Below are positions 1 to 64,000 of a DNA stretch of 64,000 nucleotides, piece by piece. The notes under the pieces were generated by a model, which saw only the letters and a program-made list of their open reading frames with translations, searched no databases and was not told the origin of the DNA. Positions within the stretch are counted from its first letter, which is position 1, and every line of letters starts with the position of its first letter. Both the position numbers and the translations under genes were made by a program. The DNA comes from Xiphias gladius (lineage: Eukaryota; Chordata; Actinopteri; Istiophoriformes; Xiphiidae), in NCBI RefSeq assembly GCF_016859285.1, contig NC_053404.1, forward strand, positions 15,329,105 through 15,393,104, read 5' to 3'.

Positions 1-3000
1 AGCAAAATGGCAAGTGGAAAAACACCCTAAACAATACCAGCTTGTTTGAGTGAAATGATTAGGCTAAATCACATTTGTTTGGCCAAAGCAGCTTAAAGCA
101 TGAAGCATGCATCTACACCAGCATAATAACACGGGGACTTGAGAGATTGACTGAAAAGTCTGACAAAACAACACAACAGTTAGGTCTAATGGCCTCATTC
201 TGTCTATGTTTATGTAACAGTTTTTTTTTTATAGCAGTGTGAAGTTTACATTTAAATGCTCAGCAGCAATGCAATCATGCACTGTGAGTGTTGCGATTAT
301 TGTTGTGCACCCAGCTATTTACAGCATTTACTTGTTTTCAGATCAAATGTGTACATGAACACACCTGTGCATCAGAGCGGATCTAGAAAACATCAAATAA
401 TAAGAGCTATGAGCTACACTCTTTTCAGTGATGTGGTTTTAATTTAGATTGAATTAAATATGCCTTTATGACATTTGGTTGACATTTTCCACAACTGTGA
501 TGAAGCCAAAGGGCCCAGATGATAACTGAGTAAATCATAGAGCTAATTAGCACTCAGTTTTGCCTTCTTATAATGATGTGACTAAATGTTTGGCACAAAA
601 TATAATCCAACACCTATATAGTTCTACCCTTCAGTCATGGAAGCCTTACCGCTAGTGTTACCTGAGGTTTGACTACTTCTTGTAAGTGCTCACTGTGCTC
701 GCTGGAACTTAGACTCTCACTCGACACGTATCCCTTTCAAGACGGGGCAATCTAATATGCCCTCAGCCTCGGGTCACCCCCTTCCTTCAGCAACAGCCGC
801 GCAGCTCCAGTAGTTAGTAACTTCATCTCATTCACATCATCTTTCACAAAAGGTGTGTCTGTTTACAAAACCCCGGCAAACGCAACACTTACCCCGTCGG
901 TGGGTACAAAGCCCCAGTCGAGTGATCTGGGCCTGGCAATGAAAGATGAAAGCTCAGACTGAGACTGGTGCTCTGAAGCACGTGTCTGGATGATGCTCTC
1001 ATCAGCCTTCAGATGGACAGGTGGAGGAAAAAGACGGCCAGGAGACGAGGACAGGGACGACGGGGGGGTTAAGGCTTGGCCAAGCTTGGAATAACTTCAT
1101 TCCCGTTTGATGCACTTTGATATGTGCACTCCACCTGAGCCCAGACTGTAAGTGTGAGGGGCGATGAGCAGGGACTTGTCAGACGCTTTATGGGATGCAC
1201 CGTTTGTTTATTAATCACTAGGTTCTGTGATGTGTCTCTCATCACCCCAACAGGTATAATTAAGCTTTAAAGGGCATGCAAGGCTTGATGTGTCTGCAAT
1301 TCATTTTGTTTTATCTCCTTGTTCCTTTTGAAGTCACTGCTGCATGGGTAAGGTGTAAATGTAGACTGTGGAGTGTGTGTGTATGCGCGTGTGTGTGCAT
1401 GTACAGTTGGTGAGTGTGTGTAAATCTCTGTATGGTCAGAGAGCTTCTTAATAAAGAATTTTCCTGCGGTTTCCATGTTGCATGACCTGAAATGTCTGCT
1501 TACACGCCAGCTTGTTTAGCCTGACACGTCTTGTTTAGTCTCAGTCGTTTGGAGGAGTGACAGTTCAAAGGTTGTCAGTTTCTGATGGCCAGGTATTGTG
1601 CTCCTTGTATGACATCTTGGGTTCCCAGCAGGCAGCTGTGGCGGCCTGTTTTTCAGCACAAGTATGTGACAAATGTTGGGGGGAAAATAAACACCAAGCT
1701 GTCTTGTTGGGATTGACGCAGCGCTATTGACCCTATCAAAAGGTCAAGCGAATTGGAATATACATCAGAGAAACGTTTGAATTTCATGAGCTCCTTCCCA
1801 CTTCATCTTTACTAAAATTGATTTGTGGTGTCAAATGAAATATGTTGAGTGGGACATCATGTAGGAATGTCAACAAGACACCACTGCGCATTACAAACTT
1901 TGATCTTTGATTACAGCTCTCTTTCAGCAAGATAAATTCTTAGATTTACCTTTTAAAAAATCTAGCAACCAACCTTAGGGGTTGTTTTCCTTTATTCCCA
2001 GCAAAATCATAAATCTGAAGTATCCATTTTGATAAGGCAATATAGGCATTCAATACACCTCTGCTACCGGTAAGTAGGACAAGCTATTGTCTATACCGTC
2101 CGATGTGCTTCTTCTTGATTCTGTTCCATTTGATTCTCTGTCAGGAGCAGGCACAGGTGTGAAAAGATGAGAAGCTCACCCGTTTACTTTGGCAGGAGAA
2201 ACTGAGCAGGCAAACAGCCAGTGGCCTGTCACTTCTCCCACTGGATCCCCCGGTTGTGTCCCCTCTCATGTGAGTGAATCGATGCAACTCATGCAGAAAT
2301 GTTACCTGGCATTTCAGATAACACGATGAGCACGGGTCAGGGGAAATTTTCAGAATCAGTCCTGCCTGGAGGAGCTCAAGTAAATTAAAAGTGGTATTTC
2401 TCTGACATAAATCACATTCATGTGGAATAACTGATTGTGTCACTGGCTTAGAACACTATATAACACTATATATTTTAACTGTCTCCAATCTTAGTTTTTC
2501 CACTATCCATCTTTCCCATCCCACGTCAGTTTGTATGCTGTCTCTCAAAGTCTTCTGTACTGAACTGAATGCACCATGGGAAGTGCAATTAAGTGGTGAC
2601 AGTCAAACATCACATCAGCAACTTCAAGTTTACAAATTATGAATTCATTCCATGCCAAAGGAAAAACCCTCAGATTTCGCTGTAACTACTGTTGACTTAT
2701 CATAACTGGAAGGAAATCTCGATAATAAGTAAATAGATGGTTAGTTATTTTAGTTATGGGGTTTATGTCATTAGTATAGTGTTACTTGATACTCGCTGTC
2801 AAACGATGCCATTAAAGCTTAGATTCATAAATAAACATTCATCAGATGATCGGAGGAATGGATTTGTTGAGACAGATAGTGGAAACAAAAACATCTGCGG
2901 CTGCACCTTTGGCACATTGAGTAACAAGTAAATAAGTGTTGCTATTTCACCTTTCATCACACACTAAAATTACAACAAGAAACCAAGAGGCTGTGCTTGT

Positions 3001-3261
3001 TTGGCAGAATCTCAACACACTTTGAAGTATGCAAGGGATGGTGAATGACTTGCCCTCTGAATGGTGAAGCAACGTGTCATTTAGACAGCAGAGATTTGAC
3101 TTTTTTTTAATGATTGGCTTTGCTTTGGACGGTCAGATTGTTTGGGGTTGTTTTACTAAAGCAAATGTTTGACAGCTTAATACTGGGGATGTTGTGTGGT
3201 GCAGTAGCAATGCACTGTACATGTGTTAAGCAATGTTTTCTATTATATATAAGTATATTTT

Positions 3262-3412
3262 TTTGAAATTTTATGCCTTTACTAGCCAGTGGAGAGAGGA
3301 GAGCTAAATGAGGAGAGATAAAGACGCGGAATGAATTGACCCAAACCTGGGACACTGGTACTATATGGTCAGTGCCCTAAACCCCGAGCCCACCAGGATG
3401 TCGCAGTGCTTT
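3262..3412. repeat. Diverged teleost interspersed repeat (SINE-like)
   Basis: The stretch reads like a worn copy of a common percomorph repeat. It has an internal 'agccagtgga(g)ag...gagaggagagctaaatgaggagagata' style purine-rich section, then 'aacctgggac' followed by a segment ending in 'gagcccaccaggatgtcgc'. In better preserved copies this end resembles a tRNA-like region with 'cgaacctgggac' and 'gagctaccaggacgcc'. The match is from memory of the family, not from a search. The family name is left open. Confidence 0.55.
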
Positions 3413-3802
3413 CTTACTGAACTTTAACTTTTGGCTTAATGAAAAACAGTATAGTTGAAGATGTTCAGTGGATAAATGGTTAAAAGTTAAAGCATGCACG
3501 TTGTAATCCCTCTCTGATTTTGGTGTTGAATGACACCATTCAAACTTACACCTCCCAGACCCCTGCCTTGCACCTGCCCAACACTATACAGTATGTACTC
3601 TATGCTAAGAGGGCCCACTTTGGCAGGAATTTCATCCCATTTGCAATAAAAGCCTTAAATTTAAATACTTTGTTGCGTACTGTATGTTTAGATGTATGTA
3701 TAATTGCACGACTGTGTACATGTAAGGGTATATGAAGATATACAGTATATATGGATATGAATGTAAATGAACATATGTGACAACTTGAATACTGTGTTTA
3801 TT

Positions 3803-4135
3803 AGGGTTGGGAATCATGACGATATATTCCATGAAACTATATAATGTGTCTACTGCTATCCCACACCCATACCATTTATAGTGTGGCATTTATCCATTTA
3901 ACATATCTGGCTGTATTATGCCTTGGTGGGCAATGGTGTAAATCAATGAGCAGGTGTGCTTTATGGCAATACTTGTTTTTTGATAAATGGAATGATATAC
4001 CTTTATTTGGTAGGTCTGACAGGTATTCATTGGATTAGCCAATAACGGACATTCCTGTCTGGTTATTTTATCCATAAGTAGTTTTCAATATCACAATGAA
4101 AAGAGGATTTTATCCATATCGTTCACCCCTAATGT
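3803..4135. repeat. Interspersed repeat family shared with 45545-45970
   Basis: This segment begins with 'gggttgggaatcatgacgat' and ends near 'atatcgttcacccctaatg'. A second diverged copy lies in lmbr1 intron 4. Shared landmarks are the 'ggttgg..at.atgatgatatat.ccatga' opening and the later 'gacattcc..tctg.ttattttagccataa' section. Neither copy encodes a protein. The class is unknown, but repetition within the window makes it a dispersed element rather than unique DNA. Confidence 0.55.
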
Positions 4136-7100
4136 GTATCGGTCTATTTTCATTTAAGACATGTATATAAAGATGAAGCAAATTTTTTTTTGGCAAAGGT
4201 TTAATTCTTTATTTATTTATTCTCAGACATTCTGTCAGGGTTGGTAACCTGTTGGCAGTTTTCATCTGTGAGCACAATTTAGGGGTCCATCATACTTATA
4301 TGTTTATATATATACTTATATACTGAGATCTTTGAGTATACTTAATTTTGTGACTTTTCCCGTGTTAATGCACAACATAATCAGAATCCAGTTACTGCAG
4401 AATTAGTATATAGTTTGGGACACAAAATTTAGGACATGTCCTTTAACATGATCCTGAAAAATAATATTTAGTATGTGAAAAATAACAACAAAAAATGTAA
4501 ATACAAACTATATGGACCCTTTAAAGTTGCTCACCTGTTATTGGCCCACTTTTTTCTTTAACCGTGTTAAATTTTGTGTGTTGATGTGCTAAATATGGCT
4601 CTTCCCACCATTGCCCCACCCCTTATAACCTAAATATGGATTCATCCATAGTAGTACATGTAAGGTAGGAGGAGGAGACAGTGGGGTCCTGTGGAGACGC
4701 GGAAAGTCCCCAGTTATGTGGTAATTCTAGAGAGTGGTTGTGATATTTATTCTTATTACCCAAAGAACTTGGCATTTATGAGACTTACCACAAACACATT
4801 CCCCACAGCACAGGCAAAAACTTCAGGCTGTGCCCTTGTTCAATCAGATGAAATAGCTGCTGCTGCTGCTGATTTATGGTGGAGTTTGGAAGGAAGTCTC
4901 CTGCGACCCTGCTTATTTAAATTCAGGAGGTCCTTTAAAAAAATTAAATAAGTTAATTGCATTTACAGTAGTTCTTCTTTGAGAACGTTGATGGAATATG
5001 TCTGTAAATATACACAGCGATGACAAACACTGCTCTGTATATCCTGACCAAGGATTATACTTTTTAATTAATGATCTTAGAAATATAATCAAAAAGCGTT
5101 TACCTTCTGTAGCAATGATGGATCTGGGAATTACATCAGACAAATCTGATGTCAAGTTTTCAATCAAGCTTCTTTTAATTATCGGAAATACTGCCATACA
5201 TTGTGCCTACAACATCCTACAAAGGTCAGTTTTACTTAAGGTATGATTGGACTCCACTGGATATGCATTGTATGTAATCAGGATGAAATAGAATGTGTAG
5301 TTGTCATGCCTCTCAGACACAGCGGGGGCAGCAGGATTTTCAGTGCTCATGTCTTCACAGGGCACAATTTATTGCTATTACGATGGTCTATTTCTAGCCA
5401 TAGTGATGGATTCTGCTCAATTATTGTCCATTACGGAGAATGATGGCCGCACAACCATGCCAGATATTATGGGTCCCCGCTGCAGTGACATTACATTTAG
5501 ATCATCTCATGTTCAACTCAGCCAAAAGAGGCCTAAACTGAAAGTTTCTTGTTTTGTAATGGATTATTGTAGTCATTCCTAACCTTTTGTGCCTGTGATC
5601 AGTCATTATTATTATTATTATTATTATCATTACCCCATGTCTAATTGTAGACCCATATCACAGGTTGTAGTATATCTGCTAGTTGGGAGCATGTGAGCAA
5701 TTCACTCAGTGATTTTCTCCTCTTTCAATTCTTTAATTTGAATAATTTTTAGAGGCCTGAAAGACATAGTAATTCACACAAAAAAAAAAACATCTGAGAA
5801 AAATCCAAAATAGATAATAATTTTTTGGCTGGTTTTACTGTTTAATTCCCGAGTAATAACCTGGTGACCCCTTTACATCAGATCTATTGTGCGTCCCAAC
5901 CCCCAGGTTACAAATGTTAGCATGACTGACTAAATGGCTTACTGTAGTAACCTAACCCAGCATTACTGCCAAGGCCAAGGTGTTTATCATTTATTGACTA
6001 CATTTTGTGAGGTTGCAGATTACGTTTTTAAAATAGCCTTTCTCATACTCGCAGGTTTCCAATGTGTAGTACTTCCCCACTGTGGGAAAGCTGGTCTCGA
6101 ATAGGCCTAACATTAGCTTCTCCTGCTCCTCCGGATTTTGGGAAGTTTAAGCTGCAGAAACCCCAGCCAAACTTACTGACCCAGGCAGCATTACATTTGC
6201 CACATTATGAATAATAGAGGATAAATATATTGCTTGTCAAAGCTTGTCATTACATTTTTCAGCATCCTACTTATAATACTAAGATTAACTAGCCCTACAC
6301 TGTAATACAAGACCAACGCTGTTTCTTATTTTCAATATCTTTTATGTGAATCATCAACTGGTGAGGATGCTGACTTTTTTCCTTGGAGATTTAACTTTAG
6401 CCTTAGTATTTTAGCCTGATATCAGATAGGTAGGAAGTGCATATTAAAGACATTTTTACAGGGCCCCCATTTTAAAATGAGCCAGCTGGAAATACTGTAT
6501 TAAAAAGTCAACCGTAGACATGTTTTCAACCTCTGATGGAGCTAATGTTAGCTTCATTAACTAGCTAGGTACAGCTGGTAAATTTTACCAGTGACAGTTG
6601 TCTTTCTAGCCATCCAAATCGACAGTTGCCAGCTAGAAATGGGAAGCTTGCTTTTGTTTACCACTTTCTGAAATCATAGATCCATTGTTAAAAAATTACC
6701 ATGATTTTCTTATGGCGTAACTGCCAACATTATCGTTGTAAACTGCTAATTATCTAACAGTTTTCCTACATGCTGGTGCTGATCCCATGCACCACACTAT
6801 ATCCAATAAGTAAACCCTTAATAGCCATCCTCTTGTTTTCAATATGTTCATGCCTGAAAAATAGAGAAGAATTGGGAAATAGAGGGTGAGCTTGTTTTAT
6901 TCCTGGCATCTGGATGCTGCAGTGGCTGTCGTCTCGCCAGAGCTCAGGCTGGGAGTCAGCACAAACTGGAGGTAATTGAGAGGGAGAAGTCCAAGCCAGT
7001 TGCACAGTGGGGCCTCCATGGTCCCCTGAATGCCACCATAGCCCCTAGTCGACATTAATCAAAATGCCCGATCAATAACTTCTCAAGTGCTAATAAGCAA

Positions 7101-7289
7101 TGGCACATTTCGTGATATGTGAGCCCCTTCATCATTTCAAATACCCGGAGATTTATAGGAAATCCATTGTTAGGTCCAAAGTATGAGGTAATGTAGCACT
7201 TAGTAAATGAAGTAAAACCAAAAGCCTGGGGTGATTTGTATTTCATTTACAAAGGACATGTCTAATCATTAGAAGCTCCACCTCTCTGA

Positions 7290-7600
7290 AAAGCAACCAA
7301 ATGGCTGTAATGATGGCTGTGTTCCTTACTCAGCAATGACGCAGGAGACAACAGCAAATAGCAAAGACTCGCTGTCCTCCACCCCTGACTGGTTCACTCC
7401 CAGATAGCTATGGGGGTCTCCTATCCTCCATGGAGTCATTAAAGCCATGTTAGGGAAGCATTATGGGTCAAGTCATAAAATAATTCGATTTCTGTCCCCC
7501 TCCACTGTCTTCTATCAAATTGATTGGTCTCCCGGTCATCTCACTGGCTGACATAATTGTTAATTAACCCTTATGGGCTGCCCTCTCTCATCTATATCTC
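7290..7600. promoter_or_regulatory. Candidate conserved non-coding element upstream of shh
   Basis: The block lacks simple repeats and open frames. It is dense in homeodomain-type cores (ATTGATTGG near 7518, TGTTAATTAACCC near 7556, AAATAATTCGATT near 7476) within moderately GC-rich sequence. This texture is typical of developmental enhancers, and the position between shh and rnf32 is where SHH brain and epithelial enhancers lie in other vertebrates. I cannot show conservation without an alignment, so this is a prediction from composition and context. Confidence 0.35.
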
Positions 7601-8139
7601 ATGGCAATTACTCATTTGACAACAAAGCAATATATCACAGTGTACAATGTATGGACACAGACTTGTTTTATGAGTATGAAATGACTCAGTATCATGAAAG
7701 TGTTGCTCATTTACTCACATCTAGATGCTTAATTTACGTAAGTACTGATTAGCGTCATGTTTGTTTCACATGATGTTATCTACAGGTTAAATCTTGGCAG
7801 CTTTGTCTCAACTGTTTGATTATTTTCCTTTTGAACCTGCTGTTGGTGCAAATTTGCAAAACAGCTCCTCTGCACAGGCTTTTTTTTTTTTTTTTTTTTT
7901 TTACCTTTTGCTTAAGTCATCAGCTCTTTGCACGTCAAGGTGCGTTGTCTTTTCAAAAATACCACAGATCAGGTAAAGAGGTCCGGGGGAAGAAAGTTAA
8001 ATAAAAAGCTCTTTAAAATGGTATTCATAAAGAAAAAGACAAACAGTGTCCCTGTTGAAAATAAACGCGCACACTGAAATCCATTCTGATGACAGTTGGA
8101 AGAATGCAGGCTTTATGGGGGACTTGAGCCCCATCTTTG

Positions 8140-8520
8140 CCATATCTTTTAAGCATGATTATTTACTTAAAACAACAAACCAAAGCCCCAAGTCTGGCAT
8201 TGTGGGGACAGGCCTTTGATTGAGCTCTGAGCTTGAATTCTTAACTAATAAATTGTTCCACGCCTTTGTCTGGGGCATTAACAACAGTGGTCTGCGTTTT
8301 TCTTGCCCTAATCTCAAGAATGCAGCAGCCTCTTGAGAAGCTCAGGGGTTTCCTCCTCTCCCAGAGCCAGATCTTCACTTTGTTTTCTTAGAGGACTCCC
8401 TGGATTGACAGGCCTCACCGTTAGCCCTCTCCTCGGCCATCTGTTTTCACTGATTCTGACTGAGCACATCAAAGTCAATCAAGACTGCAAAGCATTTTAA
8501 AAGTCACACACCCCTGCACT
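8140..8520. promoter_or_regulatory. Candidate conserved non-coding element upstream of shh
   Basis: Complex non-repetitive sequence with no open frame. It contains several AT-rich homeodomain or SOX-like cores (CTTTGATTGAGC, CATTAACAACAGTGG, CATCAAAGTCAATCAAGACTG) embedded in GC-rich DNA. It ends where a TG-rich section begins near 8580. The context is the inferred shh upstream region. Conservation is not demonstrated. Confidence 0.3.
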
Positions 8521-8883
8521 GTGTGTGAGAAATAAAGCAAACTTTTCATCAGGCTCACAAAAAGACAAAAAGAGATGGTTTGGACTGTGTGTTTGTGTGT
8601 ATGGTTTTCCATGTAAGAGTGACCTGTGAGGGATCCCTTAGCTCACAGCACAGGTATGAGCAGCTTAGCTTTGTTCAATGCCTACTCTGACGACAGCTTG
8701 GTGAGTCACCTAGACACATAGACTAACCTCCTTTGGTCAGGTTCCAAATGTTCACTGACACCTCCCTGACAATAAAATAATCATTAGTGAGATTGAGACA
8801 CTGCACGTAGTTTTCAAAGAGCAAAATTATCTTTGCATGGTGATATAAGGGGATTGAAAACTTTGTAAATGTAGAGCTATCAG

Positions 8884-9470
8884 CAGTGGTGTTATCCATA
8901 CAATGGTGTAGAATTAACAGTAAGTATAAGTACAGAAATATTATCAGGAAAATCCACTTAAACATCCAAAGTAAAAGTACTCATTATGCAGCAGAATGCA
9001 TATACACATACATACATACATCAGTCCTATATTATTTTATGTAACACTATTTCATTACCATTAAAAATGAAAGAACATATTGAAGTATTTTACTTTCAAG
9101 AGATCAAATTTAACTACTTCACATGCTGCTGGGTAGTTTACATACATCATATTATATAAATCCATTCATCTGCAATCTAATCTATTAATCTACAAAGTAC
9201 CTGGTAATTATATCTGTCAGGTAAATTAACCTAAGTGGTTAATTTCTCTCTGAAATTTAGTGATGTACAAGTATAAAGTTCAAGTTAATTTACTTGCCAG
9301 TGAGTTTTTGAGATATCATTAATTTGTTTTCTCTGTGGCTTAACAAAGTTGCAACCCCATCCCATTATTATTTTTCAAAATCTAAATTTAAAAAAAAAAA
9401 TCACTACAAGTTATACTTCCGTACAGCACTTGAGTAAATGTACTTGTTTACATTCCACCACTATTTAGAA
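8884..9470. repeat. Percomorph inverted-terminal repeat element
   Basis: The element opens with 'cagtggtgttatcc' and closes with 'acattccaccactat', so its ends are short inverted copies (CAGTGGTG against CACCACT). Inside are the family landmarks 'aaagtaaaagtactcattatgcagcagaatg' (in part) and 'cacttgagtaaatgtacttg'. I recognise this as a very abundant non-autonomous repeat of spiny-rayed fishes. It has no coding capacity. It lies directly upstream of the rnf32 promoter and marks the edge of the shh-side intergenic region. Confidence 0.7.
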
Positions 9471-9659
9471 ACCACTGAATAAAAATTAATATTACATAAT
9501 TTTGAAGTTGTATAATTTAAAACACAGAGAGGCTTTAATAGGCTATTGAGAGATTCATCATATATCAATATTTAAATATTACATTAAATATTATGAAATA
9601 TTACAAGAAATCAAAACGCGCCACACAGTTGAATTTATGCTGTTTTTAAATCGGAAACC

Positions 9660-9775
9660 ATAACCAATCAGCTAACCCAGAGATCTCAGCTCAGCCAATC
9701 AGAGGCAGCGATGAGGCTCCGCGGTGGTGACGCGAAGGGCGGGGACAGGTTACCTGGTAACAACTCAAACACTGT
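9660..9775 (+). promoter_or_regulatory. rnf32: rnf32 core promoter: two CCAAT boxes and an X-box
   Basis: Two CCAAT boxes in CCAATCAG context sit at 9664-9668 and 9695-9699, 31 bp apart, the three-helical-turn spacing typical of NF-Y promoters. A GC-rich patch follows (9718-9745). Then comes a perfect inverted repeat GTTACC-T-GGTAAC at 9749-9761, which fits the RFX-factor X-box. No TATA box is evident, and transcription probably begins shortly after the X-box. X-box promoters are characteristic of cilia genes. The sites are seen directly; their use is inferred. Confidence 0.6.
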
Positions 9776-10071
9776 TGATAGGATGGCAATGCGGAAGGTT
9801 TGGATTTTCGCTTCACTTTGTTAATTTGTTCATTCATGAAAAAGTCTTAATATGAAGAACTGCGGCAGATTTATCATCAGGGTTTCGCCATATCTGTACA
9901 TTTAGTCTTTAGACTCTGACCGGCTTGTGTCCTAGAATGAAGTTAAAGCGCTCCGTTGTCTGTTTTGCACCTGCTAGTTTAATGAGATAGAGAACACCTG
10001 CGTGAACTGAGCTACACGCGGTTCAGTTCACAGTAAGAATAACCAAAATAATGTTTTAATCAATGTATAAA

Positions 10072-17748
<7,677 letters not shown>

Positions 17749-18345
17749 AACAGGTACAAATTTATGCAAGATAGCATTTTAAATCATCCCATCTAGTAAC
17801 ATTTATAGTCTCAAGTACCCTGTACTTAAAGAAAGCAAAATCATTACATCTTACGATAACAAGATGAAAGGAATAATTTGGTATTTACTATTTCTGGAAA
17901 TTTTATTTATTCACTTTCTTGCAGAGTGTGTTTACAGGGTGTTATGTTTTATCCAAGCACAGTATACAACTCCCCGTAAATACACAAGCTGCCATGTTTA
18001 CATTGTTGTTTGTGTACGGATTAAACAAGTGAAATTTAATTTGTTAGTGAGCTTTAGGGCTGCTGATAGGTCATTCATTTATTTATTTTACCTTTGGACA
18101 GAGCCAGGCTAGTTGCTCATCCTGCTTCCCGTCTCTATGCTAAGCTAAACTAAGCTAAGGTAATTGGGCCCTCTAGCTCCGTACCTAGTGCAAAAGCATG
18201 AGAATTGTATTGCTCTTCTTACCTAATTCTCAGCAAGAAGCGAATAAGTGTATTTCCCAAAAATTTGTAATATTCATTTAAGTAATTTGTCAACCACCAC
18301 TGATGTCCTGGATGCCGCAATAATAAACAAAAAGATGTTGAAGCA
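17749..18345 (+). other. rnf32: rnf32 3' UTR (predicted)
   Basis: The region after the rnf32 stop codon has no AATAAA until 18322-18327, where AATAAA occurs in 'gccgcaataataaacaaaaag'. If that signal is used, the 3' UTR is about 600 nt and mostly made of a foldback repeat (17866-18268). An earlier variant signal is possible. The UTR would end facing, and perhaps overlapping, the lmbr1 transcript end. Confidence 0.4.
17866..18268. repeat. Foldback (long terminal inverted repeat) element, copy 1
   Basis: The left part reads 'gaaaggaataatttggtatt...tttctgg' followed by 'ttcactttcttgca'. The right part reads 'cagcaagaagcgaataagtgt' followed by 'atttcccaaaaatttgta', roughly the inverse of the left. 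The middle includes the landmark 'gagccaggctagttgctc...gtctctatgctaagctaa'. The same architecture occurs at 25255-25856 and 37600-37920, so this is a dispersed non-autonomous, MITE-like element. It sits in the predicted rnf32 3' UTR. Confidence 0.6.
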
Positions 18346-20418
18346 TTTTCTACTTTTATTTGCAAACACATATACATCAAAATAACAGAACGTAAATTTA
18401 GCAAACTGAGAAATTGTAAAAAATACATTCACAAGACATGTACCAAAAATTACATGCAGAGACTGATTGACATACAGACAGAAATAAAAGCTGCTTGACT
18501 TACAGTACAGGCCAACTCTGAACTTTTGAGACCCCCACACAACACAGATGTACTGTAAAGGCAACCAGAAAAGCTCGCTTGAATAAAAAACAGACCCGTC
18601 TGCTCTCACCAGAGAAGGTACTGCGAGGAGAATGATTGTGATGCTTTATTAGGGCTTTGATGCCTCCCGGCCAGGTATTGCAGAGCCCAGAGTCCAGTGT
18701 CGCCACAATCTGCAACTGAGTAAATATAAGCACAACTATGAGGGAGTTGTAAAAGAAATCCACATTGAGCCATTTTAGTGATTGTAGTTCATACAGATCG
18801 AATAATAAAATTCTTTTAACTAATTAATCTGAGTTAAAATTCTCTTATTTACAGTATCATCCTTTTTGCTTTACCAAATTACTTTGTGCCATCTTGATTT
18901 TTCAGAAGTATCCAGTGATCAGCATGGTCCTAACATCAATAAAATAGCTGAAGACACACAGTACGAGCATGAGATGGCATACAACGTTCTAGAAAATCTA
19001 CCAAATGTTTCTGCCAGTAGAGAGTTGGGTAACTGGGACTCTTGGAATTAGAAACATGGTCCTGCTTTAGGTTTGGGATGCTAAGAGCTGTTATATGTAT
19101 AGATCACCCTTTACAAAACATTCTCAGGTCTGATTTGCCCATTTTGGAAGATAGCTTTAGCATGAATTGTTTGAGAATTGCAAATTTGTCTTTAAATCCA
19201 GTCTTTGTAATACAGCAACAACCAATGGTAGACAGCTTGTAAAAACATTCCCTGTCCTGAGAAGAAAAGTTTCAAATGCATATATAAATTAAAATTCCTT
19301 AATACCTTTTCTTTTGTCATCGTCATCATGTCATATTGGTCACCACAAAAAACGACATTTATAAAACCATAAAAACATAATTTGATCGCCCAACCTCGCT
19401 CCTACAAGAGCTCAAGTTTTGTGTGTAATGAATGAGTCTCAAAATGGAGCATCTGACTATGAGAGTTACTGTGACAACATTCATGGCAAAAAAAAAGTAG
19501 TATCTAGCTGAAACTGGGTGGTGTACAGGGGATCACAGTGGAACTGTCCAGAAACAATGTACATGTACACATATATACATGTACATAAACAGACTTCACA
19601 GAACAGCAGAAAACCTTAACATTAAGCCTGTGAGATGCTTGTCGTATAAGGCATTTAAGGTGGTTCTGCAGACAAAGAACATCACAGTTCAGAAGATTAT
19701 GCAGCAATACAACAACATGTAAATGGGGCCTGAGTCACCAAGTCTTTCTGCCATCTGCAAACTTGCTCATTTTTCACACATGGACTCTGTATGTGAAGAT
19801 TGTTACAGGTTTGCATTATATTTAGGTGTTTATTTTAAAAAAACAAAAAAACAACAAAATACAGATTGCTTAGTGAGTCAGACCCTCAGTGAGCCCAATA
19901 TTTACATCCAATTAATGCAACAGAGGTATGAAACACAATTTAATATGTACATGTAAATACATTTAAAAAATGACAACTCTGATCAATTTTTCTGTGCCCT
20001 GTGAATTTGAAATATTTTGTGGATGAACAATAATATGACGACATTTTCTCATGTGCATAATAACATTTTAGGAAACACAACTACAGGCTCAGCTCCAAAT
20101 GCACTAAAGCATTCTGCTCATTGGCTATTAAGTCGATAAAGCCCCTATATAGTTTCCCATTTGTAAAGTAGCTCAAGTCAAATCTAGAGCACCTCAAAAA
20201 AGGTCTTACCCTACTTCATACAAACTAATGACATCATCAATAAAGTTAAAGCGCACTTTAGTAAAGCCAAATAAAAAAGACGGTTGACAGCACGAGTGCT
20301 AAAATCTGAGGCCTATCAGTAACGACAGTACCAATGCATATGTGAACTGTAACGACACCGTGCTGTTTTACCGAACTATGATGTGCGTGAATAAATGACT
20401 TCTTTCATGCCTCACAGA

Positions 20419-20456
20419 GCACATTTTACAAATCAAAAATGATTTGTAAAATGTGC
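20419..20456. other. Perfect 17-bp hairpin with 4-nt loop
   Basis: The arms GCACATTTTACAAATCA and TGATTTGTAAAATGTGC are exact reverse complements separated by AAAA. Pairing stops at both outer ends (A opposite A). The hairpin lies in the predicted lmbr1 3' UTR. The stem is too short for a typical pre-miRNA. It may be a regulatory hairpin or the relic of a small foldback element. Confidence 0.9.
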
Positions 20457-21067
20457 ATAGTTCACATACCTTTCAGAGACCAATGATTAGAGACCATAAA
20501 CTGCAAGTGCTCCATGTATCACTGACACCAATTACCATGGACATGATGACATTAGTACATGAGTCTAACTGAACTGTGGGGGTGTATTTACTTTGCTGAA
20601 TACAGAGGATGAACAGGGTGATGGGGGGGAGAAAACACACACACACTACCTTTATACACACAAACATACCACACAGACAGTGCATTGTTTCACCTGCTGT
20701 ACCCTCTTGCTTTTATCTAGTGCAGCTTGACGAGATTGTAGAAGAATACCAAGTAGCAATGCTGGGGGGGCGTGCCCCAAAGCAAGAGATGGGTGGTTTA
20801 AAGTCACAGTCGCAGTTAAGGTCAACATCAAGGTCACTGCAGTGATGCCAGTCTATTTCACTCCTCAGTCGCATCCCTGGCTCTGTCCCAGCTTCCATCC
20901 GAGATGCAGAGGATGGAATGTCACGAAGCTAAATTGCTCTCAGCCTCCATTTGCTGCATCCGTCAAACACTGACTGGGTTTATTAAGTTCCTTCCAATCC
21001 CTTTCACCTTTCAGCAGTCAGACAGTGCGGAAATCTCCTTTTGGCTATGCTAAGGTGTTTGTGTTTG

Positions 21068-21070
<3 letters not shown>

Positions 21071-21158
<88 letters not shown>

Positions 21159-21196
21159 TGTGTGTCTGTGTGTCTGTGTGTCTGTGTGTGCGCGCT
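21071..21196. repeat. Long (TG)n / TCTGTGTG microsatellite
   Basis: About 86 bp of pure TG repeats followed by TCTGTGTG-type imperfect units and a short GCGCGC. On the lmbr1 mRNA this reads as a CA-rich tract starting about 22 nt after the stop codon. CA-rich RNA is a known binding target of hnRNP L; an effect here is inference. Confidence 0.95.
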
Positions 21197-21217
21197 TGTG
21201 TTGATCTGTCGTCCCTT

Positions 21218-22441
21218 TCACAGAGTTTTCTGATGCCCGTTGGCCGAGAGCTTCCCTGATTCAGGGTCCGTGGGGCTGTTTGACAGTTGCAATTTATCCA
21301 GACCTGGGCAGGAGGAGATAAGAGAGAGAAATCTCATTAAAAAGCCTCCGACTTTCACTTAGACAGAGGTATTGATGTGCTTTTTTCCCCCTCAGTCCTT
21401 CTGTCTGACATTTTCTAACCCTATCCCACCCCGTGTATCAAACATCCAAGGCCTGTCACCACAGGCCTTTGAGACTAGCCCCATCCTCTGTCACATGTCA
21501 GTCCCGCAGCACACTGGATCTAGCTGCAATTTCTTCCATTTTGTCACTTCAGGTCATGCTGTCTGACAGAAATAAACACTGTCTCCCTCCAAAGCCACAG
21601 TGTAGGTCTGTGCTGTCAAACAGCACAGTGTTTCAGACCAAACCTTTGTGGAGTCAAAATTAGGATGAAATTGAGTAGTCAAAGTCTTACAACAAAATAG
21701 ATTTCTTTATAGTCTACACAAAATCCATCCTATCAAAGGGATATACTGTTTGTTAAACATTGAAGGACAATGAAAGAATATGTGGTTCACTCTGGAAATG
21801 GTATTTTGTAGTATATTAAAAAGGGACTTAAAAAGCCTCAGGATACATGAATAACAAATTAACAGATAAATTTACCTAAGGCCTTTAGGAGCTCTTCCCG
21901 TACTGCTGAGGTGAATTTTCTCACCAGACAAAGTGTTGTCACGACTGCAAACAGCATGTTGTAAGAAAAGACAATGTAAAAATTTCCTAGCCAATTAAAT
22001 CTCCCAAAGTCTCCCAAGAGATCAAATCTGGTGATGCCTGTGAAGAGAGAGACAACAAATAACTGGGTTAGAGAGCAAGTTGACGCGCGTTATTTCTTAC
22101 ATAGGACTATTACAATGCAATTGCTAGCTGGGTTTGAACTGTAATAATTCTCATAAAAAGGTGTGATAACTGAGAATAATTTCCCCTAGACACAGGAAGT
22201 TCATTTTGTCAGGTACCTCCTTGGCGAGGTAAGTATTGCGTTCATAAGTGAGATTCTTCCCAGCAAAAGCCAGGGACAATTTAGGAGTTTTCTCTGCAGG
22301 CTCTCGAGGCACTTTGGAGAGTGTCTCTCTTCATTGGTCCAGCTCTTTCAACAAGTACAAAAGCTACATCTGAAAGAAGGGCTTACATACAAAAAAAACA
22401 AACAAACACATTTTCATGTGTGTTATATTATAAATAAAAAG

Positions 22442-22476
<35 letters not shown>

Positions 22477-25400
22477 AGTTACCCTTTATGTAACTGATTA
22501 TAAGGTTGTTTAACCTGTTGGATCCAAGACCAGCCCTATGGGATTCATGTCCATTTTTTTTCTCTTGTAAAAAGTTTCAATTTGTGATTCAAAAAAGAAA
22601 GCCACTCCCAAGTCTTCCATAGAATCAAAGTCACCTGTACACTCATCTACCTGAGCCAGCCACTGAGCTAAAGATACATCTAATTCAAGCAATAAACCCA
22701 CAATCGTGAAAGTTTCTGTGAAGCTGAGGGGTTGAACAATTTTTAGCAGATTTCAACCCAAGAATCAAAAGATAACTCTTACAAGCAACCTCTAACTGAT
22801 ATTTCCAGTATATGTAATATCTAGGTTATGTATCTTATTTTTCTAGAGACAGAAACCAATCCATTCAGACTTACACAAACATCACTGCACCGCAAAACCT
22901 ATGCTTATTTCCATCACTTGACTGTGTCTTGGTTAGGAGTACTGTATTGTAAGGACTGTTCCCCATGGAATATGAAAGAATGGGTGACTAAGTATAGCAG
23001 CAAAGGTGGTATGCAGGTGGACTTCATCTCTCTCCCAGGACCTTCAGACAGAGATAGCAGTTTCTCCTGCAGGCTCCTCTTTAACCCTATGCACCACAAT
23101 AACTTCCTATTCGGTCATCTTTATGCTCAAATGACATTCGGATGTGTCAGACTGAAGAAGCCCTGGTCTCTGGACACTGGACTTCTCCTCTAACATCTTC
23201 ACAACCTCTGTCGTCAATTAGATTGGGCAATCGATTCACTGTCTTGTGAGATGTATTTACAGCCACAGTAAGCAGTTTGCAAGCATCAAGGACCTTTAAC
23301 AAAATTGCCTGTGAAGAGACAGGGAGAGAGATGATGGAGACCCCAGTCGATAAAGCTTGCCACTGCGGTCTGGCCAAATTAATTTCTAATGCCAAATGTT
23401 TTTGATCTTGGTTTGGTAATTTGAGAAAATCAATTGGGGTTAAAATGATTCTTGGCATTTGAAATGTCAGGGGTACAGTCGCAGAGTTGGAGACATTAGC
23501 ATGCAGCTGGCCATGCATCCAAAATGCATATCTGATTCATCAGGATTATATGGCACAGCGAGATTCTTTTTTTTCCCCTGTATGTGAACCAAAGTTAAGA
23601 TTGTCATTCTTTAACGATTAAAAAAATAATAATAATAAAATAAATAAATAAATCACTACAGGAAAGCACGTATCCATCACCCATTATTTTTAAAATGAGT
23701 TACAAGCCATTATATCAAAAAAAAAATTAACATGGTGTTGTGTCCCGGCGATGTAGGGGTTTAACACACTGATCAGGTAATGGCAGCATCCCCTGTTTGC
23801 ATCCAGCCGGGCACCATCGTTGCATCTGCCATCATTTCCTGTCAGCTCTCTACAGTATGAATGCTAATGAATGCCCACCAAAAAACAGAAGAACCAACCC
23901 GTTTGAAAAAAAAAGTATTTCGGTGATAGTATTTTTTAACTATATAAATAGTATTGTTTCACCATGCAATACATACAACTTTTGTTACAATCCAAGCTAA
24001 ATACAGTAACAGTATGACATCCATGTGTGATAATATACTAACTATAACTAGGTGATACTGTCAGATGGTGGGTGGGATGATTAACTGCGATAAATACTGC
24101 GTTCCCAAAATAACACTATTTAAGATTCTGGACTTTTTAAAATTCAGGAAATTTCAACTATTTCTATTAATATATATTCTCCTACATCTGCTCCGTTTTT
24201 CACTAAGAACCAACGAGGCCTAGAATTTTTGTCAAAGGAAATGGCTCCCAAAAGAAAAAGATTGTTCACTGGGACAGAAACATTGTTATTTTGTCTGTGG
24301 TGACCATAGATAACCATTGATCACGCATTTATTAAATTATCAGCACAGTCAGCTGATTTTCTCTTTTGCTTTAATAAAAATAATGTCCTGGGTTCCCTAG
24401 TCTGAAGTTCAACTTTGTATTTGAGACAGACAGAAACAAGACGAGTTTCTGTTTAAACACCATTAGTTTGTTCCACAAATTTCAAAAGATACATTATAAC
24501 TAAAAGTTATAAAGTTCAGCAACATAAAACATCCTTTCAATTGGGAGTTTCCAAACAACCATTACCTGTGTGGGAATCGGTTGATATTTGGTTTAACACT
24601 ATTTGTCACTACATTGTTATAACAGGCAGAATTCAGCATACTGTTGTGTTGTAAACGGTTCCTCATTCTCTGGTACATTGCATGTTTCCCACACGGACAC
24701 ACCAACGTGCACAAAAAACACCTCACATCAACACACAAAACCCTTTCTTGTCTCGTAACATCTCACTTCGTCACACTCAACTCTCCATGTCTTTTTTTTT
24801 TTTCCCTTTGCTGGGAGGCCTTTTTTCTTTAACTCTGTCTCATGCATTTTATTCCTTTTCATCTATTCAGTGTCACAAAGCAGAACCTGTTGATATTTTG
24901 TAAAGCTCCCAATGAGTCACTGTATGCTTGCTCCGTCCCATTCTCCCACTCTGTTGGTCTCTCTCACACACACTCACACATACACACACACACAGAGTAG
25001 TGCTATTTGAACAGCTGTGCTCTGCACTCTGCATGTTTATTAGTGCCATTGTGATGGTGCTACTCCTGTCATTTTTACCCCTTCTCCCTGCACTCCTTTC
25101 TAATGTCACTATGGGAAACTATAGGAGAATTCAACTTGCTAACCCTAATGGTCTGGTGTTGGTGGTGGTAGTGAATGCGGCTGTGGGGGAGGAGCATTTA
25201 TTCTTTCTGGTCATTATGACACATCTGAAAAGTCAGTTCAACCTATATATTTCTTAAAGAAATAGTTTGACATTCTGGGAAATATGCTTATTCTCTTTCT
25301 TCCTGAGAGTTAGATGAGAAAATTAGTACCACTGTCATTTCCACAAACTATAAAGCTACATCCACATGCTGGTAGCTTAGTTTAGCATGAAGAATGGAAA

Positions 25401-27997
25401 CAGGAGGAAACAGCTGGCTCGTTGCCAAAGTATAAAATAAAATCCACCTACCGGATCCTGTAAAGCTCATAAATTAACATTTTATCTTGTTTGTTTAATC
25501 TGTACAAAAACTAAAAATGTATAAACAACAAGTTGCAATTTTATGGTGGGTTATGTGCAGGATTTCTTGGCCAGGCACAGTGACTTTAGTTCTTGTTTGG
25601 TCTTTCCTCAATTTTTGTTCATAATAAAAAAAAAAAACAAGATATAACTTGTTTATTTGTGATCTGTTAGGTGGATTTTGTTACATTGAGAGGGAGCCAG
25701 GCTAGCTGGTTCCCCGTTTCCAGTCTTTATGCGAACCGGCTGCTGACTAGCTTCATATTTAGTGGACAGGTACTGGATTGTTATCAATCTTCTATTCTAA
25801 CTTAGCAAGAAAGTGAGAAACCCTATTTCCCAAAATGCTGATCTATTGCTTTGAACACTTTATCTGTGCACACTAGGTGTGAATTAGGAAATGAGCACGC
25901 CCATAACATCTAATACAGGCAGAAGAAACACATTCCTGTACTCACCTAGAGTTCTGGACATCACTGGCAGGGCTGAACTCAGGACCAAGATTGACACACA
26001 GCAACCAATGATCTAAATCAAAATCAGAACAGATAATCAAACTAGAAATACTCAAGATCATAACATACAGTTTTCAAAGGAGGAAAACTATGAGAATTGG
26101 GAGGAAAAAGCACCAATTAAGCCAACAAATTCAGCCATGACATGCTCACATATATACACACACACACCACTTGATGTTAAATTGGTTCCACATATTGTAC
26201 AATTAGTACCTCTGAAGTTGCTCATTACCGGTTTCTCTCCATTGTCCTTTCAAGTCCTTTCACCCGAGCGTCATGGCTAGTTAACAAGCTTCAACATTCC
26301 CAAACTCATTACCAAGTGAATAGGTACCACTATGGGCCAAATACAGCACACATCCTCCACCTCCCACCCCCCCTAAAAAACAAAAAACAAAAAACAAACA
26401 AACAAACAAAAAAAAAAAAACTCCACTCTCCCTCTGATGTACAAGAAAGGGGCTTGCACTTTGCCAGTGTTTGCGCAACCCACAAACAAATATTGGACAG
26501 ATCAACTAAAGCCATTGAGGGGGCCCTGAGGAGAACATTAGGAGAAGTAGGAGTTTGGATTAGGGAGGAAGGCGGGGGAGAGAAGGGGAATAAGAGGAAA
26601 GAGGAAAGAAACACAGGGGGTCCCAAACACATCCGCACCTTAGGAACAATCTCAGCACTCTTTCCCCCACTTCACCCCACCCCCTGTCCTTCCATCCTAT
26701 ATTTACCGTTGTCATGGTTGTGTCATCCTTCCTGGGAGTGAGTCCCTGAAAGACACGCAGGCTGTAGAAGCCAACGACGGACGACACCATCAAGTAGCTG
26801 TCGGGCAAATCAATCAAGGACCAACACTTCTCTGCTGGTAGCAAAGCAGCATCATTGAGTTGTCTTTTAAAGTATCCCAAGTCTGCACCTTTTCATCTAT
26901 GATAAAAGGTGACGAAACAGCAGAACATGTCTTCCGGAAGTTGTCTGGCTGACCTATGTCCCTGATAAACAAAGCTGGCTGGACAATGTTGCTTTTGGCC
27001 ATAAAGCATGCTGCTCTGGCCACAGACCGGGGGGGGGGGGGGGGTCACTAAAAGGATACAACATGAGGATGATCTCCAGCACTGCCTGAGCCACGCCAAA
27101 TGTGGACAGAGAGGTGTTTCCAATGCCTCGGTCCTGGAAGATGGAGATACAGACAGAAAACTGGGTTATCCAATCCTTTATAAAACACATCACAAATATA
27201 AACAAGAAAATGGGAAACAACAGCACTGCGAGCAGTTGCACACAAATGCAATTACAGAAATCCCGCAAAATAAGTACACGGTACATGAAGAATTTCCCCA
27301 CTTGAAGAAGACAGAATCAAATTGGCTAAGTAATGAATGGAACAAGATGAAAGAGTCTATTTTCAAATCACTGTCGATCATACAATATGTGAACAGGTGT
27401 TCAAACAAAAACGGCACATTGCTTACGGTAAGAAGAGTGTACAGGCTGAAAGCACGCCAAAAACATAAAAACAATGAAATAAATACTTCAGCAAACATAC
27501 TAAGCATACCCCCTTCCACACCCCCAAGCCCCTTTTGAAACCAGAGCAGGAGAAAGGCATAAATCTACATACGCTTCACATACCGAGCATCTGTGTTGTC
27601 AATTGATTAGTATTTGCTTTCGTTGGACTTGGAATCAGTATTGATCCTCCAAAGGATCACTGTGTTGTATGGGGCATGTACAGTACTATACATTATGTCC
27701 ACAAGTAAGAAGTTACCAAACTGCTCCCGGTAAGGTTAGAAATCTATTATTTGTAGGTTTTTGATTTTATTATATTTCTTCTTACCCACCTTGAGTGTCC
27801 TTATCTTGATTTGTTTTGTTAAAGAGCCTGAAGAAAAAAGGAAAGCCTGGCAGGTTGTTTCATGCCTTTTTATGCAACTGTCATCCCTGGGAGCTTACTG
27901 CAGAGCCATGGTGCAGTGCTCTTTTTCTCTTACACAGGGAATTAGCAGACAGCATCTGATGTCATTTATTAATGGCGGGTGGGCGAGCATGCATTAA

Positions 27998-28037
<40 letters not shown>

Positions 28038-31000
28038 ATGTGTGCGCACTTGCATACGTGTGTATGCGTGTAAAGAGGACAGCTAGCTTTCACAGTACGC
28101 CTCCTTTCAACTCCTTACTTCTTTTCATTCCAGTAGCGGGAAGGGTGATGGAGTGTATGTTTGTATGCGTCAAAGAGACGGAGGGTTATATTCATCTGTG
28201 CTGCCTGCCACGGCTCAGTCAGCAGACACGTTGTATTTGTTGCTTGTAAGATTAACGCCATACAATGCGTGCGCATTGGAAAGGTTGTCTGGGCTTCTTA
28301 TACACACATGCAGAGCTACATATCACGTTGTGAGCATTTGAACTGAGGTTGGTCCTCTAAGTAATGGTATCTTTTCTTAATTTGCTTTATTTTAACGTAC
28401 AAAAACAAGGCATATATTTTTTTCTAGGGATACATATTCTTACCAAGAGATATTCTTATACTTTTTATCTACCTTTTACAATGCTAAAAATCTTTCTCAA
28501 TCCCAATCCCTCCTAAACCTTATCCACTTGCCCACTTAATAATTGGAACAGACATAAAAACACAGTAAATATAATATATAGAAGGTGCTATTAGCTTTAC
28601 GTACATAGTTCTGGCAGTGCTTGTGTTAGTGCAACCACCTTACAGAAAATGCATCTGTTCTTAGCTTAAGTCTTGCAGTTTTGAGACATTGGTAACCCTT
28701 ACTTTCCACTGGGCTATGGCCTTGACCAAAAGACTGCCATCATATGACAAAGATAATACCGCATGGCAAAAGAAAAAGCACACACCAGTGAAAACACCCA
28801 AAATGCATTCACTGCCAGTGCCACTTGTAAGCATTTGCGCTTATGTGCTTTATCTTACAAAGTATAGCCTATTAAAAGACTGAATGATATTATTTTAGTA
28901 ATTTGTAGCTCTAATTGTAGAGGTTGGAAGTTTTACTTTTCCCTACTGTACACCATATTTTCATAGACACATTCATCTATTGATTTATAAATTTTGTCAT
29001 GGATGTCTGAATTAAAAATGGGAGGGATTCCAAAAGGCACATTATCACATACTGTTAGCTCCAATACCACCATATTGTGGCTTTTTCTTCATTCATTTGA
29101 GTAATTAAAGCTCTGAATCGGGCAATCTATTCTTTTAGCCATAGCAGTTTCATGTCTGTAATTCTATTTTATCTTGCCATAAAAATGTCATCATACTGTA
29201 GAGTATTGTAGTCCCACTGGTACACATTCACTCTCCCTTTAAAACCATCTTGTCAAATTGTCACTTACTTCAAGAATGAATTTCCCATAATTAGTTTTAT
29301 TATTGCAAAGTGACAGAATTGATGACAATCTTGACATATCTCAACTGCAATGGACTTACACCTTGCTAACCTCAAGAATCATTGGTATTGACTTTGATAT
29401 TTATTCATTCTGTTTGCCATGGCCAGAATGGATGTGGTTGGAATACTTGTACACGTTCATACAAGTGAAAATTTGGTAAATAGTTTTGCAATGCAGTCAA
29501 TCAGTATAATGTAAGTTTCCAACAGTAGTCACATTTATTTCGCTCTAAAGTGAGTGCCTTAGATAACCCCTAGGAAGAGATGTACACAGACATGGAACAC
29601 AGGGTCATCAGACAAGTTGAGAGGTCGTAGTTAAGGTGCTTATGTGAGTGAAAGTCTGAAGATGCTTCTATATAAGTTTATGTGTGTTGAGAGAAGGGCA
29701 ACTTTAGTGAGGTCAAAATTTCAGTCCAGACACAGCTAAATGTCCATTTTACAAATTACAGTGTCAAGTGTGGTGGCTAACCAAAGAGGAAGGTCTGCAA
29801 TAACAATTTTATTGGTCCCTCTTAGTGCTGGTTCATCAAGCTGTAAAACATATGTCCTTTGACAGAGGCAGCTCCTGTTCCCCTCCTCCTCCCCCTTGTT
29901 GTTTATACAGCATCTTTGCATTCTCCTCTTCTCCATCCACCTGCTACTTCACCCTGCTCTTCCACTTCATCTTTCATTGCTCATCATCCTCCTCCACCTC
30001 CATCCTCTGCTCTGTAAAGTTGAGCAGGGCAATGCTCAGTATGCTAAGGCCTACAGGGGGATGCTTAGTTAGAAGGGAAGGCAAACATTGACAGGGCACT
30101 TCCATTGTTCTCTCCCCCCACAACAATCAGCACATCAGGGCCTCATTTGACTTTCCCACAGTCTGAGTCCCCTTGCTCCAGCAGAACTTCATCCAAACCT
30201 CAAACCAGCCACTCTCTCTACTTCTTCAAATCACTTTCTCTCCCCTGTCCTTATCTCCTTCCAGACAGTGTGCAGGTAACTTCGAGGGATTTTCTGTGCT
30301 AGAGGGAAGGAGCTTTAGAGCTGGAGGGCAGGGTTAACAGGTGGATAGATGCATACAATATCGGTATTGATTGTTTGGAAGATGAGACCCCCCCTCCCTT
30401 ATCCTTGTAGTACTTTGAGATCAGAGGTGTGGCTTCCATCCAGCTCAACAAACACGTAAACCATTTAGTGGGGCCACAGTGTCAGGGAGGACAGCTTCAA
30501 GCAGCATGACAAGTGTAATTTGGGGGATTTTCTGCAACCTTCATGCCAAAGAAAACATCTCTGCTCAATAAAATAATTGGAATGTTGAGGGCAGCTCTGT
30601 CAGTTGCCCGCAAGACGTGAAATGAAATGAGGGAGAAATAGGATACATTATGTTGCCCCCTCTCAGACAAGAATGCAGCCACAAAAACACACATGCTCAA
30701 GCACATGCACGCACGCACCTCTGTCACTGCAGATGAGAAGAGATAAGGAGAGCTTAAAACACATTGCATGTTAGCCAGAGATGTGAATCTCTGAGAGCCA
30801 TTCCACACTCAGTCTGCCAGTAGAGCCCTTCACCTGGCCCTGTCTGCCTTTGCAGGAGGGAGGAAAAGCAGCTTATTCATCCACTGTGATCTTGAGACAC
30901 GCAGCTAGCTCACTGAATCTGCACACTGCTGTGAAATGACTTTCAATGAGCTTCCAAAACAAAACCAGAGGCACAAGGTTGGGGCCTGATTAACATCTGG

Positions 31001-34000
31001 CCGGGCCTTTTCTTCCAGCATGCACCTGAGCATATCTGGAATTTGACTTATGTCTCAGCCAGGAACATGGCAGGTCTGACAGGCAGGCTCTTCTGCAGTT
31101 TACATTCTGGGCGTGTGATTGTGTTTGTGTCAGGGGGGTAAAAAAGTACTTCAGTTAGACAGTAGGCTTACTGTGGATCCCTTGGGCATGGCAGTCTCAT
31201 CCACTAGAAGATAGAGGATATTCAGTGCCACCATAAGAACTGAGATTGTCTGCAGACATAGAGGAAGATAAAGATTTGTTTACACATGGTATAATTATAA
31301 AAAGATTGATCAAATCCTCAAAGTATCCGGCATCACGATATAATTGAATTGTAGGGGCCTTGCTGATCCTTAAGTATGGTAATGCATAATAACCATCTTG
31401 TGATTGTTAACTGCTCCAACATTAAGCTTCTCAAAACCCGAACAATGTGGGGGTTGTTTGATTCACGTGCCATGCGTCTCACATGGCTTCTCTGCCTTAT
31501 CTAACAATATCAGACTGCATAAATAGTATTCCCACACTATAATCTATTGAAAATCACAGTTGTTGCAGGTGGCTATTCAGCATTGTCTTAAACAGCTATT
31601 AAACAAAAGTGGTTTCCACACCCAGACACTGTGGGAAAACTGTAAGAGGATGGGGTTTGAGGTGCACTGTTAGTCAGGCCACCAGCCAGGCTGTATACGC
31701 CATGAGTAAACAGTTAAGGCTTAATGATAGGTCAGTCTCAGCACTCACCGTTCCTGTGAGCAGGCTCAGCATCACTATGGGATACAACAAGTTCTTCTCC
31801 CAACCTGATGCTTTCTTTCTTCTCTCTGAGAGGAAATGAGAGTTAGACAATGTGTGAGGTTATTTGTCTTCAGAAATATATGTGGAACCAGCTTTTTAGA
31901 AGCAGGTTTCAATGATGAGCTAAACTACTCCATTACAAACAACTCTCAACGAGTAAACACTGGTTAATAAATATTTTCATCAAAGACAACCATTTAAACC
32001 TCCATCCTCTGGCTTTATTTACAAGGTTTGTACAGCTTGGTTTGATAAAACATATCGCGAGTATGTACTAAACACAATTCCCCCTCATCATCTCTCAATG
32101 TTCCCCACCCGGTAATACCTGTTTCATAACCTTCAATTATTATGCTCTTCCTCTTTAATTAGCCACACTAATCATCGCCTTAATTAATGGAAACACTAAT
32201 AAATCCTGGATAAAAAGAAATGCAGCAAAATTAATTCTGTGATTTATATTTTGGTCAGAATTTGTGTGTGCATGTGGTGGGCAACTAATGTGTCTCATTC
32301 TTCCAAGCTAGATGAAAAAAATTCCTCTTATTTCCACAGCTCATCAGTCATGTTTGTAGACAGTGATGAGAGCCTGTAGACCACATGCACCATGTCTTCT
32401 GTTATGGACATCCACGGTCCTCTTACAATGTGCATCTCACTGCCCTCTAGTCCTTACCATATTGACTTTCTTTCTCTATTTCCAACCATGTCAGTCCTCC
32501 TTATTCTCAAAGTGCACCCACCCTGCCTGCCCGAGAAGTTTGCCAAGTGCACTTTATATGCACCATCCTTCTAAATTAATGACATCACTAAAAGGCTTGC
32601 TACAATATAAAGTTTGCATCTTGTCCAATATACTAAGTGCCTTTGTGCACTCCTCCCCCCACCCTGCTCCCCAAAAGGCTCAAGCCTCATTTATAATATC
32701 CTAAAATGGATGGAAAATTATCAGGCAGTTCTGGTCAAAGTCCAAATTTAGAAATGAAGCAGACAGAGAGAAAGCAGAGGCCTGTCAGCAATATGCAAAA
32801 AAGCTAACTTCTTTGGCATATATTTCCATGACAATTCAAGGTTTTAAGACAAAATGTATCAGACCTGTCACATAATACAAATACTTACCCAATTTATTTC
32901 TCTGATTTCTAATATTGTCCAATTCTTTGTTGAGCTGGTGAGCAAAGCTCCCTCGAGTATAAGTATGTGAAGATGATCCTGGGGAAATAGAAATCATTGA
33001 AATTAATCAAATTTGTTTCATGATTAGATGTTGTCGAAGAGTTGTAACTAACAGTTATTTTCATTATTGATTTATCTGACTAACTATTTTTTTCAAATAA
33101 TCAATTAATTGTTAAGTCTATAAAAACAGTCCAAAACCAAAAGATATTCTTTTTTTGGGGGGGGATTAAACAACCATAATAATTATTCTATTATCAAAAT
33201 AGCCAAAAGAGCCATTTTTTTGTGAGTTGAATAATTCTTTCAGCTCTAATGTTGTTTAAAAAGATAAGATACTAAAGCGCCAATTTTTTAGTGTGATATG
33301 TATACTGTATCTGCCAGACCACTTAAGAAACTCTTTATTCAGTTGGAAAATACTATATTCAGAAATTTCTTATAGACCAAATTAGAAAAAAATAGAAGTT
33401 TATATCCCAATTAAAAGGACATTAACTTCTCACTATTTTCCACTTACCTTAGCATATGGTATATGATTAATCTTAATTAAGCAATCCCATCAAAACAAGT
33501 AATCCTGCTCAGAACATAACAATGTGATTTCAAACAAGTAAAAATAATCTCTTGTGTCAGGAGCTGTCTAGCACATGCCACAACGGGTTGAGTGGGCTAG
33601 AGAAGACAGCAAGGGATTCTCCAGGAAAACCACAAGGCCAGCTCATTTAAGGCTCATTTATCTATTTTACTCTGTTTACCTTCCAGCTTGACGCACTAGT
33701 GTAGAGGCCCCTCAGAGCCAAAGTAGAAGAGTATCCATTTGCATCCCCTGGGGTGATTGGCAGATCAAGACCAATTAGTTCAGTGTTACACTGTTACTAG
33801 CGTGCAATAAAAATACCATCTTTCATCTTTGTTACAAGAGTGAAGGACCAATCACTTTGATCAAACCTTTTTCTTCCCTCTGTCATTACGACACGCCCTG
33901 TCTGGATGGGTTGAAGTTGGGAAAAGAGGTGAGATAAACGGGGAGAGAGAGTTAACAGTCTTGTCTGTGCCCTCGCAGATACCTGTCCTAGGATCTAAGC

Positions 34001-37000
34001 AGGGGGAAGTTTGAACCCTCGGAGCAAATGCAGTCACAACACAACCGGAAATGTCAGGGACAGTTCAACAGCTCTTTTTCTCCAGAGACGAACTGAACAC
34101 TCTGCCTAAGGGTAGCCAAATCTGCTAAGGCACAAGTGAACTAATCTATCACCGATGTGAAAAACATATCCAAACATGTCATCCAGAACAGATAAATCAT
34201 TGATCAAATGAAAAGTAGATTCTTAACAGCAATGAAAAATAGTAGATCTAACTAAAGACAAAGAAAGATATCATCACTTGTTCCAAGCAGAAGGGTAAAA
34301 TGGTGAGAAATGCAACTGCAGTATCTTCAATGACATCATTCCAAACTGAAGTTAAATATATCCTTCTCCTGCTGGCAGCATCAGGTAAAAGACTGAGTTA
34401 CAGCGAGGCAGAGATGCTGAGTGAGGCTTCTGGCAGCCAGGAAGGCCCGGAGTAATTCAACGTATCCTCTCCAACCTTCACCACAGTCGAAAAATTACGT
34501 CATCTACAAATATGCTAAACACCACGCTGAGACAACAGAGGCACTGGCAAGGTCATTGTGCCGCATAGCATCTGGACAGGCACTCTGTTGCTCTGATATC
34601 AGCAGATCAGGGTCTTGAAAGGGCAGTGTGGACAAGTATGGTTGCCACATTGCCTGTGCTGCAGTATATTCGTGGACTATAGGTATTACATTGTAATTTT
34701 GAGCCAAATTACCCGTTGAAATCATACATAAAATAGTAATTTAACTGGGTACAGCTGGCAGGCATTAGGTATAAGCCCCTTTTACCCCTATAGCCTGAAT
34801 TCTTCAAAAAACGTACATAACAAGTTTCTTCCAGCAGGAATTATTCATCTCAAAGAGACTTTACTAGGTTAACGTCTTGGGGCTAGAGTGATCTCAAATA
34901 CCTCTCATGTTCCATCTAACCATCTTTAGAGGAAGCATTGTTTATTATTAATCTTCTTGAAGTACTGAGTTAAAACTTTGCAATGAGGCCATAAAGAACT
35001 GCACCTGATCAGAAGCTGGTACTCTGGCGTTTGATGTGAAGTGAAAATCCTTCACATTATCATGCCGTCTCAGCCTGTTTGTTGTTTATGTTTGAGAAGC
35101 TGGAAATACCAAATTTTAGTATTTTTGCTTGGAACTTGAATTATGATCCATTGTGATGATGATTAATGAGTTATCCAAATTGTTGCCAAGTCATTTTATG
35201 TCAATCAACTAATCAATTAATTGACTATTCGTTTCAGATCCAATAACAAATTACCTTTTCTGTCTGGAACATCTACAAATTTTGTAAACCTTAGTCTAAA
35301 CACATTTAAAACCAGGGGTGCACAATTGCAAAATTCAAAGATTGTTGTCTCATAAGTTGAGTGTTTTCAGAGTATCTAGAGGTTTGAGGGGCATGTCTTT
35401 AAGCATTGTACTCATTAGGTTCATCATGCTCTTGAAAAAGAAAACAGGCACACGTCCAGTCAGCCAGTTTAAGCCACAACCTTCTGATCTGCAAGATTTA
35501 AAACGTCAACAATGTCATTACAAATGGGCAATTGCATGTAAAGGGAGTACAACAAAGGCACAGACGTGTAAATAAACATAGATGTATCAACTGATGTGGC
35601 TCAACCGTCCACATCTACAAACACAAACCAGCTAAGAGGATAATCTGTTCTAGGAGCTGGATGCAGAGAGAACGCAGGTGAAGCAAGAAGACAGCATTGC
35701 TCACCTCTGGAGTGTGTCCTGTGAACTGTTCCTGAACTGCCTTCTACTCAGCGCTCTCAGCAGATCAAAGGAACACCACTCTAGCCTTCAGTTTCACCTA
35801 CGTGTGAGCATGGACGTTGAGTGTGTGCATGTACATGTAGTGTCTGCATAGAAACATTCATGTCAACATCCTCCTTTGCCTTTAATTCCCCACATCTTTA
35901 ACAGCAGCTCGGCATCAGTGTACACATGGAGATGTTGACCACTGTTATTTTTTTTGCCTCACAGTGACTTGTATAGATCAAACAGTCTTGCGGATGATAA
36001 GGAACAGATTACAATTATTCTATCATTTAGTTCAAAGCATTGCAGTGTGGAATGAGCCCTAAGGAACCATACGCTTAGATGGTAGTCTATGGAAGTGGGC
36101 AGCGTAGCATTCAAAAACAAGTGTTATCAGGGAATGATCTCCCTTACCTCCCTGGTTTGAAAGGACGCTCATCCTCTTCATTTACTCGCATCTGTACACT
36201 TGGTTGCGTGCTTGAGTTAATATTAAAGTAGGTTTTGGAACGTGGCCTAAATACTTCCTGCTTTTTGAGATTATTCAACGTCAAACAAGGAATTTGGGAA
36301 CACAGAGGAGTGGACATGAAAAGGAAATGCAGGCTAAAAAAAATAACATCTTCACCTTCCTTAAACTCTTTAAACGTTCCCTTTGTACCCAAGTCAGGAG
36401 AACAGCACAAGGCTCCTGGTTTCTTTTCAGAAGTCACTGAAAAGTCACTGCTCTTTAATGTCCACAGGACCAAGCCAAAACTTCTTGTAAAAGATTTAAT
36501 TTCCCTTCTATTACCCAGGCTACCATTCTAGGCCTGACAGTAAATGAAGCAATCATTTTGCCTGCAGTGACAGTGGCACTGCGAGGTCTTAAATGGATCC
36601 TTAAAAACTTCCTAACCAAAAAATATGGTCCTTGCTATGGTGGATGCTTTGCTCTTAATCAGAAAGTTATGAGAGTAAGACAGTGGTAGAGAAAGGCTGG
36701 TGTCAAGTATGTGTGGATTTTTGTGAATGTCTGTCTATGTGTGCATGCGTGTGCGTGCGTGTGTTCCTGGCTGAATTTTCAATGCTAATTGATTTCAGTT
36801 TGGCATGCTCTATCACACCCGATAGGGCAGTCAACCCCTCCCCTCCCCTATAATGTGCCAACACGTCTCCCACAGACATACCGTTTAATCTCCTTTGAAG
36901 GGCTTCCTCCTGCAAATGGATGCAGTAAATCTGCTCATCCAGGTCCTCCAGGATCTGAAGGGGAGGGAGCAGAGGAGAAAGAGATGAAACGGGTTATAAT

Positions 37001-40000
37001 TAGGCCCAAAGTGGGACTGGAGAGATGGCAGATGGGAGGATGAGTTGGTGATGTATTTGTAGTCCTCTGTCGTGAATGTATATGGCTGACTGAGATTGAC
37101 ATCTTTCAGAGAGGAGGAGCAAAGTGGGTTCAAGTCTGAGCTGATCTGTTCAAGTTCAACTGGCCTATCAAAGAGAACCTCTTGTTGTTAAAAAAGAAAA
37201 AGAAAAAAAGAAAATGAAATTAATACTATTCAATAAACTTTTTCTATTGACCAAACCATTTACAATCTAACCATGTATATTTAAATATTTAATCCAAATG
37301 ATTACTTACTGTTGGCTTCACTAGTAACTGGCCCATGACGGTGAACATCCTCGACAATCCCACAGGAGTGCACACTACATAGCAGACAGAAAATGGTGTG
37401 ATCAGCTTGTGTGTTTAAGGTGAACTAACTGATGGAAGTTAAATGGCTTACTTAGTAAAAGCAGTCCTCCCATCAAAGATATACAGGAGTAGAGGTATGG
37501 TAGGTAGAATTCCCAAAGATCTACAGAAAAAAAACAAAAAAAAAACATTAATTTTGTAAAATATACACTATAAAAAGATAGTTTTGGAGGCTGCAAGAAC
37601 ACTCTGCAAGAAATAGTTCCAGCATGCAACTCCAAGTAAAACCACAATTTGTCTATATTTTGATTTTTGAAGGGATTTATCAAGCAAGGTATAATTTGTT
37701 AATTTGTTAGTTTTAGAGGTGCTGGTGGGCATGTTTTTGAAGTGAGCCAAGCTATCTTTTTCTCTGATTCCAGTCTTTATGCTAAGATAAACAAATCAAC
37801 CTGCAGCTCAAGCTTTATAGGTAATGCACAGTCATGAGAGGGGTGTAAATCTTCTCATCAATGCTCCATCAGAGACAAAAAACTGCATTTCCCAAATTGT
37901 CAAATTATTCCTTCACAAAAAATACGAAAAAAAAGATTTACAGTCACAAATAACACAGAATCCATAAAAAATTAAAATTAAAAAATTAAAAAAACAAAAC
38001 ACGTACCGTAGAGTGACTCCATACTGGCTGCGTCATTGTCAATGAGCGCGGATGCTACCCACACGATGCCCAGGATGAGCAAAGCCAGCAGGAAGAGCAT
38101 CACAAAGGTCTCAAGAATACGTGCTTTAATGCCCTGAGCGTAAAAAGTGCACATAAAAGAAAGGAATCTATTTAGATATGGTTGGTATAGTTGAAATCAG
38201 TATCACAATATACACAAAGAGTTTTATATTAACACATGGTTTCATCAAAAAGCTCATTAATCAAACTGATGTTCATTGTCATGAGCTAGAAGGTGGCATT
38301 TCATACATTTTATATCCAATTTTTAAACACCAAACAAGATTTGTTTTACTAGACATCTCCTTCCTCACTCCATCCTGCCTCACTCATACTAAACAGTATC
38401 ATTTCCATTCACGGCACACAAACATGACATAAACACTCCAACTGATTCCTGTGTAAAACAGCTCTTTTATACACACATATTGAAGTCTATAAAGTGGGTG
38501 TAACGGGGCTGGTGATGGCTGAGGTGAAATTAAAAAGAGGAGGGGGCGCGGGGGTGCTGTAAGGAGCATGAAGCCTGGCTGGGTCAGCTACTGTCTGCGA
38601 TCAAGAGCAGGCCTCCCATCTGGGGTCGATTAGGAGCTCCCTTAGCACCACAATTGTGTCCCCGGCCAGGCCGACAAAAGGGTTTGGGGGTAATTTGGGT
38701 TTTCCGGGTCACAAACTGCTGAGTGGTTAATAAAGTCCTCCTCTACCTGTTCACACAGTCTCCATTTCCCGCCCGGCTGGAGAGCCGAGCCGTTTAGCAC
38801 TGTAAGATAGATAGGCGTTCTCATACACATGTCAGGTAGGCTACCAGGCCCAGGATAACAAGGGCTCTCTGCCTTTGGAGAGCTGCTTAAATTGGGTACA
38901 TATGAGCAATTTGTTACCAGCTAACATAATGGCTGTGTGGTTGCTGTTCAGTATTTGCCAACAGGTACATGAAGGGGGTCTCTCTTTGAAAGTTCCCCCT
39001 GTTAATCATGAAGCCACTTTATAGAATGGAAATGGTTTTAATTCTGCAGATTAATTGCAGACTAAATCAGACAAAGTTTTTTTCTTTCTTTTCCCCCCCA
39101 GCACAGTTTATGACCATCATCCAGACTACCTGTCCGTTAGTGTTTGTATTACAATTTGGGTCATTGTTAAGTAGCTGTCTTCTCTCCTATGCAAATTCAG
39201 TCCCTTCTAACTCACTCTTAAGCTCTCATCTCTTTTACAAGCATCTCACTGACAAAACGCATTCGTGGGTCAAAGACATATTTGGTAAGTTAACGTCTAC
39301 AAAGTATCACCAACCCCTTCAGTGCATACTTTGGATATTTATACAGGGATTTAAGATTATTCCATTCTATGTCAGCGGTTGAAAATCCCCTGTAGCATCC
39401 TTTTGCTATAAGCAATCACTTGTCATCTACATGCCACAACCCTCTGTGAGTGAGTCTAGAATCTTCTACCACAACAGAGAGGAAAGTGGGCAGGGTCTGG
39501 AGTGCCCCAGTGTGGCCAAGGTGGACACTGCAGCCACTTGACAGGTAATGTTAGAGGGGGTAAGTGGGCCCTATAGAACCTTTAATCAGCTTGAAATAAA
39601 CCTAAAATATCTAATATATTATGAATAAAATATAACATTAATGAATACATTACAAAGGAACCATATATGTTTCTGTACCATTACTCCATTAACAATAATG
39701 AGGATCAATATTCTAAAAATGAAACCTCAAATGTGACATGGAAATGAATTTTGCTGACAGCCTCATTCTCTTTTGTACACACTCGCATACTCTGAGTACA
39801 CTAGATGGATGCAGCAATCAACCATCTCACAGCCCAACTCAACTGGGCAGTGGGGAAAACACTCAACACCACTGAATATAAAAGAGGGAGATGGAGAGCG
39901 AGAGAGAGAAATCTAGAGAAATATAGAGAGAGAACAACAGAGCGAGACTGGTGGAGGAGAGGAGTCAACGTCTGAGCGCATCTCATTCCCCTGAGGTAAA

Positions 40001-43000
40001 AGAGGTGAGAGAGGAATGCTTTCAGGGACTTCAGCCGCGTCCCACACGCGCTCTCTTAAGGATGCATCAGGACAAGCAGAAGCTGCAAGCAGGACGTGCG
40101 TCTGCTCAAGCGCACCAGTCCACCTTAACAAGCTGCCCATGCCATGCTGAAGGTGTATTCCCTTTAGATAGGTCTCTCAATCATTTATAAGACTCAAATC
40201 ATTACCCATTCAGATCATTTAGGGCAAAGGCAATGCTTGTCACCTCCCTTACTATCATCCCTGGTTCCTGCCTTGCTGGAAGAACAATCCACAGTGTCAG
40301 ACATGATTTGACTGTACAAGAGAAAGAGGACACTGAACGGAGAAGCCCGATTGGTTTCATTGATCCAGCCACATGCATGACATTGCACATTGAAAGTTCT
40401 CTCTATCATTGTCTATTCTTGCAAGGGAAAACTGAGTCCTTTGTTCCTCATCAAAAAAGTTATGAAAGGACAAATGCGTGCTTTGAAAAAAATATGGTAT
40501 AAAAATAGGAAAATCCAACTAAACAATCATCAATGATCAAAGATAAAACTGTCAACTGGTGAAGTAATTGAAGAAAAAAGAAAAAGACCTCTGCCTTGGC
40601 ATTCAGAGCGCCCGCTGAAAGTTTCTATTCTTGCCATTCTAAATGTGTAACTACCTCTAAATATAGCAGCTCTGAAATATTCAGCATCCCCCAATCCTCA
40701 CACTGACATCGAGTGAGGGGCTGGTTAACTGCAGCTATGTTGTACAAGACTTGAGAGACTTCCAAGAAATGCATGTAGTGGCCAGAGAGGAAAGTAACCT
40801 CTTCATATGCACTACCAAACAAACATGCATGAATTTGCATACACACACACAGACAGACATACAGACAGACGAGCAGTCGAGTAAATCAACCTCCAAATCC
40901 ACGCAATTGCACAAAGCTGCAGAGGGCTTGGGCAGTAACAGTTTACAAGCTTTTCGCCTAGACTGTGTTGCAGAAAAACTAAAGCACAATCTGCCACTTT
41001 CTTTGATATAGTGCTTCGACTGGTGAATCCAGCATAGAGTTCACTTCTGGAAGCCGAATGGAATAGTGGACAAGTGTGAGAGAGAGTGAGGGATCATAGA
41101 AAGAAATCAGACAAAGGAAGAGAATTAGGTGGTGCGGGAGCTTCCTAGTTGCTGCCATCAATCCTTAGCAGGTCAGCAGGCAGTGGCAGAGATCATCCCG
41201 CGGACCATCCTTCTGCTGACTGTCAGGGACGTGTGGAACAAGGGCCAAGAGTGTAATAAGTGAGGGAGGGGGCAGGGTCCTTTTTTGCACCTCAGCAAAA
41301 AGGACTGCCCTCTTTGCTAAAGACATGCCAGATGCCCAGGACCTTATTAGTGTATCCTTCAACCAGTCGGCCACAGCGCAATGACTGTGTCAAAGACAGA
41401 AAGCAGAGGAGAGGGACACTCCCCTGTAAAGCTGCAGGATGAACTTCTAAAGACTCTTAATAAGACTTCTTAATAAAGCCCCAATAACATGAGAGCATGG
41501 AAAATGATCAGCATCACGTCGTATTGTTCAAACTGTTGGGTGGGGATCGGGGTAGGGGGTTCAGTCAAGTTTTATTTGTTATCCTACAGTGATGACAGCA
41601 TGTTCATATTAAGACAAGGTTACATCGAGTACACCTAGTAGCCCATCAACATAATACTCTGCCCTTCTTCCTTCTCAAAGTATTTGAGTAACTCAGTCCA
41701 CACATGTGACAGAAGACGTCTTTCTTTAAAATCAGCAAAAGCAAAATATTAATCTGGTACCGAATCAGTTAAGTTTTTGCTTAGTTTAGAAAAACTGAGT
41801 CACGAAAGGAGGGGAAAAAATCCTGAGCAACTCGCTTGTTCTTTTTTAAATTCCCAGCTCGAACTAATATGTTGCCATGGTAACGAACATTGTAACCGGC
41901 AGCTTTAGGGAGACATTGTGACCTTAAAGGAAGGTATGTAAACACCACTTTATATTCTCTGGCTGGCCCTGCCCGAAAGAAGGCCTGGGAAAAATGTCTG
42001 CATGTGCAGGAGATTTGAAATAAATATCCAGGCCCCATTGTGGAGCTCCAACAAAGAGGAGTATCTTAGTAACACCACACGGGTTTGCTTGGCGAGACGT
42101 TTTCTATCTCCCCTGCCCCTCCCCTCCCCTCCCCTCCCTCCACAATAAACACACTTCTCATCATCGGCGGGTTAGGGCTTAGGATGAGATTGATGAGGAG
42201 TTTCTTTAACTACCAGATGAAACCTGTTGGCCCTTTGCTAGGTCAGTCAGGGGGTCAGACTCGTTCCAACTCGTTTCAGGATCAAACACATTTCAATACT
42301 ATGGGTAAGACCAAAAGACTATTCAATGCAAAGCACACTTTCTGCAATTTATATGGTTTCTTTACAAAAAACCTATATCTAGGGAAAAACATAAAAACAT
42401 TAAAACTAATTGGAAATTTTGCATACTTTTCATCATACTAAATTTACAATAATTTAGCTAGAGATAACAAACATCTGAGCGTCAGTGCAAAGAAAGTAAG
42501 ATTAGACGACACAAGAAATAGACCAGGTAGTTGTCAGTTAAAACTTTTTTTTTTTTTAAATCGCTGACCTGTTTTTGAGTAAATATAGCTTCAAGATATC
42601 ATACTCATCATGTATAATTGTTGAACTAATTTAAGTGCCTTTATATAAAGTTTGAACAAAGGCTTGTGCTGATGTCTTCACAGTCTTTGTCAGAATATGC
42701 TGGTCATCTACATAAGGATAACACCGATGGCTCTCATCAATATAATGCCATCTACTGGTGGTGTGGAGACAACATAACAGATCAGTGACAGAAGTGCTAT
42801 GGTGGGACATATAAGCCTCAAAAGTGGACACATTTTTCTCCATCCCAATGCACTCAAAACATCCCAAGAAAGAAGTACTTCATTTAGAATACTGCTATAT
42901 ATACACACAAGATGCAAAGCCACAAATACATCATGGCACAGAGGTTTCTTAACAGGATCAGAACCTAAAAACCTGAACCACACAAAGACCTTTAGTGGCC

Positions 43001-46000
43001 TCAGTGATGCAGATCTTCTGCAAAGATTTCAGAACACAGCCGTAAAGTGGGAGACATTTTACAGCAGCAAATAAAGCCAGATCATAACATCTGACATTAA
43101 GACCCTAAGTCACTATGATTCATCCACAATTTGGACAATTTGTTAAACAATGAATCATTCAGGTGAAAGAGCCTCTGAAGCATGAAGAGTTCACCCCCCC
43201 CCCCGAGAGAAAAAAAAAAACAAAAAAACATCCACATTTCCATCTTTATTCTGGTGACGTCTTTTAGTACATCGTCAAAAGAAAACACAGCCACATGAAA
43301 AGGCTGACTTACAACGTTAGCAGTGAAATTCATCATTCACTTCATTTCCGCAGTCAAAAGGACCTCATAGTGCCATAACATTCGCCCAGGAGGTTAAAAT
43401 GCCACATTAAACCTTATGACATTGTGGTCTAATGCTGTTATTGGGGAAGGGATAATATCACATTATAAAGACTTGGATCTGTGTTTTACATTCCATTTGC
43501 TGTCGGCCGCATGATTGACTCTGCAGGCAGCTCAGTTCTTTAGGTGCAACAGGAGTGTCACCTCCACTCCTTCCTTAGCACACACACAATATATACCAGG
43601 ACGTGCAGCTCAACATTGAACAGTGCTTCCTCTAAGCAAATTTATGGAAGATCAGTAGCAAGAAACAGTCTCACTAAAATGAAAAAGAACAAAAAAAGAG
43701 AAAAGTGAAAGAGGCCCTCATCCTGCTTCCTACACATCAGGGCCTGCCCTCTGTTGAAGAAATCCAACCGAAACAAATTAGTGAGGCTGACGAAGAAAAG
43801 AACTGGCTATACACTACAGTACAGACTAATTTTTATGTTCTTTTGCCAGAAGGGACATAAACCAGAGATGGTTTCAAACTGTGACACAGGATAGAGGTGT
43901 ATTAAAAGTAAATCTTTCCCCCTCCATTTTGCGAGGCTCTATTGTGCTGTCATGTTGCTGCGACTTTATGGACTTTTGGAACACGAGCCCCCAGCCTTTT
44001 TTTTCGGGGGGTAATCAATTAAACGAGGAAGTTCGCTGAGCCTTACAACTCGATTATTAGCCTGTCCTTTTGAAGTTTTATTTTAGGGGGCTGGGGAGGG
44101 GGTGACAAGGAATCAGGCATTAAATCAGTAAGGCCGATGCAGCAGTGTTGAAGCGTTTGCAGCCTATGGCCTTATTGGAAGGGTTTGTCAGGATGTGGCG
44201 CTGAGCGAAGACCAGATTCAGACTTTCATGGTTAATGAGATTGCTGCGGTGGCAGTTACAGTCAGTTGTGTGAGTCAGGGAGAGGACAAGGACTAGGCAC
44301 CTGCCGCTGTTGCTGCTTTAGCTGTTGACAGGGAACCTTTATGCATGTATAGCAAACCATACAAATATGACAACAGGCAAAAACACAAAAAATAAAAAGG
44401 GTTCCAAGTTTTATCTTTTTTTTGTTTTAGTTTTTAAATTTTGCAGATCTAGTTTTCACCTATGACTCACAGTTTGAAAGTATCAGGCTCATTTTCTACT
44501 TCTAATGCTTTTTTGATGATAGTTGGTAACCTTGCTTGACTAACAAAGAAAATAAACAAAACTAAGAACGATACATAAGATACTACAGCTAACACTTGAG
44601 GCGATGTACCTTTTTCGATCCCGCAAATCCCTCAGACTCCAAGAAGAAATAAGCAAATGGCATCAGGACAAAGAGGCAAAGATTGGAGAACAGTGACACG
44701 AGGTTCCACAGACCTGCAGAAACCCAACATGTGAGATTGTACGCATACAGTCGTGTACAAAAACAGTATAATATGAATCAATAGTAACTTTTATTTTTAA
44801 TTTAACAATGTGACATATTTTTCTCAGGCTCAGTGTCCACAAACACATTTTGCCCAACCTTATGTGTTTTCCCTTCAATATTATTTTACAATAGTTGTTA
44901 AGACAGTTGTGATGCATTACTAATACAGGGTTTTTTCTGGCAAGTGTCTCTTTCACAATTTCTAAGTCATGGACTCTAGTGCCCCCTGGAGGATGTTGGA
45001 AAACCCAACAGCCTTAACAACACAGTTTTTTAGTTGACACTGACTCAATTCAGTGCTTGCATGGCTGATTGTGACACAAAGGAGATCACATGATCTGATA
45101 TGTAGTGACACTGCAAATAATACAGATTGACTTTTAAATTGTGGTTTGAGGATCTAATGAGGGAAAAGTGAACTGGCTTCTTCCATCTGCCAGCAGCGGT
45201 GGCTGGTGAGTCATCATTTATCAAAGATTAAGTCAAATTTATAAATCAAATAATATTTCTTGCTTAATCTGTTGTATGTAACATTTGCCTTAATCACAAT
45301 TTGTACTCATTCTACAAGACTTACAATTTTTAGCAGAATTAAGAATCCGTATTATTTCAGCACTATTAAGAGAATCGTATTAGAATGTCCAGTCGTGTTG
45401 CAATATGTTTTATCTTCCTTTCTGTGTTTTACATGTTTCTAAAAATGTTTAGTGGAGTTTAAGTCTTTTTTGACTATGGAACAAAAAAAAAAAAAAAAAA
45501 AAATCTCCAGAACAGACAATTCCCTCTCTTTTAAAGACAGCTGCAGGGTTGGTCAATATGATGATATATACCATGACACAATATAAATTTCCACCATCAG
45601 AAAGCTTGAGTCTAAATTTAAGTATGTTTTCTGTATCAATGTTATAACATTTCATGATTTGTCAAGAATAAAATAAACTGGATTAGACACGAACACAGAC
45701 ATTCCCATCTGATTATTTTAGCCATAAACAGTAATTCAGTTGATTTTCGAAAATTTCTTACTGTATTCCCATAAAGATATATATCTAAATGACAGTGTAC
45801 AGTAATATAATGTATATCATGATTTTTCTTAGAAAAAACAATTTTGCCCCAAAAAGCTTCAATGACAGTCTTAAAATTGTTACAAACAACTATTCTTTTC
45901 AAAGCCTGATTATGAGCAACAGTGACAACGACAAAGAGAGGGTCGTATTCAAGCATGTTAAGCAGTATCTGGTTCTAAAACTAAAAGAGAAAACAAAAGG

Positions 46001-46694
46001 CTGCATTCAACCAAGAATTTAAGATGTGGGATACAATAGCAAACATCAAAAGGTTTGCACACCCATGTCTATTAATCTATTTTTTAACCCAGTTTCTGTA
46101 GTAGTTTAAGTAAAACCAAAACCCTGAAACTATCTGTCCTTTTTTGACGTAACTCTATTATTATATGTTTTATATAGTGTTACAGCACAAGAGAAATTAT
46201 TACTGACTTGGGTATTCAAAACAACTTGAGAAGGATTAGGTTTAGCTTTTCAAACATTAATATAAGTGTTTGGATATGAATTCCTATTTAAAACTTTTAA
46301 AATTATAAAATATTACCTACATTAAAAGACAACTGTTTCTTATACCACCATTTATGTGCGCACTAGTCCATCTCAATTTTCACATCATGTTAATCAACAA
46401 ATCTTTTGATTCTGACATCAATTTAAAAAAGTTCAATTTGATTCTAATTAATGTTATTCTAAATATGTAAGGAGTGAGAGGGGGAGAAAAAAATTGTTAA
46501 TTAAACTAAAAAGACACATGTAATATGCAATCTACTGACCGTGAATGAGGGAGCCATTGAGCCACTGTATGTAATAGTTTTTGGGGAAGGAGAGGAGGAT
46601 CTCGTTACTAATGATTGAGAAAGGCAGTAGGAAGACAGCACCACCCGACACTGACAGGGTGAAGGTGCACAAGTATAATCTGCAAATGGAATCC

Positions 46695-46784
<90 letters not shown>

Positions 46785-49700
46785 GATGAAAAGACAGACA
46801 CACACAAGTGTTAGGGCTAGTTGAGATAAAAATGAACACATGCAGAGTCACAACAAGATAATAACACCACTTTTTCTTCTTCTTTTCTGTAGCTTTTCTT
46901 TTCAAATCCGATTATATGTTACAAGCTTGGTTACTTGGTTACTGGAGGATTAATTTTGGATTATATGTTATATTCTAAAAGAGTCACTTGATTTACAGTG
47001 TGACAGGAATTAATAAGCAAAAGCAAGTGAGGAATTAACTTATTTAGTGACCACATAAATAGCACCGCATTTAACTGCAGGTGGGCTAACTGTCAATCTA
47101 GTCTTTTGGTCATCCTTCTACTCCTCACTTTATCCACCCCTGCCCCAGTCCTGGAACAAAGGACATGGACTGGCTGTGTTTCTGCAGCCTGCAAATTGTG
47201 GATATGCCTGTGCAGTGGGTTTCCACATATGACCCAAGGGGGTGACCATCTGCTCGGTGGTCCTCAGTGGGACGGCACAAAGTCACCACTTCACCGTATC
47301 ACTAAAGAAGCTCATGAATCTGAAATGCTTTCCATTATTTCGCTACGACTTGAGTACCATTTTCTTCAGCTGGACTTGAACAGGCAGGATGGATTTTGCT
47401 ACAAGAACCCTTGATTGTGATGTTTAATTCTAGACTGAGACATAAGTGATACTTGCCACCAATGTTCTAGCTTAAGCAACACATTGAGAGAATTAGTGTT
47501 AATCAGTGAATTAGTGCAGATATTTCAATTTATCTAACTAGTTTTTAGTAATAGGGTTGCAACTAATGATTATTTTTGTAATCAGTTAATCTACTGATAA
47601 TTTTTTTGATTAAAATCGATTCATTGTTTGGTCGATAGAATGTAAGAAAATTGTAAAAAATTCCCATTACAATCAAAATAGCTACAAATTAATTTTCTGC
47701 TGATCGATCAATCGTCTAAGCGCTAATCTGTAACATTCAATTCAAATAATTTTTGATATGTTGTATTTTATCACTTTTTTCCTTCTTCAAGCGGGTGACT
47801 AACTTTCTATACTTACATTTGCTTACATATGTTCACTTTAATAAAAAACAAACTTAGTTTACTAGTTTCTACTTAGGACAATAAATTAAGTAACTAGTTA
47901 GTCTGAAAAGTTACCTATCTCAACAGTGCTTGCCAAATTTTCTAAATTACATTGTCCTTTAAAAAAAGAATGCACTGAAATCAGCTTCACTCACGATATT
48001 CTGTTGACAACAGCATCTTCATCCTCATGGTCATCTGTAAATTAAACGAAACCACTTCAGTCACAAGGTGGGAAACTGGGTAGGCTAATGAGACATATAA
48101 AGGTCCGGATTTTTTATAAATCACATCATACTTAAGACAGAAATTACAAGACCAATACTTTGCATTTTTTTTTATTTTATTATTATTATTATTATAGACA
48201 TACGGATGTGTCTGTAGAAGACAAGTTAAATATCTGACATTTTTCCACCCATATTAGTCAATACCAAAATTCATTAATGTAAGAGTGGTAGTGCAAATGC
48301 GCAAGCAAAGCAGGTTAAGATTTGAGACATGCCTATCCTATAGGAAATGTTTTTCCCCAGGCATCGGATATTGTTTTGAAAACAATGTAATGCTAATTTG
48401 ACATGTATGGAAAGTGACTGAGTCCTTGTTCTTACACCTAGGTGTAAGAACAAGAGCAGCCTAGATTTCTACTGTACAAAACTCCAGAAAGAGACTGGTC
48501 TACTTTCAAAATGAGACAAGGGAAGCCCAGGTGACCTGGACATACTATATTTGTCCTGGGAAAATGGGATACAGTTCATAATACCCACCCAGGCCTTCTT
48601 GTTTTCCTTTCTGTTTTCTCCTTTATAACTTGGTTCAAAAGATCAAAAGATGTGTGAAAAACATTCCATAAGAATAGAATGTATCATCTTCCTACAGATC
48701 TCACTAAATGTCTCACCGCCCTTGAGTCTTGTATTTGTGATTATCATTTCACAAGACAGGTTATGTCAGTATTAGCCTAATTTTAATAATGTGACAAACT
48801 GTATTCATGCTGCCACAGCCCTAAAAGCAATTTGGGGTAGTTACAGTGTGGACTCTCATATGTACACCTCATGCCTTCTTGGCATTGTCTTATTTTCACT
48901 GTAAACACAAAGAAGGGCTCTGTCTGTGTGCAAACACAGCATCAACAGAGATAACCAAACTTCTGCAACGTTAGCTATGAAAATGGATCCACCGTAGACA
49001 CATTTCTGCTGTGTAAGCATTGAAAGTGATGCTTTAAGAAGTGTGACAGTCTAACGGACCCACATGCGGATGCCTGTTCCACAAGAGGGAGAGATCATAT
49101 TCTGCAAGGACACTTACCACTCTTCCTCTTGTATCTGGTTATGATGCAGTAGGACACAATGTAGAGGACTGCAAACAGGAGGAAACAAATCTGAAACAAC
49201 AACATAAGAATCTTAGAATAGGATCTATATATAACTGGAGATGAATCAGCACATCAGCAAGCAGTTACCTACAATACAGAACACCTAGCAGATTTCAAAC
49301 CTGCGTTCTCTGTTTCCTGTTTTGTCCAATACCATAGACCATAGGATGGTTGAGCCTTAAAAATCATTTTACAGGTCCTAAAAATTGTTGATTATAGAAA
49401 AGGTATTTGTTACAGCATATACGTGAAGTTTTGTCAGATTATTTGTCTGCAAGACTTCAGTTTAGCCCACAATCGGTTACGCAAATTTTAAAAAAATGTA
49501 TACTAGGCAAATACAATGTAATGCTTTGATGTGATAAACTGATGAGAACTAAAATCATGGATCCAGGTCATGTGAGAACATTAACGCCTCAGTATTTTCC
49601 CATGACTAGTAGTCTGAATGATCATAAGCAGGTAGATTGAAAGTCATACAGGGCATTTAAGTGTAAAAGTGATAAATTTTCTACAACATAAAGAAAAAAA

Positions 49701-52556
49701 AAAAGTTTAAAAAAAAAAAGCGATATATAGTGTCACCTGTAGAAAGTAGATTGCTGAAGCATTGGACTGTCTAGTCAAGAGTATATAAACACTTGCCAAC
49801 CTCAGCCTGTGAACTTCCTCCATGTCCTACTGTGGTGGAATAAAATACGTTGTCTCTTAGTATTTGTATGTAGATTTATGCTGCCTAAAACAACCTTTGT
49901 GGGGTATAGATTTGTTATAATGTGCAAAATAGGGGAAAACTTCCTCATGTTATTACAAGAATCAGTAATTAGTCAGCTGTACAGTTAAACAATATCCATT
50001 TATTTTTATATAAAGTTAAAAAAAACAAACAACGCAATAAATCACTGTTTTCCGAAATCTGATGACACTAATTAGGCCAATGCTGCAAGCATATTGGTGC
50101 AAAATTTACTAATGCAGGGAATTTATTAGGTGACCCCAGGCTCGAAAAAAGCTGGATGGTCTTACAGAAAGATCACATTCCACATTCTCTCCTTCTACTG
50201 TGACAGTGACTTGGACGTAACTAATGTTAGACGCTCCCGCTTCAGCAATTTGCACCCTGTCAACATTGCACAACTCATCATTGCCAAACTGGGATTATGA
50301 GATGACTCAGCCAGACACCAGGCAGACCGTGCACATTTCAGACAGAGAAACTAACATTACAAATATACCAATGCTCCCTGGTCAATCTGAGAGGTATATA
50401 GTGTTATATGACAACTGTAGCAAAAACTGTTTTTCTCATCACTTGAAGTCCCTTTTCCAAATGAAAAGAAATATTAATTTCCAAGATACAAACTGTGATT
50501 ACACTAGCTCAAGCAAAGTCTTTGTCCACAAAGGGACAGATCCAGAATAATGAACAGTCAGGTGCACAGAGCAGATAAACTGGCACAGACACAAAGACAA
50601 AGACACAACGGTGTGGGAGATAACAGCAAGCTTCAAGCACACCAGTTAAGGCCACTGCCACTAGCCTTGATAGTACTCTGTTAATTACATTTTTTCTAAG
50701 AGGGGTCTCGTCAGGTCTTGTCACTTAAATATTCCTGCAAGCAAGCATTCACCTGTCAGTTTGTTTCATGCACTGTAGTAAAATCTCATTAGTCAATTTT
50801 AGCAATAGCCTGATCACCGAGATATAAACAAGAAATGTGTGTTCCTTTTGCGGTTTAAGGCAAAAAAGAGAGAGATTTCTATACCTACTTACTTACTTGA
50901 TCATGTAAATCACTAGCTGAGTCTATAAAAGTTTTTTTTTTTTTTTTTTTTAAACTTTGAGAGCCTTGGTTGGAGGTAGCAGAGGAAAATGTAATTACTG
51001 ACCAGATCCCATGTAAATTAAGTGACACATTATGCTGCCTTAACCTGATTACTCACGGTAACCTGATTTTCTATGTTCAGTGTAAACACAGGCATGGCAT
51101 TGTTTGATAAATTTTTACAGTTGTGCCCGCAGTTTCCCACACTAAAGGTCTCATAAGAGCATACCATCTTGCTTCTGAATCACATTTACTAACTTTAAAC
51201 TTAACCCAGAAAAGCCTTGACTTCAAAATAAGCAAGCACAACAATAAACATCAATCCACTGGTGTCCTTAGAAATGAATCCATAAGAGGACCCACCATAG
51301 ACATTAAATGACAGTGACATTAGCGCATCAAGCAAAGGGATTTTAGGTAAAGCTATGTGAAGAGAGACACTTAGGACAAAATGTGCAAGCTAAAGCTGAG
51401 ATGTTTAGCTTGCCTGCTAGTGGGACATTTGATAGTTTCTATATTTCAAAAGTGTCAGGAATAATCAACAAGACCGGCTACAGACAAAGTGTCCCCCCTC
51501 TTGAACTTTATAGCTTAAGTTGTTTTTTCCCTGAAATTATGGCTAGACATCAGGAGACTCTAAAAAACAATGTGGTTTATGGCAAAGAAAGATCATTAGC
51601 AACAGCAGTTTTTCAAGGCACCAACAGTAGTTGGTTAGTTATGTTGTTTACTGTGTTATGCTTTTACAAGGGGACAGCCAACAAGGACTAATAACTCCAA
51701 AAGTATAGCTTGAGTGGGGATCGATTTGTCAGACAAGAACATAACTTCTTACATATACCATTACACTGCAAAGAAAGAACTTTGTCTCCTGCCCCAAGCC
51801 CAATAAATAAAATCTACAAAAAAGTCTCTTATTAATACACAACTCAAGTATTTTATAATCATCCAACCAGATGAACTCATCAGAAATAAAGAACATATTT
51901 CTAGAAATGTGACCATTAAACCATCATGTAATGAAATAAAAGCCTTAAATCTACTTCAATCTCACCTATATCACCAAGCAAAATGTCTATTTACACATAT
52001 GATTCCATTTGCTTTGACAAACATGAAAGATTTAAAGAATAATATAAAAGTATACCGAATAAAGGTTTCATCTCTCTAATTCAGGGACACAGCATTACTG
52101 AAGACTGTGGCATTTTGTCCATGCCCCAGTTAAAGATCTTCCTTTTGAACTGCAGGCATACTTATTACATGTTCAAATATCCCCTAACATTTACATTAGC
52201 TGAGTTAAACTACAGCACTGTAATCAACTAGTTAATGGTAGCTAACGTTAACGTAAGATAATTTTAATTAGCGCGTTCACTCGCTGTTTTTCATACAAAC
52301 AAGATTTGGCAAAATTCATCGTACATGATTCATCACATATTTGGGTGCACCACAAAATAAAGCATGAAGCTTTGTAAATTCTGCCGAGTCAAACTGACAG
52401 CTGAGGCTAACGCTAGCTACCGTAAACGTTACTGTGCAGTAGAGGACGTTGTTAGCCAGCTAGCCTTGACTAGCCGCTCCGTACGCTACTTACGATGTAC
52501 TCTCGAACTTGGCTGTGGAAATTCTGCTCTCTGATAGTAACATCGTCTTGTTCCAT
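21218..52556 (-). CDS. lmbr1: Limb region 1 protein, multipass membrane protein
   Basis: LMBR1-like (LIMR) family membrane protein; molecular function is poorly known. Seventeen coding exons in transcript order: 52494-52556, 49118-49190, 47995-48034, 46540-46679, 44610-44713, 38007-38133, 37452-37520, 37310-37374, 36882-36954, 32889-32978, 31749-31825, 31172-31249, 27060-27133, 26707-26797, 25946-26012, 21876-22037, 21218-21303. The sum is 1479 nt, 492 residues (human 490). All phases close. Recognisable segments are MEQDDVTIREQNFHSQVRE, FSIISNEILLSFP, DLWEFYLPYLYSC, SRMFTVMGQLLVKPT, ITRFDLLGDFGRFNWLGNF and the C-terminal NGHQKTL. Hydrophobic segments span exons 2, 4-7, 11-14 and 16. Exon 10 is the most diverged part. 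Intron 7 is only 77 bp. Intron 5 (6.5 kb) is the expected home of the ZRS. Introns 9, 10 and 12 hold little beyond repeats that I can recognise. Confidence 0.97.
22190..23530 (-). other. Unidentified sequence with coding-like fragments in lmbr1 intron 15
   Basis: Two minus-strand open frames (23518-23147, 123 codons; 22701-22510, 63 codons) read as ordinary protein sequence rather than low-complexity noise. Examples are LLLELDVSLAQWLAQVDE and LARPQWQALSTGVSI. They lie in different segments interrupted by stops and do not match a family I know. A worn retroelement fragment, a decayed retrocopy and chance are all possible. An A33 run (22442-22474) sits at the downstream end in minus-strand reading. 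It begins about 35 bp beyond the second frame, but as T on that strand it is not a poly(A) tail for it. Confidence 0.25.
22442..22474. repeat. A33 homopolymer
   Basis: An uninterrupted run of 33 A residues in lmbr1 intron 15. The length is likely imprecise in assembly. Confidence 0.95.
25255..25856. repeat. Foldback (long terminal inverted repeat) element, copy 2
   Basis: This is the best preserved copy. The left end reads 'aaagaaatagtttgacattc' then 'tgggaaatatgcttattctc'. The right end reads 'gagaaaccctatttcccaaa' then 'atgctgatctattgcttt', which is its inverse with some mismatches. The interior contains the landmark 'gagccaggctagctgg' and 'ccagtctttatgcgaa'. There is no open frame. It is a MITE-like non-autonomous element in lmbr1 intron 15. 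Confidence 0.7.
27029..27044. repeat. G16 homopolymer next to the lmbr1 exon 13 donor
   Basis: A run of 16 G residues on the plus strand, read as C16 in the lmbr1 pre-mRNA. It begins 15 nt downstream of the start of the exon 13 donor GTATCC (27054-27059). The run length is prone to slippage. Confidence 0.9.
28001..28034. repeat. (TG)17 microsatellite
   Basis: A pure TG run in lmbr1 intron 12, followed by TG-rich imperfect sequence to about 28072. Confidence 0.95.
33044..33248. repeat. 'CAACTAATGATTATTTT' percomorph repeat copy
   Basis: It opens with 'gtaactaacagttattttca', has the interior landmark 'cagtccaaaaccaaaagata', and closes with 'gaataattctttcagctcta'. It is a member of the dispersed family also seen at 15105, 35085, 47553 and 55183. 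It lies in lmbr1 intron 9 just upstream of exon 10 and is non-coding. Confidence 0.65.
35085..35245. repeat. 'CAACTAATGATTATTTT' percomorph repeat, partial copy
   Basis: A partial copy with the landmarks 'tttgagaagctggaaatacc', 'tatttttgcttgga' and the closing 'caactaatcaattaattgac'. It lies in lmbr1 intron 9. Confidence 0.55.
37600..37920. repeat. Foldback element, copy 3 (partial)
   Basis: A diverged copy recognised by 'caagaaatagttccagcatg', the interior 'gtgagccaagctatc' and 'ccagtctttatgctaagata', and the closing 'gcatttcccaaattgtcaaa'. It occupies most of lmbr1 intron 6, between exons 6 and 7. Confidence 0.5.
42109..42141 (-). other. Potential G-quadruplex tract
   Basis: Consecutive C4/C3 runs separated by single T or G on the plus strand read on the minus strand as five or more G3-G4 runs with one-base loops. 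This is the lmbr1 sense strand, so the structure could form in pre-mRNA as well as DNA. It lies in intron 5, about 1.2 kb from the ZRS candidate. Confidence 0.7.
43330..44340. promoter_or_regulatory. Candidate ZRS/MFCS1 limb-fin enhancer of shh
   Basis: In tetrapods and fishes the SHH limb enhancer lies in LMBR1 intron 5, and this is intron 5 of lmbr1 by exon count and protein match. Within its 6.5 kb, this part is the most enhancer-like: no dispersed repeats and mixed composition. It has two TTTATGG HOX13-type sites (43641-43647, 43965-43971), ETS-type sites (AGGAAGTT at 44026-44033; minus-strand GGAAGCAGGA at 43721-43730), a homeodomain core TAATCAATTAAA (44012-44023) and an E-box CACCTG (44298-44303). 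HOX13, ETS and bHLH inputs are known for the ZRS. The assignment rests on position and motif content; exact boundaries are not determined. Confidence 0.6.
45545..45970. repeat. Interspersed repeat family shared with 3803-4135
   Basis: This diverged copy opens with 'gggttggtcaatatgatgat'. It contains 'gacattcccatctgattatt' then 'ttagccataaacagt', and ends beyond 'atgtatatcatgatttttct'. It matches the unit at 3803-4135 in order and spacing. It lies in lmbr1 intron 4. Confidence 0.5.
46696..46782. repeat. (AC)n microsatellite abutting the lmbr1 exon 4 acceptor
   Basis: About 87 bp of pure AC repeat, read as (TG)43 in the lmbr1 pre-mRNA. The TG tract ends 14 nt before the AG of the exon 4 acceptor (46680-46681), so it stands where the polypyrimidine tract normally would. 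Only TTGGATTCCATTTGC separates it from the AG. Confidence 0.95.
47553..47730. repeat. 'CAACTAATGATTATTTT' percomorph repeat copy
   Basis: A clear copy: 'gttgcaactaatgattattt' at the start, 'attcattgtttggtcgatag' in the middle, and 'ctgatcgatcaatcgtctaa' at the end. It is an internally shortened member of the family, located in lmbr1 intron 3. Confidence 0.7.
48425..48454. promoter_or_regulatory. 30-bp perfect palindrome resembling a T-box dimer site
   Basis: The two halves CTTGTTCTTACACCT and AGGTGTAAGAACAAG are exact reverse complements with no spacer. The centre ACACCTAGGTGT is identical to the core of the palindromic Brachyury (T-box) binding site. Each half-site reads TTACACCT where the selected consensus has TCACACCT. 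It lies in lmbr1 intron 2. The palindrome is seen directly; binding is inferred. Confidence 0.6.
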
Positions 52557-53027
52557 TCTTCATATTGCAAATACAAAAAAGCTACAGACCCGCTACATGC
52601 TAGCTCATACAACTGGCATCAACGAATCCAACTCAGGCGTCTTCCCTGCTCTGCACAAATAGCCCCGACTGGTTAAAAAACAGTTTACATCGAAGGAAAA
52701 CCGCTCTGTGCTCTTAAAAAAAAAAAAAAAAGCCCCAAAATAAAGGACGTCATTACTAAGCGTCAGCTCGCCGGCGTGCCCCGGAAGGAAATGTTCACAT
52801 GTTTGTGGGTCACATTAACAATATTGTCCTCATGGAGAGACATGTGCAGGTAAATATCTGTCTTAAACAGGCGACAGCTTTCATCTCGTGCGTCTTTCGG
52901 TTGTTTCAAATCCTAAATAACATTAGCTTATTAGCCAAACTGACCAGCCCTGTGTTTTGAAAGAAAGATATCAAGTTGAGGTTAACGTTATCCAGCTCAG
53001 TCAATATCTCGAGTTTAATTTGTAGAG
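52557..53027. promoter_or_regulatory. Bidirectional lmbr1/nom1 promoter
   Basis: Only 471 bp separate the two start codons, which face away from each other, as in the mammalian locus. Around the middle are a CRE-like GACGTCAT (52746-52753) and an ETS-type CCGGAAG (52781-52787), with a small CG-rich patch between (52760-52785). No TATA box is evident. An A17 run lies at about 52715-52731. Transcription start sites are not determined. CRE plus ETS sites without TATA are typical of housekeeping bidirectional promoters. Confidence 0.7.
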
Positions 53028-56000
53028 ATGAAGGGAAAATGGAAGCAGAACAGCAAAAAGAAGAAGGGAAATGCAGTTTTACAGAAATACATGGTGGCAG
53101 TGGATGAATTTGTTAAAAGCAAAAGTGGCGAAGAAGAAGCAGAGCATAACCATGGATTGAGAATTGTAAAACAGAAAAGGAGAAAGGAGATACGCAAAGA
53201 AAAGCGAAAAATGAAAAAAGCCAAAATGAAAAGTCATTATGAGGGTAACAAGACCCTAAGTTTACCACCAGGTGATGGTGAAAACTCAGGAATACCAGCT
53301 GAGAAACAGCCACAGGTACAGCAGAAGAAGAAAATGGAAAAAGCAAAGAAAGAAGTGTCAAACACACATTCAAACCAATCTGCCAGTGCTACTAACGAAA
53401 AATCAGTTAACTCCAAAATGTCGTCATCATCAAAGAAAGGTAAGAAAATTAATAAGCTTCAAGAATCAAGAAAAATGGCACTTATGGAAGCAAATGAACA
53501 AGAGGATAGAGAAATAAAGAAGCTAGAGCGCTGCCTGAGATTAAACAAAAGGAAAAACAAAAAAAGTCTCCCACAATCCTTTGTGGCTGATGGACTTGAT
53601 TACATCCTTTGCATGCTTGACTCTGGCTCATCAGCAGTAGGTATGTATGATGATGATGACAACATGGACATGGCCAAAGAGAACTTTGAAAAGCTTGATG
53701 AGAATGGCTCTCAGTTGTCAGATGAGGATGAGGGAACTGGAGATGAGATGGCAGGTGAAGGCAGTGATGAAGATATGGCTTCATTTGATGATGAAAATGA
53801 GGAAGAGGATGATGATGACATGGTTGATGAGGAGGAAACGGAGGAGGAGGAAATGGAGGATGACCAAGATGACATGGATGAGAGTGATGAAAATGAAGGG
53901 GAAACAGGGGAAGAAGCAGACACTTCTGACACGAAGACATCAGAATCCAAGTCAAAAACTGTGAGTTCACAAACTTGAAATATATGTTTCACTCATGTCA
54001 TAGCACTGACAACTTGTATGGCATATAATGGACCTAATCGTAGTTTACATCTTCCATTGTCTAGGTCTCCTTTACAGCTGGTAAGTATGTGCCGCCTCAC
54101 TTGCGTAACACCGGAGATGACAAACGCAAAGCTGAGCTCGAAAAACTGAAGAGGAATGTGAAAGGACTGGTGAACAGGTAACAGTCTTACCAAAACACTG
54201 CATTTTAAACCATTTCCAGACCTATCAAATCTTTCATTGGATACTAACTAAAATACATTTAGCCAATTTTAATATCCAAATCCCACAATTCACTCTTCCT
54301 ATAAAGAGTACTTTTTTTTTTTTTTTTGCTTATACATCATGCATTCAGAACATATATGAAAATTCCACCCAGTAATAGATGATCCCTTTGGTCATATAAA
54401 AAGCCTGCACATCTACCTTCATCTTTATTATAACTAGTTGTAGAAGCAAGAAGTGAAACGACAAGAGAGCGGACAAGAGTGTGAAAAGACTGTTGGTGCC
54501 CCTCAAGACTCTCATGGGTTCTGCTCTGGAATATCCACTCTTGGTTTACATTTAGAAAGAAGGCATGTTAGTTAGGGATGGGGTTTGATAGCATTTTATC
54601 TATCACAATTCAATTTCTTTCAGATCTCTTGTCAAGTTTACCTTTCAACAATGGCAAGTATTAGTCTCAAAACCCTATGACTGGTTGAGAAGGTATAAAC
54701 AATACAGTGTTTAGTGGCAGCATAATTAATGTTCACAATCTGTATATGAAATGTTTCATTAAGTGTATCTGACATTCAGTTGACAGCTGTAGCATACTGA
54801 ACTCAACCAACTGCTTACTCCAAATAATGAAGGTATTGTTTTAGAACCTATTTATCAAAAATGTTGAATTAACAGAATTAATGTTTTTTAGAAACAGCTG
54901 ATAAAATGTGCCACCATTACTGTAACCGGTGACATTCAGCTAAAAATGAGAAGCCTGCTACCTACAGTATATGTTTTCCACTGCTCTTTGGTAATAAAAA
55001 CAAAAAAGTGTGAGGAGAGAGAAAATGTTTGATAAGAGACTTGTTAACCTCAGTGCTTAGCAAGACCAGCTATCCCGCAGAGCGGGAACCAGATCCAAGA
55101 TGGAACCAGCTATTGGAACCAACCCCTAATGTTAGTGGATCTCTAATCAGGGTCTACGCTGACAGATTGAGGAGATGTGGGGCTACAACTAAAGATTATT
55201 ACTATATACTAATATTTTAATTAATCATAAATCATGAAAAATGTTTATCACAATTTCCCAGAAGCCCAAGGTGTACATCTAAAAATGTATCCGACCCACA
55301 GTCCAAAACTCTCAGATATTCAGTTTACAGCAGTATAAAACAAAGAAAAGTCCTCACATTTGAGAGACTGGAACCTACAAATGTTTGGCAATATTTGCTT
55401 GATAAATGTCTTCAACAATCATCTGAATATCAAAATTGTTGGCATTTAAGAGATATAGATAGAAATGGAGGCTTATTGGTCAGTGTTATAGTCAGAATAA
55501 ACACTGACTTCTAATCCAGATCTCAAGTATGTTCTGTTTGAATTACAACTGAAGTTCTTTTAAAAGTGATTATTCACCCATAATTCACCAACTCCTTCAG
55601 GCTGAGTGAGCCCAACATGGCATCTATTAGTGTTCAGCTAGAGGAGCTGTACATGAGCTGCAGCAGGAAGGACATGAACGACACCCTGACAGAGGTGCTA
55701 CTAGCAGCCTGCGTCACCCCGACCCTGATGCCTGACAGACTACTGATGGAGCACGTCCTGCTCGTCAGCGTCCTCCATCACGCAGTCGGGTTGGAGGTAA
55801 AGACAGCAGCTTCAGGACTGGCTTTTGAGTTTATGCACATTCAAAAAAAAAAATTCTTTTTAGCTTTTAATTTCTGGAGGTATTTCCCCTTTTAGAGGAC
55901 CTCCATTTCTCTGTCCGCTCCACTGATAGTGGTGACAACAGGAATCAGGCTGCTTTTGGTTTTACTAGCGTGTGTGTGAGGAAATAAACAGCAACCACTG

Positions 56001-59000
56001 ACTCTGCAACTGACATAAACTTTTGTGCCAAATAAGACACATTTAGAGGGATCTCTGAAAGCACACACCATGCCGGTTCAACAATATTTTACTCACCAGC
56101 TTTATTGTTGAGATCTGGGGATTCAGTAACATGGCTAGACTCAAGTCCATTAGGTTTGACTTAACGCTGTTTAGACACTGTTTTGCAATGCAATGGGCAG
56201 ATTTTTCAGGGGTGTTTATGTAATTGGGTTACACTGTGGGGTTTGTTTACAACCTTTATGGGCTTATATTAAACTGATCACATGTCATCATCAGGATATT
56301 CATATATTGAACAGTACAATGGATCACAAGTCTGAAATGTTCACATTTCATCCTTTTCCAGGTGGGGGCCCATTTTCTAGAGACAGTGGTGCGAAAGTTT
56401 GACGAGCTTTACAAGAACCCGAGCGAGGGCAAAGAGTGCGACAACCTGGTGGCCATTGTTGCTCACCTCTACAACTTCCAAGTGGTGCATTCCCTCCTCA
56501 TCTTCGACATCCTGAAACTTTTAGTGGGAGCGTTTAAAGAGAAAGACATTGAATTAGTTCTGTTTGTGCTGAGAAATGTCGGCTTTGCCCTGAGGAAGGA
56601 CGACGCTTTGGCTTTGAAGGAGCTCATCTCTGAAGCCCAACGCAAGGCCAGTAATTTGGGGTCAAAGTTTCAGGATCACACCAGGGTAGGGAATTAGTAA
56701 CTCATGCAAACAGAATCACTTTATACTTAAATTATCTTTCATTTAGCTGACATTCTTAAATACCTAAAATCTATCATTGACTACAGTATTGTGCAATTTA
56801 TTTCTCAATTGTGTGTCAATTTTTAAGCTTATTTTACATCAAATCATGTGTAAACCTGTTCCCAGGTGCGTTTCATGTTGGAAACCATGCTGGCTTTGAA
56901 GAACAATGATATGCGGAAAATCCCAGGCTATGACCCTGAGCCTGTGGAGAGACTGAGGAAGTTGCAGAGGACTCTGGTGGGTGATTTTCACAGCATGACT
57001 ACATTTGGTTTGAAATATCCTTATTTCCCTACATTAGTGGAGATAGATTTCAATTTTAAATGTGTACATCACAGGGACTAATTTTATCATGCGTAATGAT
57101 ACTATTTTATAGTAGCTTCAACCTGTACCACCAGGTGGCTCCAGAGTACCACCTTTACAGACTCAGGGTCCAGAGTGTTGCTACTGCTTTCAGCCTGACC
57201 ATCAGTATGGCTGGGTTAACAGTTGTCAACTTCAGGATCGCAGGTGTCCTCCTTACATATCTTAAAACTGGTGTTTGCCTGTTAAGTGTACTTGTGACTG
57301 ATTGCTGGTGTATGTGTGTAACTCAGATCCACCGCAGTGCAGGAGGCAGTGACTTGAAACTGAGGGTCTCTCTGGACAATCTCCTGGCCGCAGAGCAAGT
57401 CGGCCGCTGGTGGATCGTCGGCTCCTCGTGGAGTGGAGCGCCCATGATCGGCGAACCAGGGAACACAACCACAAAACAGAGTACTGCTGAAGGACAGGTA
57501 GAGTACTGGAACTGCAGAAGATACCAGGATTGAAGCAGAGTGCAGTATTTGTAGTACATGCAATACTGTATTTAAATCATTTGAATTCGGATTTTCTTCA
57601 TTTCTAATCAGCAAAACTAGATTATTTCCTAATGTAAAATTGTTTTAGAAATTAAAGCTGTTTAAAATAAAACACTTAACATCAAATAATACATCATTAC
57701 TCACAACTGAATTACATTTGTCAGTGCAGTCAGTAGGCTACAGTATATCTCAGTTCTGTCACTTGCCAATACAGTTTTATCAGTATTAGGTCCCACTATC
57801 AACCTCAGTACTTTTTTTTTTTTTTTGCTGTCAACCAAAATGTGTCAGTAGCACTGAGCTACTTATTTCTTATTCAGATAGTTCCTGGTTTACGATAAGA
57901 TTTTGCCAGCTTTAGACTATTTTATTTGATTTATTATTTTCATTAAATTCTTGTGCTTTAGTTTATGTTTAGACACACTGAGAGGTGCATCTTGTCTTTT
58001 TGTTAAATGAAAGATTTCTAGACAAACATTTTTATATTTCTCAAAGTAAGGTATCCAAAAAAGTATTGTTTTAGAATCAGTAACAAAAACTCACACATTA
58101 TGGGGAATCTGTGTTGGCCTTAGCAACATTTCTTACCTAACTGTTGTCCCTGTTTTATCTTTCTCAGTTTAGTGCCAAAGTCTTAGAGCTGGCTAAGAAA
58201 CAGCGGATGAACACTGATGTAAGAAGAAATATCTTCTGTGTCCTAATGACCAGCGAAGATTACCTGGATGCATTTGAGAAACTGCTGAGGTTTTTTATAG
58301 CTCATGTCTATTGTCTCTGTTAAGTTGGCTGACCAAAATTAGGAAGAAAGAAATGAATTGTACAAATTTTACATTTCCAAGTCACCCAGCTAAAAGGTTG
58401 GTGTTTCAAAGCCTTTTGTTTGTTCTGTGTGAAGAATGGGACTGAAGGATAAGCAGGAGAGAGAGATTGTACATGTGCTGATGGACTGCTGTCTGCAGGA
58501 GAAAACCTTTAATGCCTTCTACGCTGTACTGGGAGAAAAATTCTGCACCCACGATCGACGCTTCCAGGTACTCCCGCTAAACCTTAACAAAAGAGAATAA
58601 AAAACTATAAGGACTCTCACTTACTTCACATAGAACCTTGCAAATAAACAGAACGTACTGTAAATCTCCTGTACTATATATACATCATTAAATAAACATG
58701 CCCCAGTTCCACAAAGTTTAATGGACTACCACCACAAACGATCAGATTAGTAAATACAATGAACAGTTTCCTTGGGCAATTGTTTGATAAGTAAAAACAT
58801 TATATTGTTACCTTCAAAGCAGTAAAGATTTATAACTATACATATCTTTATCTATATATACATATATTTTATCTATATATGGTGCATATGCTTATACATT
58901 CTTTTAGAAAAAATTCAATCATCTTTTTATGTTAGAGATACTTGTTATAATAATTTCACCTATAAATGTTGTTTCTTTAGTCATTAAATCTAATGAAAGG

Positions 59001-59257
59001 TAACATCAGTTATGAGCTTTTTTATGTGTTTCTCATAATTATTTTAAGTGAGGTGTTTTCATTATTTCTTACATAAATGTGAATGATCACTGTTCCTTCT
59101 AAAATCCTTGTACACTCTGTACATTGTCCATATTTTAATGCAGACTGAGGAGTTTGGGTGAAAGTGTTATCATACACAAGTTGTGGATTTGTGTTTTAAA
59201 GTTAGATAAGTTGTTATTGTACATTTTATCTTGAGAAACTCTGAAAGAGAGTGAATC

Positions 59258-59299
<42 letters not shown>

Positions 59300-60734
59300 T
59301 GAGTGAGTGAGTGAGTGAGTGAGTGAGTGAGTGAGTGAGTGAGTGAGTGAGTGACCACCCAGTCTCATAAACTGTGTGTGACCTGCCTGTGGCCTGCAGT
59401 TCACCTTTGCTGTGAGGGAGTCTTTCACACCTCTTACATTATTTGACTCAAACTGTGACTACAAACAATGGGGCGAGACCACACTTCCTTCTTTGTTGCC
59501 ATGTAGGCCACGGGCCTATATCAGAAACTCATGACCATTGTCCTCATCAAAGAGCTCAAACCACGGCTGGTGGGAGTGTTTGCTTTTCACATGTAAACTG
59601 AATCAGGATGAGAGGATTACCTGTGCAGGGAAGAAGGTTCCTGATATTTATAGTTTGTACTACTGTTCTCAAGAATTATCTGTGTGCTCAGTGTCATTCA
59701 GTGCAGTCATACAATCTTTCAATTTGATGTCCTGTATTCTCCTAGATGACTTTCCAGTTCAGCCTATGGGACAAGTTCAGGGAGCTGTCCAACCTTCCCT
59801 GCAGCACCTTTAACAATCTTGTCCAGCTGGTGACCTGCTTCCTTCAGAGAAAGTGCCTCTCACTCTCCATACTTAAAGTAAGAGACGTGCAGGCGGAAGC
59901 TTTCACTCTAGTACATACATATATTTGATGTTATAAAGTGAATTAAATTTTAAATCCCATTAATTAAAGTCACCTCTGTGTTTTTTCTATGTAGGTAATA
60001 GAGTTTGGGGAACTAGATAAGCCCACAGTGCGCTTCTTGCGTCAGGTGCTGACTAAACTACTAAAAGAAGCTGAGCCAGAGGACCTAGCCAGCATATTTG
60101 GAAGGTGAGCTACATTGTGCATTTACTTAATTCTTAGAGGTTTGGAGATTTAAACATGTAAACTAGTGGAAAATAACACGGAAAAAACAGAACAAAGAGT
60201 CCAATCTCCAGCCATGATAGCTGCTCTGTGAGGCAGTCATAGTGGCGCCAGAGGAGAACTCGGGGGATGACCGAAATTATTAGGATTCATCCCCTGGAGA
60301 CTTTGAATGTCTGTATAAAATTTTGTGGCAAATCATTCAGTAGTTGTTGACATATTTCAGTGAAAATGATAGAGACCAGAATTACCATCTTCAGAGCCAC
60401 ACTTCTAGCCACACTACTGGCTAAAAAGTCTACTTTAACTGTTCAGCAATGTTAACTTCTATTAGCCCACATCTTGTAAAATTACTCCTCTTTACTGCGT
60501 GGAACTATGTGAACGTCTGAAAATCAATGTCCCTCATTGTTTTTCCTGTCTTCCAGGATTTCAGGAATTCCCAAGCTAGGAATGCTGCGCGAGGGCTTGA
60601 AGCTTTTCATCAGCCACTTCCTACTGAAGAATGCCCAGTCACAGGGACCAGCTGCGCAAGCAGCGATGCTGTCGGAGCGCGCCCAGGTCGCCACCAAAGC
60701 CCTGGAGGCCAAAGAGGCTAAGCTCAAACTGTAA
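53028..60734 (+). CDS. nom1: Nucleolar MIF4G-domain protein 1
   Basis: NOM1 is a nucleolar protein that binds PP1 and the helicase eIF4A3 and acts in 40S ribosome biogenesis. Exons: 53028-53960, 54065-54177, 55601-55796, 56362-56685, 56866-56976, 57327-57497, 58168-58289, 58435-58567, 59746-59877, 59995-60104, 60557-60734; 2523 nt, 840 residues (human 860), phases consistent. Residues 1-110 are lysine-rich, 215-305 are a long acidic tract, and the conserved PQSFVADGLDYIL motif lies between. A K-T-V-S-F motif (310-314) fits the PP1 RVxF pattern. The MIF4G domain starts about 345 (MASISVQLEELYMSCSRKDM) and ends about 545. The MA3 domain follows at about 632-750 (RRNIFCVLMTSEDYLDAFEKLL). The C-terminal GLKLFISHFLLKNAQ is typical. 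An exon-like segment at 59507-59569 is left out of this model. Confidence 0.97.
55183..55455. repeat. 'CAACTAATGATTATTTT' percomorph repeat, long copy
   Basis: This is the longest copy in the window. It starts with 'ggggctacaactaaagatta' and contains 'cacaatttcccagaagccca', 'cagtccaaaactctcagata', 'cctcacatttgagagactgg' and 'caaatgtttggcaatatttg'. It lies in nom1 intron 2. Confidence 0.75.
59261..59354. repeat. Compound (GT)18 / (GAGT)n microsatellite
   Basis: A GT dinucleotide run (59261-59296) passes directly into about fourteen GAGT tetranucleotides (59297-59354) in nom1 intron 8. The tetranucleotide probably arose by point change and expansion from the GT run. Confidence 0.95.
59507..59569 (+). 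other. nom1: In-frame exon-like segment in nom1 intron 8
   Basis: The segment is 63 nt and phase 0. It lies between a good acceptor (pyrimidine-rich 'cttctttgttgccatgtag') and a weaker donor (CTG before gtggga). It would add 21 residues, beginning ATGLYQKLM and ending ELKPRL, between exons 8 and 9 inside the MA3 domain. Codon third positions are mostly G or C, like the neighbouring exons. Human NOM1, as I recall it, joins the flanking residues directly. It is either a lineage-specific cassette exon or a chance open stretch. Confidence 0.35.
60205..60420. repeat. Teleost dispersed repeat in nom1 intron 10
   Basis: Landmarks are 'ggcgccagaggagaactcgg', 'ggggatgaccgaaattatta', 'ttcatcccctggagactttg', 'aatgtctgtataaaattttg' and 'tcattcagtagttgttgaca'. 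I recognise these as the downstream half of a very common percomorph repeat (usual form: '...agtcaggggatcaccaaag', '...tcatcctgaggggaacatg', '...atagttgttgagatatttc'). It has no coding capacity. Confidence 0.7.
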
Positions 60735-61190
60735 AATGCACAACAGACGTACTTTCAAACAGAACTGTGCAACAGAAGGCTTGTTGGAGTGAAATACCTA
60801 GAGAAAGAAAAGACACCTACAGTCTAAAGAAGAAAAAAAAATAGGATTTTGATATTAAATCGATGTTTTTGCTTTAGTCCATGTACATAATTTTTTCAGT
60901 GAAGATTTTCAAGTATGGTGGATCAAACACACACCAATCTTAGCACTGTGTGTATTTTAATACGATGCGTATTTGTTACGTTTTAATATTGTGTATTAAA
61001 CTACAACAGATTGAGGTTATGATAATTTAGTTTAATGATAATTTGAAAGCAACACATTGGATGATTTATATATTTCAACTCCCAGATACTTTGTCCATGA
61101 TGGTGCTTGTATATTTGTTAATAAAAAGGGCGAATGTCAAAACCATTGTACCTTACCCGAAGCCTCAATAAATCACAGACGTTTTACCTA
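60735..61190 (+). other. nom1: nom1 3' UTR with polyadenylation signal
   Basis: After the TAA stop, the AT-rich trailer contains a Pumilio-type TGTACATA (60882-60889) and an AATAAA at 61167-61172, in 'agcctcaataaatcacag', that predicts cleavage near 61190. An earlier AATAAA occurs near 61120. There are no open frames of note. Confidence 0.7.
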
Positions 61191-63134
61191 AAGCTTTGAC
61201 TTATTTGTTGAGAGAAAGATTTTCATTTCTTTTACTTTTATGTTTTAATTTTTAATTTTTTTTTTCGTGAGACTGCCCTCATGATGGCAGTGTACAGCAA
61301 GAGCTAATATCACAAGGTTCAGACACCTGGAACCATTCTTCCGGGCTTCACTGAGTCTATTTACACTCTTACACAAAATAAAGCACATTATAATAAAGTG
61401 TTTTTCAGCCTTAAACAACTGATTAGTGAACATTTGTGTTTTCATCATTTTCTGTTGATATTTCCACTTGGCTGCTGCGAGTGTGACATAAACAAGAGCA
61501 GTGAAAATAGAGGGGCGGTGGTGTCCTTCATTCAGTGTTTACACGCCCTGATGAAATGACCCAGGGCCTTGAGTCTAGCCTTTTCTGTTTGCTTGCTGAC
61601 ACCAGTATCTGCCCGCGTGGCTAGCATAGCGGAGTCGTTCTGTTACATTTTATACTTGCTCCTATTAATTAGCTCCATTGGTGCGGCCTGTATCAATATA
61701 AGGCTGGAGCATGGTCTGAGGTCAGGAGTGGGCCATCAAGGTCAACCAGAGGAAATGTCCTCCACTAGTCCACAAGCTACACAGTAACCTCATGCTTCGG
61801 GGGAGTACAGAGGTGTTTTAATTACAGGTGTGATTCAGTGTTTTGATGACAAAGAGCAGATCCCTCCATCACCACATGGGCACACATGCACTGGTGGTGT
61901 TTTCAGTGAGAAATGAAGCAAACTGGGAAAAAACTTGAGAATTTGTCAGTTAAAAAGTGGAGATAGTGGGATCAATGGGCCAGTTGATATACTGGCCATT
62001 GTCTGCAGCTGTGAGCCAGAGACTTGCCATAAGCTTTACCTGGTGTACTCTGGTTGGGCTTGACCCTCAGCTAAACTTTGATTTAGTCTGCTAAAGCTAA
62101 AGCAAACAGCTGAAGATAACCAGCAGATCCCTCCGTAATCCTGTTACAAATGGCACATAATCATTCAACCCCTGCTATAGTTTAAGGCTGATGACTGCGG
62201 GAACAATGATAACAAGCAAGACCATTTTGTGGACTGTGTTTTCTGGAAATGAACTGATGTCTAGTGTAAGCACATACACAGGCGAGTTATTAAATTGTGC
62301 CAATATCTCAGTCACATTGGTAGACATTGCCCAATTTCATCATAAGATTATAAAATAAAAGACTAGGCTGAAAGATCATATTGGATATCAGTATAGCAGG
62401 TGATAACACACCCTAAATAAATAAATGTTTTGTGTAGTAGGAAAATGATGCTGATGGGATGTTTGGATTGCATTTAAAGAAGTCTCTTATTTTCTTATAA
62501 AAAATAAAGTTCACCCCTAAATTATGAGTTCAATTTATAGATGTTGTATCTAAATAATTTCTCATCTTTTCAGTTATAATCAAAGGAAGGACATTCTTAC
62601 ATCTTGTGTCCAAATCTTACCGATTCCCTAATAAAGATCATTCAAATACCCTTCAAAATAAAAAGTAACAATCCATGATCATATTTTGACAATAAAAGCG
62701 CAGGCCGTAAGTGTTTATAGTGACATTTCAATCGCTCTTTATAAATAAAGAATGATATTTGCAATTATTTTTGGAGTTGTAAATGCGCTTGAAATGATTT
62801 CATTCCACGTTGTCGCTTAACAAGACGTTGAAAAGGTTTATTAATACGAGCCTATTGCTAGTGTGGTGTGAAATCTTTCCTCCGTCCGCCTGCCCACTTG
62901 CTGTTTGCTCTCACTGCACGTTTGCACAGATCCGACAGCGCTATTAACAGTAATTCCCATGACCCCACCTGTCAGAGCAAGGAGAAAAACACAAGCCTCT
63001 GTCCGCCTCCAGACTGAAACTCCGCAAGTACATCATAGATCAAGGGACTAGACTTTTTTTTTAACTGAATAAAAATAAAATTCAAAAAACAAAAAAACAA
63101 AACTTAAGACTTGCGTCAAAACGCCAACTGAGTT
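61191..63134. other. nom1-mnx1 intergenic region with candidate conserved blocks
   Basis: There is no gene in this 1.9 kb. Two parts look like developmental regulatory DNA. At 61470-61800 there is a homeodomain core CTATTAATTAGCTCC and a nuclear-receptor-type TCAAGGTCA. At 62690-63020 there are CAATTATTTTTGG, TTTATTAATACG and an E-box in CCCCACCTGTCAG. The part between (61800-62690) is AT-rich with no recognised features. Both blocks lie on the 3' side of mnx1 and would be natural candidates for mnx1 or shh control. Conservation is not shown. Confidence 0.4.
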
Positions 63135-63748
63135 TTATATAAAAAAACATTTTATTACACATTCGCTGCACCAAGAGAGACGCTAAACAATAATTTAGCA
63201 TGCACTGTTATTACTATTTTATAAATACAGTATAGAAAAATAAACATAACATTTTTTTTCAGCGTGATGTGACACACTATGAAGGTATAACACCACAAAG
63301 AATAAAATAAGGCCAAAATAAGACAAATCGCAGCGGATTATTGACTGTGTGGGCTACAGGATATTATTGAAAGGCTTCTGCTTTAAAAAAAAAAAAAAAA
63401 AACTAACCATCGCAGCAAGGAAAGATTGCAAAGTCCTGTGCCAGTTTACAGCCTTTTGCATATAAACCATGCAGTGTCACAGCTGGCCTATAGCCTACTG
63501 CTGAATGGTGTTCCTACAGTGTGTGTGTATGTTATGAGACGTAAATATTCTGTTTTTATTGCTTGTTTAGTATGATATGCAGGTCATTTATTTTTGGACC
63601 TCAATTTTAATCTTTTCATAACAAAAAAAAAATGCTCATTTATACCATGTAGTTGATTAGAGGTTGGATTACATGCAGCTGCATTTTATAGCGAATATCC
63701 CCCACAGTCATTATAAATGGAGATCGCCCCTCATCTTCTTCTCCAGCC
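63135..63748 (-). other. mnx1: mnx1 3' UTR (predicted)
   Basis: Downstream of the mnx1 stop on the minus strand the sequence is AT-rich and non-coding. It runs to an AATAAA at 63151-63156 (TTTATT on the plus strand), predicting an end near 63135. It contains a homopolymer run (T on the mRNA strand) near 63385-63401. The end point is inferred from the signal alone. Confidence 0.55.
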
Positions 63749-64000
63749 TCAAGGCTGCGGACTTATGTCACTGGTGTGATTCCTCTCGTCGTCCGAGGAG
63801 CAGTCTGACGAGTTGTACAGGAAGTTATCGCCTTCATCCTCGTCACTGTCCCTGAAGTCTCTTATTCTGCCATTTTTTGAGTCTGTCTTGCTGTGATAAT
63901 CCGACTGTTCGAGTCCGTCAGATTTCTCCTGGCCGCTCTTGGTGCCTTTTTGCTTCTCGGCCTCCTGGGCGGCCTGCTCTTTGGCTTTCTTACTTCTCTT
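63749..64000 (-). CDS. mnx1: Motor neuron and pancreas homeobox 1, C-terminal part
   Basis: Homeodomain transcription factor for motor-neuron and pancreas development, acting in the nucleus. The window holds only the last 83 codons plus stop; the gene continues past the right edge and the homeodomain is outside. The first visible residues KRSKKAKEQAAQEAEKQKG are the basic stretch that directly follows the homeodomain in MNX1 and match the human protein as I recall it. The tail continues with an acidic RDFRDSDEDEGD segment and a serine/aspartate-rich SSDCSSDDE segment, as in MNX1, and ends in SPQP. Synteny with nom1 and lmbr1 favours mnx1 over its teleost paralogues. Confidence 0.95.
   Translation of the reverse strand, partial: KRSKKAKEQAAQEAEKQKGTKSGQEKSDGLEQSDYHSKTDSKNGRIRDFRDSDEDEGDNFLYNSSDCSSDDERNHTSDISPQP

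Follow-up and report, generated by a model that had tools for sequence, protein, structure and literature searches.

The block at positions 43330-44340 of the stretch of swordfish (Xiphias gladius) DNA analysed here (64,000 nucleotides, hereafter the window; C5:15329105-15393104 of a genome of 691 Mb and 1,298 contigs) is, with a probability of about 95% judged from sequence, the orthologue of the ZRS (MFCS1), the lmbr1 intron-5 enhancer of shh in limb and fin buds. The case for orthology is built on its position in lmbr1 intron 5, its linkage with shh, a cluster of four CATAAA sites, and two strong anchors whose order and orientation are correct. An earlier note on this DNA had already named this kilobase as the probable ZRS, and both strong anchors fall inside it, with strand and order as expected; the stronger proof, a run of 21 bases at 43939 identical to part of a mouse ZRS primer, was absent from that note. 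We place the element itself on the minus strand at 43590-44205, a guessed span in which the strong anchors cover 43638-43959, with support up to 44033. Both of its outer ends rest on weak matches, the low one being a chicken primer match at 43593 (p 0.29-0.45), and the 5' end in the lmbr1 sense is the high coordinate.

The lmbr1 exons were placed with a human LMBR1 protein, and the splice borders were then taken from the window sequence itself. Exons 1-6 lie on the minus strand at 52556-52494, 49190-49118, 48034-47995, 46679-46540, 44713-44610 and 38133-38007; spliced in frame they encode 182 residues that match the Pfam LMBR1 family with an E value of 2.2e-33. The five introns between them measure 3,303, 1,083, 1,315, 1,826 and 6,476 bp, all with GT-AG ends. 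Because the exon borders, the GT-AG ends and the Pfam match agree, intron 5 can be set at 38134-44609 (6,476 bp, minus strand), precisely the interval reconstructed earlier, and the ZRS block lies within it. A search of this intron against Rfam gave no matches, and a repeat search returned three inverted pairs and a single direct pair of 19 nt (79%) that falls outside 43330-44340; the earlier note had described the kilobase as free of dispersed repeats. An 18-nt inverted pair (43867-43884 and 44467-44484, 89% complementary) has one arm inside the presumed ZRS and may be due to chance. At 41850-42090 a stretch resembles, by eye, conserved non-coding sequence; the ZRS is no more than 3.4 kb away, a distance equal to the length of the medaka deletion mentioned below. 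Elsewhere in the gene, an AC microsatellite of 43.5 perfect copies (46696-46782) stops some 17 bp short of the exon 4 3' splice site (46679) and reads as GT repeats in the lmbr1 sense, where the branch point and pyrimidine tract are expected; variation in its length could affect lmbr1 splicing.

The surrounding locus has the arrangement expected of the ZRS. With an SHH query, exons of shh were found on the minus strand within 200 kb below the window (97% identity over 66 residues); the Pfam hedgehog domain puts the first of the coding exons at C5:15283342-15283581. Since the hedgehog-domain match extends up to C5:15283581 and the 21-mer shared with the mouse primer lies at C5:15373043, shh is about 89 kb from that 21-mer, on the rnf32 side; by its linkage to lmbr1 this gene would be shha. 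A second homeodomain in the 200 kb below the window, matched by an MNX1 homeodomain query (47% over 66 residues), is read as engrailed-type (en2), and rnf32-like exons, two of them RING-like by alignment, were located on the plus strand at window positions 10466-17745, with an RNF32 query. An exon with a MIF4G domain at 56311-56697 is read as nom1. The gene order is thus engrailed-type homeodomain, shh, rnf32-like, lmbr1 and MIF4G (nom1-like), the same as the en2-shh-rnf32-lmbr1-nom1 order of the vertebrate locus. Within the 264 kb formed by C5:15129105-15329104 and the window, 5,000 bases are N.

This genome holds at least five hedgehog loci. A second shh-like gene, probably shhb, lies at C14:333734-336536, its exon 1 being identical to human SHH at 92% of 77 residues; none of the 19 LMBR1-profile matches listed is on C14, as reported for teleosts. 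The ZRS block (43400-44400) matched only itself in its own genome in a search that skipped simple repeats and very common words, and this search with a 1-kb block gave no sign of a second ZRS near the shhb-like gene. A dhh-like gene at C18:15115406-15129905 (70-82% to SHH) stands about 11-14 kb from an LMBR1-family exon. In mammals, DHH is paired with LMBR1L, and the pairing of hedgehog with LMBR1 genes may have been kept twice in this genome.

The identity of the block was tested by comparing the window with short ZRS oligos printed in papers. These comprised human PCR primers (printed in PMC9149355), a mouse MFCS1 Hx-site probe (PMC5592926), mouse ChIP primers (PMC3886911), chicken primers and a probe (PMC5633194), a mouse genotyping primer (PMC10830414), newt primers (PMC11591917) and three mouse homeodomain (HD) sites (PMC12267059). 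When 19 oligos were scanned ungapped along both strands of the whole 64-kb window, four matched best inside 43330-44340 (mouse P4-reverse, the mouse Hx probe, human 2r and the chicken antisense primer) and 15 did not. The mouse P4-reverse primer matches at 21 of 23 positions at 43939 on the plus strand, and the next best place in the window reaches 16; the 21 matching bases are consecutive (43939-43959), and a match with at most three mismatches occurs once in the window and in none of 100 whole-window shuffles. No copy of the 21-mer was found in prokaryote contigs or in viral contigs, a check for vertebrate contaminants. Controls from outside the ZRS (mouse P1F, P6F and P6R) reached 18/29, 21/29 and 15/20 at best, none of them in 43330-44340.

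The second strong anchor is the Hx-site, or Hoxsite 4, block at 43638-43684 on the plus strand, antisense to lmbr1. Here the mouse Hx probe matches at 17 of 20 positions (43642, plus strand; next best in the window 14), with a match at three mismatches or fewer occurring once in the window and in one of 100 shuffles, and human 2r matches at 18 of 22 (43638, plus strand; next best 14); the human primer overlaps the probe and is therefore not an independent anchor. According to PMC5592926 mouse MFCS1 carries TTATGGATCATCAGTGGCAA, and the human ZRS primer given in PMC9149355 is CAATTTATGGATCATCAGTGGC; the swordfish has TTTATGGAAGATCAGTAGCA at 43641, found once in the 691-Mb genome. A mouse/chicken composite of the Hx site aligns over 43642-43684 with p 0.0025 (0 of 400 shuffles). 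The stretch at 43641 had earlier been likened to a HOX-site segment of the mammalian ZRS, and these matches, the best in 64 kb for their oligos, bear the likeness out. The fourth oligo, the chicken antisense primer, reaches 16/23 at 44019 on the minus strand, next to 15 elsewhere. In gapped local alignments over the whole of intron 5, Hx and P4-reverse were the two of 15 anchors that beat all 300 shuffles, the other 13 giving p values from 0.11 to 1. A longer human stretch, aligned in the same intron, gave p 0.13 against 43960-44609 and p 0.71 against the entire intron, and is not used as support.

On human chromosome 7, LMBR1 is a minus-strand gene. The ZRS numbering in PMC9149355 rises while the hg19 coordinate falls, so that the Hx and P4-reverse oligos are antisense to LMBR1; in the swordfish, both are on the plus strand of the window, that is, antisense to lmbr1 as well. 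Read in the lmbr1 sense, the P4 block comes first and the Hx block 3' of it, which is the order that the primer pairs predict for mouse. When 10 anchors, two of which combine overlapping oligos, were chained in the published order, the score was 29.5; the opposite strand gave 14.5 and a reversed order 19.5, and none of 150 dinucleotide-shuffled introns exceeded 18.5. Homology in matching order and orientation is thus found, through the two strong anchors and the chain that they carry. When these two anchors are removed, the best chain moves to 38884, outside the ZRS, with a score that 2 of 150 shuffles reach, so the strength of the full chain comes from Hx and P4-reverse. The place at 38884 was rejected as an element: of the eight oligos in its chain, one scores equally well in 43334-44340, four score better in that interval and three score better at 38884, and we take this chain for chance because it needs only matches of the kind found throughout the window. 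The weak anchors by themselves prove nothing and do not locate the element.

Restricting the search to the interval in which each anchor would be expected gave p values below 0.05 in 6 of 14 tests (all values are per test). Besides the Hx composite, these include CTTCCTACACAT (43726-43737, minus strand), a candidate counterpart of the chicken ETS site CTTCCTACTCAT, with which it agrees at 11 of 12 bases (p 0.03-0.04); its core is AGGAAGC here, not AGGAAGT, and its distance to the TCAG of the Hx site is 74 bp, against about 70-72 bp in chicken as calculated from the primer positions printed in PMC5633194. ACAAATTAG, at 43773-43781 on the plus strand, is nine bases common with the mouse third HD site, GACAAATTAGCC (p 0.0125-0.022). 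At 44016-44033, also on the plus strand, a CAATTA homeodomain motif runs into AGGAAGT at the place matched by the chicken antisense primer; two overlapping versions of the ETS1 test at 44019 gave p 0.02-0.035, and the site is a candidate for the second HD site and the ETS1 site of mouse. A weak candidate for the 5'-most block (human 2f, the mouse first HD site and the mouse genotyping primer) occupies 44154-44199 on the plus strand, where a composite with one assumed junction base gave p 0.027-0.035 at 44184; the first HD motif is not seen there, and the three oligos taken singly do not find the block. The eight tests that were not significant (p 0.08 to 0.98) were those of human 2f, 3f and 3r, mouse P4F+HD2, mouse P5F, chicken sense, HD1 alone and the genotyping primer alone, the best places of the last two differing from that of the composite. 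The weaker anchors (AATTA-ETS1, the chicken ETS site and ACAAATTAG) fit between and beside the two strong ones.

The content of transcription-factor motifs is mixed. The mouse ZRS has four CATAAA sites (PMC5561167), and the swordfish block has four CATAAA/TTTATG sites within 330 bp, one at the Hx site (43641) and three assigned by motif alone: two at 43832-43861 (43832, minus strand; 43856, plus strand) and a CCATAAA at 43965-43971 on the minus strand. The pair at 43832-43861 are candidates, again by motif alone, for the mouse Hoxsites 1-3. This cluster is the densest of the window, no other 340-bp stretch holding four of its 80 sites, and four or more sites occur in 3% of 780-bp windows. The TTTATGG sites noticed previously are those at 43641 and 43965. 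The ETS sites claimed on both strands stand as GGAA cores, of which 43560-44339 has 10 over the two strands (9% of windows hold as many); as full AGGAART sites they do not, since only one is present in 43560-44339, at 44026 (30% of windows hold at least one). Five AGGAA(G/A)T sites are described for mouse (PMC3314984), a number typical of that species and not defining, and the newt ZRS is described as lacking one of the five (PMC11591917). The sequence core singled out in the earlier note is present, with TAATCAATTAAAC starting at 44012 and GAGGAAGTT at 44025.

As for E-boxes, one had been claimed for the kilobase and three CANNTG motifs are there (43494, 44263 and 44298), though none between 43494 and 44263; this 769-bp gap is the fifth longest of the window and therefore not striking by itself. 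Three E-boxes, one per subdomain, are given for the tetrapod ZRS in PMC12263586, which makes them typical of the element and not defining. The YAATAAA motif was not found in the presumed ZRS. The CAATTA at 44016 is the only [C/T]AATTA in 43300-44609; the three conserved [C/T]AATTA sites of mouse are reported in PMC12267059 to be required for long-range and not for local activity. Of these three HD sites, the first was not found here, the second has a candidate counterpart and the third is represented by nine identical bases. A loss of all long-range homeodomain motifs was rejected, since two of the three have a candidate.

These differences in sites would also fit a block that is orthologous to the ZRS but has lost much of its activity, the loss of E-boxes and ETS sites leaving shh expression in the fin to another enhancer. 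The single AGGAART in 43560-44339, the lack of CANNTG between 43494 and 44263 and the eight failed interval tests of 14 all speak for such a remnant. However, four CATAAA sites are present, the 21 bases held exactly in common with mouse would argue for lasting selection, and a mouse ZRS without 127 conserved bp is reported to have no phenotype (PMC5561167), so that loss of sites can be tolerated; we consider a remnant improbable.

More improbable still is that the block corresponds to the shadow element (sZRS) known from medaka, with the main ZRS elsewhere in the intron. Medaka ZRS and sZRS were removed together by a 3.4-kb deletion (PMC8673081), which makes the reading conceivable, but the swordfish block is directly identical to the tetrapod ZRS at two places, and for those oligos no other place in the window comes near. 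Lastly, single motifs such as TTTATGG are common and chains of weak anchors also arise by chance, as they would if the resemblance were fortuitous or the block another, unrelated conserved element; yet none of 100 whole-window shuffles holds the 21-mer at three mismatches or fewer, and order, strand and intron all agree, so that this reading is already largely refuted.

We therefore retain the ZRS orthologue as our reading and propose, by homology, that 5' HOX proteins would bind its CATAAA sites in the posterior fin bud and that ETS factors would bind the AGGAAGT site in the bud, where LIM-homeodomain proteins may occupy the AATTA motifs. The element, some 89 kb upstream, would then activate the linked shh promoter along the posterior margin of the fin bud.

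With the mouse and human ZRS in LMBR1 intron 5 the block shares its intron, strand, SHH linkage, Hx-site block, the 21 exact P4-reverse bases, the CATAAA HOX cluster and an AATTA motif adjoining an AGGAAGT ETS site. It differs in that shh is about 89 kb away, against 800-1,000 kb in mouse and human (PMC5561167), and in having one AGGAART instead of five, no core E-box and no first HD motif that could be found. The medaka and zebrafish ZRS occupy the same gene and intron and are linked to an shh gene (PMC11607692); a ZRS in lmbr1 intron 5 is described there for teleosts and called common among gnathostome genomes, so the swordfish element is an ordinary orthologue. Less ordinary are its short range and partly different set of sites, and the at least five hedgehog loci of this genome, including on C14 a shhb-like gene. 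That gene, together with the absence from C14 of all 19 LMBR1-profile matches listed, bears on a question raised in PMC11607692, namely what drives shhb in the fins of teleosts.

Few vertebrate enhancers have been studied as thoroughly as the ZRS, and orthologues with a measured distance to shh help to separate the parts that set place, level and range. With its distance of about 89 kb, the swordfish is a natural case in which to test whether [C/T]AATTA motifs serve only long range, as claimed. As a tentative suggestion, against which the odds still stand, a fish ZRS that works over about one-tenth of the mammalian range might have lost part of its grammar, namely the first long-range HD motif and all core E-boxes (HAND2-type). 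If so, long-range motifs would be kept only as far as distance demands, and bHLH input would reach the fin ZRS without canonical E-boxes.
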